A stretch of DNA of 64,000 bases from Methanoculleus horonobensis. GTDB lineage: Archaea; Halobacteriota; Methanomicrobia; Methanomicrobiales; Methanoculleaceae. The stretch lies in NCBI RefSeq assembly GCF_001602375.1, contig NZ_BCNY01000014.1, positions 1-64,000 on the forward strand. The letters run 5' to 3'. The position numbers and the translations under genes are program-made. Positions 1-64,000 of this stretch are shown one piece after another (positions within the stretch are counted from its first letter, which is position 1; each line of letters starts with the position of its first letter). The notes under the pieces are model-generated. The model was given only the letters and a program-made list of their open reading frames with translations. It had not been told where the DNA came from and made no database searches.

Positions 1-165
1 TGCTCGAACTCCGTTCCTGAAGGAACGTCGTTCTTCGGTGCTCGAACTCCGTTCCTGAAGGAACGTCGTTCTTCGGTGCTCGAACTCCGTTCCTGAAGGA
101 ACGTCGTTCTTCGGTGCTCGAACTCCGTTCCTGAAGGAACGTCGTTCTTCGGTGCTCGAACTCCG
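1..165. repeat. 38-bp direct tandem repeat, four copies plus a partial fifth
   Basis: Four head-to-tail copies of a 38-bp unit (1-38, 39-76, 77-114, 115-152) look identical. A 13-bp partial copy follows at 153-165. Each unit contains the inverted repeat gttcc-tgaa-ggaac. There are no spacers between copies, so this is a simple tandem array and not a CRISPR. The left edge is the window edge, so the true copy number is unknown. Parts of the unit resemble, on the opposite strand, sequence near 53030-53090. Confidence 0.95.
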
Positions 166-675
166 CCTGCACCTCCGGTGCACGCGTCGTTTATTGCCAT
201 TGGGGGAACGACTGTCCACAGGACAGGAGTTCGAGAAACCCGAAGGGTTTCGCTGTGGGGCTGACGGGGAGTGCGATGGGCGGAACGCCCGGAGCTCGAC
301 CACCGTCAGGTGGGGAGGGGGCTCGCCCCCTCCCCTGTCTCTGCCTCGTGTCTTCAGCGTCCAGACTCAACACCTACAGATTGCCGTACGCCTGTAACCC
401 CTCTCTCCGCAGGCGGGTACCCGTGCATTCCTCTTCAAAGCCCCTGCTCCCGGAGGGGGGCAGTACGTGGGGATACTGAGATGCAGACCCCGGAGAGTGT
501 GAAAAAAGATCGATACTCTCCTCCGTTGAGAGTGCCGGTAATTGAGATTCGTTGCACTAGTGTGGAGATGGCTTCTGGAAACCCGAATCTTGTCCCGTTG
601 TCAACGAAGACAGACGGCGTACCCTCTACCGGGTAAAACGCGCTACAAACTCGAAAAAAAGATGTGGTGCCGAGG
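166..675. other. Intergenic DNA with one copy of a hairpin-bearing repeat element
   Basis: No credible gene is seen here; short open frames on both strands have low-complexity Arg/Pro/Ser-rich products. About 200-345 resembles two stretches near 52925-53150 and 53320-53370. Shared parts are the 20-mer at 257-276 (also at 52984-53003), a GC-rich 10-bp hairpin at 312-335 and a following cccctgtctct. Other perfect stems are 236-250 (aaaccc-gaa-gggttt) and 515-533 (actctc with a 7-nt loop). The region lies downstream of mtd, which is read on the minus strand. Confidence 0.7.
654..660 (-). terminator. T-run terminator after mtd
   Basis: Seven consecutive A on the plus strand give a T7 run on the mtd strand about 15 nt beyond its stop codon. 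This is a typical archaeal transcription stop. Confidence 0.6.
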
Positions 676-1518
676 TTACTCGGGCTTGCTGATGAGGGCG
701 GTCTTCGAGACGATCTCGCCGGTCTTCTTGTGGGGCTTCCTGATAACCGCGTCGACACCCTTCTCGAGGGTGCGTGCTTCCTCGCAGAGGAGCATGGCCT
801 GGCGCATCATCTCGTGGGCGCTCGCGACGATCGGGATGTACTTCTCCCACTCCTTCGTCATGAAGCAGCCCTTGACGTTGACGCCCGCGACCGACTGCGC
901 GATCTCGTAGGCCGCACGGGCCTTCGCGAGCGCGTAGGGGTTGCTGAACTCGCCGTCGACCGCCTTGTCGGAGGTCATGACGACCTTCGGGAGCGCGAGG
1001 TCCGCGCCCTTCTTGCCTGCCTTCACCTGGTCGATGACCTTGTCGAGCTCCATCTGCATCTTGCGGAACGCGCCGGTGAGGGCGAGCACCTTGACGAGGT
1101 TCCCGTTGTAGTCCGCCATCTCGATGGGGTCGAGGAACTCACGGCGGGCGCCGATCATGGCGTCGGCCTTCATGATGATGTAGCCGAAGTTGCTCGCCTT
1201 GAGCGCTTCGAACTGCTCCTTCTTGGTGGTGACATCGTCGGTGATGACGATGCAGGGGATTCCAGCCGCCGCAAGGTCTTCACGGGCCTGGGTGGGTCCG
1301 GGGAGAACGCCGTTCGGGGAAACGACGATACAGAAGTCCGGGCCCCATGCCTTCATATTGCTGACCACACGCTCGATATCCTCGGGCTGCAGCTTCGTCC
1401 CGGAGGTCGCCATGAAGGTGATCATGTCCTCACGGTCGGCGCGCTCATCGAGAAGAAGTTCGCCCATTACACCACTGGCGATATTTCCTAGTTTTGCAAT
1501 TCCAACTTTTACAACCAC
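676..1518 (-). CDS. mtd: F420-dependent methylenetetrahydromethanopterin dehydrogenase
   Basis: This 280-aa cytoplasmic enzyme reduces methenyl-H4MPT to methylene-H4MPT with reduced F420, the fourth step of CO2 reduction to methane. The family is recognised over its whole length: it opens [16 protein letters not shown], continues with DERADREDM and TSGTKL, and has a conserved central [16 protein letters not shown] chose the GTG at 1518. It gives the family N-terminus and is preceded by a good Shine-Dalgarno (gagaggtg); an in-frame ATG at 1560 would add 14 unconserved residues. The gene stands alone, divergent from the Tfx-type regulator, and ends at a T-run. A perfect palindrome overlaps its leader and Shine-Dalgarno. 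Confidence 0.96.
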
Positions 1519-1527
1519 TTTAACACC

Positions 1528-1542
1528 TCTCAAAATTTGAGA
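1528..1542 (-). promoter_or_regulatory. Palindrome overlapping the mtd leader and Shine-Dalgarno
   Basis: A 7+1+7 perfect palindrome (tctcaaa-a-tttgaga) sits between the mtd TATA box and start codon. It overlaps the gagaggtg Shine-Dalgarno (1524-1531). It could be an operator near the transcription start or a small leader hairpin that masks the ribosome site. Confidence 0.5.
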
Positions 1543-1564
1543 ACACGATAGTATCACCAAGTTC

Positions 1565-1572
1565 TCATATAA
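1565..1572 (-). promoter_or_regulatory. mtd TATA box
   Basis: The minus strand reads ttatatga. An archaeal TATA centred here predicts a transcription start near 1543, giving a leader of about 25 nt before the GTG start. Confidence 0.55.
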
Positions 1573-1629
1573 ACGTTTTGAAATGCCCTGAAAATCCCGT
1601 CCGATGACGGAGGGGGTTAAGGGAAAGTG

Positions 1630-1638
1630 TTTAAATTT
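1630..1638 (+). promoter_or_regulatory. TATA box of the Tfx-type gene
   Basis: The sequence tttaaattt is centred about 25 nt before the ATG at 1659, and no Shine-Dalgarno lies between. This spacing predicts a leaderless transcript. Confidence 0.6.
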
Positions 1639-1658
1639 GCACAGTCCATATATATTTG

Positions 1659-2063
1659 ATGAAACAAGGTCTGCTCACCGATCGCCAGAAGGAAGTGTTG
1701 CGCTACCGGAAGAAAGGGTTGACGCAGCAGCAGATTGCGGAGATCATCCATACTTCAAAAGCCAACGTCTGCACCATCGAGAAAGCTGCTCTCGAGAACA
1801 TCGCGCGCGCACGCGAGACGCTCGAATTCCTCTACACCCTCGATGCCATACACCTCTGTACCCTCAAAAGCGGTCTCGACCTGCTCAAAGCACCGGAGTA
1901 CATCTATGCCGAAGCGGAGAAGCAGGGACTGAAGGTCAAATACGACACGATCTCACTCATAAACCGGCTTCGGGACGCAAACCCCGAGCGGTTCAGCGGG
2001 AGGCAGGTCCGCGAGGATGTTGAGATCTATATCAACAAAGACGGCGATCTCTACTTCGGGTGA
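1659..2063 (+). CDS. tfx: Tfx-family DNA-binding transcriptional regulator
   Basis: This 134-aa protein has an N-terminal helix-turn-helix (about residues 5-50: [39 protein letters not shown]) and a conserved C-terminal Tfx domain ending GDLYFG. The family prototype, from Methanothermobacter, binds downstream of the molybdenum formylmethanofuran dehydrogenase promoter. Here the gene is divergent from mtd, and an fwd-type operon with a palindromic promoter lies 49 kb away. Either could be a target, but that is inference. The ATG at 1659 is preferred over the in-frame TTG at 1656 because of the TATA spacing. Confidence 0.88.
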
Positions 2064-2872
2064 TAGGGTCTCGTGGGCGCGCACACGGGTTCCGTGCGGG
2101 AGCGGGAGCCCCGCGAGAGCATACCTCGCGCCCATGTACCCGGAATGCAGTCATCGCAGCCCTTCATTCATCACCCCGACCGCTCAATTCGGCGAACTGG
2201 TGCCGCGCCTGTGGCATCGAAGTGTTTTGCGCAAAATCCTGCAAGATCCCATAACAAGGTTTATATCTCATTTTAAGTAATGTTTAAGAAACCGCTCTGC
2301 ACGGTTCCGCCCGGATCCTGGAGTCATCCGGCACCGTATGTGCCTCTGATTCCCGGGATGGGTTCTCATATTGCATATATGCAGATTGAGGACTCGCGGC
2401 GGAGTGTGCAGGAGGTAAGAGACAAGGTCGAACCCTCCTCACGGAGGGCCGATGTCGATATGGAGTTGTGCTCGTCACAACGGGATGACAGGAGCTGGAT
2501 CTGATCGAGACGCTGGGCCAACGCCAGTGCAGCGCGCCCGGTTCCGGGAAGAGTGTTCCCGGGAGCGTCGAAGAGTCAGGATCTATTGGCGACGACTGGA
2601 ATGCACCCGGTGCACACCGGGACGGCAGCAGAGAGAGCGATCGAGGCGCACGGAGACGAATGTCTCGTGACTTCACGTTCCCGCTGCCTCCATCAACTGT
2701 TTCCCTTACGCTATGGCAAAATGGCGTGGCGTTCGATATCCCGCCCCATCCGGGTTCGCCAGAGGGTCTACCGTGCCGGTCCGTCCGGCACGGCTGCCCG
2801 GCGCACGCATCGCACTGCAGTGAGCCTGCAGGTGATGCTTCACGCTACAACGCATGAAGGGTTGATTGAAAA
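2064..2872 (+). other. Noncoding, hairpin-dense region upstream of the ribosomal cluster
   Basis: This 809-nt gap holds no convincing gene; open frames on either strand are short and unrelated to known families. After a TATA-like site it carries many perfect inverted repeats: 2311-2331, 2330-2344, 2433-2448, 2465-2481, 2544-2562, 2606-2621 and a 9-bp stem at 2771-2793. It could be a long structured leader of the L3 operon, a separate small RNA, or an intergenic repeat element. I looked for RNase P RNA and SRP RNA core motifs and found neither. Confidence 0.6.
2259..2268 (+). promoter_or_regulatory. TATA-like box before the hairpin-dense region
   Basis: The sequence gtttatatct predicts a transcription start near 2290. 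That is about 580 nt before the L3 start codon. It is the only strong plus-strand TATA-like site I see in this gap. Confidence 0.45.
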
Positions 2873-3886
2873 ATGCCGAAGATAAACAGACCACGCAGAG
2901 GATCCCTCGCGTACAGCCCGAGAAAGCGGGCAAAAAGCCCGGTTCCCCGCTACGGCTCATGGCCGGAGTACACGGGAACCCCGGCCGTGCAGGGGTTTGC
3001 AGGTTACAAGGTGGGAATGACCCACGTCATCATGGTCGATGACCACAAGAGCAGCCCCACCGAAGGCAAGGACGTGATGGTGCCGGTGACCGTGGTTGAG
3101 GTTCCGCCCATGCGGGTGGCCGGCGTGCGCGCATACGGTGAAGACACCTACGGAAAGCACGCGCTGACCGAAGCGTGGACGACCGATCTCGACGTGGAGT
3201 TGTCCCGCCGGATCAACGTCCCGACGAACCACGACACCGCCGCCGCCCTCGACGCCGTCAAGGCCGCCATCGGCGAAGGCAAGGTCGTGGAACTCTATGC
3301 TCTCGCCTACACCCGGCCGATGGAACTCACCGGCGTCCCGAAGAAGGTCCCCGACCTGATGGAGATGCGGATCGCCGGCGGAAGCCTCGAAGAGCAGATC
3401 GCCTACGCGACCGAGATTCTCGGGAAAGAGATCACGATCTCCGGGAACCTCGAGGTCGGCGAGTACGTCGATGTCACCGCCGTCACCACCGGTAAGGGCA
3501 CGCAAGGCCCCGTCAAGCGGTGGGGTGTCCAGGTCCGGAAGCGGAAACACTCCCGCGGCGGCAAGAAGCGCCACATCGGCAACCTTGGTCCGTGGCATCC
3601 GCACCACGTCAGGTGGCAGGTGCCCCAGATGGGTCAGATGGGTTACCAGCAGCGCACCGAGTTCAACAAGCGGATCTTGAAGATCGGCACCGAAGGCGAT
3701 GAGATAACACCGGTAGGCGGATTCCTGCACTACGGTCTCGTGCGCGGCCCCTACGTGCTGATCAAGGGTTCTGTCCCGGGACCGAACAAGCGGCTGGTTC
3801 GGATACGGTCCGCGATACGGCAGGGTGAACACACCGTCCGCATGCCGACGATCAACTTCGTCAGCGTGCAGAGCCAGCAGGGGTGA
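2873..3886 (+). CDS. rpl3p: Large-subunit ribosomal protein L3 (uL3)
   Basis: This 337-aa archaeal/eukaryal-type L3 binds 23S rRNA near the peptidyl-transferase centre. The N-terminus ([20 protein letters not shown]) and the conserved [16 protein letters not shown] (about residues 251-266) are diagnostic. It opens the ribosomal protein cluster, and L4 follows after 6 nt. Only a weak Shine-Dalgarno precedes the ATG, unlike most genes downstream, and the upstream DNA is the hairpin-rich leader. Confidence 0.98.
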
Positions 3887-3892
3887 GCAGCG

Positions 3893-4642
3893 ATGAAGGC
3901 ACAGGTTCGAACACTGACAGGCGAGATCGCCCACGAGATCGATCTCCCGGAGATCTTTAGAGAAGAATACAGGCCCGACCTAATTAAGCGGGCAGTCCTC
4001 GCGCTCCAGAGCACCCGGTTCCAGCCGCATGGGACAAACCCCTATGCGGGCATGCGCACCTCCGCAGAGTCCTGGGGCAGCGGCCGTGGTGTCGCCCAGG
4101 TTCCCCGGATTAAGAACGGGAACAGGGTAGCCAGGGTTCCGCAGGCAACCGGTGGGCGTGCAGCGCACCCCCCGAAGGTCGAGAAGATCCTCGTCAAAGA
4201 GATCAACAGAAAAGAGAAGCGCAAAGCGTTCAGGTCCGCCGTCGCCGCCAGCACATATCCCGACCTTGTTCGGGGACGCGGGCACCTCTTCGCGGGCGAC
4301 CTCCCGCTGGTCTTCGAGGACCGGTTTGAAGAGATCACCCGTACGGGCGACGTCATCGCCGCGCTCACTGCGCTCGGTGTCTATGGCGACGTCGAACGGG
4401 CGAAGGGCAGCAGAAAGGTCCGTGCAGGGCGGGGCACCATGCGTGGCCGCCGCTACAAGCAGCGCAAGAGCGTTCTCATCGTTACCGGCGGCGAACCGCT
4501 CCGGGCAGCCCGGAACCTCGCGGGCGTCGATGCCGTGGCGGTCGACCAGCTCAACACCGAACTTCTGGCACCCGGCACGCAGGCAGGACGCCTGACGGTC
4601 TGGACGGAATCTGCAATCAGGAGACTGGAGGAGTCCTCATGA
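3893..4642 (+). CDS. rpl4p: Large-subunit ribosomal protein L4 (uL4)
   Basis: A 249-aa archaeal L4 that lines the peptide exit tunnel. The basic extended loop (VPRIKNGNRVARVPQATGG, about residues 67-85) and the following GRAAHPPK are visible. The stop overlaps the L23 start by 4 nt, indicating translational coupling. Confidence 0.97.
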   Translation: MKAQVRTLTGEIAHEIDLPEIFREEYRPDLIKRAVLALQSTRFQPHGTNPYAGMRTSAESWGSGRGVAQVPRIKNGNRVARVPQATGGRAAHPPKVEKILVKEINRKEKRKAFRSAVAASTYPDLVRGRGHLFAGDLPLVFEDRFEEITRTGDVIAALTALGVYGDVERAKGSRKVRAGRGTMRGRRYKQRKSVLIVTGGEPLRAARNLAGVDAVAVDQLNTELLAPGTQAGRLTVWTESAIRRLEESS

Positions 4643-4887
4643 TACTGAAATACCCGTTCGTTACTGAAAAAGCAACGATGATGCTCGAAGGCGAGAGCAA
4701 ACTCCAGTTTATCGTCGAGAGAGATGCCACGAAGTCGGATATCAAGCGCGAGCTGGAATCGGCTTTCGAACAGGAAGTGGCCAACGTCCGCACGATGATG
4801 ACCATGAAAGGCGAAAAGAAGGCCATTGTAACGTTTGCGGACGCAAAGGCGGCTGAAGAGATTCTCAGCCGACTGGGAATCATGTAA
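4639..4887 (+). CDS. rpl23p: Large-subunit ribosomal protein L23 (uL23)
   Basis: An 82-aa protein at the exit-tunnel rim, where SRP and nascent-chain factors dock. It opens MILKYPFVTEKATMMLE, the usual archaeal pattern, and has full family length. Its ATG overlaps the L4 stop. Confidence 0.96.
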   Translation: MILKYPFVTEKATMMLEGESKLQFIVERDATKSDIKRELESAFEQEVANVRTMMTMKGEKKAIVTFADAKAAEEILSRLGIM

Positions 4888-4898
4888 GGTGAGTGACG

Positions 4899-5618
4899 AT
4901 GGCACACAGAATTATAGCACAGAGCCGTGGAAAAGGCGGCCCATCCTACCGTGCACCGTCGCACCGGTATAAGGCGGCGCTGCGGCACGCAGGAAAGAAC
5001 GATGTCCTGGTCTCCGGGAACGTCGTCGACATTGAGCACGATCCGGCCCGCCACGCGCCGATCGCCCTCGCCAGACTTGAGGGCGGTGAGAAGATCTACG
5101 TCCTCGCCACCGAAGGACTCGGTGTCGGGGATGCGATCTCCTGGGGCACGGGGGGCGCCGTGAAGAACGGCAACACCCTGCCGCTTGGGGAGATCCCGGT
5201 CGGCGCATACGTCTGCAACATCGAGGCCAGGCCCAACGACGGCGGCAAGTTCGTCCGTTCGAGCGGTGTCCAGGCTCTCGTCATCGGCAAGGCCGATGAC
5301 GGCAGGGTCGGCGTTCGGATGCCGAGCGGCAAGAACAAGTGGTTCAACGGTGCCTGCATGGCAACCGTCGGTATCGTTGCCGGCGGCGGACGGGGCGAAA
5401 AACCGTTCGTCAAGGCAGGAAAGAAGCACTTCCACGTCAGGTCCTCGTCTGAACGGTGGCCTCGCGTCAAGGGTGTCTGCATGAACGTCATCGACCACCC
5501 GTTCGGTGGCGGTGGACACCAGCACTGCGGACGGCCGAAGACCGTCGCCCGTGGCACGTCCCCGGGAAGAAAGGTCGGGCATGTTGCCGCCCGGAGAACC
5601 GGCAAGTGGAAGAAGTGA
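4899..5618 (+). CDS. rpl2p: Large-subunit ribosomal protein L2 (uL2)
   Basis: A 239-aa protein needed for subunit joining and peptidyl-transferase activity. The C-terminal GGGHQHCGRPKTVARG, with the universally conserved His, is present. The ATG at 4899 is preferred over an in-frame GTG at 4893. It gives the family start MAHRIIAQSRGKGGP and is spaced properly from aaggtgag. Confidence 0.97.
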   Translation: MAHRIIAQSRGKGGPSYRAPSHRYKAALRHAGKNDVLVSGNVVDIEHDPARHAPIALARLEGGEKIYVLATEGLGVGDAISWGTGGAVKNGNTLPLGEIPVGAYVCNIEARPNDGGKFVRSSGVQALVIGKADDGRVGVRMPSGKNKWFNGACMATVGIVAGGGRGEKPFVKAGKKHFHVRSSSERWPRVKGVCMNVIDHPFGGGGHQHCGRPKTVARGTSPGRKVGHVAARRTGKWKK

Positions 5619-5628
5619 GGGGTGAAGC

Positions 5629-6042
5629 ATGGCAAAGAAGACACAGAAGAGAATGCCGCGGCGCCGCGAGGAGTTCACCTACCGCGGTTACTCCGTTGCG
5701 GACCTGCAGCAGATGGCTCTCTCCGAGCTGCTGCCGCTCATGCCGGCCAGGGCACGCAGGAAGTTCGACCGGGGCCTCTCCCGGGAGCACGAGAAACTCC
5801 TCGCCGATCTCAGGTCCGGGGATGAAAGCATCCGCACTCACCTGCGCGACATGATCATCATGCCCGAGATGGTGGGGAGATCCATCGAGATCCACAACGG
5901 CAAGGAGTTCCAGAAGGTGGAGATCCAGCCCGAGGCGGTCTTCCACTACCTTGGGGAGTTTGCACTGACTCGCAGGAGAGTCGCTCACGGCAGCGCCGGT
6001 ATCGGTGCGACCCGGTCGAGTAAGTACGTACCGCTGAAGTGA
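5629..6042 (+). CDS. rps19p: Small-subunit ribosomal protein S19 (uS19)
   Basis: A 137-aa protein of the 30S head. The motifs EEFTYRGYS near the N-terminus and [14 protein letters not shown] at the C-terminus are typical of archaeal S19. The gene has a clear Shine-Dalgarno (gaggggtga), and its stop overlaps the region of the L22 start. Confidence 0.97.
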
Positions 6043-6047
6043 TGGAC

Positions 6048-6509
6048 ATGGCAAGAACAGAATACTCAGCAAAAATTGAGGGCGAGAACGTCGCTCGCGC
6101 AAAAGCGAACGAACTTCCCGTCTCTCCCAAGCACTCGATCGAGATTGCCAGGTTCATCCGGAACATGACCACCACCGACGCAAAGGCATACCTTGCCGAC
6201 GTGGTGGCGCTGAAGAAGGCCATCCCCTTCAAGCGGTTCAACCGGAACGTCGCCCACAAGCGGGGGCTCTCGAAGTGGCCCGCCGGCCGGTATCCGGTCA
6301 AGGCTGCAGAAGCCTACATCAAGCTGCTTGGGTCCGTCGAGAAGAACGCCGAGTACATCGGTCTTGACACCGAGAAACTCCTGATCAGCCACGTCGCCGC
6401 CAACACCGGCCGTGGCCTTAAGGCATTCTTCCCGCGTGCGATGGGTCGCGCGACTCCGAAGCGCAGAGAGACCGTGAACATCGAGATCGTCGTGACCGAG
6501 GTGGCGTAA
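6048..6509 (+). CDS. rpl22p: Large-subunit ribosomal protein L22 (uL22)
   Basis: A 153-aa exit-tunnel protein, recognised by [20 protein letters not shown] in the middle and [15 protein letters not shown] near the end. I chose the ATG at 6048 ([10 protein letters not shown], the family start), with gtgat just upstream. In-frame GTG 6039 and ATG 6042, overlapping the S19 stop, are alternatives. Confidence 0.96.
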
Positions 6510-7210
6510 TGGCAATCGAGAAGAAGTTTATCACTGAAGGCGTGCGCAATGTCCGCGTCGAGAAGTTCCTCACGAAGGAACTCAAGCGCGCAGGATACGG
6601 CGGCATGGATATCACCCGGACGCCGCTCGGCACCCAGGTGACGATCTTTGCGGAGAAGCCCGGTATCGTGATCGGGAAAGGCGGCAAGCAGGTTCGCCAG
6701 TTGACGCAGGACCTCGCCACCGACTACGACATCGAGTCTCCGCAGGTGGAAGTCCAGCAGGTCCAGAACCCCAACTTCAACGCCCAGATCATGGCGGAGA
6801 GGCTTGCGAACGCTCTCGAGCGCGGCTGGTACTTCCGGAAGGCCGGATCGAGCACGATCCGCCGGATCATGGAGTCCGGTGCGCTCGGCTGCGAGGTCAT
6901 CGTCGCCGGGAAACTGACCGGTGCGCGGTCGCGGACACAGAAGTTCACCGAGGGTTACATCAAGCACTGCGGCGAACCGAGCGAGACGATCGTCGAGCGT
7001 GGCTACGCACTTGCGATCAAGAAACTCGGCACCATCGGTGTCCAGGTCATGATCGTTCCGCCGGATGCACGGCTGCCCGACACCTTCGACGTCCTTGAAC
7101 CCGAACCGAAGAAGGCTCCGGTCGAGATCCCCGAGCCTGAAGAGGTTGGCGACGAGTTCGAAGAAGAGTTAGAGGAGACCTCCGGTGAGGAGTTCGAGGA
7201 GGAGGTATAG
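6509..7210 (+). CDS. rps3p: Small-subunit ribosomal protein S3 (uS3)
   Basis: A 233-aa protein at the mRNA entry site. The KH domain motif VIGKGGKQVRQLTQ lies at about residues 54-67. The last 30 or so residues form a strongly acidic Glu-rich tail, an archaeal extension. The ATG overlaps the L22 stop by one base. Confidence 0.97.
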   Translation: MAIEKKFITEGVRNVRVEKFLTKELKRAGYGGMDITRTPLGTQVTIFAEKPGIVIGKGGKQVRQLTQDLATDYDIESPQVEVQQVQNPNFNAQIMAERLANALERGWYFRKAGSSTIRRIMESGALGCEVIVAGKLTGARSRTQKFTEGYIKHCGEPSETIVERGYALAIKKLGTIGVQVMIVPPDARLPDTFDVLEPEPKKAPVEIPEPEEVGDEFEEELEETSGEEFEEEV

Positions 7211-7414
7211 ATGGCAATCTTTCGGGCACGTGAAGTGAAACAGCTCTCCGATACCGAGCTCCTCGAGCAGGAGCAGAAATTCTCCCTCGAACTGATCCAG
7301 GAGCGCGGCAAGGTCAGCGCCGGTGGTGCCACCGAGAACCCCGGACGGATCCGCGAGGTCAGAAGGACGATTGCACGCATCCGCACCGAGCAGAACGCGC
7401 GGAGGAACGCATGA
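7211..7414 (+). CDS. rpl29p: Large-subunit ribosomal protein L29 (uL29)
   Basis: A 67-aa helical protein next to the tunnel exit. It opens MAIFRAREVKQLSDTELLEQ and ends in the expected basic IRRVTIARI-like helix, here VRRTIARIRTEQNARR. It abuts S3 directly and overlaps rnp1 by 4 nt. Confidence 0.95.
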   Translation: MAIFRAREVKQLSDTELLEQEQKFSLELIQERGKVSAGGATENPGRIREVRRTIARIRTEQNARRNA

Positions 7415-7683
7415 TCTCTCCCCAGAACGTCCTTCGGCACGAGTTGATCGGGCTGGACGTTCTGGTGGTTCGTGCGAGCAACCCGGGTCATGCCGGGGTA
7501 TCCGGTCGCGTCACTGACGAGACCAGGAATACCCTGGTCATCCTGACCGGGCGGGGAGAAAAGCAGATACCGAAACGGTTCAGCGTGTTCCGCTTCCGGC
7601 TTCCCGACGGCACGGCCGTCGAAGTCGACGGGTCGAGCCTGGAGACACAGCCGGAACGGCGGGTCGGCATGCGCATCAGATAA
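7411..7683 (+). CDS. rnp1: Ribonuclease P protein component 1 (Rpp29/Pop4 homologue)
   Basis: A 90-aa Sm-like barrel protein that binds archaeal RNase P RNA for tRNA 5' maturation. LIGLDVLVV, GRVTDETRNTLVI and KRFSVFRF match the family. It sits between L29 and S17 as usual in Euryarchaeota, but the aIF1/SUI1 gene often found beside it is not here. The ATG overlaps the L29 stop by 4 nt. Confidence 0.93.
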   Translation: MISPQNVLRHELIGLDVLVVRASNPGHAGVSGRVTDETRNTLVILTGRGEKQIPKRFSVFRFRLPDGTAVEVDGSSLETQPERRVGMRIR

Positions 7684-7696
7684 ACGAGGATGAATA

Positions 7697-8023
7697 ATGG
7701 CACGAAACATTGGGTTAGACGTTCCCATTCCGGAAAAGGAATGTGAGGACGCAAATTGTCCGTTTCACGGCACTTTGCCGGTACGCGGCCAGGTGATTAC
7801 CGGCAAAGTCGTGAGCGACCGTATGAACGGTACTGTCGTCGTGGAGCGTGAGTTCCTCCACTACGTCAAGAAATACAAGCGGTACGAGAAACGCAGATCC
7901 CGATACCATGCCCACAGCACGCCCTGCATCAATGCCGGCGTGGGTGATGTGGTTCGGATCGCGGAGTGTCGTCCGCTCTCAAAGACAACGAACTTCGTTG
8001 TGGTCGAGGTGATGACGGAATGA
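7697..8023 (+). CDS. rps17p: Small-subunit ribosomal protein S17 (uS17)
   Basis: A 108-aa 16S rRNA-binding protein with the archaeal N-terminal extension [19 protein letters not shown] and an OB-fold core. The HGTLPVRGQ motif and the core strand [15 protein letters not shown] are visible. Its stop overlaps the L14 start by 4 nt. Confidence 0.96.
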
Positions 8024-8418
8024 AGGCGATGCAGGCAAAGATTCCGCGTGCCCTCGCCACCGGCTCCAGGATGGTCTGCTCCGACAACACCGGCGCACGG
8101 GTCGTGGAGGTCGTCTCGGTCGACCGTTACCACGGCGTCCGGCGGCGGCAGCCCTGCCTGGGCGTCGGCGACATCGCGACCGTGAGCGTCAAGAAAGGCA
8201 CCCCCGACATGCGGCGGAAACTCGAGAAGGCAGTGGTCATCCGGCAGAAGAAGGAGATCCGCCGCCCGAACGGCATCCGTCTCTCGTTCGAGGACAACGC
8301 CATGGTGCTCATCAACGATCGCGGCGAGCCGAAGGGAACCGAGATCAAAGGGGCTGTTCCCCGTGAGATCGCGGAGCGTTTCCCGAAGATCGCCTCTATG
8401 GCGACGACAATCGTGTAA
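8020..8418 (+). CDS. rpl14p: Large-subunit ribosomal protein L14 (uL14)
   Basis: A 132-aa beta-barrel protein at the subunit interface. The signature [17 protein letters not shown] is present. The ATG at 8020, overlapping the S17 stop, gives [12 protein letters not shown], the family N-terminus; a further upstream in-frame start would run inside S17. Confidence 0.96.
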
Positions 8419-8430
8419 GGTGTGGTAAGA

Positions 8431-8796
8431 ATGGTACGCATAGTTAGCAAACAGCCGAGAAAACAGCGCAAGGCGCGTTACAACGCACCGAACCACACCC
8501 GGGGCCGTTTCCTCTCCGCACCGCTCTCCCCTGAGCTTCGCGGGAAGTACAACATCCGGAGAACCCGTGTGGTCAAGGGCGACACCGTGAAAGTGCTCCG
8601 TGGAGACTTTTCCGGCGACGAAGGCGTCGTCGACGCGGTGGACATGAAGATGTGCCGGCTGGTCGTGCACGGTGTGATGGTGACGAAGGCGGACGGAACC
8701 GAGGTTCCCCGACCGGTCGATCCCTCGAACGTGCTGATCACGAAGCTCAACCTGAAAGACAAATTACGTGAGGAGCGGCTCGGAGGCGGAGCATAA
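8431..8796 (+). CDS. rpl24p: Large-subunit ribosomal protein L24 (uL24)
   Basis: A 121-aa protein that helps start 50S assembly. The KOW motif is visible (VVKGDTVKVLRGDFSGDEG). The ATG at 8431 is chosen because aaggtg lies 8 nt upstream; a GTG at 8422 would sit inside that site. The last base overlaps the S4e ATG. Confidence 0.95.
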   Translation: MVRIVSKQPRKQRKARYNAPNHTRGRFLSAPLSPELRGKYNIRRTRVVKGDTVKVLRGDFSGDEGVVDAVDMKMCRLVVHGVMVTKADGTEVPRPVDPSNVLITKLNLKDKLREERLGGGA

Positions 8797-9524
8797 TGTC
8801 CAAGTATCTCAAGCGGTTGGTAGCGCCAGGTTCCTGGCACATCCCGAAGAAAGTACAGAAGTTCGTCATGAAGACCGCCCCCGGCCCCCACAACGCCGGC
8901 GCTCTGCCGGTCGGGGTCTGGCTCCGTGAGCACATCGGGCTTGCACAGAACGCGAGCGAGGTCAGGAAGATCCTGCACCAGCGGGACGTGCTCGTCAACG
9001 GAAAGGCCTGCAGGAACCCGCAGATCGGCCTTGGTGTCTTCGACATCGTCTCGATCCCGAAGCTCGGGAAGCACTACCGCATCCAGCTCGACGTCAAGGG
9101 CAACCTGGTTGCCGTCGAGATCTCGGCGGAGTCCGCAAAGACCCGGCTCTGCAAGATCCGGAACAAGACCACGGTCAAGGGCGGCAAGGTGCAGCTGAAC
9201 CTCGCGTTCGGTGCAAACATCCTCGCCGACAACACCTACAAGGCCAAGGACTCGATCGTCGTGACCCTCGGGACGGACGGCGAAGACCGGTTCAGGATCG
9301 TCGACCACTTCCCGTTCGCGGAAGGCAACGTGGCCATGATCGTCGGGGGTAAGCACTCCGGCAAGGTCGCGAAGATCGTCGAGATCATCAAGACGGCAAG
9401 TTCCGTCCCGAACCGCGTCATCCTCGCGGACGATGCGGCCGGCGAGCGGTTCGAGACCATCGAGGAGTACGTCTTCATGGTCGGCCGCTCCGCGATAGCA
9501 CCTGAACTGGAGGCCTCGGCATGA
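8796..9524 (+). CDS. rps4e: Small-subunit ribosomal protein S4e (eS4)
   Basis: A 242-aa archaeal/eukaryal-only protein. It has the N-terminal [19 protein letters not shown], a central S4-type RNA-binding segment ([18 protein letters not shown]) and a KOW-like [14 protein letters not shown] near residue 185. It overlaps L5 by 4 nt. Confidence 0.97.
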
Positions 9525-10024
9525 CCGCGATGAAGGATATCTACATCGACAAGGTCGTCGTGCACATGGGCGTCGGGGAGAGCGGCGAGCGGCTGGTCAA
9601 GGCGGAGGATCTCGTAAGACAGATCACCGGCCAGAAGCCCGTCCGCACCATCGCGAAGCGAACCCAGCCGGCGTTCGGTATCCGGAAGGGCGCACCCATC
9701 GGGTGCAAGGTCACCCTGCGCCGGGAGAACGCCGAGAAGTTCATCTCGACCGCTCTCAACATCGTCGAGCGGCGGCTTGCATCCTCGCAGTTCGACCGCA
9801 CGGGAAACGTTTCCTTCGGTATCGAAGAGCACACCGATTTCCCGGGCATGTCTTACGACCCGACGATCGGTATCTACGGCATGGACGTCAACGTGGTGCT
9901 CGAGTACAAGGGCGCCCGGATCGCACGCAGAAGCGTCGAGCGCAGGAAACTGCCGGCCGACCAGAAGGTGAACAAAGAGGAAGCCATCGCGTTCATGCGC
10001 GAGCACTACCAGGTGGAGGTGTAA
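9521..10024 (+). CDS. rpl5p: Large-subunit ribosomal protein L5 (uL5)
   Basis: A 167-aa 5S rRNA-binding protein. The start of the fold ([14 protein letters not shown]), [16 protein letters not shown] and [16 protein letters not shown] are family hallmarks. The start could be the ATG at 9521 or the in-frame ATG at 9530; the first overlaps the S4e stop by 4 nt, as others in this operon do. Confidence 0.96.
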
Positions 10025-10027
10025 GGA

Positions 10028-10207
10028 ATGGCGGAAGAGTCAGGAGCGCCTGCAACGGGCGAGAACGTACGGAAGTTCGGCCGCGGCGCGAATGAGTGCC
10101 GCATCTGCGGCCGGAAGCAGGGCCTTGTACGGAAGTACGGCATCTACTTCTGCCGCCAGTGCTTCCGCGAGTGGGCGAGCAAGATGGGCTTCAAGAAGAT
10201 GAACTAG
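10028..10207 (+). CDS. rps14p: Small-subunit ribosomal protein S14 (uS14), zinc-binding
   Basis: A 59-aa protein. It reads [18 protein letters not shown], then [19 protein letters not shown] and [17 protein letters not shown]. The CxxC...CxxC pairs (C24/C27 and C42/C45) form the zinc site of the archaeal S14. The gene is preceded by gtaagga, follows L5 by 3 nt and is followed by S8. Confidence 0.96.
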
Positions 10208-10218
10208 GGGTAGAGAAC

Positions 10219-10611
10219 ATGGCACGACTGAATCCAATCGCTGACGCGATGACCACGATCAAGAATGCCGGAGACGCTGGCAAGGGCGAGGTTATTGTAG
10301 AACCCGCCAGCAAGCTTCTCGGCGCAATGCTCCGCGTCATGCAGGAAAACGGCTTTATCAGCGGCTTCGAGTTCATCGACGACGGCCGCGGCGGCCAGTT
10401 CCGGGTTCAACTTTCCGGAACGATCAATAAGTGTGGCGCCATCAGCCCCCGGTTCCCGGTGGCGATGGATGATATGGAATACTGGGAGTCGCAGTACCTC
10501 CCCGCGAAGAACTTCGGCATCCTGATCGTCTCCACCTCGAAGGGAGTCATCTCCCACGCAGAGGCACGGAACGAAGGGATCGGCGGGCAGCTGCTGGGCT
10601 ACGTCTACTAA
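10219..10611 (+). CDS. rps8p: Small-subunit ribosomal protein S8 (uS8)
   Basis: A 130-aa 16S rRNA-binding protein. [18 protein letters not shown] at the start and [20 protein letters not shown] at the end are typical. The ATG at 10219 is fixed by the family N-terminus and follows taggggtagag; longer in-frame starts would overlap S14. Confidence 0.97.
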
Positions 10612-10626
10612 AGGAGGGAGATGAGT

Positions 10627-11151
10627 ATGGCAATAACACGACAGGTCGAGATCCCTCCCGGCGTTGACGTCACGCTCGACGGCGGCGTGCTCACGGTCTC
10701 CGGACCGAAGGGCACACTGGTCCGCGACATGCGCTTCCCGCAGATCGACCTCACGGTCGAAGGCGGCGAAGTCGTCGTCTCCACGGCATCCGAAAAGAAG
10801 CGGATCCTTGCCATGACCGGCACGCTCGAGGCCCATGCGAAGAACATGGTCCGGGGTGTCGTCGGCGGCTACGAGTACCGGATGAAGGTGGTCTACAGCC
10901 ACTTCCCGATCCAGCTCAAGCAGCAGGGCAACCGTCTCGAGATCAACAACTTCCTCGGCGAGAAACAGGCCCGGGTCGCAAAGATCCTCGAGGGCGTCAC
11001 CGTCAAGATCGGAAACGACGAGGTGACTCTCACCGGTATCGACAAGGAGAAGGTGGGCAACACGGCCGCAAACATCGAGCACGCGACCCGGATCACGAAG
11101 CGTGATCCCCGGGTGTTCCAGGACGGCATCTACATCACCGAGAGGGCGTGA
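10627..11151 (+). CDS. rpl6p: Large-subunit ribosomal protein L6 (uL6)
   Basis: A 174-aa protein near the factor-binding site, with two related alpha/beta halves. It opens MAITRQVEIPPGVDVTLDG and has the loop NMVRGVVGGYEYRMKVVY. The ATG at 10627 sits 8 nt after ggaggg; the ATG at 10621 is only 2 nt after it and less likely. Confidence 0.96.
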   Translation: MAITRQVEIPPGVDVTLDGGVLTVSGPKGTLVRDMRFPQIDLTVEGGEVVVSTASEKKRILAMTGTLEAHAKNMVRGVVGGYEYRMKVVYSHFPIQLKQQGNRLEINNFLGEKQARVAKILEGVTVKIGNDEVTLTGIDKEKVGNTAANIEHATRITKRDPRVFQDGIYITERA

Positions 11152-11156
11152 AAACA

Positions 11157-11588
11157 ATGGACGAGACAAGAAGACTGATCCGCGTCCGCACCCGGCACAA
11201 CAAGCCTGCCTTCAAGAGGCGGGGCCTTCACCGAAAATCGAGGCTGGCAGATGTCTGGCGGCGCCCGCGTGGTCTACAGAACAAGCAGAGGGCGCAGTTC
11301 AAAGCGAAGGGCGCCCTCCCCCGGCCGGGATACGGCAGCCCTGCAGCAGTTCGCGGTATGCACCCGAGCGGCTATGCGGAGGTACGGGTCTTTACACCGG
11401 CGGATCTTGTGGATCTGAATCCGGAGACCCAGGCTGTCAGGATCGCTGGATCCGTGGGCAACAGGAAGCGTGGAGTTATTCAGGAGCGAGCGCTGGAACT
11501 CGGGCTCAAGGTCCTGAACGCAAAAGACCTCACCCCTGCGGCGGAGGTACCGGCCGCAGCAGAAGAAGAGGTGAACGAGAATGAGTGA
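11157..11588 (+). CDS. rpl32e: Large-subunit ribosomal protein L32e (eL32)
   Basis: A 143-aa archaeal/eukaryal-only protein. The conserved basic core KSRLADVWRRPRGLQNKQR and the downstream GYGSPAAVRGMHPSGY identify it. The Ala/Glu-rich tail is variable. The start at 11157 (MDETRRLIRVRTRHN) is preferred; a GTG at 11148 overlapping the L6 stop is possible. Confidence 0.95.
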   Translation: MDETRRLIRVRTRHNKPAFKRRGLHRKSRLADVWRRPRGLQNKQRAQFKAKGALPRPGYGSPAAVRGMHPSGYAEVRVFTPADLVDLNPETQAVRIAGSVGNRKRGVIQERALELGLKVLNAKDLTPAAEVPAAAEEEVNENE

Positions 11589-12033
11589 TCTCGCCAACCA
11601 GAAGCGAATGGCGGCCGCCATTCTCAAGTGCGGGGTCAACCGTGTCTGGTTCGATCCCGAGCGTCAGGCCGATATCGAGGCAGCGATCTCCAGAAACGAC
11701 CTGCGCGAACTCATCGGGGAAGGCGTGATCAAGGCGCACCCCGTGAAAGGGAACAGCCGCGGCAGAACCCGCGCTCGGATAGCAAAGCGTTCCTACGGCC
11801 ACCGGAAAGGTCCGGGCCGGAGAAAGGGTGCCGCCGGTGCCCGGAACGCCAGCAAGCGGGTATGGATAAGGAAGATCCGGGCACAGCGCCGCACTCTGCG
11901 CGAGATGCGTGAGGAAGGTACAATCGACCGGAGTCTCTACCGCCTGATGTATCGGCGGGCTTCCGGAGGTCAGTTCCGGAGCGTGGCGCACCTTGCGACT
12001 CAGATTGACATAACGGCAGGGAGGATGAAATAA
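11581..12033 (+). CDS. rpl19e: Large-subunit ribosomal protein L19e (eL19)
   Basis: A 150-aa highly basic helical protein. It opens LANQKRMAAAILKCGVNRVW and contains SYGHRKGPGRRKGAAGAR. The gene overlaps L32e by 8 nt and shares one base with the L18 start. Confidence 0.96.
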   Translation: MSDLANQKRMAAAILKCGVNRVWFDPERQADIEAAISRNDLRELIGEGVIKAHPVKGNSRGRTRARIAKRSYGHRKGPGRRKGAAGARNASKRVWIRKIRAQRRTLREMREEGTIDRSLYRLMYRRASGGQFRSVAHLATQIDITAGRMK

Positions 12034-12560
12034 TGGCAACCGGCCCAAGATACTTCGTGCCCTTCCGGAGAAGGCACGAGGGCAAGACCGACTACTACAA
12101 GCGGATGTCGCTCCTGTCGTCGGGAACCGCGAGGATGGTCGTCCGGAAGACGAACCGGCAGATCATCGTACAGCTGGTCGTTCCCGAGGTCGAAGGAGAT
12201 CGCACCCTGGTGGCTGCATACTCGGCCGAACTCGCCGGCTACGGCTACGAGGGATCGACTGCGAACACCCCGGCCGCCTACCTGACCGGGATGCTCTTCG
12301 CGGTCAAGGCGCTGAACGAGGGGTATGGCGAGGCAATCCTCGATATCGGGCTTGCCCGGGCAAAACCCGGGGCGCGTGTCTTTGCCGCTCTCAAGGGAGC
12401 GGTGGATGCGGGTCTCGATGTCCCCTACGGCGAGTCGATCCTCCCCGATGAAGAACGGCTCAAAGGTGCCCACATCGTGGAGTATGCTCCCGAGCAGGCG
12501 GGCAACCTGGTAGCGAATGTAGAGGCTGTGGCTCTGGCCATCAAGAAGGAGCTGGTGTGA
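12033..12560 (+). CDS. rpl18p: Large-subunit ribosomal protein L18 (uL18)
   Basis: A 175-aa 5S rRNA-binding protein of archaeal length. [20 protein letters not shown] at the N-terminus and [19 protein letters not shown]-like central sequence ([18 protein letters not shown]) match the family. S5 follows after one base. Confidence 0.96.
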
Positions 12561-12561
12561 C

Positions 12562-13179
12562 ATGGCATACGTACAGGAAGAATGGATTCCGCTCACCGGT
12601 CTCGGGCGCATGGTCGCCGCAGGCGAGATCACCAGTATCGATGAGGTGCTCGCGAGCGGCAGGCCGATAAAGGAGCCCCAGATCGTCGATCTCCTCCTGC
12701 CAGACCTGGAGGACGAGGTGCTGGACATCAACATGGTTCAGCGTATGACGGACTCGGGTCGCCGTGTGAAGTTCCGCACCGTCGTGGTGGTCGGCAACAG
12801 GAACGGCTACGTTGGGTTCGGCCAGGGCAAGGACGTCCAGGTCGGCAACGCGATCCAGAAGGCAATCGTAAACGCAAAACTGAATCTGATCAAGGTCTCC
12901 CGCGGCTGCGGCAGCTGGGAATGCGGTTGCGAGGCCGCCCACTCGATCCCGATCGAGGTGACCGGCAAGGCGGGCAGCGTCAAGGTGACGCTGAAGCCTG
13001 CACCGCAGGGTATCGGTCTCGTGACCGGGGATATCCCGAAGAAAGTCCTGACGCTTGCAGGTATCAAGGATATCTGGGCGTTCAACCGGGGACAGACCCG
13101 GACGACCATCAACTATGCGAAGGCGACGTTTGAGGCGCTCAAGCAGACGAACATGGTTCGGATCGGAGGGACGGAGTGA
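12562..13179 (+). CDS. rps5p: Small-subunit ribosomal protein S5 (uS5)
   Basis: A 205-aa protein of the mRNA entry site and decoding fidelity. The double-stranded-RNA-like domain [20 protein letters not shown] and the archaeal CGSWECGC turn are clear. The stop overlaps the L30 start. Confidence 0.97.
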
Positions 13180-13640
13180 TGTACGCGGTAGTACAGGTGC
13201 GCGGCGTGGTCAAGACCAACCACGAGATCAAGGACACCTTGAAGATGCTCCGCCTGCACCACGTGAACCACTGCGTCCTCGTGCCCGATACGCCTGCGTA
13301 TCTGGGCATGATCCGCAAGGTGAAGGACTTCGTGGCGTACGGTGAGGTTGACGCCGGAACTCTGGCCACCCTCCTGCGTACCCGGGGCAGACTGACCGGG
13401 GACGAGAAGCTGACCGACGAATACGTCCGCGCGCATACCCCGTATGCCGATATCGACGAGTTCGCGGCAGCGCTCTGCAACGGCGAGACGACCTTCCGTG
13501 ATCTGGTGGAGATCAAACCGGTGCTGAGACTGCACCCACCTCGAAAGGGCTATAAAACCATCAAGCGAACCTTTCAGCAGGGTGGAGCTCTCGGCTACTA
13601 TGGCCCCCAGATCAACGATCTCCTCTACAAGATGAGGTGA
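13179..13640 (+). CDS. rpl30p: Large-subunit ribosomal protein L30 (uL30)
   Basis: A 153-aa archaeal-length L30. It opens [20 protein letters not shown], followed by LKMLRLHHVNHCVLV. The ATG at 13179 overlaps the S5 stop (tgatg); the GTG at 13176 is an alternative. The C-terminal half (HPPRKGYKTIKRTF) is the archaeal extension. Confidence 0.96.
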   Translation: MYAVVQVRGVVKTNHEIKDTLKMLRLHHVNHCVLVPDTPAYLGMIRKVKDFVAYGEVDAGTLATLLRTRGRLTGDEKLTDEYVRAHTPYADIDEFAAALCNGETTFRDLVEIKPVLRLHPPRKGYKTIKRTFQQGGALGYYGPQINDLLYKMR

Positions 13641-13645
13641 GATAA

Positions 13646-14071
13646 ATGCCCGTAAACAAGAGATCCAAATACAGGGGTTCACGAACCTGCGGCGGCGGTA
13701 CGCACAAAAACCGGCGTGGCGCTGGCAACAGGGGTGGACGGGGTAGAGCCGGGCAGCGCGATCACCGCTTCTCTCACTTCTACCTGAAGGGCGAGATATC
13801 CAACGGTAAGCACGGTTTTATCAACAAGACTTCCGTGCCGGTATCTGCTCTCGATGTCGGTGAGATCGACCAGATGGCCGAAGCGCTGCTTCGCGAAGGG
13901 CTTGCCACTCAAGAGGGCGATATCATCGCCCTCGACGCCGCCGAACTCGGCATCGAGAAGGTGCTCGGCGGTGGGAGAGTCACCCACAAAATGAGTATCT
14001 CAGCCCGGGAGTTCTCGGAACGTGCCCGGGCTAAAATCGAGGAGATGGGCGGTCAGGCAACGACCGTCTGA
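13646..14071 (+). CDS. rpl15p: Large-subunit ribosomal protein L15 (uL15)
   Basis: A 141-aa protein with the Gly/Arg-rich N-terminal arm (SRTCGGGTHKNRRGAGNRGG) that threads into 23S rRNA. It precedes secY by 20 nt, the order conserved from bacteria to archaea. Confidence 0.96.
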   Translation: MPVNKRSKYRGSRTCGGGTHKNRRGAGNRGGRGRAGQRDHRFSHFYLKGEISNGKHGFINKTSVPVSALDVGEIDQMAEALLREGLATQEGDIIALDAAELGIEKVLGGGRVTHKMSISAREFSERARAKIEEMGGQATTV

Positions 14072-14091
14072 TCTTCTTTTAAGGTGAAACC

Positions 14092-15525
14092 ATGGGAGAT
14101 CTGCTGGATAGATTTGAACCCATCCTTGCAGCGATGCCTGCAGTCAGGGGGCCGGAAGGGCACGTCCACTTCAAGAATAAACTCATGTGGACGCTTGCTA
14201 TCCTGCTTCTCTACTTCTCATTGACTAATATCGATATCTTCGGGCTCTCTGCTGAGTCACAGGATATTTTCGGAATGTACCGTGCCCTGCTTGCCGGTGC
14301 GAGCGGTTCGCTTCTGCATCTCGGTATCGGGCCGATCGTCACCGCGTCGATCGTGCTGCAGCTGCTCAAGGGTGCCGGACTCCTGCAGATCGATACCAGC
14401 GAAGCACGCGGACAGGTCATGTACATGGGCCTGCAGAAGATGCTCATCTTCGTGATGATCATCGTCGAAGCGTTCCCCATGGTCGCGAGCGGGATGATGA
14501 TGCCCGACCCGACGGTGGCTGCGGAGTTCTTCGGCGGAAATATGCTCACGGTCTCGCTCCTGATCTTCCTCCAGGTCTGCCTCGGCGGGCTTCTGGTGGT
14601 GCTGATGGATGAGGTCGTCACGAAGTGGGGCGTCGGTTCGGGCGTGGGACTCTTCATCGTTGCGGGAGTCTCGCAGGGTCTCGTGAACGGGTTCCTGAAC
14701 TGGCAGACGGGCACCGATCCCTTCCCGATCGGGTTCTTCCCGCGGCTGTTCGCCATAGGTACCTCGGGAGCGAACTTCCTCGAGTATTTCGGCACGGATA
14801 TCCTGGCCCTCGTGACGACGATAGTCATCTTCATGATCATCGTCTACGTGGAGTCGACCCGTATCGAGATCCCGCTTGCGCATACGGCCGTCCGCGGCGC
14901 TCGTGCGCGGTTCCCGGTGAAACTCATCTATGCGAGCGTTCTGCCGATGATTCTCGTCCGGGTGCTGCAGGCAAACATCCAGATGATCGGGATGTTCCTC
15001 TCGAACGCCGGGATAAACATCTTCGGCGAGTTCCAGGGGCAGACGCCGGTAAACGGCCTGATGTGGTATATCGCGCCGATCAACGCCCCGCAGGACTGGA
15101 TGTGGTGGCTCTCCGATCTCGGGCACGCCCCATGGGAGATCATGCTGCGTATGGGCATCGATATCAGCGTTATGGTGGTCGGGGGCGCAATCTTCGCGCT
15201 CTTCTGGGTCAAGACCGCCGGCCTCGACTCGAAGGACGTGGCCCGGCAGATCCAGAGAAGCGGGATGCAGATCCCCGGCTACCGGCGGAACGCCCAGGTG
15301 CTCGAGAAGTATCTCGACCGCTACATCCCGCGGATCACCGTCATCGGCGGTGTCTTCATCGGCCTTCTCTCGGTCGTCGCGAACCTCTTCGGTGTGATTG
15401 GCGCGGTCGGGGGAACGGGTCTGCTGCTTGCGGTGAGTATCACCTACCGCCTCTACGAGGAGGTCGCAAGCCAGCAGATCATGGAGATGTACCCGTTCAT
15501 GCGGTCGTTCTTTGGGAAAGAATGA
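14092..15525 (+). CDS. secY: Protein translocase subunit SecY (Sec61 alpha)
   Basis: A 477-aa polytopic membrane protein, the channel of the archaeal Sec translocon. About ten hydrophobic segments are visible, with the lateral-gate/plug region near residues 55-75 (GASGSLLHLGIGPIVTASIV). The cytoplasmic loop after the fifth segment carries STRIEIPLAHTAVRGARARFP. The gene has its own Shine-Dalgarno (aaggtga). Two hairpins follow its stop, so part of the transcription may end there. Confidence 0.97.
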   Translation: MGDLLDRFEPILAAMPAVRGPEGHVHFKNKLMWTLAILLLYFSLTNIDIFGLSAESQDIFGMYRALLAGASGSLLHLGIGPIVTASIVLQLLKGAGLLQIDTSEARGQVMYMGLQKMLIFVMIIVEAFPMVASGMMMPDPTVAAEFFGGNMLTVSLLIFLQVCLGGLLVVLMDEVVTKWGVGSGVGLFIVAGVSQGLVNGFLNWQTGTDPFPIGFFPRLFAIGTSGANFLEYFGTDILALVTTIVIFMIIVYVESTRIEIPLAHTAVRGARARFPVKLIYASVLPMILVRVLQANIQMIGMFLSNAGINIFGEFQGQTPVNGLMWYIAPINAPQDWMWWLSDLGHAPWEIMLRMGIDISVMVVGGAIFALFWVKTAGLDSKDVARQIQRSGMQIPGYRRNAQVLEKYLDRYIPRITVIGGVFIGLLSVVANLFGVIGAVGGTGLLLAVSITYRLYEEVASQQIMEMYPFMRSFFGKE

Positions 15526-15532
15526 GTCCGAA

Positions 15533-15553
15533 GGCCCCGCTCTCAGCGGGGCC
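15533..15553 (+). terminator. GC hairpin after secY
   Basis: A perfect 9-bp stem (ggccccgct, loop ctc, agcggggcc) starts 7 nt after the secY stop. No T-run follows directly, so it may be an RNA-stabilising hairpin and not a terminator by itself. Confidence 0.5.
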
Positions 15554-15572
15554 GGAGGAGTCATTCTTGGAG

Positions 15573-15596
15573 AAAAAGGTGCATCAGCACCTTTTT
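15573..15596 (+). terminator. Hairpin terminator with T5 after secY
   Basis: A perfect 10-bp stem (aaaaaggtgc, loop atca, gcaccttttt) ends in T5. The remaining 236-nt secY-adk gap shows only the adk promoter. Confidence 0.6.
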
Positions 15597-15716
15597 CGAC
15601 TGGGAACAACACCTCCCGGTTCTCTTTCTTCCCCCCAAAACCGCACAGAACCCATTTTCTACCCGGGATCACCCGGGCTCGAAGCAATTCCGAAAGGCAT
15701 TACTCTTTCAGGCACG

Positions 15717-15727
15717 GATTTATCTTA
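15717..15727 (+). promoter_or_regulatory. TATA box of the adk-DUF106-cmk unit
   Basis: The sequence gatttatctta lies about 40 nt before the adk TTG start and predicts a short leader that includes gggagtgat. This suggests adk and the next two genes have their own promoter. Confidence 0.5.
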
Positions 15728-15761
15728 ACAGCGAATGATACCCTAACGGGAGTGATAAAAG

Positions 15762-16337
15762 TTGGGAAAGAAAGTTGTCGTGACGGGGGTTCCCGGTGTC
15801 GGAAAGACCACCGTCATCAATGGTGCGATGGAGAGGCTGGCGGCCGAAGGCGTTGAGTATAAGGCCGTCAACTTCGGCACGTTCATGTTTGAGGTGGCCA
15901 AAAAGGAGAACCTGGCCTCGGACCGCGACGAGATGCGCAAGCTCGAGAAAGACGTCCAGAAACGCCTTCAGCAGGCTGCTGCCTCGGGAATCGCCGCCAT
16001 GAGCGGGGATGCGAACATCATCATCGACACCCACAGCAGCGTCAAGACCCCTACGGGGTTCCTTGCGGGGCTGCCCGAATGGGTGCTCCGTGAACTGATG
16101 CCCGATATCGTCGTGCTGGTGGAGACCGACCCCGACCAGATCCTGATGCGCCGGCTCGGCGACGCCTCGAGAGCCCGCGACATGGAAGGATACCGCTCGA
16201 TCGCCGAACACCAGGAGTTCAACCGCGCGGTCAGCGCGGCATACGCGATGTACACCGGCTGCACCATCAAGATCGTCCGGAACGAAAACTTCCTGCTCGA
16301 ACAGGGCATCGACGACCTGGTGAGTGTGCTGAGGTAA
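15762..16337 (+). CDS. adkA: Archaeal-type adenylate kinase
   Basis: A 191-aa enzyme that interconverts ATP + AMP and 2 ADP in the cytoplasm. The P-loop GVPGVGKTT is at residues 9-17. The length and lack of a bacterial-type LID domain match archaeal AdkA. The start is TTG, placed 5 nt after a good Shine-Dalgarno (gggagtgat); no suitable ATG lies nearby. Next to secY in most Euryarchaeota. Confidence 0.94.
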   Translation: MGKKVVVTGVPGVGKTTVINGAMERLAAEGVEYKAVNFGTFMFEVAKKENLASDRDEMRKLEKDVQKRLQQAAASGIAAMSGDANIIIDTHSSVKTPTGFLAGLPEWVLRELMPDIVVLVETDPDQILMRRLGDASRARDMEGYRSIAEHQEFNRAVSAAYAMYTGCTIKIVRNENFLLEQGIDDLVSVLR

Positions 16338-16343
16338 CCTGAT

Positions 16344-16964
16344 ATGGTCGACCTGAAGAAGCACGGCCCGACGATCGCCCTCGTCTTTACCATGCTCGTG
16401 ATGCTCTCGTACAGCATCGAGTGGATACGGGTGACGGTCGGTCACGCAATGGATGTAGTGCTCGGCCCCTTTATCGACACCCTCGGGGTGCCGTTCTTCG
16501 TCATGATCCTGATCCTCTCGAGCATCACGGGTCTCTACTCTTCGCTCGTCCAGAAGTACACCATCGACTACGAGAAGATGCAGGAGACGCAGGCGAAGAT
16601 GAAGGTCTTCCAGAAGGAGTTCCGGGAGGCCCAGCTCTCCGGGGACGAGAAGAGAGTCAAGAAACTCCAGGGAAGACAGGAGCGGATGATGCAGGATCAA
16701 CTTGAGATCTCCCGGCAGCAGTTCACGCCGATGGCGATCATCCTGGTGCTCTCCGTGCCGATCTTCTTCTGGCTTCTCCTGCGGCTCCCCGAGATCGGCA
16801 CACCGGTCGCCATTGAGACCGGTATCGTGATGCCGTTCTTCGGAGCGGTCAGCCTCTCGAGCTTTGCGTTCTGGATCGTCCCGGCCTGGATTCTCTGGTA
16901 CATGCTCTGCTCGCTGACCGTCAGCCAGGTGATCCGGAAGTCCCTCAACATCGGAGGGCTCTGA
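16344..16964 (+). CDS. DUF106/EMC3-like membrane protein of the Oxa1/YidC superfamily
   Basis: A 206-aa protein with an N-terminal hydrophobic segment (residues about 11-27) and a second at about 45-68. A charged, probably coiled-coil stretch (about 70-125: EKMQETQAKMKVFQKEFREA onward) and further membrane segments follow. This is the pattern of the archaeal DUF106 family, thought to be a minimal insertase related to EMC3/TMCO1. Its place after secY-adk supports a role in membrane protein insertion. It overlaps cmk by one base. Confidence 0.88.
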   Translation: MVDLKKHGPTIALVFTMLVMLSYSIEWIRVTVGHAMDVVLGPFIDTLGVPFFVMILILSSITGLYSSLVQKYTIDYEKMQETQAKMKVFQKEFREAQLSGDEKRVKKLQGRQERMMQDQLEISRQQFTPMAIILVLSVPIFFWLLLRLPEIGTPVAIETGIVMPFFGAVSLSSFAFWIVPAWILWYMLCSLTVSQVIRKSLNIGGL

Positions 16965-17509
16965 TGCGGATCACCATCAGCGGCCCGCCGGGGAGCGGCA
17001 CCACGTCGCTCGCCCGCTACCTTGCCGGGAAGCACGGGCTCGACCTCATCTCCGCGGGAGAGGTCTTCCGCCAGCTCGCGAAGGAGCACGGCATGGAACT
17101 CGCTGAGTTCGGAAAGTTTGCGGAGAGCGATCCCTCGGTCGACCGGATGATCGACGCCCGGCAGAAGGAGATCGGCGAAGCCTCCGACGACATCGTCATC
17201 GAGGGCAGGCTCTCGGGCAGGATGGTCGAGAACGCCGATCTCCGCATCTGGCTTTCGGCATCGATCTCCTGCCGGGCAAAACGGATTGCAGGGCGTGACG
17301 AGATGGACGAAGAGGGAGCTCGCGTCTATACCGAGAACCGGCAGCGTTCGGAATCGACTCGCTACCGGAACTACTACGGCATCGAGATCGACGACCTTTC
17401 GCCGTACGACGTCGTCCTCTCGTCCGAGACCTTCGGCGTGGACGCCCTCGGCACGATCGTGGACGCCGCGATCGCGTGCCTTGCCCGGCAACGGGAAGGC
17501 GCTCTCTAG
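16964..17509 (+). CDS. cmk: Cytidylate kinase, archaeal type
   Basis: A 181-aa enzyme that phosphorylates CMP/dCMP. The P-loop GPPGSGTTS at residues 7-15 has Thr where Lys is usual, as is common in archaeal Cmk. The motifs IEGRLSGRM and YRNYYGIEIDDLSPYD are typical. The L14e and cbf5 genes that often follow are absent; the convergent atpD gene overlaps its last 4 nt instead. Confidence 0.93.
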   Translation: MRITISGPPGSGTTSLARYLAGKHGLDLISAGEVFRQLAKEHGMELAEFGKFAESDPSVDRMIDARQKEIGEASDDIVIEGRLSGRMVENADLRIWLSASISCRAKRIAGRDEMDEEGARVYTENRQRSESTRYRNYYGIEIDDLSPYDVVLSSETFGVDALGTIVDAAIACLARQREGAL

Positions 17510-18150
17510 AGCCCGGAACCCCTCTTTGCTTTTATCTTTTTGATGCGCCGGAGCCGCGTCCATTCCTGCCGCTCCATCTCGTCGCGCCGGTCCTCGATGA
17601 GCCGGCGGGTATCCGTGAGTTCCGGGATGATCTTGAACTCCAGCGCGTTCACCCGCCGCCGCGTCTTCTCGATATCGTCGAGCAGGTGTTTGACGCCTCC
17701 TTCACGTTCGGCGGTCACGATGATCGCCTCGAGGAGATCCTCGTAGGCATCGGCCGCATCGTCGATGACCGACGATGTTCCGAGGATGCCGTAACCCCGC
17801 TGGTCGAGCGTCTTTCTCACCATCACCGGCTCGAGAGCCGGGAGCCGCACCCCGAATATGTTCCTGTGCCCGGCTGTATAGGACGGTTCGGCCTCCACCG
17901 AGAGTGCTGCAAGGAGGACGCCCGTCGCCCCTTCCATCATGGCGGCGACCGCCGCCATCTCCCGTGCACCGGCGTACTTCTCCTCGAGTGCCCGGCGCTC
18001 TTCTGCAGCCTCATCGGTGAGCCTGACCAGTTCCAGCATCATGCCGTCGAGTTTCATCGATAACAGCCGGTGCACCCTCTCCGCGAGCGCCAGCCGCCGC
18101 CTGACGATCAGGAGGCCGGCCCTGGTGGGTTTGATCTCGTCGACCGGCAT
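17506..18150 (-). CDS. atpD: A-type ATP synthase subunit D
   Basis: A 214-aa central-stalk subunit of the A1 sector. The N-terminal PTRAGLLIVRRRLALAERVH and the C-terminal RRRVNALEFKIIPELTDTRR are the family hallmarks of this long antiparallel coiled coil. It follows atpC by 9 nt on the same strand. Its 3' end overlaps convergent cmk by 4 nt. The catalytic A and B genes are not in this window. Confidence 0.93.
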   Translation of the reverse strand: MPVDEIKPTRAGLLIVRRRLALAERVHRLLSMKLDGMMLELVRLTDEAAEERRALEEKYAGAREMAAVAAMMEGATGVLLAALSVEAEPSYTAGHRNIFGVRLPALEPVMVRKTLDQRGYGILGTSSVIDDAADAYEDLLEAIIVTAEREGGVKHLLDDIEKTRRRVNALEFKIIPELTDTRRLIEDRRDEMERQEWTRLRRIKKIKAKRGSGL

Positions 18151-18159
18151 GATGCTCTC

Positions 18160-19287
18160 CTACAGGACGATGTACTGCCATATCCGCTCGGGCGCGAGAT
18201 CGAATGCTTTTCCCCGTGCGATTGCCCGCAGGTTCGCGACCTCGTACTTCTTCCGCTCGAGGTAGGCGAGCACCGGGAGAACCGAGAACGGGTGCCGCCG
18301 GGAGAGGGCCTCCAGGTGGTGGAGCCTGACGCGGGTGACCGCCATCTCGATCTCGTGAACGGGCCGCCTGCGCCGGTGCCACCGTTGCCAGACCAGTTCC
18401 GCGGCGTCAACGCTCGAAAAATCCGGGTCCTGCCGGAGTTCGCGCACCGCCTGGGCGAGAACCGGGACGATGCCGGTATCGAGGAAGACGCTGACGAACT
18501 CTCCTTCTGTCTCGATGCCGTAGAGCCTCCGGAAGATCTCGACGGGGATACGGCCGCCGGGGATCATCGTCCGGTCGATGGTCGCGAGGTCGCATGCTTC
18601 TTCCGTGCAGTGGAGGCGGAGGAGGTTTCTCATGTTGGTAATGTCGATCTCGAACCGGAGGTAGGCGATCAGTTCCCGGCACCCGCTGCACCCGGTCGTG
18701 GCAAGACCGAGCAGGTCGGCGTAATATTGCCGGTAAAGGTCGTTCTCGATCCGGGCAAAGGCACCCTTTTCACCGCAGACCCGGTAGTACTCCGCAAGAA
18801 CCGGGTAGAGCCGCCAGTCCTGGAGCGCCTCGATAGCCTCTCCGCAGTTCGTGAAGTTAAGAAGACGGTCGAGAAGCGTGGCGTCGAGTTCCCCCGCCGG
18901 GACGAGGAGGTCGCGGATCTGGCGGCGGGGTATCTCGTGAACCGTGCCCCGCATGATCGCCATGACGTTTGCGATGTCCCACCGGTTGAGGTACTCTCCG
19001 GTCAGGGTATGCAGATCGCCGGGAGCGGTCGCCATGGCGTGCCGGAACGACTGCGCCAGGTTGCGGTTTACCGCCTCCTCGATGAGCTGGGCGCCGGAGA
19101 AGTCGTGCGCGAGATCCAGGACATGGTGTTTATACTCCTCCCGTCGGCTGAGGTAGCCGAGCACCCCCGGTATGCTCATCTGCATGAGCCGCAGGTAGTC
19201 TTCACGGGGAAGGAGCGCCGTCCTCCTTACCCGGAACCGGGTGCAGGCGTAGATGCACGAGGGGGAGGTCACGCCCAGCGGCGGCAT
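18160..19287 (-). CDS. atpC: A-type ATP synthase subunit C
   Basis: A 375-aa subunit that connects the central stalk to the membrane ring (V-ATPase d/C family). It is recognised by YACTRFRVRRTALLPREDYL near the N-terminus, LRFEIDITNMRNLLRL in the middle and the closing YLERKKYEVANLRAIARGKA. A TATA box 27 nt upstream of the ATG suggests a leaderless transcript covering atpC-atpD only. Confidence 0.92.
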   Translation of the reverse strand: MPPLGVTSPSCIYACTRFRVRRTALLPREDYLRLMQMSIPGVLGYLSRREEYKHHVLDLAHDFSGAQLIEEAVNRNLAQSFRHAMATAPGDLHTLTGEYLNRWDIANVMAIMRGTVHEIPRRQIRDLLVPAGELDATLLDRLLNFTNCGEAIEALQDWRLYPVLAEYYRVCGEKGAFARIENDLYRQYYADLLGLATTGCSGCRELIAYLRFEIDITNMRNLLRLHCTEEACDLATIDRTMIPGGRIPVEIFRRLYGIETEGEFVSVFLDTGIVPVLAQAVRELRQDPDFSSVDAAELVWQRWHRRRRPVHEIEMAVTRVRLHHLEALSRRHPFSVLPVLAYLERKKYEVANLRAIARGKAFDLAPERIWQYIVL

Positions 19288-19308
19288 ATATTCCCATTAC
19301 CGTTCCCC

Positions 19309-19319
19309 CGTATAAATGC
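19309..19319 (-). promoter_or_regulatory. atpC-atpD TATA box
   Basis: The minus strand reads gcatttatacg, centred about 27 nt before the atpC ATG. This is the spacing of a leaderless archaeal promoter. Confidence 0.55.
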
Positions 19320-19395
19320 GCACCCGGGTCCGGCAGGGAGGGCCGAAATCTACCGGCGACGGTGTAGCCGGACGAGAGGCGGGTTCCCGGGAGGC

Positions 19396-19857
19396 TTACA
19401 GCACCGGCATGACGATCATCGTCAGGAGTTCGCTCTCGGGATACTCGGGCCCGTTGTAATAGTGTTCGTAAGCGGTGCCGACGGGCTTGAGCCCGTTCTT
19501 CTCTATCCAGCCCGCCATCTCCTCGTACGTCGGCGCCATATCTCGATATGCGCCGCGGTACATGCAGAAGACGACTCTGCCTCCCGGGATGGAGCCCGGT
19601 TGCATATCCCCTTTCTCCGGCAGCACCTTCGATACGGGGAATCCCATCTCCACATCGAGGTTTTGCATGTCCATGTTGTGGTATGCCACATACGGGACGT
19701 CCGAGAGAAGTTCTCCGAGTTCTTTCATGTAGGCGGCCATTCTGCCGTATCCCCCGCCAATCAGCATCGGCAGATCTTCGACCTTTGCCCGGGTGCGGAT
19801 CGATAAGGTAGGTTGTTCTCTCTTCTGTAACAGTTCAATGTTCGATATTCTCGGCAT
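19396..19857 (-). CDS. GyrI-like/AraC effector-binding domain protein
   Basis: A 153-aa soluble protein made of a single GyrI-like small-molecule-binding domain. The motif PTYEEMAGWIEKNGLKPVGT near the C-terminus, the following AYEHYYNGPEYPESELLTMI and an N-terminal VEDLPMLIG are typical. There is no DNA-binding domain, so it is probably a ligand-binding or hydrolase-type member. The ATG at 19857 follows ggagg; an upstream in-frame start would add 30 unconserved residues. Confidence 0.8.
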   Translation of the reverse strand: MPRISNIELLQKREQPTLSIRTRAKVEDLPMLIGGGYGRMAAYMKELGELLSDVPYVAYHNMDMQNLDVEMGFPVSKVLPEKGDMQPGSIPGGRVVFCMYRGAYRDMAPTYEEMAGWIEKNGLKPVGTAYEHYYNGPEYPESELLTMIVMPVL

Positions 19858-19989
19858 CTTGTTCCTCCAATTCTCCCGGCGCGCCTTGTTGACCCTGTAA
19901 GCGGCCGGGGCTCTCTTCTCAGTCGATGATTCCATCTCGCTCTTCAAATACTTTCTGCCGTCGGGCCGCTCTTTGCCCCCTGCAGATAA

Positions 19990-20000
19990 GATTCATATTC
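19990..20000 (+). promoter_or_regulatory. TATA-like box of the deacetylase-like gene
   Basis: The sequence attcatattcc lies about 33 nt before the ATG at 20028 and predicts a very short leader. Confidence 0.35.
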
Positions 20001-20027
20001 CGTGCCGCCAACCCGCCATCGATCGCC

Positions 20028-21020
20028 ATGCCCTGCTCGGTCGTGACGGGGGATCTCTTTGCCGGCCACGACGCGCCCGGTCACCCCGAGTCGCAGGCAC
20101 GCCTCGATGCCGCTCTCGCGGGGGTGCCGGCCGACGTCCGTCGCATCGCCCCGGAGCGGGCGACGCTAAAAGACCTGGCGCTGGTGCATACAGGCCGGCA
20201 TATCGATCTGATCCGCTCGTTCTGCCGGGAGTGCCCCCCGGGCAGGGTCCGTTACCTTGACCCGGACACCTACGTCACCTCCCGTTCCTTCGACGCGGCG
20301 CTCTATGCGGCCGGAGCCGCATGGCAGGCGGTGGGACAGGCACTTTCGGGCAAGCACTGTTTTGCTCTCGTCCGCCCGCCGGGGCACCATGCCACACCCG
20401 ACCGGGCGATGGGGTTCTGCCTCTTCAACAACGTTGCCGTCGCGGCGGCGAAGGCGCTGTTATCGGTCGACCGGGTGGCGGTCGTGGACTGGGACCTGCA
20501 CCACGGGAACGGGACACAAGCAGCGTTCTACACCTCGGATCGGGTGCTCTACTGTTCGGTTCACCAGGCGGGGATCTTCCCCGGCACCGGGTGGCCGGAT
20601 GAGCGGGGTGCCGGGCCGGGTGCAGGCTATACGGTCAATGCACCTATCGAGGCCGGTTCGACCGGCGCCGACTATGCCCTGGTCTTTCGCGAGGTCTTCG
20701 TCCCGGTGCTCCGGCGGTTCGACCCGGACGTCGTGGTGGTCTCGGCAGGCCAGGACGCGCTCTTCGACGACCCGCTCGGTTCGATACGACTCCGACCCGA
20801 AGACTTCGGGGCACTGGCCGGGATGCTCGTGGACGCGAGTCCTGCGGCGCTCGCCCTCGTGCTCGAAGGCGGTTACGGCCGGTCGCATGCAGGGGCGGTC
20901 GGTGCGATCCTTGCCGCCCTTAACGGAGCCCGCTTCGAGCCCGCCGGCGGCGCGGCGAAGGCGAGCACCCGGCACCTCGTGGAGGCGTATGCCGACCGCC
21001 GGCATGCCGTCCCGCTCTGA
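20028..21020 (+). CDS. Histone-deacetylase/acetoin-utilization (AcuC) family hydrolase
   Basis: A 330-aa zinc-dependent deacylase of the HDAC superfamily. The catalytic RPPGHHATPD, the GFCLFNNVAVAA motif and the zinc-binding DWDLHHGNGTQ are intact. A later conserved Asp is in SAGQDALFDDPLGS, where most relatives have GFDAH-like sequence. The ATG at 20028 (MPCSVVTGDLF) is where family similarity begins. The substrate could be an acetylated protein or a polyamine; nothing here decides. Confidence 0.88.
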   Translation: MPCSVVTGDLFAGHDAPGHPESQARLDAALAGVPADVRRIAPERATLKDLALVHTGRHIDLIRSFCRECPPGRVRYLDPDTYVTSRSFDAALYAAGAAWQAVGQALSGKHCFALVRPPGHHATPDRAMGFCLFNNVAVAAAKALLSVDRVAVVDWDLHHGNGTQAAFYTSDRVLYCSVHQAGIFPGTGWPDERGAGPGAGYTVNAPIEAGSTGADYALVFREVFVPVLRRFDPDVVVVSAGQDALFDDPLGSIRLRPEDFGALAGMLVDASPAALALVLEGGYGRSHAGAVGAILAALNGARFEPAGGAAKASTRHLVEAYADRRHAVPL

Positions 21021-21055
21021 CGTCGATCAGGTTCATCTCCTTTCGGGTCGATCGG

Positions 21056-21646
21056 ATGACTATGAACCGCATCGCCGATCATATCCTGATTGTAACGGGT
21101 GCTCTTCTCCTCATCGCCCTTGTCGCCGCACCGGCGGTCTCCGCCGTTTCGGTGTACCCGGGAAGCGAGTTAGCGCTCACGGGGACGAGTACGGGGAGCG
21201 ATACCGTCTACCTCTTCGTGACCGGTCCGAACCTCCCGCCCGCCGGCGGGCGGCTTGACAATCCTCATACGGTCGTCCGCTCGGGAGATCCGGGGAGTTT
21301 CACGAGGGTGACGGTCGGTAGCGACGACCGCTGGACCTACCGCTGGAGGACGGGTGAGGCCGGACTCGACCCCGGGACGTACACTGTTTACGCCGTGGAA
21401 GCGCCTGTCGACCGCCGGAACCTCGCCGGCCACGGCTACACGACCATCCCCGTTACCCTCGGATCTCCACCGGGAACCACGGTTGCGGGAACCGCCGTGC
21501 CCACCACCCCGCCCGTGGAGACGGGGATCCCGACGGCGACAACGTCGACGGCCACACCCTCGCCTGAGCCGACGACAGCGGCGCCTCCCCTTGCCGCCCT
21601 CATGACGGCCGGTGCGGCGGTTGCTGCGGCGATCCTGCGGCGCTGA
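21056..21646 (+). CDS. Secreted surface protein with a DUF3821-like domain and C-terminal anchor
   Basis: A 196-aa protein with a signal peptide (hydrophobic residues about 9-28, cleavage near VSA). One domain follows (about 30-140) with VYPGSELALTGTSTGSDTVY and LFVTGPNLPPAGG. A Thr/Pro-rich linker comes next, then a terminal hydrophobic segment with RR. It resembles methanogen S-layer-associated DUF3821 proteins, probably cell-surface anchored. A second ATG at 21062 is equally possible. Function unknown. Confidence 0.7.
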   Translation: MTMNRIADHILIVTGALLLIALVAAPAVSAVSVYPGSELALTGTSTGSDTVYLFVTGPNLPPAGGRLDNPHTVVRSGDPGSFTRVTVGSDDRWTYRWRTGEAGLDPGTYTVYAVEAPVDRRNLAGHGYTTIPVTLGSPPGTTVAGTAVPTTPPVETGIPTATTSTATPSPEPTTAAPPLAALMTAGAAVAAAILRR

Positions 21647-21673
21647 TCGGCACGGGAGAGGGTCTCCTCTCCC

Positions 21674-21687
21674 AAAAATATATATTC
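21674..21687 (+). promoter_or_regulatory. TATA box of the ECF transporter operon
   Basis: The AT-rich run aaaaatatatattc predicts a transcription start near 21706, inside the palindromic operator that follows, and a leader of about 98 nt. Confidence 0.6.
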
Positions 21688-21692
21688 ACAAA

Positions 21693-21708
21693 TGTACTAT
21701 TCTGTACA
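21693..21708 (+). promoter_or_regulatory. Palindromic operator TGTAC-N6-GTACA of the ECF operon
   Basis: A perfect 5-6-5 inverted repeat lies between the TATA box and the predicted transcription start, where a bound repressor would block initiation. Its half-site, with the right arm ending TGTACA, resembles the TRP box bound by the archaeal tryptophan repressor TrpY. This agrees with the transporter resembling tryptophan permease TrpP. The regulator itself is not in this window. Confidence 0.6.
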
Positions 21709-21803
21709 ACAATGTTTGATGTGGTCGGGCCAGCAGGTCTCCGTCCCGCTACACCTGCCCTGTCAAGTCGCTCGTCGAACCCTAGTAGTATGAGATTGAT
21801 ACC

Positions 21804-22370
21804 ATGAAATCGAGAGATATTGCAATCGTCGGCATACTCCTTGCCATAGGGGCCATCATCAGGTACATGTCCCTCCTGATCCCCGGCCCCATCGTATCGA
21901 ACCTCGTGATCGCTTTCTACTGCCTCGCCATCATCCTCATCGCGCCCACGTTCCGTGAGGCGCTCGGGATCGGCGTCGTGGCCGGCGTCGTCTGTGCGCT
22001 CCTCAGCCACTCGATCTTCCCGCCCGCAAACCTCATCAGCGAACCCATCGGTGCGGTCGCCTGTCTCGGGGTCTACCTGGTGCTGAGAGACCGGTTCGTC
22101 CTTGCCCCGGCGGTGACGACGCTTCTCGCCACCTTCGCGAGCGGGTTCTCGTTCATCCTCATCTCCATCCTCGCCGTTGCCCCGACCGTTCTTGACAAAT
22201 TCGGAACCCTCGAGGCGTTCCTTGCGGTCACCGTCCCGATCGTCCTGATCACGGCGGGGGTCAACGCCGCCGTCGCTCAGGCGCTCGAGATGCCCGCGTC
22301 GCGGGCACTGATGCGGGGGGCCCGAGAGAAGGCCCCGGGACGGGATGCGAGGCCGGTCGATGAGTCCTGA
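21804..22370 (+). CDS. ECF transporter substrate-binding S component, TrpP-like (probable tryptophan)
   Basis: A 188-aa integral membrane protein with about five to six hydrophobic segments. It confers substrate specificity on an energy-coupling-factor importer. Features recalled from Bacillus TrpP are present: the AIGAIIR-type first helix, a PxxLV-like second segment and an FPPANLISEPIGA loop. An SGFSFILIS segment comes later. Specificity for tryptophan is inferred from this likeness and from the TGTACA-type operator. The 3' end overlaps the ATPase gene by 11 nt. Confidence 0.75.
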   Translation: MKSRDIAIVGILLAIGAIIRYMSLLIPGPIVSNLVIAFYCLAIILIAPTFREALGIGVVAGVVCALLSHSIFPPANLISEPIGAVACLGVYLVLRDRFVLAPAVTTLLATFASGFSFILISILAVAPTVLDKFGTLEAFLAVTVPIVLITAGVNAAVAQALEMPASRALMRGAREKAPGRDARPVDES

Positions 22371-23892
22371 GACCGGGCGGGAGACCGCCCTCTCCCTCCG
22401 GGGTGTCTCCTACACCTACCCCGGATCGGAGACGCCGGCGCTCAACGGGATCAGCCTCGAACTCCGGAAGGGCGAGATCGTCTTCGTCACCGGCCCGACC
22501 GGGGCGGGCAAGACGACGCTCTGCCTTGCGGCGTCGGGCATCCTCCACCACGAGTACGGCGGCACGCTCGAGGGTGCGATCACCATTCTCGGCAAAAGCG
22601 TCCGGGACTACCGGAACATGGGCGAGATCGGGAGGGACGTCGGCGTGGTCTTCGATGACGCCGACGCCCAGCTCATCTTCACGACCGTCGAGGAGGAGGT
22701 TGCGTCCGGGCTTGAGAACCTCGGAATCCCCCGTGAGGAGATGCGGCAGAGGCTCCGCGAGGTGATGGAGGCGACCGGGATCGCCGATCTCGCGGATCGT
22801 GCCCCGCACACCCTCTCGGGGGGGCAGAAGCAGCGGGTCGCCATCGCCGCAACAATCGCGCTCGGCACGAAGATCCTGATCCTCGACGAACCCACCGCGG
22901 AACTGGACGCGGAGGCGACCGCCGCGGTATCCGCCCTCCTCCGGAGGCTCTCGGGGAAGGGCACCGCCGTGCTCATCGTCGAGCAGAAGATCGGGGAGCT
23001 TGCCGCCATCGCGGACAGGATGGTCGTCGTCGAGGACGGAGCGATCGCACGGGTCGGGTCCCCCGCGGAGATGATGCAGGAGTCCGTCCGGGAGCAGCCG
23101 GCGGGCGGCGATGCCCGGCCCCCGGCACCGGCGGCAGTTCTCCCTGGAGAGGGCGTCCCCGTCATATCCATCCGGGGGCTCGTCCATCACTACGATGGGG
23201 TCGAGGCCATACGGGGCCTCGACCTCGAGGTCGCTTCCGGAGAGATCGTGGCCGTGGCCGGGGAGAACGGGTCCGGGAAGACGACGCTCGTCAAGCATTT
23301 CAACGGGCTGCTCCGCCCGACCGAAGGCAGCGTCACTGTCGACGGGCTCGACGCCGCAACCGTCCCGATAGCGGAACTCGCGCGTCACGTGGGCCTCGTC
23401 TTCCAGAACCCGGACACCATGCTCTTTGCCGAGACCGTGGCGGACGAGGTGGCGTTCGGCCTCAAGAACATCGACCCCGGGGCTTCGGGGGAGCCTGTCG
23501 ACGCGGCCCTCCTTGAGGTGGGCCTTCTCCACCGGAAGACGGCCTACCCGCGCTCGCTCTCGCGGGGCGAGCGGCAACGCCTGGCGATCGCCTGCGTCAT
23601 CGCCATGAAACCGAAGGTCATCGTGCTCGACGAGCCCACGACCGGGCTCGATGCCCGCGAATCCGGGAGGGTCATGGAGATCCTCGGCCGCCTGCGGCAG
23701 GACGGGCACACGATCGTCATGGTGACGCACGATATGCGTCTTGGAGAGATGTATGCAGATCGTATCGTCAGGATGGAGCAGGGAAGAGTCATCCGCGACA
23801 GCAGAACTTACGAGGAGGAACCATGTCTGAAATCATGCAGTATGTCACCCGGGAGAGCGCCTTTCACCGCCTCCACCCGCTCACCAAACTGA
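22360..23892 (+). CDS. ECF transporter ATPase, two ABC domains fused (EcfA-A')
   Basis: A 510-aa protein with two complete ATP-binding cassettes. Domain 1 has GPTGAGKTT, LSGGQKQR and ILILDEPTAELD. Domain 2, after a linker near residue 250, has GENGSGKTT, LSRGERQR and VIVLDEPTTGLD. It powers the ECF importer. The ATG at 22360 overlaps the S-component stop. Unusually, the frame runs 70 nt into ecfT, adding a Cys/Ser/Pro-rich tail of about 20 residues. Confidence 0.93.
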   Translation: MSPETGRETALSLRGVSYTYPGSETPALNGISLELRKGEIVFVTGPTGAGKTTLCLAASGILHHEYGGTLEGAITILGKSVRDYRNMGEIGRDVGVVFDDADAQLIFTTVEEEVASGLENLGIPREEMRQRLREVMEATGIADLADRAPHTLSGGQKQRVAIAATIALGTKILILDEPTAELDAEATAAVSALLRRLSGKGTAVLIVEQKIGELAAIADRMVVVEDGAIARVGSPAEMMQESVREQPAGGDARPPAPAAVLPGEGVPVISIRGLVHHYDGVEAIRGLDLEVASGEIVAVAGENGSGKTTLVKHFNGLLRPTEGSVTVDGLDAATVPIAELARHVGLVFQNPDTMLFAETVADEVAFGLKNIDPGASGEPVDAALLEVGLLHRKTAYPRSLSRGERQRLAIACVIAMKPKVIVLDEPTTGLDARESGRVMEILGRLRQDGHTIVMVTHDMRLGEMYADRIVRMEQGRVIRDSRTYEEEPCLKSCSMSPGRAPFTASTRSPN

Positions 23893-24608
23893 TCTTTGCG
23901 GTCGTCGTCGTGGCCCTTGCGGTGCTGACGAGCGATACGGTGATGCTTGCGGCGCTTGCCGGGGCGGTCGTGGCGGTTGCGATAGCGAGCGGGCTTGCCC
24001 GCGATCTCCTCCGTCAGGTTCCGCTGCTGCTCTCGCTTGCGGTGAGCCTGCTCGCCCTCACCATCCTCACCATCAGGAGCGGGGAGATCGTCTGTTACCT
24101 GGTTCCGCAGTCGGTTCCGGTCATCGGCGGGGCGCTCCCCGTCACGGCGGGGGCGATCGACCTTGCGCTCGCGATGTCGCTCCGGTTCGCCGCGATGCTC
24201 TTTGCGTTTCAGCTCCTGGTCATATCCACCCAGCCGCGCGACCTCGTCCACGTCATGGACCGCCTCAGGATGCCGGTCGACTACACCCTCATGTTCCTGA
24301 TTGCGCTCCGGTTCATCCCGAGCCTGCAGCTTGAGGGGAAGCGGATTCACGAAGCACAGCTTGCCCGTGCCTACAATCCCGGGAACGGTCTTGCCGGGAA
24401 GATACGGGGGCTCTTTCCCATCATCATCCCCCTGGTCTCGAACTCGCTCGGGAAGGCCACGATCCTCGGGCTGACGATCGATCTCCGCGGATACCGTTCC
24501 GGCAGGCGGACGCCGATGCGCGACCTCTCCCCGGGCCGGGCGGACGTCGCCGGGATCTGCTGCATGGGCGTTGTGGTCGCAGGGTATTTGGCCGCGCTGC
24601 TCGTATAG
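23823..24608 (+). CDS. ecfT: ECF transporter transmembrane T component
   Basis: A 261-aa membrane protein that couples the ATPases to the S component. About five to six hydrophobic segments and the two coupling motifs (ARAYNPGNG and a later DLRGYRSGRR) are visible. A strong gaggagg Shine-Dalgarno inside the end of the ATPase gene fixes the ATG at 23823. Confidence 0.93.
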   Translation: MSEIMQYVTRESAFHRLHPLTKLIFAVVVVALAVLTSDTVMLAALAGAVVAVAIASGLARDLLRQVPLLLSLAVSLLALTILTIRSGEIVCYLVPQSVPVIGGALPVTAGAIDLALAMSLRFAAMLFAFQLLVISTQPRDLVHVMDRLRMPVDYTLMFLIALRFIPSLQLEGKRIHEAQLARAYNPGNGLAGKIRGLFPIIIPLVSNSLGKATILGLTIDLRGYRSGRRTPMRDLSPGRADVAGICCMGVVVAGYLAALLV

Positions 24609-24614
24609 CCTGGT

Positions 24615-25013
24615 ATGCGCGACGATACCCTTCCGGCGGCGTTCGAGTTCTACATCGGCGGGAGTGTCGGGCCGTCCCTCTATGTCAGGCTCGCGGACGG
24701 CCGGCTCCTCTACGAGTGGGCGAGTGCCGGCGGTTACTCCGGGGTGGTGACGGAGGCGTCGCCGGCTCCGGGGGAGTGGGCGCGGTTCCGGCAAGCCGTC
24801 GACCGGCTCGGCGTCCGCGAGTGGGAGCCGGAGTACGTCTCCGCCCACTCCTGCTGCGACGTCACCTACTGGCACCTGCGGATGGAGATGGACGGGTGGA
24901 GCACCGTCGTCCGGGGCGCAAACGCCTACCCGGGTTCGGATGGCCCGGAGGTCTCGAAGCGGTTCCGGGAGTTCCTCGCGGCGGTGAAGCGCCTGATCGG
25001 CCGCGAGCCGTGA
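24615..25013 (+). CDS. Conserved-looking hypothetical protein behind the ECF operon
   Basis: A 132-aa soluble acidic protein that I cannot assign. It starts 6 nt after ecfT, so it is probably in the same transcript. It has an aromatic-rich core (EWEPEYVSAHSCCDVTYWHL) with adjacent cysteines and no membrane segment. Codon use is like its neighbours. Confidence 0.6.
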   Translation: MRDDTLPAAFEFYIGGSVGPSLYVRLADGRLLYEWASAGGYSGVVTEASPAPGEWARFRQAVDRLGVREWEPEYVSAHSCCDVTYWHLRMEMDGWSTVVRGANAYPGSDGPEVSKRFREFLAAVKRLIGREP

Positions 25014-25017
25014 TCGC

Positions 25018-25749
25018 TCAGAGAAGTCCTCTCAGGTGATCGAGGCTTCGTTCGTAGTCCTGAAATGAGTTCGGCTCGACGACCTTCATGACGCCCGGCG
25101 GGAGGGCCGCCATCAGGCGGCGAAAGTCGATATCCCCGTCGCCGCAGGCCAGGTGGTCGTCGCGGCTGCCGCGGTTGTCGTGCAGGTGGACGTGGATCGC
25201 CCCTCCCGGTTTCAGAAAAGATGCCAGGTTGCCGTTTGTGTGGGCATGCCCCACGTCGAGGGCGAAGCCGAGGTTCCGGTCGGCAAGGCGGTCGAGGAAC
25301 TCCGGCGACCTGAAGAAACAGATATCCCACGCGCCCATGTTCTCGACGGCGAACCGGACGTTCACCTCCTGCTGGACCGCGGCGAGGTCGTCGAGCGACC
25401 GGTCGAGAGCGGTCTGCGCAACCACCCGCATCTCTTCTCCCCAGACATACCCCGGGTGGACGACCAGCCGTTCGGCGCCGATCCGGTCGCAGACCTCCGC
25501 GAGATCGCAAAGAACCCTGACGGCCGCGCTCCGGAGACACTCATTCTCGGACGCGATGTTGATATCGGCGACCGGTGCGTGTACCGTATAGCGAAGATCG
25601 AACGAACGACAGACCTCCTCGAACCGGAAGAGACAGTGGGGGCCGTCGGAGAGGATCTCTGCACGGCCTGTACAGCAGGAGATAAGGCCGAGCGCCTCTT
25701 CAAGCGTCCTGTCCATCAGGCAGCAGGTGGAGCAGCCGATATCGTTCAC
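25018..25749 (-). CDS. Xylose-isomerase-like TIM-barrel protein (AP endonuclease 2 / sugar epimerase family)
   Basis: A 243-aa protein with the metal-binding pattern of the family: Glu in VENMG, the DVGHAHTNG motif, HVHLHDNRG and a final Glu in KVVEPNS. Substrate unknown. The GTG start lies 8 nt beyond the btuF-like stop on the same strand, so it is probably translated from the same transcript. Two adjacent cysteine pairs (CSTCC near residue 6 and SCC near 25) are unusual. Confidence 0.75.
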   Translation of the reverse strand: MNDIGCSTCCLMDRTLEEALGLISCCTGRAEILSDGPHCLFRFEEVCRSFDLRYTVHAPVADINIASENECLRSAAVRVLCDLAEVCDRIGAERLVVHPGYVWGEEMRVVAQTALDRSLDDLAAVQQEVNVRFAVENMGAWDICFFRSPEFLDRLADRNLGFALDVGHAHTNGNLASFLKPGGAIHVHLHDNRGSRDDHLACGDGDIDFRRLMAALPPGVMKVVEPNSFQDYERSLDHLRGLL

Positions 25750-25757
25750 GTTCCGCC

Positions 25758-26795
25758 CTACCTCTTTTGCAGGAGCAGGACGGCTGCGGATAGTGCGAAG
25801 ATGAGCGTGATCGCACCGAATCCCGGCGACTGAACCGTCCCGGCGGCCTCCGGCGTAACCGTGCCGGAGGTGCCCGGATGGAGGTAGCCAGCCACTTCTT
25901 CCAGCGCATCCACGATCCGCGGGCTCCCGCGGCTGACGATATCTGCGTCGATGACGTATACGCGTTCGTTCCTGACTGCGTCGAGCCTCTGCAGGCGAGG
26001 CTCGGTTATGATGTAGTTGTAGATGGCGTCGTATCCGTCCCGGTCCATGCCGCTGCCTGAACTGACCAGGATGTAGTCGGGATTCGTGGTGATGAACTCC
26101 TCGAGGCTGACGATGCTCCAGCCGTCGACCGGGCCGAACGCATTGGTTCCGCCGGCAATCGTGATCACCTCGTTCTGGAACGTCCCCTGCCCGCAGACCC
26201 AGAGCGGGTCGTGCCAGATGATGTGCGCGACGGACGGGCGATCGGCCGGGCTCCCGGCCGCCGTTTCGGCAACAGTTCCGATGCGCGTCCGGAGTTCTTC
26301 GATGAGCGTTGACGCCTGTTCCTCCTGCCCGGTCGCCCTTCCGGTAAGTTCGATGTCGTGCAGGACACCGTCGATCGTCTGCGGGTCGAGGATGACGACG
26401 GTCATCCCGAGCGATCGCAGGCGGTCGATGACCTCATCGGTGTTGGCGGGTGCGGCGAAGATCAGGTCGGGCTCCATAGCGATCACCTTCTCGATATTGA
26501 CGGTGCTGAAACCGCCTACCTTCGGTTTATCGGCTGTTGCCGGCGGGTAGTCGCAGCGTTCGGTGACGGCGACGATGCGGTCGTCAAGCCCGAGGGCATA
26601 GAGGATCTCGGTGTTCGAGGGCGCGAGCGAGACGATTCTCTGCGGTTCTCCCCGGATGAGGACGGTCTTTTTGGAGTCGTCGGTCACCGTCACGGATCGT
26701 TCGCTCCCGTCCATGGGTGCCGCACCGGCCGTCCCGGCGAGCAGGAGTAGCATGAAAAGTGATGCAACAGAGAGTATCAGGCGCGTGGTTCGCAT
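25758..26795 (-). CDS. btuF: ABC transporter substrate-binding protein, BtuF-like (corrinoid or iron chelate)
   Basis: A 345-aa lipoprotein-like or sorted exported protein. It has a signal peptide (residues 1-26), then a class III binding fold opening TVTDDSKKTV, with RIVSLAPSNTEILYALGL and the cobalamin-type VAVTERCDYPP. It ends SPGFGAITLIFALSAAVLLL plus QKR. That is a Pro-Gly-Phe motif, a hydrophobic stretch and a basic end, the layout of PGF-CTERM archaeosortase substrates. The permease and ATPase lie upstream on the same strand. Confidence 0.85.
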   Translation of the reverse strand: MRTTRLILSVASLFMLLLLAGTAGAAPMDGSERSVTVTDDSKKTVLIRGEPQRIVSLAPSNTEILYALGLDDRIVAVTERCDYPPATADKPKVGGFSTVNIEKVIAMEPDLIFAAPANTDEVIDRLRSLGMTVVILDPQTIDGVLHDIELTGRATGQEEQASTLIEELRTRIGTVAETAAGSPADRPSVAHIIWHDPLWVCGQGTFQNEVITIAGGTNAFGPVDGWSIVSLEEFITTNPDYILVSSGSGMDRDGYDAIYNYIITEPRLQRLDAVRNERVYVIDADIVSRGSPRIVDALEEVAGYLHPGTSGTVTPEAAGTVQSPGFGAITLIFALSAAVLLLQKR

Positions 26796-26821
26796 TACTA
26801 TAGGTACACTTGCGTTGAGGT

Positions 26822-26836
26822 AATAATTATTTACAA
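26822..26836 (-). promoter_or_regulatory. btuF-like gene TATA box
   Basis: The minus strand reads tgtaaataattatta about 30 nt before the ATG at 26795. This gives the binding-protein gene its own promoter, separate from btuC-btuD. Confidence 0.5.
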
Positions 26837-26954
26837 ATCGGGATCGCGGTGCGGCACAACGACGCTTACCGTCCCGCAGGATTCCCGTTCTTCCTGCCCG
26901 GAACGATCCGGCGGATACCGGCGGGTTTGACGGCCGCCGGATGCGGGCCGGGGC

Positions 26955-28211
26955 TCAGTCGCGATCAGGATCGCCCCGCGAGAGGCGGGCAAGGAGTTCC
27001 TCCGCCCCCTCGACCCGGAGCGCCCCGCGCGCCTCCAGGTTCGCGAGCACCTCCTCGGCCTCGCCGCCGGTGTAGTCTTCCATCCGGGCGGTGCTGTCTC
27101 TTGCGTGGAGGAGGACGGGTTTTGCCGGGTAGTCGAGCAGCGCCCTGAGGTTGTCGAGGTTCCCCCTGCCGATTGGCATTGCTGTGACGACGACGGCATC
27201 TGCGCTCTCAAGGCACTCCCTGAGGCGCGAGAGCGAATCAGGGGTGATGCCGTGGAACGGGGGCTCTGCGATGCAGGGGAGGCCGAGGTGCATCGCCGTC
27301 CCGTAGTCCGTGTCGAGGAGGTTCAAGACGCCGCAGGTGACCGTGAAGCCCGCGGCGTGGAGGAGGTGGAGGATATCGGAGCCCGTTCCCCCGCCGCAGA
27401 CGACGTGCACCCGCCGGTTCGCTCCCGCACTCGACTGGTGCATATAGACCGGCAGGACGTATGGTCTCCCCGTCAGGGGGTGCGGTCTGACGAGCATCTC
27501 CATCCCGAAGATCTCGCGGATCTTCTCACGGGTCAGAACCTCCCCCGGCGCTCCCAGGGCGTAGACCTTCCGGTCTTTGAGGAGCAGGAGCCGGTCACAG
27601 TAGTATGCGGCCAGGTTCAGGTCGTGAAAGACGCTCACGACCGTGATCCCACCCGCGAGATCCTTGATGATGTTGAGGATCTCGACCTGGTGGCTGACGT
27701 CGAGGTTCGAGGTTGCTTCGTCGAGCAGCAGGATCGTCGGTTCCTGTGCGAGCGCCCGTGCTATGAGCACGCGCTGGCGTTCCCCGCCGCTGATCTCGTG
27801 CACCGACATCCCGGCGAGATCTGCGACGTTTGCAAGATGCATGGCATGCTCGCAGATCTCCACGTCCCGGGCCGTCTCGGAGGCAAACCTTCCGATGTAG
27901 GGGTGCCTCCCCATCATGACGACGTCGCGCACCGAATACTCGAAGCCGATGGAGATCTCCTGCGGGACGACCGCAACCCGGCGAGCAAGTTCGCGGTGTC
28001 CGAGCGAGTCCAGATCCCGGTCGTCGAGCCGGATCTCCCCGTTATCCCGGGCGACGACCCTGCTCATCGCTTTCAAGAGCGTCGTCTTCCCCGATCCGTT
28101 CGGCCCGACGATACCGAGGATCTCGCCTGCTTCTGCGTGGAACGTGATTGCTTCGAGGATCTTCTTTGCGCCGTAGGAGACGTCGATATCGATGATCTCA
28201 ATCGGTTTCAT
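26955..28211 (-). CDS. btuD: ABC transporter ATPase, BtuD-like, with a C-terminal extra domain
   Basis: A 418-aa protein. The ABC domain (about 1-245) has GPNGSGKTT, ISGGERQR and LLLDEATSNLD. After a typical VRPHPLTGRPYVLPVY segment, about 160 more residues form a separate Rossmann-like domain (HVVCGGGTGSDILHLLHAAG onward). This extra domain is known in some archaeal BtuD proteins, role unclear. The ATG at 28211 overlaps the btuC stop by 4 nt. Confidence 0.9.
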   Translation of the reverse strand: MKPIEIIDIDVSYGAKKILEAITFHAEAGEILGIVGPNGSGKTTLLKAMSRVVARDNGEIRLDDRDLDSLGHRELARRVAVVPQEISIGFEYSVRDVVMMGRHPYIGRFASETARDVEICEHAMHLANVADLAGMSVHEISGGERQRVLIARALAQEPTILLLDEATSNLDVSHQVEILNIIKDLAGGITVVSVFHDLNLAAYYCDRLLLLKDRKVYALGAPGEVLTREKIREIFGMEMLVRPHPLTGRPYVLPVYMHQSSAGANRRVHVVCGGGTGSDILHLLHAAGFTVTCGVLNLLDTDYGTAMHLGLPCIAEPPFHGITPDSLSRLRECLESADAVVVTAMPIGRGNLDNLRALLDYPAKPVLLHARDSTARMEDYTGGEAEEVLANLEARGALRVEGAEELLARLSRGDPDRD

Positions 28212-29158
28212 GCTTTCATCCGGCTCCGGAGGAGGTATATGAAGAACGGTGCGCCGAAACAGGCGGTCAGGATGCCGACCGGCATGTCGCTCGTGAAGGT
28301 TCGCGTGAGCGCGTCCGCCCATACGAGGAGGATGGCGCCGGCAAGTGCGGCCGCGGGAAAGAGGAAACGGTGGTCGGGCCCGACGATCAGCCGCATCACG
28401 TGCGGGGTAATGAGGCCGATGAACCCGATTGAGCCGGCTACCGCAACGGCTATTCCCGTCACGAACGCGCTCAGTGCGAGGAGGATCTGTTTCGCCCGCT
28501 CGACGTTCACCCCGAGGTGGGTCGCGTCCTCTTCGTTCAGGGCGAGAATATTGAGGTCGCGTGCGAAGAGATAGATCCCTGCGGCTCCGATCAGGATGAG
28601 AAGAGCGACGGCGACGTCGTTCCACGATATGTTCCAGAACCCTCCCATCAGCCAGAACATGATCTGGTGCAGGCTCCGGCCTGCGGTATACATCAGGAAG
28701 GAGAGGAGTGCCGATAGGAACGTTGCGAGGGCGACACCGGAGAGCAGGAGCGTCTCGACCGGGATCTTGCCTCCTCTCCGGGCGATGAAGTAGACGGTAA
28801 ACGTTGCGATCATCGCCCCGGCGAATGCAAGCACAGTGCGTCCCGTACCGGCAAAGAGGACGATTGCGAGGGTAGCCCCGAGCGCTCCGCCCGACGACGT
28901 GCCGATGATGTAGGGGTCGGCCATGGGGTTTCGGAAGAGCCCCTGCATGGCCGTGCCTGCGACAGCCAGCCCGCACCCGACCAGCGCCGCGGCGATCACC
29001 CTCGGCGCCCGGATCTCCCAGAGAATCAACCATGCATTATCCGAGGTGAAGAGCGACCCCAGGGCAAACCCGCTCGGTCCGAGAGCGACCGCGGAGGCCA
29101 TGCTGATGAGAAGCGCGCAGATGAGTGTTGCGATGATGATCGGTGCCGTTCTCCGCAT
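28208..29158 (-). CDS. btuC: ABC transporter permease, BtuC-like (FecCD family)
   Basis: A 316-aa polytopic membrane protein with about nine to ten hydrophobic segments. It has the FecCD hallmarks RAPRVIAAALVGCGLAVAG, QGLFRNPMADPYIIG and the coupling region GSIGFIGLITPHVMRLIVG. It pairs with BtuD and BtuF. Substrate is corrinoid or ferric chelate; homology alone does not decide. Confidence 0.92.
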   Translation of the reverse strand: MRRTAPIIIATLICALLISMASAVALGPSGFALGSLFTSDNAWLILWEIRAPRVIAAALVGCGLAVAGTAMQGLFRNPMADPYIIGTSSGGALGATLAIVLFAGTGRTVLAFAGAMIATFTVYFIARRGGKIPVETLLLSGVALATFLSALLSFLMYTAGRSLHQIMFWLMGGFWNISWNDVAVALLILIGAAGIYLFARDLNILALNEEDATHLGVNVERAKQILLALSAFVTGIAVAVAGSIGFIGLITPHVMRLIVGPDHRFLFPAAALAGAILLVWADALTRTFTSDMPVGILTACFGAPFFIYLLRSRMKA

Positions 29159-29186
29159 ACGTGTGTCATAAAATTAAGTTTACTTT

Positions 29187-29196
29187 GTTAAAATCT
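29187..29196 (-). promoter_or_regulatory. btuC TATA-like box
   Basis: The minus strand reads agattttaac about 30 nt before the btuC ATG. A second AT-rich site (29167-29178) is too close to the start codon to serve a leaderless transcript. Confidence 0.35.
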
Positions 29197-29308
29197 ATTT
29201 GGATTGCCCGCGGGGGTTCCCGCTCCTGGCCCGGTGCATGCACGAGTTGGTTTCTTCTAACTGCATGGAGCAAACCTCATTGCCCTGGATAACCAAGAGA
29301 TCAGGCAT

Positions 29309-30274
29309 ATGGGCAATCTGAATGTTGCCGTGCTGGGGCCCGCCGGTTACGCAAAAGACCTCGGGAAGAAAGGCACGGAATCCGATATCACCTTTTATAA
29401 CCTGAAGAAGGGCGAGGACACCGTCACCATCATCGAGCCTACCCGGTATCCCGAACGGCTGGCTCCGCTCTTCTACGCCGCGTCGATGGCGGATGCGGCT
29501 CTCGTCGTTGTCGGCGAGATCACGCCGACGCTCGGGGAGTGGGTGTTGATGCTTGACGAAGCGCGGGTGGAGCGAGGCTACATCGTCCTCCAGAATTACC
29601 TGACGCCGGAAGACGTCGCGCCGCTCTTCCGGGGGACGGTGCTCGAGCGCTACGAGTTCGTAGACGTCGACCCGATCGCGCTGCGCGATCTCCTGCTTGG
29701 CGAGGCGCATGCCCGCACCTCTCTCCCGCCTGCTGCCGGTGCGGTGGGAACCATCCCCATCGATCACCACTTCAACGTCCGCGGCATCGGGACGGTCATC
29801 CTTGGCGGCGTGGTGCGGGGCGGTATCCGGAAGCACAGCGCCCTGAAGGTCTACCCCGGGGGGCGGGCGATCACGGTGCGGTCGATCCAGAAGCACGACG
29901 ACGACTTCGACTGGGCCGCCGAAGGCGACCGCGTGGGGCTTGCGCTCAAGAACATCGAGTCGGACGACCTCGATCGCGGGTTCGCCCTCTCCGACGACCC
30001 CGCAATCCGGCTGGGTGCGAAGATCGAGGCACGGGCGACCCTGGTGAAGTACTGGCCGGCGCCGCTCACGGCAGGAACGGTGCTCCACCTCGGCCACTGG
30101 ATGCAGTTCATCCCGGCGCGGGTGGAGGCGGTGCAGGACGACGGCGACTGGCGGCGGCCGACGCTCACGCTCGTGCTCGAACGAGATCTCGTCTACCTCC
30201 CGGGGGATGCGGCGGTGCTCCACTACCTCGAGGGCGGGAAACTCCGGATCGCCGGGCATATCGAACTCGCGTGA
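29309..30274 (+). CDS. SelB/EF-Tu-like protein with a degenerate GTPase domain
   Basis: A 321-aa protein with EF-Tu-family architecture: an N-terminal G-like domain (about 1-120), a beta-barrel domain 2 (HHFNVRGIGTVILGGVVRGG) and a third barrel-like part. The usual GHVDHGKT P-loop is replaced by GPAGYAKDLGKKGTES, and no NKxD motif is seen. It probably does not hydrolyse GTP in the normal way. It resembles archaeal SelB-like/EFpyl-type proteins of unknown function. Confidence 0.78.
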   Translation: MGNLNVAVLGPAGYAKDLGKKGTESDITFYNLKKGEDTVTIIEPTRYPERLAPLFYAASMADAALVVVGEITPTLGEWVLMLDEARVERGYIVLQNYLTPEDVAPLFRGTVLERYEFVDVDPIALRDLLLGEAHARTSLPPAAGAVGTIPIDHHFNVRGIGTVILGGVVRGGIRKHSALKVYPGGRAITVRSIQKHDDDFDWAAEGDRVGLALKNIESDDLDRGFALSDDPAIRLGAKIEARATLVKYWPAPLTAGTVLHLGHWMQFIPARVEAVQDDGDWRRPTLTLVLERDLVYLPGDAAVLHYLEGGKLRIAGHIELA

Positions 30275-30438
30275 GCGGCCGGTGCGGGGAACCCTTCGCC
30301 TTCCGGCAGGCACACTCTTTTTTTGGGCGTTTTCGGTAAACATCTCCGACGCCGCTCCCGGGTTCGCGAGCCAGGAGATCTGCGGTCTCCGCTGAAAGGA
30401 TGCGACGTTCCGGGAGAGACCGGATGTAAGGACGGCGT

Positions 30439-30447
30439 AAAAAAAAA
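30439..30447 (-). terminator. T-run terminator after mtrH
   Basis: Nine A on the plus strand give a T9 run on the mtr strand, 6 nt beyond the mtrH stop codon. Confidence 0.65.
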
Positions 30448-30453
30448 GTAGGT

Positions 30454-31491
30454 TTAGATGAGCCTGAAGAACGGGTGGGTGTCCACCTGGGGCTCGATGC
30501 CGAAGTCGCGTGCCGCTTCCAGCACGACGATGTCGACGTAGGCCTGCGCGGTGATCATCGCCTCGACGTTCTCGATCGGGCCGTACATGATGAGGTCGGC
30601 ACCGAGGGTGCTTGCAACCATGTTGCAGCCGATATCGGGCGCAGACCAGGCCGCCTGGCGCATGCCGTCCGTACCACCGAGGTAGTGGTGCGTGAGCTGC
30701 TCGATGAGTCCTTCTTTGCCCTCGAGTCCGGCAAGCTGCTGCGAGGGAGTCTTCTTCGTTCCCTTCCAGCGTTTCAGCCAGGTCCAGGAGACGGTCATGT
30801 TGTGGTAAGCGCCACCGGTGGGGAGGCCGTGGATCGCCTTGCAGGCGAGAATCTCACGGTACGAACCGCCGGAGCCGAGACCGAGCGGGGTTGCCGCGGT
30901 GTCGAGGATCGGGCGGGTGATGCCGCACTTCTCCGCGATCTCGAGCATACCCATCTCCTGTCCCGCGACGCCGCCCTCGGTCAGGACCTTCTCGCGGCCG
31001 GCAACCGACGGGTCGCCGGGGTTGAAGGCAAGGACGATTGCTGCGTTTACATCGCTCTTAGCGAGCGCTTCGATGTTCTCGGGCAGGATCGAACCGTTGA
31101 TCGAGTTGTAGATCGCACGGTCCGCAATGCCGGCCTGGGTGACGTACTCGCACGCGTGGGCGAGCGCCGCCGGGACGGACGAGTCCATCAGGAACGCGGT
31201 CTTGTCATCGATGCTGCAGAACCAGTCGATGTAACTCTCGAAGGCCTCGCCGAACTCCCCGATGATCTGGATGAAGTGGGGAATGCCGGTGATATCCGAG
31301 AGTTCCTGACAGCGGTTCCAGAGCGCCTCTGCCTTTGGTTTGTCAATCTTTCCAGTGTGGTCATCCAGTACAACTTCGTGCTTGTTGTAGAAGATGGATG
31401 CACCGAGCACGGTCGGGTACTCTCCAGGCTGCCCGCCGATCTTGGTACCGTTGAAGTCGTGTACCGTCTGCTCTTTTTCGAACTTGAACAT
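30454..31491 (-). CDS. mtrH: Methyl-H4MPT:coenzyme M methyltransferase subunit H
   Basis: A 345-aa peripheral cytoplasmic subunit that transfers the methyl group from methyl-H4MPT to the corrinoid on MtrA. It is recognised by KFEKEQTVHDFNGTKIGGQP at the start and the TIM-barrel core with IGEFGEAFESYIDW and NPGDPSVAGREKVL. The ATG at 31491 follows aaaggagga, a strong Shine-Dalgarno. It is the last gene of the mtr operon. Confidence 0.97.
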   Translation of the reverse strand: MFKFEKEQTVHDFNGTKIGGQPGEYPTVLGASIFYNKHEVVLDDHTGKIDKPKAEALWNRCQELSDITGIPHFIQIIGEFGEAFESYIDWFCSIDDKTAFLMDSSVPAALAHACEYVTQAGIADRAIYNSINGSILPENIEALAKSDVNAAIVLAFNPGDPSVAGREKVLTEGGVAGQEMGMLEIAEKCGITRPILDTAATPLGLGSGGSYREILACKAIHGLPTGGAYHNMTVSWTWLKRWKGTKKTPSQQLAGLEGKEGLIEQLTHHYLGGTDGMRQAAWSAPDIGCNMVASTLGADLIMYGPIENVEAMITAQAYVDIVVLEAARDFGIEPQVDTHPFFRLI

Positions 31492-31507
31492 ATTCGCCAA
31501 TCCTCCT

Positions 31508-32245
31508 TTACAGGTACCCAATCAATTTGGGCAGTAATACCAACAACATCATGAATACAATCAAACCTGCGACCAGTCCGTACAGGATGCCGATATCGCG
31601 CCCGATCTTCCTTCCGACGCGCTGGGCGATCTCGGCATCGACGAACTCGATCCTTCCCTCGATGGCGTTAAGCCTCTCCTCGATCTCAAGGAACTGCGGG
31701 TTTGCACCTGCAACGGCAACTTCCGCCGCACCGCCTGCTTCCTTGACCTCGACGATCATGGGTTCCGCGCCGAAGGCACCGGGGTCTCTGGCCTTGAGTT
31801 CGTCCATCTTGGCCTTGATAGCACCCATGTCTTCGCTTTCCATGATGTTGACGATCTCGACCTGTTCCTGGAAGCGCTTGATCGCTTCGTCGGAGAGGTT
31901 CTCGATGAACGGGATGGCTCCCTGAGCGCCGACGATCTTTCCGCCGGAGACTCCGCCTTCGTGCAGGGCCATGAAGCTCTGCCCGGACAGGTGTCCCTTG
32001 ACCTCCGTACCACAGCAGAGGATGAACCTGATGTTGGGGTTGGAGATGACGTTCGCGATGATCTTCTCGAGGCCGAGATTCTCGGTCTTGCAGGACCCGG
32101 CGATTGCCGCTCCGGCATCGCAGATGCCCTGCTCGTCGAGGTGGGATCCCATGGTGACGACGCCGACGCAGCTCTGTGCATCTCCTGTGTGGAAGTCGCC
32201 CTGAACGATCGGCCATCCACTGGCCGGTGATTTCTTCTCAACCAT
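31508..32245 (-). CDS. MtrA corrinoid domain fused to MtrG
   Basis: A 245-aa protein in the mtrG slot of the operon. Residues 1-177 are an MtrA corrinoid-binding domain, 174 of 177 residues identical to the separate mtrA two genes upstream, including the cobalt-ligand His in GTEVKGH (His85). From about residue 180 it becomes Mtr[21 protein letters not shown], then [19 protein letters not shown] and one membrane helix. The chimera is intact, in frame and spaced like the rest. Consequence inferred: each Mtr protomer may carry two corrinoid domains. Confidence 0.93.
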
Positions 32246-32246
32246 G

Positions 32247-32456
32247 TTAGATCGCCCCCAGCATCAGTGCCGGAATCACAATCAGAAGTACGGCTACTAA
32301 GAGCCCGATTGCGAATCCGAGGATCCCCATGCCCATGATGCCCGACTCAAGTTTGGTCGTGCGGGCAAGGATCTGTGCCTTGTACCGGATGGAATCCATC
32401 ATTCTGTTGATCGAGGTCATCCGGATGGGGCCTGCCTGTGTAACTTCTTCTGCCAT
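32247..32456 (-). CDS. mtrF: Methyl-H4MPT:coenzyme M methyltransferase subunit F
   Basis: A 69-aa small subunit with a single C-terminal membrane helix (about 43-66). It lies between the full mtrA and the MtrA-MtrG fusion, the standard mtrA-mtrF-mtrG order. The motif [20 protein letters not shown] is typical of Mtr small subunits, where it contacts the neighbouring subunits. Confidence 0.9.
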
Positions 32457-32461
32457 TTATC

Positions 32462-33184
32462 TCACCCCAGCAAGATGAACCCCAGAATCACGAACGAGAC
32501 GATCAGGCCGATCATGAGACCTTCGATCTTGCCCGAGTAGACACCGGCGGCAAACTTGTTGCGATAGCCTATGTCGGTGACCATCCGCTCGATGACTTTC
32601 ATCCGTGCGTGTACCAGTGCCAGTTCGCCGGAGAGCGGCTGTACTTCACCGGTCGCTTCCTCTGCCGCACCGCCCGCTTCCTTGACCTCGACGATCATGG
32701 GTTCCGCGCCGAACGCACCTGGGTCTTTGGCCTTGAGTTCGTCCATCTTGGCCTTGATAGCACCCATGTCCTCGCTTTCCATGATGTTGACGATCTCGAC
32801 CTGTTCCTGGAAGCGCTTGATCGCATCGTCGGTGAGGTTCTCGATGAACGGGATGGCTCCCTGAGCGCCGACGATCTTTCCGCCGGAGACTCCGCCTTCG
32901 TGCAGGGCCATGAAGCTCTGCCCGGACAGGTGTCCCTTGACCTCCGTACCACAGCAGAGGATGAACCTGATGTTGGGGTTGGAGATGACGTTCGCGATGA
33001 TCTTCTCAAGGCCGAGATTCTCGGTCTTGCAGGACCCGGCGATTGCCGCTCCGGCATCGCAGATGCCCTGCTCGTCGAGGTGGGATCCCATGGTGACGAC
33101 GCCGACGCAGCTCTGTGCATCTCCTGTGTGGAAGTCGCCCTGAACGATCGGCCATCCACTGGCCGGTGATTTCTTTTCAACCAT
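32462..33184 (-). CDS. mtrA: Methyl-H4MPT:coenzyme M methyltransferase subunit A
   Basis: A 240-aa corrinoid-binding subunit. Residues 1-177 bind 5-hydroxybenzimidazolyl cobamide, with the lower cobalt ligand His85 in GTEVKGH. A linker and one C-terminal membrane helix (about 215-238) anchor it. The ATG at 33184 follows gaggtga; a start 4 codons earlier is possible. The corrinoid domain is almost identical to that in the downstream fusion gene. Confidence 0.96.
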
Positions 33185-33197
33185 GTTCTTCTTCACC

Positions 33198-33482
33198 TCA
33201 CAGCAGTCCTAATACGACGACACCGGCAACCAGAAGGCCGATTGCCATGCCGTACCAGAATGCGGTCACGCCTCCGGCGACATTGAGAACACCTTCCCTG
33301 TTCGGGAACGATGCCAGGAAGTTGCCCTCTCCGGAGAGCATACCGACCAGGTCGTCGGTAATCTTCTCAAGTTCCGTCACCTGCTCGAGCACGGGGGTGT
33401 ACGAGACACCGGAGGTGGTGACAATGCCGACCATCGGGTCGACGACCAGGCCGAACTCGGGCAGTACCTGAACGTACGCCAT
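33198..33482 (-). CDS. mtrB: Methyl-H4MPT:coenzyme M methyltransferase subunit B
   Basis: A 94-aa subunit with one C-terminal membrane helix (about 72-93). The motif [20 protein letters not shown] near the N-terminus is characteristic. It abuts mtrC with no gap. Confidence 0.93.
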
Positions 33483-34334
33483 TTAGGCACCTCCCTTGGG
33501 CTCCAGAATGGGCTTGGCGTCGAGCCATGCGTAGGCGTCACGCTTCGAGAGCGCGATGTACTTCGTGTAGGTGTAGAGCCACCCGACGATCGAGACCAGC
33601 AGTGCAACGAGAGCCGGAAGGAGTCCGATGAACGCGAACGAGATGATCGCGACGGTGATCATCGAGAGGAATCCACACTCTGCGGCGAGCATGAGCGTCC
33701 GGTCCTGCTGCTCTCCCGGCCCGAGACAGGCGTTGAAGGAGTGCTGGATGGCAATGGCGCCGAGCATGAAGATCACGGCGATGATGCTGCCGCCGATGAC
33801 CGAGGTCTCGTAGCTCAGCATAGTGAACCCGAGAATGGACACCGTGCCGGTGATCATGCCGAGGAACTCGAATGTTCCGCAGGCCATGGCCGCGAGGCCG
33901 AGAACGGTCATTGCGCCGACGATGGCGAGCTCGATGAGCGAGACGACCATGACGGGGATGTCCATCCGGACAACGTGGTTTGCCATCAGTCCGGCGACCG
34001 CGCCGATGATTGCGGCGATGATGACCGTCACGATGGGCGCGAGTATGCCGGTCGTGGCTCCGAAGAGCGCGGCGACGACACCGGACCCGAGGGCGATCAT
34101 ACCCGCGGACGGGACACCGGTACCGAGACCGTAACTGCAGAGGTGCTTGATCGTGTCGGTACCCCAGATGAGCGCGGCGACGGCGGCAAGCCCGCCGAAG
34201 AACGCGAAGTACTGGGTCTGGAAGTACGTGTTCAGGTATGTCAGGTAAATCAGGACGAGCGATCCCACAAGTCCGTAGATCAGGACCTGGTTGTGCGGGA
34301 TGCCGCCTGCTCCGACTTCAATTTTCACTGACAT
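33483..34334 (-). CDS. mtrC: Methyl-H4MPT:coenzyme M methyltransferase subunit C
   Basis: A 283-aa integral membrane subunit with about seven to eight hydrophobic segments. MtrC, MtrD and MtrE form the sodium-translocating part. The opening GGIPHNQVLIYGLVGSLVLI and the loop CSYGLGTGVPSAGMIALG are typical. It abuts mtrD directly. Confidence 0.95.
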   Translation of the reverse strand: MSVKIEVGAGGIPHNQVLIYGLVGSLVLIYLTYLNTYFQTQYFAFFGGLAAVAALIWGTDTIKHLCSYGLGTGVPSAGMIALGSGVVAALFGATTGILAPIVTVIIAAIIGAVAGLMANHVVRMDIPVMVVSLIELAIVGAMTVLGLAAMACGTFEFLGMITGTVSILGFTMLSYETSVIGGSIIAVIFMLGAIAIQHSFNACLGPGEQQDRTLMLAAECGFLSMITVAIISFAFIGLLPALVALLVSIVGWLYTYTKYIALSKRDAYAWLDAKPILEPKGGA

Positions 34335-35186
34335 TTAGAATACCCCCACCAGTTCGAGCAGCGCAATCGCGAAGATGCCGGTAACGGCGGATGCCACGGC
34401 GGCTGCGATGATCGCTCTCGGGAACCGCTTGAACTTGGGGTCGTGCGGCCCTTCGATCGTACCGGTGATGTTGTATGCCGCAAGCACGGCGTTCACGAGG
34501 AACATAGCGACCGCGAAGATGCCGGCAAGCGAGATTGCGACGGGCGCGATCTGCTCGACCGTGGCGTTCAGCAGTACGGGCAGCTGTGCCTGGTAGACGT
34601 CGAGGAGCTCGAGGTAGATGAGCGTTCCCCCAAGACCACCGAGTGCGCCGCCGATGACGCCGCCGATCCAGGAGATGAACGGGAGGCCGTGCCCCTCGGT
34701 ACCCTGGCTCTTGTACTCGGGGAAGGTGTCGCCCGTGATCGGGTCTTTTGCGACCTTACCGGACGCTGCCGGGATACCCATGCCGAAGATGTAGATGACG
34801 TTGACCATCGTACAGGTGATCGCCATCAGGAGACCGCCGCCGACCGCACCGCCCGCGAGGGCGACTGCGAGTCCGAACGGAGCGGCCCATGCGCCGCCGA
34901 AGAGTCCGGCAAGGCCGGCACCGGCCGCGAGCATCGCGACACCGGTCGCGATACCGGGCGACTGTCCCATTGCAGCGGGGGCACCGCCGACCGGGACGAA
35001 GTGGACGCCGAATGCGACCAGGACGCCGCCGATGATGATGCCGACGAGGGCAAGCACTCCGGCCATCTGTACGAGGTAGTAGGCGAGTCCGAGCGCGACG
35101 ATGATAAGAACGATGCTGAGGACGATACCCATTGCCGTCGGGGACTGGACGCCTCCCGTCTGTTTAGGTCCGCCGAGTGCGCTCAT
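34335..35186 (-). CDS. mtrD: Methyl-H4MPT:coenzyme M methyltransferase subunit D
   Basis: A 283-aa integral membrane subunit, very Gly/Ala-rich, with about six hydrophobic segments. The motif GVHFVPVGGAPAAMGQSPGI near residues 59-78 is conserved in the family. It overlaps mtrE by 4 nt. Confidence 0.95.
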   Translation of the reverse strand: MSALGGPKQTGGVQSPTAMGIVLSIVLIIVALGLAYYLVQMAGVLALVGIIIGGVLVAFGVHFVPVGGAPAAMGQSPGIATGVAMLAAGAGLAGLFGGAWAAPFGLAVALAGGAVGGGLLMAITCTMVNVIYIFGMGIPAASGKVAKDPITGDTFPEYKSQGTEGHGLPFISWIGGVIGGALGGLGGTLIYLELLDVYQAQLPVLLNATVEQIAPVAISLAGIFAVAMFLVNAVLAAYNITGTIEGPHDPKFKRFPRAIIAAAVASAVTGIFAIALLELVGVF

Positions 35187-36079
35187 GATGATGCCTCCTC
35201 AGGAGCCGTGTAGGGGCCGAAGTTCTTCCTTGCCCAGACCTCGATGTAGCGGTCGATGATGGCAAAGATCAGGATAACGACGATACCGACGATGATCGGT
35301 CCCCAGATGTTGAGTTCTTCGAAGACCACGGTACGCCAGAGTTCGAAGAAGACGATCAGGCCAAAGCAAATACCCGACGCGGGGCCGCCGAGTTTGGCGC
35401 TGAAGAAACCGTTGTCGAGCGAGTTCCGCTGGCCGGCCTCGGCGTAGCGGACAATGTTACCGGACGCAGAGATCGGAACGCCTGCTCCGAACTTCTGTTC
35501 CTGGTACTGCCGCTCCTTTCCGTAGAACGGGTTACCGGTTGCAGACCCAGCCGCACCGAGTGCGATACCCCAGACGAGCCCGAGAAGCGGGAGCGGGAAG
35601 GGGTGGCCGAGTGCGCTGATGATCAGGTGACACATCGCGACGGTGGTGAAGATCGCTACAAACGCGTGTGCCATGGTCACGGTCGTCATCGATTTCAGAA
35701 TATCGATGTAGACCGGCTGTCCAAACTTGGCGAGACTTGCAGTACGGCCGAGGTATGCGGTTGTCGCATACACGCCCTGCACGAAGACCGCGAGAGCGCT
35801 CCCAAGCACGATTGCAAGTATCGGGTTTATCTGCATCGCCATGAATGCCCAGGCAAGGCCTGCACCCAGAGCAACCCATAAGCCGTACGCGGGGGGTTCA
35901 CCAGCAACTGCTTTGTTAAAGATGCGGTGAATATATCCCATCTGCGGAGCCAGCTGAACCTGCGAGTTCGGGTCACCCTGTGATCCGATATCAGATTCAG
36001 TGTCTTCCGCAGCGCCGGCGACGGTTGCAAGAGCACCTGCCAATGCGGTAATGCCGATGCCAAATACGATCTCTTCCAT
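35183..36079 (-). CDS. mtrE: Methyl-H4MPT:coenzyme M methyltransferase subunit E
   Basis: A 298-aa integral membrane subunit, first gene of the mtrEDCBAF-(A-G)-H operon, with about six hydrophobic segments. It is recognised by QGDPNSQVQLAPQMGYIHRI and NKAVAGEPPAYGLW in the N-terminal third. It is thought to carry residues of the sodium path with MtrC and MtrD. A TATA box lies about 60 nt beyond the predicted transcription start region upstream. Confidence 0.95.
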   Translation of the reverse strand: MEEIVFGIGITALAGALATVAGAAEDTESDIGSQGDPNSQVQLAPQMGYIHRIFNKAVAGEPPAYGLWVALGAGLAWAFMAMQINPILAIVLGSALAVFVQGVYATTAYLGRTASLAKFGQPVYIDILKSMTTVTMAHAFVAIFTTVAMCHLIISALGHPFPLPLLGLVWGIALGAAGSATGNPFYGKERQYQEQKFGAGVPISASGNIVRYAEAGQRNSLDNGFFSAKLGGPASGICFGLIVFFELWRTVVFEELNIWGPIIVGIVVILIFAIIDRYIEVWARKNFGPYTAPEEASS

Positions 36080-36158
36080 TCAGCATCCTCCTCCAGTGCT
36101 CATGGCACCAGAGTATGAGTTCAAAACCTTTTTGGTTCATTTAACAGTTGTTTATGAC

Positions 36159-36175
36159 TTAATTAAAGGTTTCGA
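36159..36175 (-). promoter_or_regulatory. mtr operon promoter (BRE + TATA)
   Basis: The minus strand reads cgaaacc followed by tttaattaa, a good TFB-recognition element plus TATA box. The predicted start is near 36138, leaving a leader of about 60 nt before mtrE. The mcr operon ends just upstream, so mtr is a separate transcript. Confidence 0.6.
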
Positions 36176-36178
36176 AAA

Positions 36179-36197
36179 GTTGCGCCGATATCGCAAC
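36179..36197. promoter_or_regulatory. Inverted repeat just upstream of the mtr promoter
   Basis: A perfect 6-bp inverted repeat (gttgcg, 7-nt spacer, cgcaac) sits directly upstream of the mtr BRE. It could be an activator or regulator site; no protein can be named. Confidence 0.4.
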
Positions 36198-36252
36198 GAA
36201 ACGTAAAAAATCGCCCGGAATGTCTTTTTTAGGCATGTGGAGTTACGCTAGG

Positions 36253-36261
36253 AAAAAAAAA
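36253..36261 (-). terminator. T-run terminator after mcrA
   Basis: Nine A on the plus strand form a T9 run on the mcr strand, about 13 nt past the mcrA stop. Confidence 0.65.
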
Positions 36262-36273
36262 GTTGATTTGGGT

Positions 36274-37980
36274 TTACCGGGCCGGAATGATGAGCGAACG
36301 CTCGCCGGCGGGCATGAATTCGCGGATGGCACCCTTCGCGAACTCGCGACGGGGCTCGGCGAAGTCGAACTTCAGCGCGGGGTCGGCGAAGCAGATCTTC
36401 ACCCGCGGGTCGAAGCACCACGCGTCGCCGCGGCCGTAGTGGGCACCGCCGGTGATCGCGGCGTACTCGCCCTGGTGGCCGACGTTCATCGCGTAGTTCG
36501 GGTAGTTCGGGCCACGGACCTCGCCGATCGCGCCCTCGTCTCCACGGATGGAGAGGGAGTTCGCGGAACCGCACTGGTCCTGGAGGTCGTAGCCGAAGAA
36601 GCCGAGACGCGACCATCCGTCCTTGTGCAGGAGCATGCAGAGGTACCAGGCGTTCAGGCCGGCGTTGGAGTTTCCGGTTGCGATCGAGGCGGAGAGACCG
36701 GACGCAGCGGCAAGGACACCGGCACGCTGGGAACCGCCGAAGTGGTCCTCCATCATGGTCGGGTACTGCTCGTACTGCTCCATGCCGTTCAGGGCGACCT
36801 CGGTCGAGATGTCGTTGACGATGTCGTAGGTCGGCTTGACCTTGTCGTCTGCGCTCGGGTTCTTCCAGTCGACCTTGTACTTGTCCTTGATGTAGTCCAT
36901 ACCGTAGTAGGTGAACTCATCGAGGATGTTGTCGGTGTAGGCCGCGGTTGCGTACTGGGTGAATCCGACACCGCCGGACATGTAGGAGCCGAGCCAGATC
37001 TGGTCGAACAGCATGGTTCCGGCGCCGACGACCTCAAGGGAGGCCTTCGCGGGGTCGTTCGGGTACTTCCGGTTCGCCTGGACGATATCCGAGAAGAGAC
37101 CGAATCCGATACCACCGGGCTCGTTCGGGCCACGGGCACGCCGGGCGGGCAGGTGGGACGCCATCTGGATGACGCCTGCGTGCTTCGCGGCGTAGGAGAG
37201 GTCGGCGACGGCCGCTTCACCGGCGCACATACGGTAGGCACCGATGAAGGACATACCGATCTGCATCGCAGACCACCGGGAGGTCGTTCCACCGTCGCAG
37301 GTCCGGGAGACCGTGGTCGGGATGTGGATCGCCTGCCAGAGGGACTTCCCTACGGCTGCGGAGAGCGCTTCGGCCTGCTTTCCGGGGAAGAGCTTCTCGA
37401 CATCGAGGACGAACTGCGGCTCGAGGTCGTCGGCGAGTTCCTGGTCGCCGGTGAAGACCTTGACGTAACAGTCGTCGACGAGGCCGGGGTGAGTCTCGAC
37501 CATGTGCTCCTGAACGACGGCCGCACCGGGCATCGCGTGGTTCAGCACGTGGAGGTACTCGTTGATCGTCTCGGGGGTGACTTCCTTGCCGAGACGCTTC
37601 TGCAGCGTCTGGTGGGCGAGGTCCATGTTGACGATGACAGTCCTCCTGATATCGTCCCACATCTGCTGCATCGCAGCGTTGTTGACGAAGTGCAGGTCGT
37701 CACCCTCCACGAAGACGCCGGTGCCGGAGACCTCGTAGGTCATCAGCTGGCGCTGGCCGAGCGGGATACCGCCCAGGTGGCAGCGTACGGGGTCGTACAT
37801 GGAGATGCCGCGGTCCATCTCGACGGCACGGCTGGCCTTGACGAACTCCTCCTTGCGGGGAGACTGGTGGTAGCCGTTGAACTTGTAGAATTCAGTCGTC
37901 TCGGACTGGACGTCCTGGCCCTGGAACTTCTCCTTGAGGGATTTCAGGAAGAGCTTCTGGGTTCTCTCAATCTTTGCCAT
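36274..37980 (-). CDS. mcrA: Methyl-coenzyme M reductase subunit alpha
   Basis: A 568-aa alpha subunit of the methane-forming enzyme, which converts methyl-CoM + CoB-SH to CH4 + heterodisulfide. Active-site features are visible: KHAGV (His267, site of N-methylation in relatives) and the Arg-rich [11 protein letters not shown]. Also present are [14 protein letters not shown] with the catalytic Tyr343 and GGSQRA with Gln418. [11 protein letters not shown] holds the thioglycine position Gly463 and Cys470. Compared with the Methanothermobacter numbering I remember, there seems to be a small insertion between 343 and 418. Last gene of mcrBDCGA. Confidence 0.98.
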
Positions 37981-37985
37981 TGGAA

Positions 37986-38750
37986 TCAGGCCTCCTTGGG
38001 TAGGAACCCGTATTTTGTTCTCAGCGTGTGGATCCGCTGGACGTACTCGATGTACTCCTTGTCGTCACGGTAGGCAGTGCCGCCGAGCGAGTGGAAGATC
38101 GTCGTGTGCGCCTTGAGCCACTTCTCGTCGAGCGGCTTGCCGATGGCAACCGCACGGTCGAGAGGCTCGCCGATCTGGTTCTTGACGTAGCGGACGATGC
38201 CGTCTTCGCCAAGGACGCTCCTCTGGAGCATATCGAACATCATGCCGTTCTCGGCAAGACGGAGCGAGTGGCCGTGCACGGTCGCGCCGCGGATGCCGGT
38301 GCGGGCCGGGTCGAGGAGTTCGGTCTCGACGAGTTCCTTGGAATACTTCTCGAGGTCGCGCTCGCGGCACTCGACGATCTGACGGCCGGAGAGCGTACCG
38401 GGGTCGATACCGCGGAAGCGGTAGCACTCGGTGTAGGTCCGCTGGTAGGGGTGGCAGGGGGCAAAGAACATAGAGTCCGCAAACTGGATGTAGCGGACAC
38501 GGTCGCCTGCCTTCGCACCCTCCGTCGGGGTTACGATCTTCCTGATGGGGCAGTCGGGCTCCTGCTGCTCGGCGAGCGGCGGGTGGGCCGTCGGATAGGC
38601 GGCTCCCGGGGCCCTGTGGCCGAGGACCAGCACGATGTCCTCATCAGTTACGTCACGCATCTTCTCAAGCTTCTGGTTGGGGTCCATCTGCTTGCGCCGG
38701 TTTGCGGCGACATTGGATGTACCCGGTCCGTATTGGGGCTTGTATGCCAT
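37986..38750 (-). CDS. mcrG: Methyl-coenzyme M reductase subunit gamma
   Basis: A 254-aa gamma subunit of the alpha2-beta2-gamma2 enzyme. It opens [20 protein letters not shown] and contains [20 protein letters not shown]. The ATG at 38750 follows aatgaggtga; an in-frame start 7 codons earlier overlaps mcrC and is not conserved. Confidence 0.97.
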
Positions 38751-38767
38751 GTTTTCTTTCACCTCAT

Positions 38768-39391
38768 TCATGTTGGGCTTTTTAGCACTTTCATAACGGC
38801 ACGAATGACCTCTGCCAATTTTTCCCTGCCCGGTGTCTGACCCCGTGTCACGCCGCTGACGATATCCATCACGATGCCTTTCGTCTTCGTCCGGTCGGGC
38901 GGCGGCATAACCACTGCGGTCCTGATCCCCTCTTTTGCGAGATCCTCGAAGTCGATCGGTACCTGGGATACGACGATGGCCTTGATGCCTGCGTGCTCAA
39001 GGATGAACCGGACTTTCTGCACGACATGGGAGCGGACGTTCCCATGATGCAGGATGGCTACCTTGTGCTGCTCGATCTGGGCGATCTCTTTCTCCGTCAG
39101 CCCGAAATAGGCTCCGAGCACGTGACCCGCGACGGGCGAATCCGCCGGAACCCCGCTTCCTGCGTTGAGGACGAGCGTGGTCACGGAGAACTCCGCCCCC
39201 TCCCTCCGGAGACCGGAGGTGATGTCGCAGACCGGTTTTGTTACGTGTCTGCGGCCGGGGGACATTCCAATCACGATCACATCGGGAGACCTGGTCTCGG
39301 AGATGGTGCCCCGCTGGGCAAGACCGCCTCCTTTACCCATTCCCATGCTCTCGCGGCAATCGACAACCTGAGTTACTCTTCCGATTGGCAT
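38768..39391 (-). CDS. mcrC: Methyl-coenzyme M reductase operon protein C
   Basis: A 207-aa accessory protein reported in other methanogens to belong to the ATP-dependent MCR activation complex. It has QVVDCRESMGMGKGGGLAQR near the start and PPPDRTKTKGIVMDIVSGVT near the end. Its presence marks this as the mcr operon and not the mrt isoenzyme operon, which usually lacks C. Confidence 0.93.
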   Translation of the reverse strand: MPIGRVTQVVDCRESMGMGKGGGLAQRGTISETRSPDVIVIGMSPGRRHVTKPVCDITSGLRREGAEFSVTTLVLNAGSGVPADSPVAGHVLGAYFGLTEKEIAQIEQHKVAILHHGNVRSHVVQKVRFILEHAGIKAIVVSQVPIDFEDLAKEGIRTAVVMPPPDRTKTKGIVMDIVSGVTRGQTPGREKLAEVIRAVMKVLKSPT

Positions 39392-39392
39392 C

Positions 39393-39869
39393 TCACTTGT
39401 TTCCCTGAATGATAACGGGACCGCCTTTCTTCCTTGGATCGACGAGCCCGAGAATTTCTCTGTCGGCGTCAGGTCCGTATTTCGCGTAGTCGGACACCGT
39501 CGGTGTGGTCTTCATGAACCGCCCCTTCTGGACGGCGCAGGAGAAGTCCTTGTTGGCAAAGACCTCGTCGACCGCTTCCTCGATGGCCGGGATGTACGAC
39601 TCGTCCTCGAGTTCCAGGATAACAGTTCCTACCTGTACCTCGAGCTGGACGTCCTGGTCTCCGACACGGATGACCTTGCGGTCCGGGTGGGGGTTGGGTT
39701 TCCCCCGTGCCGGGCCGTAGGGAACGGTGGCGGGAAGATTCTGCCCGGTAAGAGACATCCGGAGAATCCCGCCGATCTGAACAAGTCTGTTCAGAAGTTG
39801 TTCCACCGTATCGGGTCTGAGGAATCGCGCAGAAACGATTCGAACCTGAGGGTATATGGCTTCGGTCAT
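39393..39869 (-). CDS. mcrD: Methyl-coenzyme M reductase operon protein D
   Basis: A 158-aa accessory protein thought to help MCR maturation. The conserved core is VRIVSARFLRPDTVEQLLNR and PYGPARGKPNPHPDRKVI. The ATG at 39869 is the family start; an upstream in-frame extension would overlap mcrB. One base separates it from mcrC. Confidence 0.92.
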   Translation of the reverse strand: MTEAIYPQVRIVSARFLRPDTVEQLLNRLVQIGGILRMSLTGQNLPATVPYGPARGKPNPHPDRKVIRVGDQDVQLEVQVGTVILELEDESYIPAIEEAVDEVFANKDFSCAVQKGRFMKTTPTVSDYAKYGPDADREILGLVDPRKKGGPVIIQGNK

Positions 39870-39885
39870 TGGTATCCTTGTGTTA

Positions 39886-41190
39886 TTACACACCCTTTGC
39901 GATCTGCTGTATCGGCTTGTTGAAGACGTCAACCTGGCCGAAGGTGTCGCCGTAGACCTTGGATGTGCTCTCCGGCGAGAACATCTGCGTTCCGGCATCG
40001 AGTGCCGCCGCAGCGACCACGCACGGGATAGCCACGCCTGCGGCGTGCCTGGTCACGACGTGGTTGCCGTTGAAGATACCGGGGCCGCCGCCACCATAGA
40101 TCGAGTGGCTGAAGAACGAGAACCCGACGGCGGTACCCATGACACGGCCGTAGTCACAGCCGGGGAGGCCGGTCTCGTGCTCGAGCAGGTCGTTGAAGTA
40201 CAGGAGCGTCGAGGAGACTGCCTGGGCGAACCGTCCGGCACCGCAGTTGACCATGGTGGCTGCCATGGTTCCCGCAGCGGCGTAGGCGTTCCAGAGCATC
40301 GGGTCCTTCGTGTCGTAGAACTGGAAGTACCCGCCCTTCTTGCCCGGCGTGATGACCTTGTCCTCGATGGCGCGCTCGACCAGGCTCTGGACGACCGTAC
40401 CGATGGTGCCGGAAGCACCGTTCTTCTTGACGAGGTCATAGACCAGGTTGTTCGCGTTCAAGCCCTGGTAAGCGTAAGTGAGCAACTGGGCACGCTCGAA
40501 CGGTCCGATAGCGTTACCCATCTCAAACATTCCTGCCTGCTCGAAGGTGGACGAGAGTGCGGCACCCTGCATCGCGTTCTTGCCGGTGATCATCACGGCG
40601 TGGTTGACCGGGATGTTCCGCAGCGCGTAGCCGAGGCCTTCGTTGTTCTGGGGGATCGACAGAATGGACGTGACGTTGGCACCGGTAAGGTCCATCGTGT
40701 GCGGGTAGGAACCCCAGACTGCCGCCTTGACCATCGCTGCGTCGAACGCCCCGATGTCGAACTGCTCGACGAGCGAGAAGGTGGTCGCGGATGCCACCGC
40801 GGTGATCGCGGCGTCGTAGGTGGATGCAGCCTCGAGACGGGCCTTGGGAGCCTCGACGAGGATGAGCTTGCCACCGCCGAACTCGCGGATGTTGGTGTCG
40901 TCACCCTCCTCGACCTGGACCATCTCCTTGATCTTGGCGATGATGGCATCCTTGTTGCCGATGATGTCGAGGTTCATCTCACGCCCGAGAACATATCCCT
41001 TGGCTACCTTTCCGGTCTTCAGGCCTTCCTGAATTCCGCCCAGGTTGACTGCAATCGTCCTCTTGGTGAGGTCGATGAGTTTCCTGGTCGCCGGGTTGAC
41101 CAGCGGGCTGATCTTCTCGAGCGGTACACCACTCTTCAACTGCTTGCCTGCATCATCGTACAGGTCAATAGTTTCCTTGTATTTTGCCAT
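39886..41190 (-). CDS. mcrB: Methyl-coenzyme M reductase subunit beta
   Basis: A 434-aa beta subunit, first gene of the operon. It is identified by the conserved SHSIYGGGGPGIFNGNHVVT near residue 355 and by AALDAGTQMFSPE near the C-terminus. The ATG is preceded by a strong Shine-Dalgarno (taatggagg). Confidence 0.97.
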   Translation of the reverse strand: MAKYKETIDLYDDAGKQLKSGVPLEKISPLVNPATRKLIDLTKRTIAVNLGGIQEGLKTGKVAKGYVLGREMNLDIIGNKDAIIAKIKEMVQVEEGDDTNIREFGGGKLILVEAPKARLEAASTYDAAITAVASATTFSLVEQFDIGAFDAAMVKAAVWGSYPHTMDLTGANVTSILSIPQNNEGLGYALRNIPVNHAVMITGKNAMQGAALSSTFEQAGMFEMGNAIGPFERAQLLTYAYQGLNANNLVYDLVKKNGASGTIGTVVQSLVERAIEDKVITPGKKGGYFQFYDTKDPMLWNAYAAAGTMAATMVNCGAGRFAQAVSSTLLYFNDLLEHETGLPGCDYGRVMGTAVGFSFFSHSIYGGGGPGIFNGNHVVTRHAAGVAIPCVVAAAALDAGTQMFSPESTSKVYGDTFGQVDVFNKPIQQIAKGV

Positions 41191-41323
41191 AATTTTCCTC
41201 CATTACCCTCTTTAAGTGCATACAATCCGTGAGTGTGAAATGAACGCTAAAAGCATCGCTGACTGTGGCTGATGGTGACTACTGCACGTCCTCGTGGGAC
41301 AAAATGATAGTAACCTTCTCTGA

Positions 41324-41332
41324 TGATATAAG
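41324..41332 (-). promoter_or_regulatory. mcr operon TATA box (proximal)
   Basis: The minus strand reads gcttatatc. It predicts a start near 41302 and a leader of about 110 nt before mcrB. A second TATA-like run (gatatatatttg on the minus strand, about 41356-41370) could give a longer transcript. Confidence 0.5.
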
Positions 41333-41538
41333 CATTGCTATTTATGTCTATGAACAAATATATATCGCGAGTCCGATATTAAATATCTGCTGGAAAATTG
41401 TCGATTGCGGGGAATTGTAAACGTATCTCGCCTCGCCTGCCGTAGCATGAAAATGGTAAAAAGTTGTTATTTCGTGCTACGCTTTTCATACCGATCGCAT
41501 CCGCTCTCCGACGATCGATACACCGTATATGTGGTCGC

Positions 41539-41545
41539 AAAAAAA
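41539..41545 (-). terminator. T-run terminator after fwdC
   Basis: Seven A on the plus strand give T7 on the fwd strand, about 8 nt beyond the fwdC stop. It ends the long fwd-hdr operon before the mcr promoter. Confidence 0.65.
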
Positions 41546-41552
41546 GAGGGTT

Positions 41553-42359
41553 TCAGGCCTCGATCCGCTGGTAGAGTTTAGCGTAAATTGTCTGGCCCTT
41601 TCTCTTTCGGTGGCGCTCTCCGAGATCGCCCTCGTAGAGAGCGAACCGTCCTTTGATGCCGTCCATATCGACGTCGACATCCTCGCGGTATGCAAACCCG
41701 GGCATCATGACATCGATCTTGCCGAGGACATAGATCTCGCCTTCCACCATCTGGCCGCCGAGACGGCTCTTTGCATTGCCCTTGATGATGATCTTTCCAC
41801 CCTCGGCATGGGTGGCGACATGGACGTCGACGTCGCCGCCGATGACGATCTCGCCGCCGTTCATGAAGGTGGCAAGGTCGCTCCCGGCATTGCCGGTGAC
41901 GGTGATCTTGCCGCCCTGCATGCCACGCCAGTCGCCGCGGTATGCGGCGCCGAGGTAGTTGCCGGCGTTGCCGTTGATGACAAGCTCGCCGCCCTTCATG
42001 CCGGTTCCGGCAAAGGCATCGACGTTCCCGTTCACCGTGATCTTGCCGCCCTGCATCCATGCCCCGACGTACATATCGGCGTTGCTGTTGACGACGATCT
42101 CGCCGCCGTTCATCTTCATGCCGATGTACTTGACCCGGGACAGGTCGCCGTTGACGACGATCTTCGTCTCCTCGGGCGTTGCTCCGGCGTTGCCGGAGAC
42201 CTCGAAGAAGTCCCCGAGCCGGTGCTCGTCCCTGCCGACGTAGACGGGGAGGTCGGCGATCTCTTCGGCCTTCTTCCCGGCAAACGCGTCGGGGACAATG
42301 CTGTCGGCCTCGAGGTAGAGATCGGGCTGGTTCTTTATGGTGACTGTAACGGTTTCCAT
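41553..42359 (-). CDS. fwdC: Formylmethanofuran dehydrogenase subunit C
   Basis: A 268-aa subunit with the repeating beta-helix of the glutamate synthase GXGXG family. Successive turns are NGGEIVVNSNADMYVGAWM, QGGKITVNGNVDAFAGTGM and KGGELVINGNAGNYLGAAY. It scaffolds the A and B subunits. Last gene of the operon; it follows fwdA by 12 nt. Confidence 0.95.
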   Translation of the reverse strand: METVTVTIKNQPDLYLEADSIVPDAFAGKKAEEIADLPVYVGRDEHRLGDFFEVSGNAGATPEETKIVVNGDLSRVKYIGMKMNGGEIVVNSNADMYVGAWMQGGKITVNGNVDAFAGTGMKGGELVINGNAGNYLGAAYRGDWRGMQGGKITVTGNAGSDLATFMNGGEIVIGGDVDVHVATHAEGGKIIIKGNAKSRLGGQMVEGEIYVLGKIDVMMPGFAYREDVDVDMDGIKGRFALYEGDLGERHRKRKGQTIYAKLYQRIEA

Positions 42360-42371
42360 CCTTATCTCTCC

Positions 42372-44078
42372 TCACTCGGTAGCATCAACCTCGATGACAT
42401 ACGGGTTCGGGAGGTAGTGCCCGGAAACCTCGTAGTTGTTCAGGGTGACGGTGTAGTAGCGGAGGAACTTCTCCTTGACGTCACGCATCACCTGCGGGTT
42501 CTCGTTGACCTTTGCGTTCACCCAGAGCGTCCGCTTGTTGCCGTTGCTGGCGATCTCGTGGTCGCGGACGACCTGGACACCGGCCTTGAAGAGGTGCTCT
42601 GCGTTCAGGAATGCCTTCTCGATATCGTCGGGCGCGTAAGGCTCGTTCGGGTTGAAGTCGAAGACCGCAACATCTGCTTCGAGGCCGGGGGCAAGCCCGC
42701 CGTACATGTGTGAGAGACCGAGCGACTTCGCGGGTCCTGCCCGGGTCATCTGCGCGATCTCGTAGAGGTCGAGTTCGCGGTCGATGCCGGCGAGGTTGGT
42801 CGCGTCGATGACCTTGTCCTTATGCTTGAAAGCGTCGAACTGCTGCTCCCGTGCTTCCTGGCTCATCAGCCACTTCATGACCCGCGGGTAGCGGATGAAC
42901 GGTCCGGCGTTCGGGTGGTCGGTGGTGATGAAGATCCGCATGGGGTCCTTCGCAAGCAGTCCGAGTTCGAGGCCGATAGCCCACTGGATGGCGCAGACCT
43001 TGATGTTCGGGCTGTAGACATAGGGCACGACACCCGAGCCGGTCTCGAGTTCCACATCGGCGTTCGCCCACTTCAGGTGGTTCAGCTCGGTGAGGTGGTG
43101 CTCGAACGGCCCGTCGGCGGTCATGGTCGTGGTCTCGTCGAGCGTCACCTGACCCATGTCGATGGTGATGTTGTCGTGCGAGTTCACGTAGTCCATGATC
43201 TCCGTCGCCTTCGACTCCACGTTCGCCCAGGAGTCGCCTCCGTAGGAATGGAACTGGACGTGGGTGTGGTGCATCACCTGGTCGCGGCCGAACTTGCTGT
43301 TCGGCTTGATACCCTCGGAGAGTTTGAACGAGTCGAGCGTCGTCGTGTAGTTGCCGGGGTTCCCGAGGTTGTTCGCGTGCATGTGCATCGAGTGCGGGAG
43401 ACCGAGGTACTCGTTCGCCTCGATGAGGCCCTTGATGATCTGGGCCGGGGTGATGTCGAAGTAGGGAACCGGGTCGTGAACATTCTCGCAGTTCAGGCCC
43501 CAGGCCCAGGCTTCCGTGCCGCCGGGGTTGACGACCTTGACTGCGTAGCCCTTCGTGGCGCGAAGCAGCCAGGCGATGTAAGCGGCGGTGTTCTCGATCT
43601 CGTGGTTCTTCAGGTACTCGAGGACGAACCAGTTGTTCCCGAAGACCGGGTAGGCACCCTGGTCGAGGATCGGCGTGTCACGCATCTCCTCGTGGGTGTG
43701 CCGGGCGTAGAGCGGCGGCATGGCCGCTTCCATCACGGTCGTGTAGCCCATGTGGGCGTAGTTGTAGCCGGTCCGGATCGTCGTCGGGACTGAGAACCCG
43801 CCCTGCATCCGCTCGATGCCGTGTCCGGCCGTGCAGTTGAAGAGTTTGTCTTCGGGGCGGAAGTTCCTGCCTACATTCACCTTCGGGCCGGCAACATGGG
43901 CGTGGATATCGACACCGCCGGCCATGACGGTCTTGCCGGTCGCATCGATGACCTTCGGGTTGCTGAGAGCCGTCGTCTCGACGATCTTGCCGTCCTTGAT
44001 GGCGATGTCGGCCTTATCGCCCTTGATCCCGAGAACCGGGTCGAAGACGAGTCCGTTCTTGATAAGATACTCTGCCAT
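42372..44078 (-). CDS. fwdA: Formylmethanofuran dehydrogenase subunit A
   Basis: A 568-aa amidohydrolase-fold subunit that condenses formate, made by FwdB from CO2, with methanofuran at a binuclear metal centre. The metal-binding motif is in GGVDIHAHVAGPKVNVGRNF; further ligand histidines lie in SMHMHANNLG and VMHHTHVQFHSYGG. It lies 3 nt after fwdB. Confidence 0.96.
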   Translation of the reverse strand: MAEYLIKNGLVFDPVLGIKGDKADIAIKDGKIVETTALSNPKVIDATGKTVMAGGVDIHAHVAGPKVNVGRNFRPEDKLFNCTAGHGIERMQGGFSVPTTIRTGYNYAHMGYTTVMEAAMPPLYARHTHEEMRDTPILDQGAYPVFGNNWFVLEYLKNHEIENTAAYIAWLLRATKGYAVKVVNPGGTEAWAWGLNCENVHDPVPYFDITPAQIIKGLIEANEYLGLPHSMHMHANNLGNPGNYTTTLDSFKLSEGIKPNSKFGRDQVMHHTHVQFHSYGGDSWANVESKATEIMDYVNSHDNITIDMGQVTLDETTTMTADGPFEHHLTELNHLKWANADVELETGSGVVPYVYSPNIKVCAIQWAIGLELGLLAKDPMRIFITTDHPNAGPFIRYPRVMKWLMSQEAREQQFDAFKHKDKVIDATNLAGIDRELDLYEIAQMTRAGPAKSLGLSHMYGGLAPGLEADVAVFDFNPNEPYAPDDIEKAFLNAEHLFKAGVQVVRDHEIASNGNKRTLWVNAKVNENPQVMRDVKEKFLRYYTVTLNNYEVSGHYLPNPYVIEVDATE

Positions 44079-44081
44079 CGG

Positions 44082-45395
44082 TTATACCCCCTTGATCTCC
44101 TTGACGCGTCCAAGAACGCGTTTCAGGAACTCTTCGTCGGTCATCATGCCCTCGGGGGCATCAACGACTTTTCTCGTCTCAATCGGTACGTTGTCCATCC
44201 GGTAGGCGCACCCGCCCACCTCGACGCCGACGAAGGCGACCGGGACATGGACCTTGCAGACCTCAGAGGTCGGGGTCTCATGGGGGTCGATAACGACTGA
44301 CGGGAGGTTGTAGATCTTCTTGACCGAGCTGAACGGGAAGTGCGCACCTGGATCGCTGCCGAGGACGAAGACGGCGTCCACCTCGTCCCTGCGGAGCAGG
44401 TCGTTGGAGGTCGTCTCGCCGGGGTTGTAGCGGGCAAATCCGCGGGAGAGGTCCACCGCATAGGGGAACCCAAACTGCCAGCCCCAGACCTGGCCGGAGC
44501 CGGTGACGTTGTAGTGCCCGCGCATCGGCATGATGGCTGCCTTCGTGTACTCGTTTAAGTCACGGGTGACCGCGATGGCCTCGTCGATGTTGTGGTTCTT
44601 CCCGAGCGACTGGGTCACGCCCATGCCGAAGAAGATGATCGCGAACCGACCGCTCTTGAGCGTCTCGGCGGCCTCGTAGATCTTCTCCTTCGGGATGCCG
44701 GCAACGACGTCGGGGAGTTTCTCACCCTTGAACGCCACACGGAGCGCGTTCAGGAGCTCGTAGTCGCGTCCCTGCTCGATCTGCAGGTGGATATCCGCCA
44801 TGCTCGCGGTATCGGTGGGGCGCGGGTCGACGACGATCATCTTGCGGCCGGTGTGGCCCTTGCCGGTGAAGAATCCGCGGGGGAAGATCGAGTAACGGGA
44901 CATGTGCCGCGGGTGGGCGTGTGCCGGGTTGCAGCCCCAGAAGAGGATCCGGTCGGCACGGTTCTTGACCTCGCCGAGCGTGCAGCTCGGAATGCCGATA
45001 TCCTGAACCGCGATAAGGGATGTTCCGTGGCAGACGGTCGCCGTGTTGTCCATGACCGCTCCCACGGCCTCACCGATCTCCGAGCCGACGGCCTGGGCTT
45101 CACAGTTCGTGGAACTCCAGCCGTACATCAGCGGCTTCTTTGCTTCGGCGAGCATCGTTGCCGTGTACTCAATCGCCTCGTCGTACGAGATCTCCTTCCA
45201 GGATCCGTCCTCCTGCCGCATGCGGGGGCGGGTGATTCTGTCCTTTGCCTGGGAATGGAGGAACTTCTCGGCGCCGATGGCGCACGCGTTGTAGACTTCG
45301 TGAAGTTCTTTCCCGTCATCGCTGACGACGACCTCGAGGTCGTCGCAGAGGGTTCCGCAGAACGGGCAGATAACGTCGGTTACAGTCCGGGTCAT
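44082..45395 (-). CDS. fwdB: Formylmethanofuran dehydrogenase subunit B (W/Mo catalytic subunit)
   Basis: A 437-aa molybdopterin-type subunit that reduces CO2 to formate. A [4Fe-4S] motif (C10, C13, C17, C38) opens the protein. The metal ligand is Cys122 in TATVCHGTS, a cysteine and not selenocysteine. Sequence alone does not tell tungsten from molybdenum. It overlaps fwdD by 4 nt. Confidence 0.95.
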   Translation of the reverse strand: MTRTVTDVICPFCGTLCDDLEVVVSDDGKELHEVYNACAIGAEKFLHSQAKDRITRPRMRQEDGSWKEISYDEAIEYTATMLAEAKKPLMYGWSSTNCEAQAVGSEIGEAVGAVMDNTATVCHGTSLIAVQDIGIPSCTLGEVKNRADRILFWGCNPAHAHPRHMSRYSIFPRGFFTGKGHTGRKMIVVDPRPTDTASMADIHLQIEQGRDYELLNALRVAFKGEKLPDVVAGIPKEKIYEAAETLKSGRFAIIFFGMGVTQSLGKNHNIDEAIAVTRDLNEYTKAAIMPMRGHYNVTGSGQVWGWQFGFPYAVDLSRGFARYNPGETTSNDLLRRDEVDAVFVLGSDPGAHFPFSSVKKIYNLPSVVIDPHETPTSEVCKVHVPVAFVGVEVGGCAYRMDNVPIETRKVVDAPEGMMTDEEFLKRVLGRVKEIKGV

Positions 45396-45793
45396 GCCAG
45401 CTCACCCCTGCACCCCTTGCGCACCAGTTCCAGTGAGCTGAGGACGGGTTCGTTCTTGGCGGTCTCCACCTCAACAGGTGTGCCTTTAAACGTCGGCATG
45501 CCGGTCGAGTAGGTGTTCGGATTGACCACCATGTTTGCCCAGGGGCCCATCGGGATGTATGCTACACCCGGGTGAGGACCCTGAGTTGCCTCGACCGCCT
45601 TGACAACGACACTGCCGTAACTGCTGGTGACGCGTACATTCGTGTTGCGGAAAGCTCCGAGCTTTTTAAAGTCCGCCGGGTCAAGTTCGATGATCCCGCA
45701 GGCGGTGGTGTAGGCGGGTTTTTCCTTCCCCGCCTCCATCGCCACCCCCTGCTGGATCGTGCGACCCGAGATTAAATTCACTCTGATTGCCAT
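45392..45793 (-). CDS. fwdD: Formylmethanofuran dehydrogenase subunit D
   Basis: A 133-aa subunit with the molybdopterin dinucleotide-binding barrel fold (LISGRTIQQGVAMEAGKEKP, PMGPWANMVVNPNTYSTGMP). It completes the cofactor pocket formed by FwdB. It sits directly downstream of mvhD. Confidence 0.94.
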   Translation of the reverse strand: MAIRVNLISGRTIQQGVAMEAGKEKPAYTTACGIIELDPADFKKLGAFRNTNVRVTSSYGSVVVKAVEATQGPHPGVAYIPMGPWANMVVNPNTYSTGMPTFKGTPVEVETAKNEPVLSSLELVRKGCRGELA

Positions 45794-45820
45794 TCTTATT
45801 CATCCCCTGTCTATTGTGTA

Positions 45821-46246
45821 TTATCTGGCAAACTCTTTGAGCGGGCTCGGGCCGAGCTCGTTGATGGTCTTGACGACGTCCGTCATGACCGTTCCCCACT
45901 TCGCACCCTCGGATGCAGAGACGAACGTCATTCTGAGACGCTTATCGTCAAGGCCGATGTTCTTGAGGACACTCTTCAAGAGGAACATCCTCTTGGCCGC
46001 CTTGTAGTTGCCCTCAAGGTAGTGGCAGTCGCCGAAGTGACAGCCGGAGACGAGCACGCCGTCCGCTCCATCCTGGAATGCCTTCAGGATGAAGAGAGGA
46101 TCGATCCGGCCCGTGCACATCACGCGGATTGCACGGATGTCGGGCGGATACTGAATGCGGGCGCCGCCGGCAAGGTCTGCACCGGCGTAGGAACACCAGT
46201 TGCAGATGATGGCGATGATCTTGGGTTTCCAGTTCTCGTCTGCCAT
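45821..46246 (-). CDS. mvhD: MvhD-type iron-sulfur subunit (electron entry to Hdr)
   Basis: A 141-aa [2Fe-2S] protein that passes electrons to HdrA. Cysteines are in ICNWCSYAGADLAGG, VMCTGRIDP and SGCHFGDCHY. It lies one base after hdrA. No mvhA/mvhG hydrogenase genes are nearby. In this lineage electrons may come from formate dehydrogenase or another hydrogenase encoded elsewhere (inference). Confidence 0.93.
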   Translation of the reverse strand: MADENWKPKIIAIICNWCSYAGADLAGGARIQYPPDIRAIRVMCTGRIDPLFILKAFQDGADGVLVSGCHFGDCHYLEGNYKAAKRMFLLKSVLKNIGLDDKRLRMTFVSASEGAKWGTVMTDVVKTINELGPSPLKEFAR

Positions 46247-48265
46247 TTACTGTTCACCTCCGAGGAGGAATGCATCGATCTGTGCGACGATCTGCGGGGT
46301 CGCGAAGTGCTGCATCCAGATTGCGCCGCCGGGGCAGAACCCGCCGCAGGTGCCGCAGCCCTTACACTTGGCTTCGGTGACCTGCATGACCTTGCGTCCG
46401 TCCTTCTCGACGAGCGAGAGAGCGCTGTAGGGGCACTGGTTGACACACAGTCCGCATCCGGCGCACTTCTCTTCGATACACTGGGCGAAGTAGGGCTCGA
46501 GCTCCACCTCTCCCCTGTGGATCGGGATGGATGCCGCGGATGCCGCACCCTCTGCCTGAGCGACCGTGTCCGGGATATCCTTTGGTCCCTGGCAGACACC
46601 GGCGAGGTAGACGCCGGCAGTGGTAGTGCCGCACGGGTTCAGCTTCGGGTGGGCCTCAAGGAGCCAGCCGTCCTGCGAGCAGGAGACACCGAAGAGTCTG
46701 CGGGTCTTCTCGGTCTCGGCGGAGGGCTGGGTGGCTGCCGCGAGCACGACCATGTCGACTTCCATGTCGACCGGCCGGCCGAGGAGCGTGTCCTCTGCGT
46801 TGACGTGGAGGTTCTTCGTAACCGGGTCTTCGGTGATGTTCGCTACCCTGCCGCGGATGAACTTCGCACCCTCGTTCTGGATCCGGTAGTAGAACTCCTC
46901 GTACATCTTTCCGAAGGACCGGATGTCCATGTAGAAGATGTAGGGCACCGCACCGGGGATCTTCTCGATGATCTGGTGGGCGTGCTTCAAAGAGTACATG
47001 CAGCAGAACCGCGAGCAGTACGGCTTGCCGGTACTGGTGTTGTCACGGGAGCCTGCACAGAGCACGAACGCGATCTTCTTCGGGGTCTCGCCGTCGCTCG
47101 GGCGAATGAGGTGACCGCCGGTCGGGCCGGACGCACAGATCAGCCGCTCGAACTCGAGCGACGTGATGACGTTGTCGTAGTTCTTGTAACCCCACTCGAA
47201 CTTCTTCTCGATGGGGTAGATGTCGTATCCCAGGGCGAGGATGACGGTACCGATCTTGACGGTCATGAACTCGTCCTTGGATTCAAGGTCGACCGCCTTC
47301 TTCTCACCGCACGCCTCGACACAGAGACCGCACTTGACGCAGGCGTCGAAGTCGATGGTGTAGATCAGCGGGGAGACCTGCGGGTGGTAGATGTAGACTG
47401 CCTTCCTCGGCGCCATGCCGAGCTCGAACGGGTTCGGCTTGATGACCGGGCAGACCGTTGCACAGTCGCCGCAACCGGTACAGCCGCCGCCGACGATGCC
47501 GCGGGCTTCCGCCTCTGCGGGGGTGAGGATACCGCGTGCCTTCTTCCGGAGGGTCACGTCGAAGTTGCCGATGTATCCCTCGACCGCCTCGACCTCGGTG
47601 TAGGTGAGGAGTTCGATGTTCTCGTTCCGGTAGACATCCACCATCTTCGGGGTAAGGATACACTGCGAGCAGTCCAGCGTCGGGAAGGTCTTGTCGAGCT
47701 GGGACATCCTGCCGCCGATGGTCGGGCTCTTCTCGATGAGGTAGGTCTTGATGCCTGCGTTCGCAAGGTCGAGCGCTGCCTGCATACCGCCGACACCGCC
47801 GCCGACGACCATTGCGGTCTTCTCGACGGGGACGCTCTTCGGGACGAGGTCTTCGAGCAGGGACGCCTTTGCTACGGCGATCCGGACTGCGTCCTTTGCC
47901 TTGTCGGTAGCCTCTTCGGGCTGGTGCATGTGCACCCACGAGTTCTGGTCGCGGATGTTCGCCATCTCGAACCGGAAGGGGTTCAGGCCGCCTGCTGCGG
48001 TTGCGTTACGGAACGTGGGTTCGTGCAGACGGGGCGTACAGGCCGCGACGACGACTCCGGTCAGGTCGTGCTCCTTGATAGCATCCGCGATCTTGTTCTG
48101 ACCGGGGGTCGAGCACATATACGCGTAGTTGTCGGCAACGACGACGTTCGGGATTGTCTTGGCGTATTCCTTTACTGCCTCGATGTCAATGGTACCTGCG
48201 ATATTGGTACCACAGTGGCACAGAAAAACGCCAATCCTTGCCTCTTTATTCTTGACTTCTGCCAT
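46247..48265 (-). CDS. hdrA: CoB-CoM heterodisulfide reductase subunit A
   Basis: A 672-aa flavoprotein where electron bifurcation occurs. It has the N-terminal FLCHCGTNIAG domain, the FAD-binding VVGGGVGGMQAALDLANAG at about residue 155 and several [4Fe-4S] motifs. These include CTGCGDCATVC, CVKCGLCVEAC, CAGCGLCVNQC and CKGCGTCGGFC. The ATG at 48265 follows gtgaggtg; an in-frame start 5 codons earlier is less likely. Confidence 0.97.
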   Translation of the reverse strand: MAEVKNKEARIGVFLCHCGTNIAGTIDIEAVKEYAKTIPNVVVADNYAYMCSTPGQNKIADAIKEHDLTGVVVAACTPRLHEPTFRNATAAGGLNPFRFEMANIRDQNSWVHMHQPEEATDKAKDAVRIAVAKASLLEDLVPKSVPVEKTAMVVGGGVGGMQAALDLANAGIKTYLIEKSPTIGGRMSQLDKTFPTLDCSQCILTPKMVDVYRNENIELLTYTEVEAVEGYIGNFDVTLRKKARGILTPAEAEARGIVGGGCTGCGDCATVCPVIKPNPFELGMAPRKAVYIYHPQVSPLIYTIDFDACVKCGLCVEACGEKKAVDLESKDEFMTVKIGTVILALGYDIYPIEKKFEWGYKNYDNVITSLEFERLICASGPTGGHLIRPSDGETPKKIAFVLCAGSRDNTSTGKPYCSRFCCMYSLKHAHQIIEKIPGAVPYIFYMDIRSFGKMYEEFYYRIQNEGAKFIRGRVANITEDPVTKNLHVNAEDTLLGRPVDMEVDMVVLAAATQPSAETEKTRRLFGVSCSQDGWLLEAHPKLNPCGTTTAGVYLAGVCQGPKDIPDTVAQAEGAASAASIPIHRGEVELEPYFAQCIEEKCAGCGLCVNQCPYSALSLVEKDGRKVMQVTEAKCKGCGTCGGFCPGGAIWMQHFATPQIVAQIDAFLLGGEQ

Positions 48266-48276
48266 GTATTTGCACC

Positions 48277-49179
48277 TCACAGGATCTTCTTCAGGAACGG
48301 CTCAACATCGACGGCATGCAGGTCGAGTGCAAGCTCGTCCGGGCTCATGCCCTGAGCCAGTCCCAGGAGTTCGTTGTAGTGCAGGACCGGGAGTCCCCAG
48401 CTGATGCCGAACTTGTCCTGGATCTCGACCTGTCCTCTGTCATACTGGAGCTGGCAGAACGGACAGACCTCGGTCAGCGCATCCGCGCCCACTTCCTGCA
48501 GGTTGATCAGTTTTTCGTTCGTGATGTCGAGAGCGTGTGTCAGGTCGTATCCACGGACACCGCCGCCGGCACCGCAGCACTGCATCTTATTGCGGTACTG
48601 GACGGGCTCGGCTCCGAGTGCGGCGACGAGTTCTTCGATCCACATCGGGTTCTCGGTGTCGCCGAAGTGCCGCTCCTTGCCGGGCTTCATCAGGTGGCAG
48701 CCGTAGTGGACGGCGACCTTCGCGCCGGACAGGGGGCGCTTGACGCTCTCTGCAATCTTCTTGACGCCTACGATCTTGGGGTCGTAGTAGAGTTCGGCGA
48801 GGTGCCAGACGTCGACGGTCCCCTTGAACTCCATGTCGATCTCTTTGAGCACCTCGTTGACTCCGTCGCGGAGTTCGTCGTTGTGCTTCAACTTGTGGTT
48901 GACTTCCCAGATGGACTTGTAGCAGCCGTTGCAGACCAGAGCGATATCCATCTTCATCTGCTCGGCGAGCACGACGTTCCGGGCCGCCATCGCGTACCAG
49001 ACGTTTAAGTCGATCGAACCGAACGCACCCGGTGCCGGGCAGCAGCTCGCGCCCTTCAGGGGCAGAAGGTCGATGCCGACGTTCTTGCTGGTCTGGATGG
49101 CCGCAGCCTCGATGCCGGGGTACCGGTTCGGGGCGATGCACCCGAGGAAGAATGCATACTGGTGATTGTTTGCGCTCAT
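48277..49179 (-). CDS. hdrB: CoB-CoM heterodisulfide reductase subunit B
   Basis: A 300-aa subunit with the two noncubane [4Fe-4S] clusters that split the CoM-S-S-CoB disulfide. Both CCG-type motifs are intact: GASCCPAPGAFG with LVCNGC, and MQCCGAGGG with EVCPFC. hdrA follows after 11 nt. Confidence 0.97.
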   Translation of the reverse strand: MSANNHQYAFFLGCIAPNRYPGIEAAAIQTSKNVGIDLLPLKGASCCPAPGAFGSIDLNVWYAMAARNVVLAEQMKMDIALVCNGCYKSIWEVNHKLKHNDELRDGVNEVLKEIDMEFKGTVDVWHLAELYYDPKIVGVKKIAESVKRPLSGAKVAVHYGCHLMKPGKERHFGDTENPMWIEELVAALGAEPVQYRNKMQCCGAGGGVRGYDLTHALDITNEKLINLQEVGADALTEVCPFCQLQYDRGQVEIQDKFGISWGLPVLHYNELLGLAQGMSPDELALDLHAVDVEPFLKKIL

Positions 49180-49183
49180 GGTT

Positions 49184-49765
49184 TCACTCTCCCTCCGCGA
49201 GAATCCTGTCCGCGTTCTCTTTCAGTCTGTAGTGGTCGAGGATCTTCCGAATCCCGGGCAGGTACTCGGGGTACTTGTGCGTCGTTTCAGGCTCCTCCTC
49301 GAGTCCGAGCTTCTTCCGGGCGGCACGGTTTGCGTCGTTGTTCGGGACGCCGTGGCCGCTCTTGTAGATGAGCTGGACGGTCTGGAGGAAGTTGCGCGGA
49401 ATGATGTCGCGCTTGAATGCGAGGTTCCGCATCGCCATGATCGCGTCGGTCGGCGCGAGGTCACGGGGGCACCGGTCGGTGCAGCTGTAACAGGTCGTGC
49501 AGAGCCAGAGGTCCGGGTCGGTGAGGGCTTCTTCCTCGAGACCGAGGACGGCCTTCCTCATGAACAGCCGGATACGGTACGAGCTCCGCGGTGCCGAGGG
49601 GCACGAACCGGTGCAGGTGCCGCACTGGTAGCACATATGGGCGGCCGTCTGCCCGATCTTCTCAACTTCTTTGAGGAACTCGGGGTTACTGTCAGGAGCG
49701 TAGAACTTCCTGTCCCGAAGTTTCTCGGCGAGTTTCTGATCCTTATAGTCTTTCTTCACTGCCAT
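49184..49765 (-). CDS. hdrC: CoB-CoM heterodisulfide reductase subunit C
   Basis: A 193-aa protein with two [4Fe-4S] motifs (CYQCGTCTGSC and CTTCYSCTDRC) that wires HdrA to HdrB. There is no membrane segment, so this is the soluble HdrABC type and not HdrDE. Confidence 0.95.
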   Translation of the reverse strand: MAVKKDYKDQKLAEKLRDRKFYAPDSNPEFLKEVEKIGQTAAHMCYQCGTCTGSCPSAPRSSYRIRLFMRKAVLGLEEEALTDPDLWLCTTCYSCTDRCPRDLAPTDAIMAMRNLAFKRDIIPRNFLQTVQLIYKSGHGVPNNDANRAARKKLGLEEEPETTHKYPEYLPGIRKILDHYRLKENADRILAEGE

Positions 49766-49775
49766 TGGCTATCCC

Positions 49776-50945
49776 TCATGCCTCTTCTGCTTCTCTCAGA
49801 ACTTTGACCTCGACCTCTCCGGGAGCGGTCTCCTTGACCCGCGATGTCCTCGGAGCGAGGAGTTTCGCCTTGATCTGCTTGAAGAGATCTGTTTCTTTAT
49901 CCTGCATCCGGATACCCGTCCGCCGGAGAACGATCGCATCCTCGCTCGGGCAGGCGTTGACGCAGGCACCGCAGAGGATACAGAAGTCCTTGTTGATGGC
50001 GATGTTGGCCTCAATCTCTCCCTTCATCTCCTTTGCAGGGACGGGGGTGGGCAGGTAGAGCGCGTTGCAGGGGCAGACCTCGACACAGGTCGAGCAGCCG
50101 CCGGGGCATTTCTCGGGGTGGATCTCGATATCTCCCTCGAAGATCTTCTCGACGGTGATTGCCTCCTGTGGGCAGGACTGGACGCACCATGTGCAGGTGC
50201 AGCAGTTGTCCTGCTCGATGTCGACCTTGCCGGGCAGCTTGCTGCTGACGATCTCGCGTTCGAGGGTGATTGCATCCTGTGGGCAGGCCTCGACACAGAT
50301 CGTGCAGCCGTCGCAGGTGGTCTCTTCCCACTGGACATCCCCTTCGACCTTGCCGGTCTCGGGGTTCGCGGGCTTGCGAACGACGGTGATGCTCGGACAG
50401 AGTTCGCCGCAGATGCCGCAGACGTCGCACTTCTCGGTATCGACGGTGAACGTCGTCTTGGTCTGCAGTGCAGACTGGCGCGGCTTGCCGGCCTCGTCGC
50501 CGCCCTCGAATGCGGGGACGTCGCGGTTGATGGCGTCCCTCGGGCAGACTTCCTCACAGATGGTGCATCGGTCGCATTTTTCCTCGTCGATTACGGTGAC
50601 CATGTCGTAGGTGGGGAATCCCTCCTGCTCAAGGATCGGGAGGCGCTCCTCGCCGTCGATCTTGAGTGTCATCGCGTTGAAGGGGCACATGACGACACAG
50701 ACGCCACAGTACGAACACTTCTCGGGGTTGACGTCGACAGGTTCAGCGTAGTCGATGGCCCCGCGGCGTGTCGCGCCGACGGGTCCGAGCACGATCGCCT
50801 CTTCCGGGCAGGCGTCGACACAGATGCCGCAGCCCGTACAGGTCTCGGCGTTCAGGACCAGGTTGTTGACCGCCTTCAGGAGCCTCTGCTCCATGATGAC
50901 GTTCTGGCCTTCCCGCGTTTTTGAATACTTTGGAAACAGTGCCAT
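49776..50945 (-). CDS. fwdF: Formylmethanofuran dehydrogenase polyferredoxin subunit F
   Basis: A 389-aa polyferredoxin with eight cysteine-cluster motifs in tandem (for example CTGCGICVDAC, CSYCGVCVVMC, CDRCTICEEVC). It forms the electron wire between Hdr and the FwdB active site. One motif is irregular (CPGGCSTCVEVC). Directly followed by hdrC, which supports a physical Fwd-Hdr link. Confidence 0.94.
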   Translation of the reverse strand: MALFPKYSKTREGQNVIMEQRLLKAVNNLVLNAETCTGCGICVDACPEEAIVLGPVGATRRGAIDYAEPVDVNPEKCSYCGVCVVMCPFNAMTLKIDGEERLPILEQEGFPTYDMVTVIDEEKCDRCTICEEVCPRDAINRDVPAFEGGDEAGKPRQSALQTKTTFTVDTEKCDVCGICGELCPSITVVRKPANPETGKVEGDVQWEETTCDGCTICVEACPQDAITLEREIVSSKLPGKVDIEQDNCCTCTWCVQSCPQEAITVEKIFEGDIEIHPEKCPGGCSTCVEVCPCNALYLPTPVPAKEMKGEIEANIAINKDFCILCGACVNACPSEDAIVLRRTGIRMQDKETDLFKQIKAKLLAPRTSRVKETAPGEVEVKVLREAEEA

Positions 50946-50960
50946 ATTCTAGTATCACTC

Positions 50961-51233
50961 CTAGGCTTCCGCTTTTCGGGCCTTAGCCCGGCTCTCCCAC
51001 GGTCCTGCAAGTTTGATGACTCCATAGGGGCATGCCTGGACGCATACGCCGCAGCCGGCGCAGAGCTCGGAGTTGAAATCAAGGATGACGGCTTTACCGT
51101 CCCGGACCTTGTAGATCTTCTCCTTGGTTGCTGGATCTTCAGTGTAGAGCTCGAGAGCGTCGACCGGACATGCCACCACGCAGTTGTTGCAGCCTGTACA
51201 TCGTTCCATATTGATGTGCAATGCAAATGCCAT
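50961..51233 (-). CDS. fwdG: Ferredoxin-type subunit of the fwd-hdr operon (FwdG-like)
   Basis: A 90-aa two-cluster ferredoxin with CTGCNNCVVAC and CAGCGVCVQAC. First gene of the operon. The ATG at 51233 (MAFALHINMERC) gives family length; an upstream in-frame start would lie in the promoter. Confidence 0.88.
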   Translation of the reverse strand: MAFALHINMERCTGCNNCVVACPVDALELYTEDPATKEKIYKVRDGKAVILDFNSELCAGCGVCVQACPYGVIKLAGPWESRAKARKAEA

Positions 51234-51253
51234 GGTATCACGCACCAGATCTG

Positions 51254-51270
51254 ATCGATTAAAAATCGAT
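51254..51270. promoter_or_regulatory. Palindrome at the fwd-hdr operon promoter
   Basis: A perfect 7-3-7 inverted repeat (atcgatt-aaa-aatcgat) lies just downstream of, and overlapping by two bases, the TATA box. It reaches to near the predicted transcription start. This is a classic place for a repressor. Tfx at 1659 is one candidate binder, since its prototype controls an fmd operon; that link is untested. Confidence 0.55.
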
Positions 51271-51277
51271 ATAAAAA
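51269..51277 (-). promoter_or_regulatory. fwd-hdr operon TATA box
   Basis: The minus strand reads tttttatat, predicting a start near 51248 and a leader of about 15 nt before fwdG. Confidence 0.55.
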
Positions 51278-51790
51278 GAATTGTCAAAGAATATACATAA
51301 ACTTTCTGAAATCCGGCAGCCTTATATTTCAGAACTATGATTATCCGTCAAATTTTATAAATTAAAACGGTTGTTATGTTAACTCGATGCCTGAAATCTC
51401 ATTGCTATGTGGAGTTCAGGGGGTGAGGGCAAATCAAAAGACTTAAATCTGAAATCCGGGGTTCTGGTGAAAATCGGTGGTCGATGCGGCCCGGCAGCGT
51501 TGAGTGTGAGCAGGATCGCTCTCCGGAACGGTGGGGCCGGTCATCCGTTTGATCGAGAGGACCCGAGGCACGTTGCGCGGTTTGAGCGGTAACCATTTCT
51601 GTATCCGGCGACTCTTCACTCTTCGTCCTGAACCCTACGCTCGCATCCGAAAATCGGTTCCGGTTCTGTGCCCGCAGTCTTCGCGCCGTATCCGGGATAG
51701 CCCTGCGGGCGCTGCCGGGGCGGCGGGTGTCGCGCACGTCTCTCCGCATGAAGCCCGGTGCCGGCCGGGTGCGCCCGCCCGGGAAAAAAA
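51278..51790. other. Noncoding gap between the divergent fwdG and ftr genes
   Basis: About 0.5 kb with no credible gene. The part next to fwdG (to about 51400) is AT-rich and the remainder GC-rich. A 7-bp inverted repeat with a 24-nt loop (cccgcag at about 51678 pairing with ctgcggg) is the only structure noticed. Confidence 0.6.
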
Positions 51791-51803
51791 GAAACCTTAT
51801 TCT
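51791..51803 (+). promoter_or_regulatory. Probable ftr promoter
   Basis: The sequence gaaaccttattct resembles BRE plus TATA and predicts a start near 51822. The ftr Shine-Dalgarno (gaggtg, 51830-51835) follows. Confidence 0.4.
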
Positions 51804-51845
51804 GTCCATATCATAACATTGTAGCAAACGAGGTGTATTCTATCC

Positions 51846-52754
51846 ATGGAACTGAATGGCGTTACTATCGATGATACCTATGCAGAGGCGTTCCCGACCT
51901 GGGTGGCACGGCCGATTATCACCGCCGTCACCGAGGAGTGGGCATACAAGGCAGCAGTGGAGGCCGTAGGGTTTGCCACCTCGACCATCGGGTGTCCTGC
52001 GGAGGCGGGTATCGACTGCTTCGTCTCCCCCGACGAGACCCCGGACGGCCGCCCCGGCTACGCGATCATGATCTGCGCGAGCAAGAAGAAACTGAAAGAG
52101 CAGGTCGTGGAGCGTCTCGCCGAGTGCATCCTCACCGCCCCGACGACGGCGGTCTTCGACGGCCTCTCAGACGTCGTCGCCGAGGTTCCGGAGAAACTCC
52201 CGGTCAAGCTGCACTTCTTCGGCGACGGCTACGAGGAGGAGCGCAAGGTCGGCGGCAGGACGGTCTGGGCAATCCCGATCATGGAGGGCGAGTACATCGG
52301 CGAGGAGGAGTTCGGCGCCGTCAAGGGTGTTGCAGGCGGTAACTTCTTCATCATGGGCGAGAACCAGATGGCCGCTCTGACGGCCGCCCAGGCGGCGGTC
52401 GACGCCATCAGCGGCGTCTGCGGCGTCATCACGCCCTTCCCCGGCGGCATCGTCGCGAGCGGTTCGAAGGTCGGGAGCAAGAAGTACAAGTTCATGGGTG
52501 CAAGCACGAACGAGGCCTACTGCCCGACCCTCCGCGAGAAGGTCGAGGGCAGCAAGGTTCCCGAGGGCGTCAAGGCGGTCTACGAGATCGTCATCGACGG
52601 CGTCGACGAGGACTCGATCAAGACCGCGATGGCCGAGGGCATCCGGGCGGCGACCAAGGTGCCGGGCGTGAAGTTCATCAGCGCCGGGAACTTCGGCGGC
52701 AGCCTCGGGCCGTTCAAGTTCGACCTGAAGGACGTCCTGGCGGACTACCTGTAA
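51846..52754 (+). CDS. ftr: Formylmethanofuran:tetrahydromethanopterin formyltransferase
   Basis: A 302-aa cytoplasmic enzyme, second step of CO2 reduction: it moves the formyl group from methanofuran to H4MPT. It opens [20 protein letters not shown] and contains [19 protein letters not shown] and [20 protein letters not shown], diagnostic for the family. The protein is acidic, like relatives. Divergent from the fwd-hdr operon. Confidence 0.97.
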
Positions 52755-52759
52755 ATCTC

Positions 52760-52767
52760 TTTTTTTT
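52760..52767 (+). terminator. T-run terminator after ftr
   Basis: Eight T start about 6 nt beyond the ftr stop codon. Confidence 0.65.
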
Positions 52768-52924
52768 GTGGTGCGGTCGCTCGGGTTGCTGGGTGTTTGC
52801 TCGTGCTGTTGACGGTGTAGGCTGCTGAAGACTTCCCTCTATCACGCTTCGAACTCCTTCAACTGTCTAGAACCTGGAATATTCTGTCTATCACTTGCCC
52901 TTCCACGGCTTTCCATCGGATATC

Positions 52925-53150
52925 GCAATTGGGGAGTGCGACTGGCCGAAGGGCAGGAGCATGAGAAGAACGAAGTTCTTTGAGGGGCTGACGGGGAGTG
53001 CGACGGTTCGGAGCGCGACTGCCGTCCCGGCAGGAGCGTGAGCACCGAAGGTGCGAAGAACCGGAGTTCGAGCACCCGAAGGGTGCGGAGGGCAAGCGAA
53101 GTTCTTCGAAAGGGGGCCTCCACCTTCCCCTGTCTCTATTGCGTAAGATC
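52925..53150. repeat. Copy of the intergenic hairpin element (also at 200-345)
   Basis: The 20-mer at 52984-53003 is identical to 257-276. Before it, aaaccc-gaa-gggttt (236-250) corresponds to aagaac-gaa-gttctt (52966-52980). The two arms differ in sequence but both pair perfectly, which suggests that structure is kept. A cccctgtctct tail also matches. Confidence 0.65.
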
Positions 53151-53319
53151 CTCCCTTTGTAGCCCCCACCCCGCCCGCGCTTCGCGCTCCTCCCCCGCCC
53201 CGAGGGGCGGGGGCAGTCATGGCGATAGCCGGTGGGAAGCCGTGTCCCGGGAGCGAGTTGGGATTCTGTTCTTTTTCGGGATCTCCCCATACTGTGGACC
53301 GTGGGGATATCGCCACTGG

Positions 53320-53370
53320 GGGTGGGGCTGACGGGGAGGGGGGAGCATCCCCCCTCCCCTGTTTCTCGGA
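53320..53370. repeat. Third, shorter copy of the intergenic hairpin element
   Basis: Contains the 15-mer ggggctgacggggag (53324-53338). An 11-bp perfect G/C hairpin (53333-53359) follows, then cccctgtttct, in the same order as at 257-340. Confidence 0.6.
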
Positions 53371-53789
53371 AAAAGGACATCTGTAGCCCCCACTCGAAGA
53401 CCCGTGGTCTTCTCGAACTCCGGACGTCCCGTCCGTCGCACCTCGCCCGGCCTTCGGCCCGCCCCCAGGGGGGCAGTCATGGCGATAAGCGATGTTCCGG
53501 CAGGAACGGAGCATGAGCACCGAAGGTGTGATATCCACTGGAAAGCCGTGGGTGGGGCTTGCAACTGGTGAGGACACGATAGACTGATCGTCTGGAATTC
53601 GAATCGTTTGCTCCCCGGGTTCCCCTCCCGGCACTTCCACCACCCCACCGCCCCTGCTAATGAACCAGCCCCTGCAGATCTCACACCCCTCGCCCGGCTC
53701 CCCTCAACTGCGTGGAATAACCCCCCTTTCCCCTCTCGCCACCCCACCAAAGCCCGCTCCGGCTCACCCGCTCCCTCCCGATCGATCCC

Positions 53790-53799
53790 CTTAAATACC
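53790..53799 (+). promoter_or_regulatory. TATA box of the aks-containing operon
   Basis: The sequence cttaaatacc preceded by gatcccc (BRE-like) predicts a start near 53820 and a leader of about 22 nt before the ATG at 53842. Confidence 0.5.
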
Positions 53800-53841
53800 G
53801 TTATCAACGACATTCTTGTTAACGATTATTTCGGTGACATC

Positions 53842-54798
53842 ATGATTACGCTCACACCCGATGAAGTCAGGGCCCGGTTCGGGCGGTTGTTCTCGATGAA
53901 GTTCCTCGCCATGGTCGACCAGAACGCCGGTCTCGCGGAGATCCGCGAGCACTGCCGGGCCCGGGGGACGATCGAGTGGGACGCGGCGAACCGGGTGCGG
54001 GCGAAGGGCGCGGTCGAGTCCTGCCACGTCGAGGGCACGACGATGACGATGCTCGCCCGCCTGGGCGTATCCCCCGCGAAGTTCGGGGCTGCCGGCCAGG
54101 AGATCGGCGGCCAGGCACTCGAGGGTGTCGAGGTCGTCGGAGACGAAGTGGTGACGACCTGGTCGGGCATCGCGGGGGCGGGCGTCGGCGTCGCCGCCTG
54201 CCTGCCGCAGGCGCCGGGCGTGATCCGGGCGGAGTATCCTACCGAAGACGATCTCAGGATCGGCGGCGCCCGGGTCTGCCGGGTGCGGATCGTATCGCCG
54301 CTGTATGAGAAGGTGACGATCGGGATCGACGACACCGATACCCGCGAGGAGGGCGCCACCTGGGTGCTCGCGCTCAAGTGCGCCGAGGCCTGCACGATCC
54401 CGGGGGTCGAGTACCTGGATATGCGCCTCGTGCAGCTGAACCCCGCGGTTCCGAAGAAGACCACCAACTGCGTCGGGTCGGCCCTGAACTTCGCCGTCCG
54501 TCCGGGGAAGGTGGACGAACTCCTCGAATACGTCCGCGATTTCATCGAGTCCGAAGCGGTCAGCAACGATACCGGCATCGCCGTCTACCGCGGGATTGCG
54601 TTTGCCGAAGAATCGCCCTACGCGAAAAGGGTCAAGACCGAGCTTCTGACGGTCGACGACGCGGAGGCGGAGGCGGCACGGATGGGCGTCCGGTTCATCG
54701 ACTCGACCGGGCGGAAGGGCAGAATCGGAGCTCTGGGTGCCGTTCTCTGGGGGAACAAGGGCGTTGAGGCGGCAGGACTGTATGGAGAGACTCTCTAG
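53842..54798 (+). CDS. TiaS-like protein, paralogue of methanogenesis marker 11
   Basis: A 318-aa protein whose central TIGIDDTDTREEGATWVLAL matches the kinase-like domain motif of TiaS, the archaeal tRNA-Ile2 agmatidine synthase. NDTGIAVYRG and KTTNCVGSALNF are shared with the next gene. It lacks the OB-fold and zinc-ribbon parts of full TiaS. First gene of a tightly overlapping operon with coenzyme B genes. Function unknown; a nucleotide-dependent reaction is likely. The ATG at 53842 follows ggtga. Confidence 0.75.
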   Translation: MITLTPDEVRARFGRLFSMKFLAMVDQNAGLAEIREHCRARGTIEWDAANRVRAKGAVESCHVEGTTMTMLARLGVSPAKFGAAGQEIGGQALEGVEVVGDEVVTTWSGIAGAGVGVAACLPQAPGVIRAEYPTEDDLRIGGARVCRVRIVSPLYEKVTIGIDDTDTREEGATWVLALKCAEACTIPGVEYLDMRLVQLNPAVPKKTTNCVGSALNFAVRPGKVDELLEYVRDFIESEAVSNDTGIAVYRGIAFAEESPYAKRVKTELLTVDDAEAEAARMGVRFIDSTGRKGRIGALGAVLWGNKGVEAAGLYGETL

Positions 54799-55675
54799 TC
54801 CGTATACGATACGGTATCCTCAGATCGTGGCGGTCGCCGACGAGAGCGGCGGGCAGGTGGAACTCGTCGAGTTCTTCGACTGCACCGGCGGCGCGATGTG
54901 GGTGAAGCGGCACTATGCGCAAAGCCCGCTCGTCCGTTCCGTCCGCACGGTTGGGTCGACCAACCGCTACCTCCTCTCGACCGGGAGCGCCGACCTCGCG
55001 CTCGAGGGCTCGGTCTTCCCGGCGGGGATCGCCGCCGTCGCCGTCGAAGAGGGCGAGATTGCCGTCACCTACCGCGGCCTCGGCGGCGGGGGCGTGGGGG
55101 CGTCGGTCTGCCGTGCCGAAGCCCCGGGCGTCGCCCGCTGCGTGAGCGACCCTGCCGGCGGAGGGCGGCTCGCGGGCTCGACCGTCTGGCTCCCCCGGCG
55201 TGAGCGGGTGATCGTCGGGATCGACGACACCGACACTCCCGAAGAGGGCGCCACCTGGACGCTTGCGCACAACATCGCCCGGGCCGTCGAGGACGACCGT
55301 TCGCGCTACCTCTCCCATACCATCGTTCAGCTCTATCCTGTCCCCTACCGGACCAAGAACTGCGTCGCCATCGCCTGCGAGTTCGCCACTTCCGATCCTG
55401 CCGGGCTGATCAGAAACTACCGGGATCTCCTCGAAGAGTACACCCTCTCGGACGAGACCGGGATGGCGGTCTGGCGGGGGTTCGATCCTTCGCCGCTTGA
55501 AGAGTTCGGCTACCGCGTGAAGCGGGGCGAGGTCTCCGCGGACGATCTTGCCGCCCTTGACTCCGAACGTCTCTCCGTCGTCATGAACGGCCGGGGCGTG
55601 ATCGGGGCGGTTGCGGCGATCCCGTTTTTCACGCGATATGAGGAGGCGCTGGCGCTATGGAATGGAAGCGGCTGA
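54782..55675 (+). CDS. Methanogenesis marker protein 11 (TiaS-like)
   Basis: A 297-aa protein of the family found almost only in methanogens. It shares VGIDDTDTPEEGATWTLAHN, RTKNCVAIACEF and SDETGMAVWRGF with its upstream neighbour, so the two are tandem paralogues. It overlaps the upstream gene by 17 nt and the downstream radical SAM gene by 19 nt. The molecular role is unknown. Confidence 0.8.
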   Translation: MERLSSPYTIRYPQIVAVADESGGQVELVEFFDCTGGAMWVKRHYAQSPLVRSVRTVGSTNRYLLSTGSADLALEGSVFPAGIAAVAVEEGEIAVTYRGLGGGGVGASVCRAEAPGVARCVSDPAGGGRLAGSTVWLPRRERVIVGIDDTDTPEEGATWTLAHNIARAVEDDRSRYLSHTIVQLYPVPYRTKNCVAIACEFATSDPAGLIRNYRDLLEEYTLSDETGMAVWRGFDPSPLEEFGYRVKRGEVSADDLAALDSERLSVVMNGRGVIGAVAAIPFFTRYEEALALWNGSG

Positions 55676-56646
55676 AAGCCCGGGTGCTCGAGACAGGCTC
55701 CGTTCGCCTCTCCGGCGAGCCTTCGGACGAATACGTATCCCGCTCCGCCGCGGGCCCCTCGGCCGGCACGCCCGGCTCCCTCTTCTTCTCCCCCGGCGGC
55801 GGCCGGCCTTCCGTCCCCGGCCGGCGCGTCCGTGCCGGCATCGATGATAACAGCCCCATCGAGGTAGTCCACCGGGGTGCCGGCGCCGCCGACCTCCTCA
55901 TCGACGGCGAAACCGTCGCCGGCCGGCTCGAACCTGCCGCCCTCCACTGTCCCCGCCAGGCCTACATCACGGTCAGCGGGACGTGCATCTTCCACTGCCG
56001 CTACTGCCCGGTGCCGGAACTCCCCGGCCGGCGGAAGGGAGTCGACGAGATCGTCCGGATGGTCGAGAGCGTCGCCGACCGGATCGATGCCGTCTCGATC
56101 ACGAGCGGCGTCGCCTCCTCGATCGAGGAGGAGGAGGCGTACGTCCTCGAGGTCGTTGCGGCGCTCCGCTCGTTCGGTCTACCCATCGGCGTCTCGGTCT
56201 ACCCCTGCCCCGAAACCCCGGCCCGGCTTCACGCGCTCGGCGTTGTCGAGGTGAAGTTCAACATCGAGACGGCGACGCCCGAACTCTTCCGCGAGATGTG
56301 CCCCGGGCTCTCGTGGGAGGGGATCCGGGAATCGCTCTCGTCCTCCGTCGCGCTCTTCGGGCGGGGGAGGGTCTACTCGAACGTCATCGTCGGCCTCGGG
56401 GAGACCGACGAAGACCTGGAGCGGGTGATGGAAGACCTCGCCGCCGGCGGTGTCATCCCGGTTCTCCGCCCGCTCACCCCGGCGGCGTCTCTTGCGGGTA
56501 TGTCCCGCCCCTCCGCCGAACGGCTGCTTTCGCTCTTCGAGGTTCACGGGAGGATCCTCCGCCGGGCCGGGCTCGACCCCTGCCGGGCGCTGACGATGTG
56601 TGCGGCATGCACCGGCTGCGATCTCACGCCGGGGAGGGACGCATGA
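55657..56646 (+). CDS. Radical SAM enzyme with a C-terminal cysteine cluster
   Basis: A 329-aa enzyme. The radical SAM motif CIFHCRYC (C110, C114, C117) holds the catalytic [4Fe-4S]. The segments SITSGVAS, KFNIETATPELFREMCPGL and VIVGLGETDEDLERVMEDL fit the barrel. Four more cysteines at the C-terminus (C309, C315, C318, C321; Cx5Cx2Cx2C) could bind an auxiliary cluster. Substrate unknown. Its place in a coenzyme B operon makes a C-S bond-forming or related role worth testing. Confidence 0.82.
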   Translation: MEWKRLKARVLETGSVRLSGEPSDEYVSRSAAGPSAGTPGSLFFSPGGGRPSVPGRRVRAGIDDNSPIEVVHRGAGAADLLIDGETVAGRLEPAALHCPRQAYITVSGTCIFHCRYCPVPELPGRRKGVDEIVRMVESVADRIDAVSITSGVASSIEEEEAYVLEVVAALRSFGLPIGVSVYPCPETPARLHALGVVEVKFNIETATPELFREMCPGLSWEGIRESLSSSVALFGRGRVYSNVIVGLGETDEDLERVMEDLAAGGVIPVLRPLTPAASLAGMSRPSAERLLSLFEVHGRILRRAGLDPCRALTMCAACTGCDLTPGRDA

Positions 56647-57902
56647 AGGGCGCCGAAGCGCTCGCCCGGGCGATCCGGCAGTCGGCGGACCGGTGCTACG
56701 CCGTCCCCGGCTACCCGGTATCGGAGGTTGCCGCCCTGGCGGGGGCCTCGAACACCGTCAACGAGAAGACGGCGCTCGAGTACGCCCTCGGCGACTCGCT
56801 CTCCGGCCGGAGGGCTGCCGTCTTCGTCAAGCACGTCGGCCTCAACGCCTGCGCCGACCCGCTCGTGCACGCCACCGCCCAGGGACTCCGGTCGGGCGTC
56901 GTCATCGTCGCCGCCGACGACGTCGGTGCGGCGGCTTCAGACGTCGTGCAGGACTCCCGCTACTACGGCGAGGTGGCCCGGGTTCCGGTGCTGGAGCCCG
57001 ACGGCGAGACGCTCGGCCTTGCCGTCGATGCGGCGTTCGAGGCGTCGGAGACCTTCTCGAGGGTCGCCATCGTCAGGGTCACGCCCGCCTTCCTGGGTGC
57101 GGACGTGCCCGAACCTCTCGCCCCTCCCCGGCGGCGCCGGGAGGGATGCCTCGCCGACCCCGGGCTCACGATGGCCGGCCGGGCGCTGATGGCCGACCGC
57201 CGGACGGCAGAGATGTTTGCCTGGTCGCGTTCCTCTCCCCTCAACCGGTTCTCGGGCGGTAGATCCCGTGCCGTCACCGTCTACCCGCCGCCGGCCGCCC
57301 CGGAGATGCTCGCCTCGCTCCACGAGACCGGCCGCCCCTTCCTCCGGGAGCACCGGCTGCTCGTTCCACCCGAACCCGCCGGAGAGCCGGAACGGTTCTC
57401 CACCCGGGGCCGCTACCGGACGTTCTGCCGGAACTGCCCGTTCCACCCGGCCCTCGCCATCCTCCGCGAACGCAAACTCCGGGCGGCCTGCGACGCCGGG
57501 TGCGCGATCCTCGCGATGAACCCGCCGTACCGCATCGGCATCGCCACCTACGGCCTCGGCTCGTCGGTCGCCGTGGCCGCGACCGGGCCGGGTGTCGCGC
57601 TCACCGGCGACTACGCGCTCCTGCATTCGGGCCTGAACGCCCTCATCGACGTCTACGAACGCAAACTCCCGCTCCTCTGTATCGTCTTTGCGAACAACCG
57701 GATGGGGATGACTGGCGGTCACCCCGTCCCCGAGATCCTTCGCTACATCGCCTGGGCGAACCCGGTCGTCTGTGCCGCAGACGATATCGGGGCGCTTCGC
57801 CGGGCTCTCGTCCTCCCGGATGACGGCCCCCGGACGGTGGTTATCGAAGGCGCCTGCCCAGAAGGTGAGACCCATGAAACCGTGGCATATCGAGATCTGT
57901 GA
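56643..57902 (+). CDS. Thiamine-diphosphate enzyme, IorA-like, lacking the ferredoxin domain
   Basis: A 419-aa protein like the alpha subunit of indolepyruvate:ferredoxin oxidoreductase. The pyrimidine-binding half has VPGYPVSEVA, NEKTALEYALGDSLSG with the catalytic Glu41, and KHVGLNACADPL. The diphosphate-binding half has FCRNCPFHPA (262-270), GDYALLHSGLNALIDV (322-337) and NNRMGMTGG (351-359). The C-terminal [4Fe-4S] domain of IorA is absent and no iorB is nearby. It could act as a simple 2-oxoacid decarboxylase. It overlaps aksA by 29 nt. Confidence 0.8.
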   Translation: MKGAEALARAIRQSADRCYAVPGYPVSEVAALAGASNTVNEKTALEYALGDSLSGRRAAVFVKHVGLNACADPLVHATAQGLRSGVVIVAADDVGAAASDVVQDSRYYGEVARVPVLEPDGETLGLAVDAAFEASETFSRVAIVRVTPAFLGADVPEPLAPPRRRREGCLADPGLTMAGRALMADRRTAEMFAWSRSSPLNRFSGGRSRAVTVYPPPAAPEMLASLHETGRPFLREHRLLVPPEPAGEPERFSTRGRYRTFCRNCPFHPALAILRERKLRAACDAGCAILAMNPPYRIGIATYGLGSSVAVAATGPGVALTGDYALLHSGLNALIDVYERKLPLLCIVFANNRMGMTGGHPVPEILRYIAWANPVVCAADDIGALRRALVLPDDGPRTVVIEGACPEGETHETVAYRDL

Positions 57903-59004
57903 CGTAACGCTGCGAGACGGGGAGCAGACTCCCGGCGTCTCGTTTACCCGTGATGAGAAGACGGCGATTGCACAACTACTCGACGAGATCGGCGTGGAGG
58001 TGATCGAGGCCGGGTTTCCCGTGGTCTCCGCGGCGGAGAAGGAGTGCGTCGCGGCGATCGCCGGAAGCGGCCTCTCTGCCCGGGTCTGCTGCCTCGCACG
58101 GGCGCTCAAGCCCGATATCGAGGCGGCGCTCGACTGCGACGTGGATATGGTCAGCATATTCTTCGCGACCTCGGACCTCCACATCCGGCACAAGTACCAT
58201 AAACCACGCGAGGAGGTGCTCGACGGCGCTCTCGACATGGTGGAGTTCGCCGCCGACCACGGCGTGCAGGTGCGGTTCGCCGCCGAAGACGCTTCGCGAA
58301 CCGATCCGGCGTTTCTCATCGAGATGTATACCCGCGGCGTCGAGCGCGGCGCGAACCTCGTCAGTTTCGCCGATACTGTCGGCTGCCTCACGCCGCTCGA
58401 GACGCACGCGGTCGTCACCCGTCTCCTCGACGCCGCCCCGCTTCCGCTCTGCATCCACTGCCACAACGACCTCGGGCTTGCGACGGCGAACACCATCACG
58501 GCCGCGGCCGCCGGGGCGTTCCAGCTCCACACCACCGTCAACGGTATCGGGGAGCGTGCGGGCAACGCGGCACTCGAACAGGTGCTCGCCGTCCTGCGGC
58601 TGAAGGGCGGCGTCGACCGCTACGATCTTACCCGCCTGCAGGAGATCTCGCGCCTGGTCGCCCGGGCTTCAGGCGTTGCCCCGGAACGCACCCGGCCGAT
58701 CGTCGGCGAGAACGCCTTTGCCCACGAGAGCGGCATCCACATCGCCGCGATCCTCTGCGATCCGACGACCTACGAGTACGTCCCGCCGGAACTGGTGGGC
58801 GGCGAGCGGCGTTTCGTCCTCGGGAAGCATACGGGGAAGCGGGCGCTCGAACACGTCGCGAAGGCTTACGGGTTCGACCTCTCCGACGACGAGGCGCGGT
58901 GGGTGCTCGAGCAGGTGAAACAGAAGAGCGAAGGGAAGTGCAGCGTCACCCGCGAGGTGCTCTGCAGCCTCCTGCGGGCGGCAAAGGAGGGGATCGTCCA
59001 GTGA
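57874..59004 (+). CDS. aksA: Homocitrate synthase family enzyme, AksA-like
   Basis: A 376-aa enzyme that condenses acetyl-CoA with 2-oxoglutarate and its longer homologues in 2-oxosuberate (coenzyme B) synthesis. It is recognised by CDVTLRDGEQTPGVSF, the metal-binding HCHNDLGLATANT and ENAFAHESGIH. The C-terminal regulatory domain of LeuA/CimA is missing, which favours AksA. The ATG at 57874 follows gaaggtgag. Confidence 0.88.
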   Translation: MKPWHIEICDVTLRDGEQTPGVSFTRDEKTAIAQLLDEIGVEVIEAGFPVVSAAEKECVAAIAGSGLSARVCCLARALKPDIEAALDCDVDMVSIFFATSDLHIRHKYHKPREEVLDGALDMVEFAADHGVQVRFAAEDASRTDPAFLIEMYTRGVERGANLVSFADTVGCLTPLETHAVVTRLLDAAPLPLCIHCHNDLGLATANTITAAAAGAFQLHTTVNGIGERAGNAALEQVLAVLRLKGGVDRYDLTRLQEISRLVARASGVAPERTRPIVGENAFAHESGIHIAAILCDPTTYEYVPPELVGGERRFVLGKHTGKRALEHVAKAYGFDLSDDEARWVLEQVKQKSEGKCSVTREVLCSLLRAAKEGIVQ

Positions 59005-60212
59005 GCACGCTCTCCGAAGCGATCCTCGGGGCACCGGCGGGAACGTATGTCGACCGCGAGGTCGATATCGCCTTCGCCCACGACGGAACCGGCGTCCTCG
59101 CCCGGGAAGCGCTCCGGGAGATGGGGGTGGAGCGGCTCCCGCACCCCGACCGCCTCCGGCTCGTCTTCGACCACATCGTCCCGGCGAACACCGGGACGAC
59201 GGCGACGCTCCAGGCCGAGCTTCGTGAGTACGCCCGGGTAGCGGGGATCGCGCTCTCGGATGCCGGCGGCGGGATCTGCCACCAGGTGATGAGTGAAGGG
59301 GTCGTCCGGCCCGGCACGATCGTCGTCGGCGCCGACTCCCACACCTGCACCCTCGGCGCCTTCGGCGCGTTCGCCACCGGGGTGGGAGCGACCGATATGG
59401 CGGCGATCTGGGCCTCGGGGGAGACGTGGTTCCGCGTCCCGGAGACGATTGCGCTCGACCTTTCCGGACAACTCTCCGGTGCTGCGGAGCCGAAAGACCT
59501 CGCCCTCGCCTACGTCGCGGAACTCGGGATGGAGGGGGCGACCTACCGGGCGCTGGAGTTCGTGGGCGACGGGGCGGCGACGATCTCGATGGACGGGCGG
59601 CTGACCCTCTCGAACATGGCGGTCGAGACGGGGGCGAAGACGGGGATCTTCTACGCCGATCCGGTCACCATCCGCTACCTCGCGGACTACGGGGTCACGG
59701 CATCGCCCCAGGTGCCGGAGGACTGCTGCTATGAACGGACGGTCGGGATCGATCTCGACGAGATCGTGCCCCTCGTCGCGGTTCCGCACCGGGTGGATAC
59801 CGTCCGGGAGGCGGAGGAGGTCGCGGGGACGCACCTCGACCAGGTCTTCGTCGGAACCTGCACGAACGGCCGCTACGAGGACCTTGCCCGGTTCGCCCGG
59901 ATCGTCCGGGGGAAGAAGGTGGCCGTCCGCACCCTGGTGATCCCCGCCTCGCGGGCGGTGCTTGCCCGGGCAATCGCCACCGGCGTCCTCGCCGAGATCG
60001 TGGATGCGGGCTGCGTCGTCGGATCGCCGGGATGCGGGCCGTGCCTCGGGGCGCATGCCGGGGTGCTCGGGGAGGGGGAGGTCTGCCTCTCCACCGCCAA
60101 CCGGAACTTCAAGAACCGGATGGGCGTGGGCGGCGATATCTACCTCTCGTCGGTCGCCACCGCCGCAGCGAGCGCACTTGCGGGGGAGATCACCGTGCCG
60201 GAGGTGGCGTGA
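59001..60212 (+). CDS. aksD: Homoaconitase large subunit, AksD-like
   Basis: A 403-aa [4Fe-4S] enzyme half that isomerises homocitrate-type intermediates. GADSHTCTLGAFGAFATGVG and the cluster cysteines in VFVGTCTNGR and GSPGCGPCLG are intact. The GTG start overlaps the aksA stop by 4 nt. Position between aksA and aksE supports the HACN assignment over LeuC. Confidence 0.88.
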   Translation: MSTLSEAILGAPAGTYVDREVDIAFAHDGTGVLAREALREMGVERLPHPDRLRLVFDHIVPANTGTTATLQAELREYARVAGIALSDAGGGICHQVMSEGVVRPGTIVVGADSHTCTLGAFGAFATGVGATDMAAIWASGETWFRVPETIALDLSGQLSGAAEPKDLALAYVAELGMEGATYRALEFVGDGAATISMDGRLTLSNMAVETGAKTGIFYADPVTIRYLADYGVTASPQVPEDCCYERTVGIDLDEIVPLVAVPHRVDTVREAEEVAGTHLDQVFVGTCTNGRYEDLARFARIVRGKKVAVRTLVIPASRAVLARAIATGVLAEIVDAGCVVGSPGCGPCLGAHAGVLGEGEVCLSTANRNFKNRMGVGGDIYLSSVATAAASALAGEITVPEVA

Positions 60213-60682
60213 TGCAGGGTGCCGGGCCGGCAATCTGTCTCGGGCGCGACATCGACACCGATCTCATCATCGCCGGCCGTTACCTCCGGACGAAGGACCG
60301 CTCGGTATGGGCGGAGCACGCCTTCGAGGATCTCGACCCGGCGCTCGCCCCTCGCCTCAGCGGTTCGGTCATCGTCGCCGGGAGGAACATGGGGTGCGGG
60401 TCGTCCCGCGAACAGGCGGTGGTCGCCCTCCGCGAGGCGGGTGTCGTCGCGGTCGTCGCGGAGTCATTCGCCCGGATCTTCTTTCGGAACGCCGTCAACG
60501 TCGGCCTGCCGGTGATCGAGGCCTCTGTCGCCTGCACCGACGGCGCCCGCGTCGCCTTCGACCTCGATAGCGGTTGGGTCGAGGTGGACGGGAGACGGTA
60601 TCCCGCCCGCCCGCTCTCGGAGAAGATGGTCGCCATCCTCCGGGCCGGGGGGCTGGTTCCCTACTGGAGGTCGTCCCGATGA
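60212..60682 (+). CDS. aksE: Homoaconitase small subunit, AksE-like
   Basis: A 156-aa swivelling subunit that completes the active site. GRNMGCGSSREQAVVALREA and ESFARIFFRNAVNVGLPVI are family motifs. The substrate loop reads YLRTKD, as in the methanogen homoaconitase HacB; isopropylmalate isomerase differs there (from memory). One-base overlap with aksD. Confidence 0.87.
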   Translation: MQGAGPAICLGRDIDTDLIIAGRYLRTKDRSVWAEHAFEDLDPALAPRLSGSVIVAGRNMGCGSSREQAVVALREAGVVAVVAESFARIFFRNAVNVGLPVIEASVACTDGARVAFDLDSGWVEVDGRRYPARPLSEKMVAILRAGGLVPYWRSSR

Positions 60683-61500
60683 TCTTTCCGCCCCACTGCA
60701 AGTTTGTCGGGTCCGTGAACGGCACCCCGTGCGGGAAACGGGCCTACTTCCTCTCGCGATACCTCGTCCGGGAGACCCCCGACGGCACCGAGGTGCTTGA
60801 GGTGGAGACCGACCCGAACGGAACCGGCCTCATGCGCGACGTCCTCTCGGCCCGGGTGCTCGCCTCCGGCGACGATGTCTACCGCTACCCGGAACGCGTG
60901 AACGTTCAGGATCGAACATTCTTAGTACAGGAGGCGGTGCGGTCGGGGTACCGGTGCACTGTCTTCTGCGGCCACGGCGAACAGACCACGTTCGTGCTCG
61001 ACCCGGACCTCTCGGCCTTCCTCCGCATCCACGTCTACGACATCACCCCGCCCCGCCCGCACCTCTCGGCCACGCTCGGCGACCTCGAGAGAACCGGGCT
61101 CTTCGGCGACCTTGAGGTCGTCTTCGAGCACCACGTCCGGGACATCCGCGAGATCAAAGCCGACGTTTACCCCTGCCGGGCGGCCGGGTTCCCCCGCACC
61201 GTCGACGCCGACCCGCTCCGGCCCGGCGACCGCGTGGCGGGGTGCCTGACGGCACGGGAACTCCTCCGGGAGCGTTACGGCGAAGGGGTTACGGTGGAGA
61301 ACATCTGCCCGCTTGAGACGGTTGCGGCCGAGCCGTTCATCGCACGGTGCTGCCGGAGCGAGCGAGCCGGCATCGGCCTCTGGAACGGCCTCTTCGGTGC
61401 GGTGGTTCACTGGGGGGCGTCGTCGTGGGAGATCGCGGAGGCGGCAAGAGCGGTCGCAACCGCGTGGAGGAAGCAGAATGGTGAAGGTAGCGGTTGTTGA
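60679..61500 (+). CDS. Uncharacterised protein inside the coenzyme B operon
   Basis: A 273-aa soluble protein I cannot assign. It has no membrane segment or nucleotide-binding motif. Cysteines are scattered (C7, C18, a CGHGEQTTF segment, CCRSERAGIGLW near the end), and it is rich in Arg/Asp. It overlaps aksE by 4 nt and aksF by 23 nt, so it is surely cotranscribed with them. A role in the pathway is inferred from context only. Confidence 0.7.
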   Translation: MIFPPHCKFVGSVNGTPCGKRAYFLSRYLVRETPDGTEVLEVETDPNGTGLMRDVLSARVLASGDDVYRYPERVNVQDRTFLVQEAVRSGYRCTVFCGHGEQTTFVLDPDLSAFLRIHVYDITPPRPHLSATLGDLERTGLFGDLEVVFEHHVRDIREIKADVYPCRAAGFPRTVDADPLRPGDRVAGCLTARELLRERYGEGVTVENICPLETVAAEPFIARCCRSERAGIGLWNGLFGAVVHWGASSWEIAEAARAVATAWRKQNGEGSGC

Positions 61501-62446
61501 GGGCGACGGCATCGGGCGCGAGGTCATCCCGGTCGCCCGCGATCTCCTCGCGGCCGTGCGTCCGGACATCGAGTTCTTCGACGTCGAGGTGGGATACGGC
61601 CGGTGGGAGCGAACCGGAAGCGCCTGCGGCGAGGAGACGATCGCCGCTCTGCGGTCGGCCGACGCCATCCTCTTCGGGGCAATCACGACCCCGCCCGACC
61701 CCGGATACCGGAGCGTTCTCGTGCAGATCCGCCGTGCTCTCGATCTCTACGCGAACGTCCGCCCGATCCGGGGCGAGGGAGTCGACGTTGTCATCGTGCG
61801 GGAGAACACCGAAGGGCTCTACTCCGGGATCGAGTGGACGGAACCCGACCGCGCCTGCACCGTCCGGGTCGTCTCCCGCCGGGGGAGCGAGCGGATCGCC
61901 CGCTACGCCTGCACCCTCGCGAAGTCCCGCCGCCACCTCACCGTCGGCAACAAGGCGAACGTGCTGAAGTCGGACTGCCTCTTCGTCGAGGCCTGCACCG
62001 CGGAGGCCGCCCGGGCAGGGGTTCCCTGCACGCTCTGCTACATCGATGCGCTCTGCCTCGATCTCCTGATGCATCCCGACCGTTACGACGTCATCGTGAC
62101 GACCAACATCTTCGGCGACATCCTCTCCGACGCCGCCGCCTACCTTGTCGGGGGGCTCGGGCTGCTCCCGAGCGCGAATATCGGAGAGCGACACGCTCTC
62201 TTCGAGCCCGTCCACGGGAGCGCTCCCGACATCGCGGGCAAAAACGTCGCAAACCCCATTGCGGCCATCCGGAGCGGAGCGATGCTGCTCGAACACCTCG
62301 GCGATCCCGCATCCGCGGCGGCCGTGGAGGAGGCCGTCGACCGGGTGCTCCGTGCAGGCATCCGGACACCCGACCTCGGCGGAACCGCCGGCACCCGGGA
62401 GTTCGGGGCGGCGGTGCTCTGCGAGATCGGGCGGGGGAAGGCCTAA
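61478..62446 (+). CDS. aksF: Homoisocitrate dehydrogenase, AksF-like
   Basis: A 322-aa NAD(P)-dependent beta-decarboxylating dehydrogenase that yields the elongated 2-oxoacid. The motifs VVEGDGIGREVIPVA, VIVRENTEGLYSGIEWTE and the metal-binding TTNIFGDILSDAAAYL are complete, as is VHGSAPDIAGKNVANP. The start at 61478 follows tggagg. The operon context favours AksF over LeuB. Confidence 0.88.
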   Translation: MVKVAVVEGDGIGREVIPVARDLLAAVRPDIEFFDVEVGYGRWERTGSACGEETIAALRSADAILFGAITTPPDPGYRSVLVQIRRALDLYANVRPIRGEGVDVVIVRENTEGLYSGIEWTEPDRACTVRVVSRRGSERIARYACTLAKSRRHLTVGNKANVLKSDCLFVEACTAEAARAGVPCTLCYIDALCLDLLMHPDRYDVIVTTNIFGDILSDAAAYLVGGLGLLPSANIGERHALFEPVHGSAPDIAGKNVANPIAAIRSGAMLLEHLGDPASAAAVEEAVDRVLRAGIRTPDLGGTAGTREFGAAVLCEIGRGKA

Positions 62447-62472
62447 GCGATTTGCGGTCGAGAGGGTACGGT

Positions 62473-63321
62473 ATGGTGCTGGTGGGATGCCACGTCTCCA
62501 TCGCCGGCTCGATCGACCTTGCGGTCGGGCGGGCCCTTGGTGCAGGCTGCGATACGTTTCAGATCTTCTCAAGGAACCCCCGCGGCTGGAAGACAAAAGA
62601 CCTCGGCCCCGAGGTGGCCGGGGCTTTCAGGGCGGCGGTGAGTGCGGCGGGGATCGGGCCGGTCGTCGACCACATGCCCTACCTCCCGAACCCGGCCTCG
62701 CCCGATGCCGAGATCTACGAAAAATCGGTCGCGTCGCTCGCCGGGGAACTCCGGCGGTGCGCTCTCCTCGGGATACCTTATCTCGTGACCCATCTCGGGC
62801 ACCACCGCGGCGCCGGGATGGAAGCGGGGCAGGAGCGGGTCGTTGCCGCCGTCAACCGGGCGTTTGAAGACGCCGGGGATGCCGGCGTGACGCTCCTCCT
62901 CGAGAACACCGCCGGGGAGAAGAACAGCGTGGGGTCGGCCGTCGACGACCTCTCGCGAATCATGGACGGGATCGATGCGAAAGAGAGGGTCGGGATCTGT
63001 TTCGATACCTGCCATGCGTTCGCCGCCGGCTACGACCTCCGGACGGCCGAAGGGGTCGATGCGGTCATGGGAGAACTCGACGAGCGGATAGGTCTATCCC
63101 GTCTCCGGATCATCCATCTCAACGACTGCAAAGGGGATCTCGGGAGCGGGCTTGACCGCCACGAGCACATCGGGCTCGGTTCTATCGGGGAAGAAGGCTT
63201 CCGGCATATCCTCCGCCATCCGGCCGTCCGCGGCCTCCCTCTCATCTGCGAGACGCCGGTTGACGGGCGGCGGGACGATACCGGGAATATCGCGAAGGTC
63301 CGTGAACTTGCGGGAGCCTGA
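62473..63321 (+). CDS. nfo: Endonuclease IV (AP endonuclease)
   Basis: A 282-aa zinc enzyme that cuts abasic DNA. Family motifs are present: GCHVSIAGSIDLAV, VTHLGHHRG, LLENTAGEKNSVGS, the CFDTCHAFAAGYDLR segment, HLNDCKGDLGSGLDRHEHIG and ICETPV. It starts 27 nt after aksF on the same strand and may be read through from that operon. Confidence 0.93.
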   Translation: MVLVGCHVSIAGSIDLAVGRALGAGCDTFQIFSRNPRGWKTKDLGPEVAGAFRAAVSAAGIGPVVDHMPYLPNPASPDAEIYEKSVASLAGELRRCALLGIPYLVTHLGHHRGAGMEAGQERVVAAVNRAFEDAGDAGVTLLLENTAGEKNSVGSAVDDLSRIMDGIDAKERVGICFDTCHAFAAGYDLRTAEGVDAVMGELDERIGLSRLRIIHLNDCKGDLGSGLDRHEHIGLGSIGEEGFRHILRHPAVRGLPLICETPVDGRRDDTGNIAKVRELAGA

Positions 63322-63633
63322 GCGCCCGGGGACGTTGCTCCGGCGAGATCGTGCTGCCGGGTATGCTCTGCCGGTGCCCGGGGCGGACTATATTTCACAA
63401 TTTTTATAATAATCTGACATTCCCTCTCAGTCCGCCTGCATTTATGGTAAGATATTTATATTGGTGATTCTATTCTGCAGCGCGCGAACCCTTAGCCTGA
63501 GGAATCCCGGTGATTCTCCGGAATTTCACAGGATCTCCGTTTGTACGCCGCCGGGGGAGTTCCGTTTCCCCGGCGCGCGTACAGACACCATCGTATGGGA
63601 CGAAGGGGGCGTTCTCATCGTGGTGATAGAAGA
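63322..63633 (+). other. Intergenic region before a surface protein gene
   Basis: A gap of 312 nt. The first part is GC-rich and the centre (63390-63470) is AT-rich. A TATA-like aagatatttatattgg lies at about 63450-63465, giving a leader of roughly 150 nt. A 64-aa frame at 63461-63655 overlaps the next gene and is not believed. Confidence 0.55.
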
Positions 63634-64000
63634 ATGGCTGAATATAATGCGCTGATTGTAGCCTGTACCGTCATTGTTATCGGATTGCTGGCATCGCCTG
63701 CCCTGGCCGGTGAGAGCGCCCCGGGGGATATCGTTTCGGTCTGTATCGCTGGAGGATCGCAGGAGCACCCCGACATCGACGGAGATATGGTCGTCTGGGA
63801 AGACGGCAGGAACGGAGAGTCGATCTACTATTCGAGCGGCCGCGGCGGCGACGGCCAGAAGGTTGCGGGCGAGGGGACGGGGCAGAGATACCCGTCCGTC
63901 TCGGGGGATTACATCGTCTGGGAGGAGAACCGGAATATGAGCCCGGACATCAGCCTCTTCGATCTATCGACCGGCATGACGACGGCGCTCACCGACGACC
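63634..64000 (+). CDS. Secreted surface protein with beta-propeller-type repeats (partial, cut by the window end)
   Basis: The N-terminal 122 residues are visible. A signal peptide (hydrophobic residues about 7-25, cleavage near ALA-GES) comes first. Two copies of a repeat follow: HPDIDGDMVVWEDGRNGESI with YYSS, then YPSVSGDYIVWEENRN with ISLFDLSTG. This TolB/YVTN-like repeat is common in large methanogen cell-surface proteins. The ATG at 63634 follows tggtgat. The end lies outside the window. Confidence 0.8.
   Translation, partial: MAEYNALIVACTVIVIGLLASPALAGESAPGDIVSVCIAGGSQEHPDIDGDMVVWEDGRNGESIYYSSGRGGDGQKVAGEGTGQRYPSVSGDYIVWEENRNMSPDISLFDLSTGMTTALTDD

Follow-up and report, generated by a model that had tools for sequence, protein, structure and literature searches.

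Mtr, a sodium-pumping methyltransferase, is the only energy-conserving step common to CO2-reducing methanogens, and a large part of the methane flux of wetlands and digesters comes from the Methanomicrobiales. In the canonical complex (structures 8q3v and 9qtq/9qts; MtrA structures 5l8x and 5laa), MtrG is a short separate peptide and each protomer holds one corrinoid domain. The helices of MtrA, MtrB, MtrF and MtrG form a stalk, and a flexible linker lets the corrinoid domain of MtrA swing back and forth from MtrH to MtrCDE (PMC10998594). Its cobalt ligand is His85 in M. mazei and His84 in M. marburgensis (PMC4915002, PMC12774963).

MtrA domains fused to other Mtr subunits have been described before. 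Wang et al. (2015) named an MtrA-MtrG fusion mtrA-2b and found it in all eight complete Methanomicrobiales genomes of that time. They inferred long-lasting gene conversion between mtrA-1 and mtrA-2b from trees, GENECONV and RDP, with conversion in every pair and a mean identity of 92.4% (PMC4632066). For Methanococcales and Methanocella arvoryzae, the same study described a fusion of MtrA with MtrF, named mtrA-2a (PMC4632066). A 2018 survey in Communications Biology counted mtrA with the prokaryotic genes in which concerted evolution has run longest (PMC6053082). In TACK, ANME-1 and Methanoliparia, operons of the type EDCB[AF]FGH carry an MtrA domain fused to MtrF, followed by a small peptide labeled mtrF (PMC9982363).

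The locus analyzed here shares with mtrA-2b the MtrG partner, the slot between mtrF and mtrH, the loss of the MtrA tail and the near-identity to mtrA-1. Because the fusion and its homogenization were both published in 2015 (PMC4632066), neither is new. As in mtrA-2a, a second MtrA domain sits on another stalk helix and is homogenized with mtrA-1; the partner, however, is MtrG here and MtrF in mtrA-2a, and the two fusions have independent origins. The EDCB[AF]FGH arrangement is similar in that the corrinoid domain is carried by a helix not its own, but it has a single corrinoid domain. What our sequence comparison, covering 91 operons instead of eight species, adds to the account of mtrA-2b is the lapse of conversion in some lineages, the edges of the converted tract, and the conservation of docking residues where conversion has lapsed. 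We consider it probable that this ancient, conversion-homogenized fusion uses the MtrG stalk helix to tether a second working corrinoid shuttle.

The mtr operon of Methanoculleus horonobensis

The window, i.e., the whole 64-kb stretch of DNA analyzed here, contains a minus-strand operon with the order mtrEDCB-A-F-[A2G]-H, as identified from open reading frames and Pfam matches. The contig that holds it is 520 kb long, and the genome is nearly complete. This genome has exactly two MtrA domains, both in the mtr operon. The features are:

36079-35183, minus strand: mtrE; mtrD and mtrC come next, before mtrB
33198-33482, minus strand: mtrB, directly upstream of mtrA (PF05440)
32462-33184, minus strand: mtrA (mtrA-1), 240 aa (PF04208, E=1.7e-84; TIGR01111, 344.8 bits)
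32669-33184, minus strand: corrinoid domain of mtrA-1 (aa 1-172)
32930-32932, minus strand: His85 codon of mtrA-1
32247-32456, minus strand: mtrF, 69 aa, unfused, between both MtrA domains (PF09472, E=1.8e-21)
31508-32245, minus strand: mtrA-2b/mtrG fusion, 245 aa, in the mtrG slot (PF04208 and PF04210)
31730-32245, minus strand: corrinoid domain of the fusion (aa 1-172), a copy of 32669-33184
31991-31993, minus strand: His85 codon of the fusion, cobalt ligand
31700-31729, minus strand: fusion linker (aa 173-182), at which the identity to mtrA stops; predicted to be disordered
31511-31699, minus strand: MtrG stalk/transmembrane helix of the fusion (aa 183-245)
30454-31491, minus strand: mtrH, directly downstream of the fusion (PF02007)

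Other genes of methanogenesis lie next to the operon. The stretch 36274-45395 (minus strand) has mcr genes (A, G and B identified) directly upstream of it, followed by an amidohydrolase and a molybdopterin protein that resemble formylmethanofuran dehydrogenase subunits. The mcr, mtr and formylmethanofuran dehydrogenase-like genes thus make up one cluster with three methanogenesis steps. On the other side, convergent with mtrH, a gene at 29309-30274 (plus strand) encodes a 321-aa protein with a Pfam match to EF-Tu domain 2 and none to the GTPase domain.

A complete MtrA domain joined to MtrG

The fusion comprises a whole MtrA corrinoid domain and a truncated MtrG. Residues 4-173 match PF04208 (E=2.2e-84; 281.8 bits against a curated cut-off of 25) and residues 183-236 match MtrG, PF04210 (E=6.3e-22; 77.7 bits against a cut-off of 27), within which the GRDIGILYG helix is conserved. 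After residue ~175 the remainder is MtrG, and the C-terminal helix that MtrA itself would carry is missing. The fusion also lacks the first ~9 positions of a normal MtrG: its PF04210 match begins at profile position 10, as opposed to positions 1-8 for MtrG outside Methanomicrobiales. The N-terminal segment of MtrG is replaced by the MtrA linker, which makes the protein a fused variant of MtrG. Against the canonical Mtr structures, both halves match in sequence and fold. The nearest named match is from Methanoculleus sediminis, of the same genus as the window (98% aa identity).

The residues expected of a cobamide-binding domain are in place. His85, its hydrogen-bond partner Glu55 and the GAIPF.EN meander are present in the fusion, and mtrA-1 likewise has His85 and Glu55. 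An AlphaFold model of the fusion has the MtrA fold (TM-score 0.94, normalized to 5l8x), a linker of very low confidence (aa 170-182, pLDDT < 50) and one long helix (183-244).

The two corrinoid domains of the window are nearly identical. They differ at 9 nucleotides in codons 1-172 (516 nt), at 11 of 525 nucleotides (97.9% identity) and at 14 in 531, and the first 175 residues differ by three substitutions (T118S, D120E and K153R). The repeat begins at the ATG; the 60 nucleotides upstream agree at 22 positions only. It ends in a Gly-rich linker at residue ~176, with different membrane helices thereafter; in mtrA-1, the corrinoid domain (aa 1-172) is followed by a Gly/Glu linker and its own stalk/TM helix. 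The preliminary description had recognized the gene in the mtrG slot as an MtrA domain joined to MtrG, nearly identical to mtrA and with the cobalt ligand His85 kept in both copies. The two Pfam domains in one 245-aa reading frame and direct comparison of the copies bear this out; the residue count is 173 of 177 instead of 174, the earlier coordinates and counts being right within a residue or two.

Only 6% of four-fold sites differ between the two domains of the window genome, against a median of 34% between species of one genus and 56-61% between genera. This excludes a chance likeness of the two domains. Furthermore, the fused domain is 98.0% identical to mtrA-1 of the same genome but 95.9-96.9% identical to the domains of the closest species (best A2-A2 and A1-A1 comparisons; A1 denotes the mtrA-1 domain and A2 the fused one).

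The fusion is a shared derived trait of Methanomicrobiales

Among 149 Methanomicrobiales genomes searched, MtrG is present in 134, and we found none with a demonstrably unfused MtrG. Wherever a contig spans the gene, the MtrG reading frame is long enough for the fusion. Short-frame MtrGs were considered as candidates for unfused genes; those inspected proved to be contig ends, N gaps in the repeat and one frameshift (L240). The region is spanned at 92 loci: 91 show A1, F, A2G and H, and in L050 an N gap falls within A1. His85, Glu55 and the GAI.F.EN core are present in 91/91 fusions, and His85 in 90/90 readable mtrA-1 copies. Elsewhere in the phylum, MtrG is fused in none of 80 genomes and never lies in a frame longer than 140 aa. 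Thus, the fusion, found in every readable Methanomicrobiales operon and in none of the 80 other genomes, is a shared derived trait of the order.

This distribution also dates the fusion. The comparison of mtr operons across Methanomicrobiales that the preliminary description had proposed shows the fusion with the same gene order throughout, so that it predates the last common ancestor of the order. The linker-helix junction (N)PQFLE, which is specific to A2G, is kept in 90 of 91 fusions, as expected from one origin.

An assembly chimera is the artifact against which the preliminary description had set its reading. The repeat does break short-read assemblies (N gaps in L050, L239 and L241, a collapsed or deleted copy in L083, and contig ends). 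However, 27 single-contig genomes have the same fusion and gene order, and the window contig is 520 kb long; the chance that the structure is chimeric is negligible.

The fragility of the repeat, which measures ~0.5 kb, has its own consequences. Many contigs end inside it, and mtrG is lost in 15 of 149 genomes; mtr surveys of metagenome bins will therefore undercount A, F and G. In L083 (G115), A2G comes directly after mtrB, with no mtrA-1 or mtrF, and only a single MtrA domain is seen in this genome. Either the repeat was collapsed in assembly or a real deletion occurred by recombination between both domains.

Gene conversion keeps the two domains alike

The two domains of a genome are generally closer to each other than to those of other genomes. 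In comparisons drawn from 91 complete operons, identity within a genome has a median of 96.5% (range 78.9-100), compared with 86% among species of a genus and 72-75% among genera. Across the order, 8% of four-fold sites differ within a genome versus 56-61% between genera. In a tree of 178 domains from 89 genomes, A1 and A2 of one genome are sisters in 60 of the 89 genomes, and no clade of A1 only or A2 only spans genera.

Four-way site patterns test this history directly. When the window genome is compared with five Methanoculleus species, sites that split the paralogs in both species occur only at nucleotide 9 and from nucleotide 510 onward, and at 10-17 interior sites per comparison the two copies have changed in concert. 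Order-wide, the share of such common paralog-split sites is 2-6% in the first 450 nucleotides and 26% in the last 75. Old differences between the paralogs thus survive at the edges, while the interior has been overwritten.

The preliminary description had left a choice between recent duplication and ongoing gene conversion. A recent duplication in the window lineage would account for the 97.9% nucleotide identity, but it is contradicted by the order-wide synteny and by the trans-species, paralog-specific sites at the tract edges, since independent recent duplications cannot leave edge differences common to species. We regard it as highly improbable. An old duplication without conversion could not leave a concerted interior and is rejected as well. 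Judged from identities within and between genomes and from the four-way site patterns, the two copies match through recurrent gene conversion and not through recent origin.

Conversion has lapsed in some lineages

Conversion between the two domains is not universal today. The copies have diverged in Methanospirillum (g31), its relative g22, g4, most of g12 and two genomes of g18, with a milder divergence in g21 (89% nucleotide identity). In the lapsed lineages, the copies differ at 16-21% of nucleotides and at up to 17% of amino acids, and paralog-specific sites shared between species often outnumber concerted ones. Species share such sites in Methanospirillum (L103-L107 and L126) and in the pairs L054/L055, L059/L060, L065/L066 and L115/L117; from these patterns, conversion between A1 and A2 appears to have stopped before those species split. 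The lapse in Methanospirillum and a few other genera is apparently new, as we did not find it in the 2015 study (PMC4632066).

These lineages provide a test of function, because the fused domain should decay there if conversion alone kept it intact. We see no such decay. In the 14 genomes with diverged copies, A2 has kept to the same slow pace of change as A1 since the two separated. The AlphaFold models in PMC10998594 supply a set of 17 positions around the cofactor or on the faces that dock with MtrH and MtrCDE. At these, A1 and A2 differ in 0 of 238 comparisons, versus 335 of 2156 elsewhere; this places A2 under the same constraint as A1 but does not show that it docks simultaneously with A1. 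Orthologs are about equally conserved at these positions (1.6% differ, against 27% elsewhere). The fused domain is thus held to the same standard as MtrA itself. We also looked for consistent residue differences that would mark a division of labor between A1 and A2; none occur in the domain, and the commonest ones lie in the linker or run in both directions.

This evidence bears on a simpler explanation, in which the likeness of the copies is a by-product of tandem proximity. The fused domain would then add only dosage, or nothing, while MtrA-1 does the work and MtrG, being essential, cannot easily lose its passenger. Canonical Mtr indeed needs one MtrA per protomer, and conversion would restore a decaying copy. 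Against this, the lapsed lineages keep the fused domain under strong purifying selection with every cofactor and docking residue intact, and none of the 149 Methanomicrobiales genomes has a demonstrable stand-alone MtrG. Moreover, both paralogs are essential in Methanococcus, where the partner is MtrF (Sarmiento 2013, as cited by Wang et al. 2015; PMC4632066). We therefore rate a by-product as unlikely; the absence of decay indicates that selection acts on the fused copy itself. The lapsed lineages offer a means of asking which parts of the second domain, residue by residue, are really maintained by selection.

A probable second corrinoid shuttle on the MtrG helix

In the reading we prefer, a second working shuttle tethered by MtrG would have arisen as follows. 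A duplicate of the MtrA corrinoid domain would have lost its own anchor and taken the place of the ~9 N-terminal MtrG residues, in a single event that predates the last common ancestor of the order. Recurrent conversion homogenizes the two domains, which lie ~0.94 kb apart in one operon, from the start codon to the linker and leaves the membrane tails distinct. The product would be an MtrG stalk helix bearing a second functional B12 domain on a flexible linker. Each protomer would then hold two corrinoid shuttles, six per trimer, each taking a methyl group at MtrH and delivering it to coenzyme M at MtrCDE. Conversion would keep both shuttles fitted to the same docking surfaces, and where it lapses, purifying selection alone would keep those surfaces identical. 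We infer that the fusion is produced at full length and enters the complex to which MtrA-1 belongs, and that it binds cobamide and transports methyl groups. A protomer with two corrinoid domains is plausible and indirectly supported. We found no published protein mass, cobamide content or structure for Methanomicrobiales Mtr, nor any proteomic evidence on the fusion.

The tether itself could be lost if the fusion were cleaved, or if MtrG were made from an internal start, to give a soluble corrinoid protein and a normal MtrG. Other methanogens do have soluble MtrA homologs (PMC4915002), and the disordered linker is a possible protease target. Yet the only in-frame ATG, GTG or TTG at residues 160-200 is ATG163, which lies inside the domain and is also in mtrA-1, and 30 of 91 fusions have no ATG or GTG in this interval. 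The junction between linker and helix is also kept, as noted above. A search for an internal start of a short MtrG gave no conserved candidate among the 91 fusions. Separate products are accordingly improbable, and a second domain that stays tethered to the MtrG helix is the better account.

How two shuttles would share one complex is suggested by M. mazei Mtr, which has three MtrH dimers, i.e., six barrels per three MtrA (two MtrH per MtrA). There, MtrH docks on a sheet formed by the N-termini of MtrB, MtrF and MtrG, and the distal barrel is thought to be hard for MtrA to reach (PMC12774963). By analogy, the N-terminus of the MtrG helix would carry the fused domain next to an MtrH docking sheet of the M. 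mazei type. That the second shuttle serves the distal barrel is speculative. It is conceivable, but rather doubtful, that the two shuttles of a protomer work simultaneously, the MtrA-borne and the MtrG-borne domain being matched to the two barrels of the MtrH dimer, which face in opposite directions; one could then be methylated while the other drives sodium pumping. Against two shuttles, MtrG trimerizes at the stalk core in the membrane, and three extra domains would need room. The whole order appears to run a two-domain Mtr; every solved Mtr structure is from a lineage that has only one corrinoid domain in each protomer.

MtrA domains on MtrF-type helices

A corrinoid domain can evidently work while attached to a foreign helix. 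In families f10 and f12 of the phylum, which are probably ANME-1 and Methanoliparia given the operon type in PMC9982363, 13 of 16 genomes carry their only MtrA domain on an MtrF-type helix. The fusion is then followed by a stand-alone peptide of 61-72 aa (L209, L210, L211, L217, L218 and L219). Against profiles of the canonical tails, the fused tail scores 49-61 bits with F and 6-10 with A, and the small peptide scores 36-38 bits with A and 8-13 with F. These scores suggest that the peptide is an orphaned MtrA anchor, i.e., the result of a tail swap, and not a duplicate mtrF.

Family f14 differs in its arrangement. In L212, L213 and L214, mtrA is accompanied by an MtrA-MtrF fusion, and the two MtrA domains are nearly identical, as reported for Methanocella arvoryzae; L215, another member of the family, lacks the fusion. 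In L214, mtrG is moreover present as two genes in tandem.
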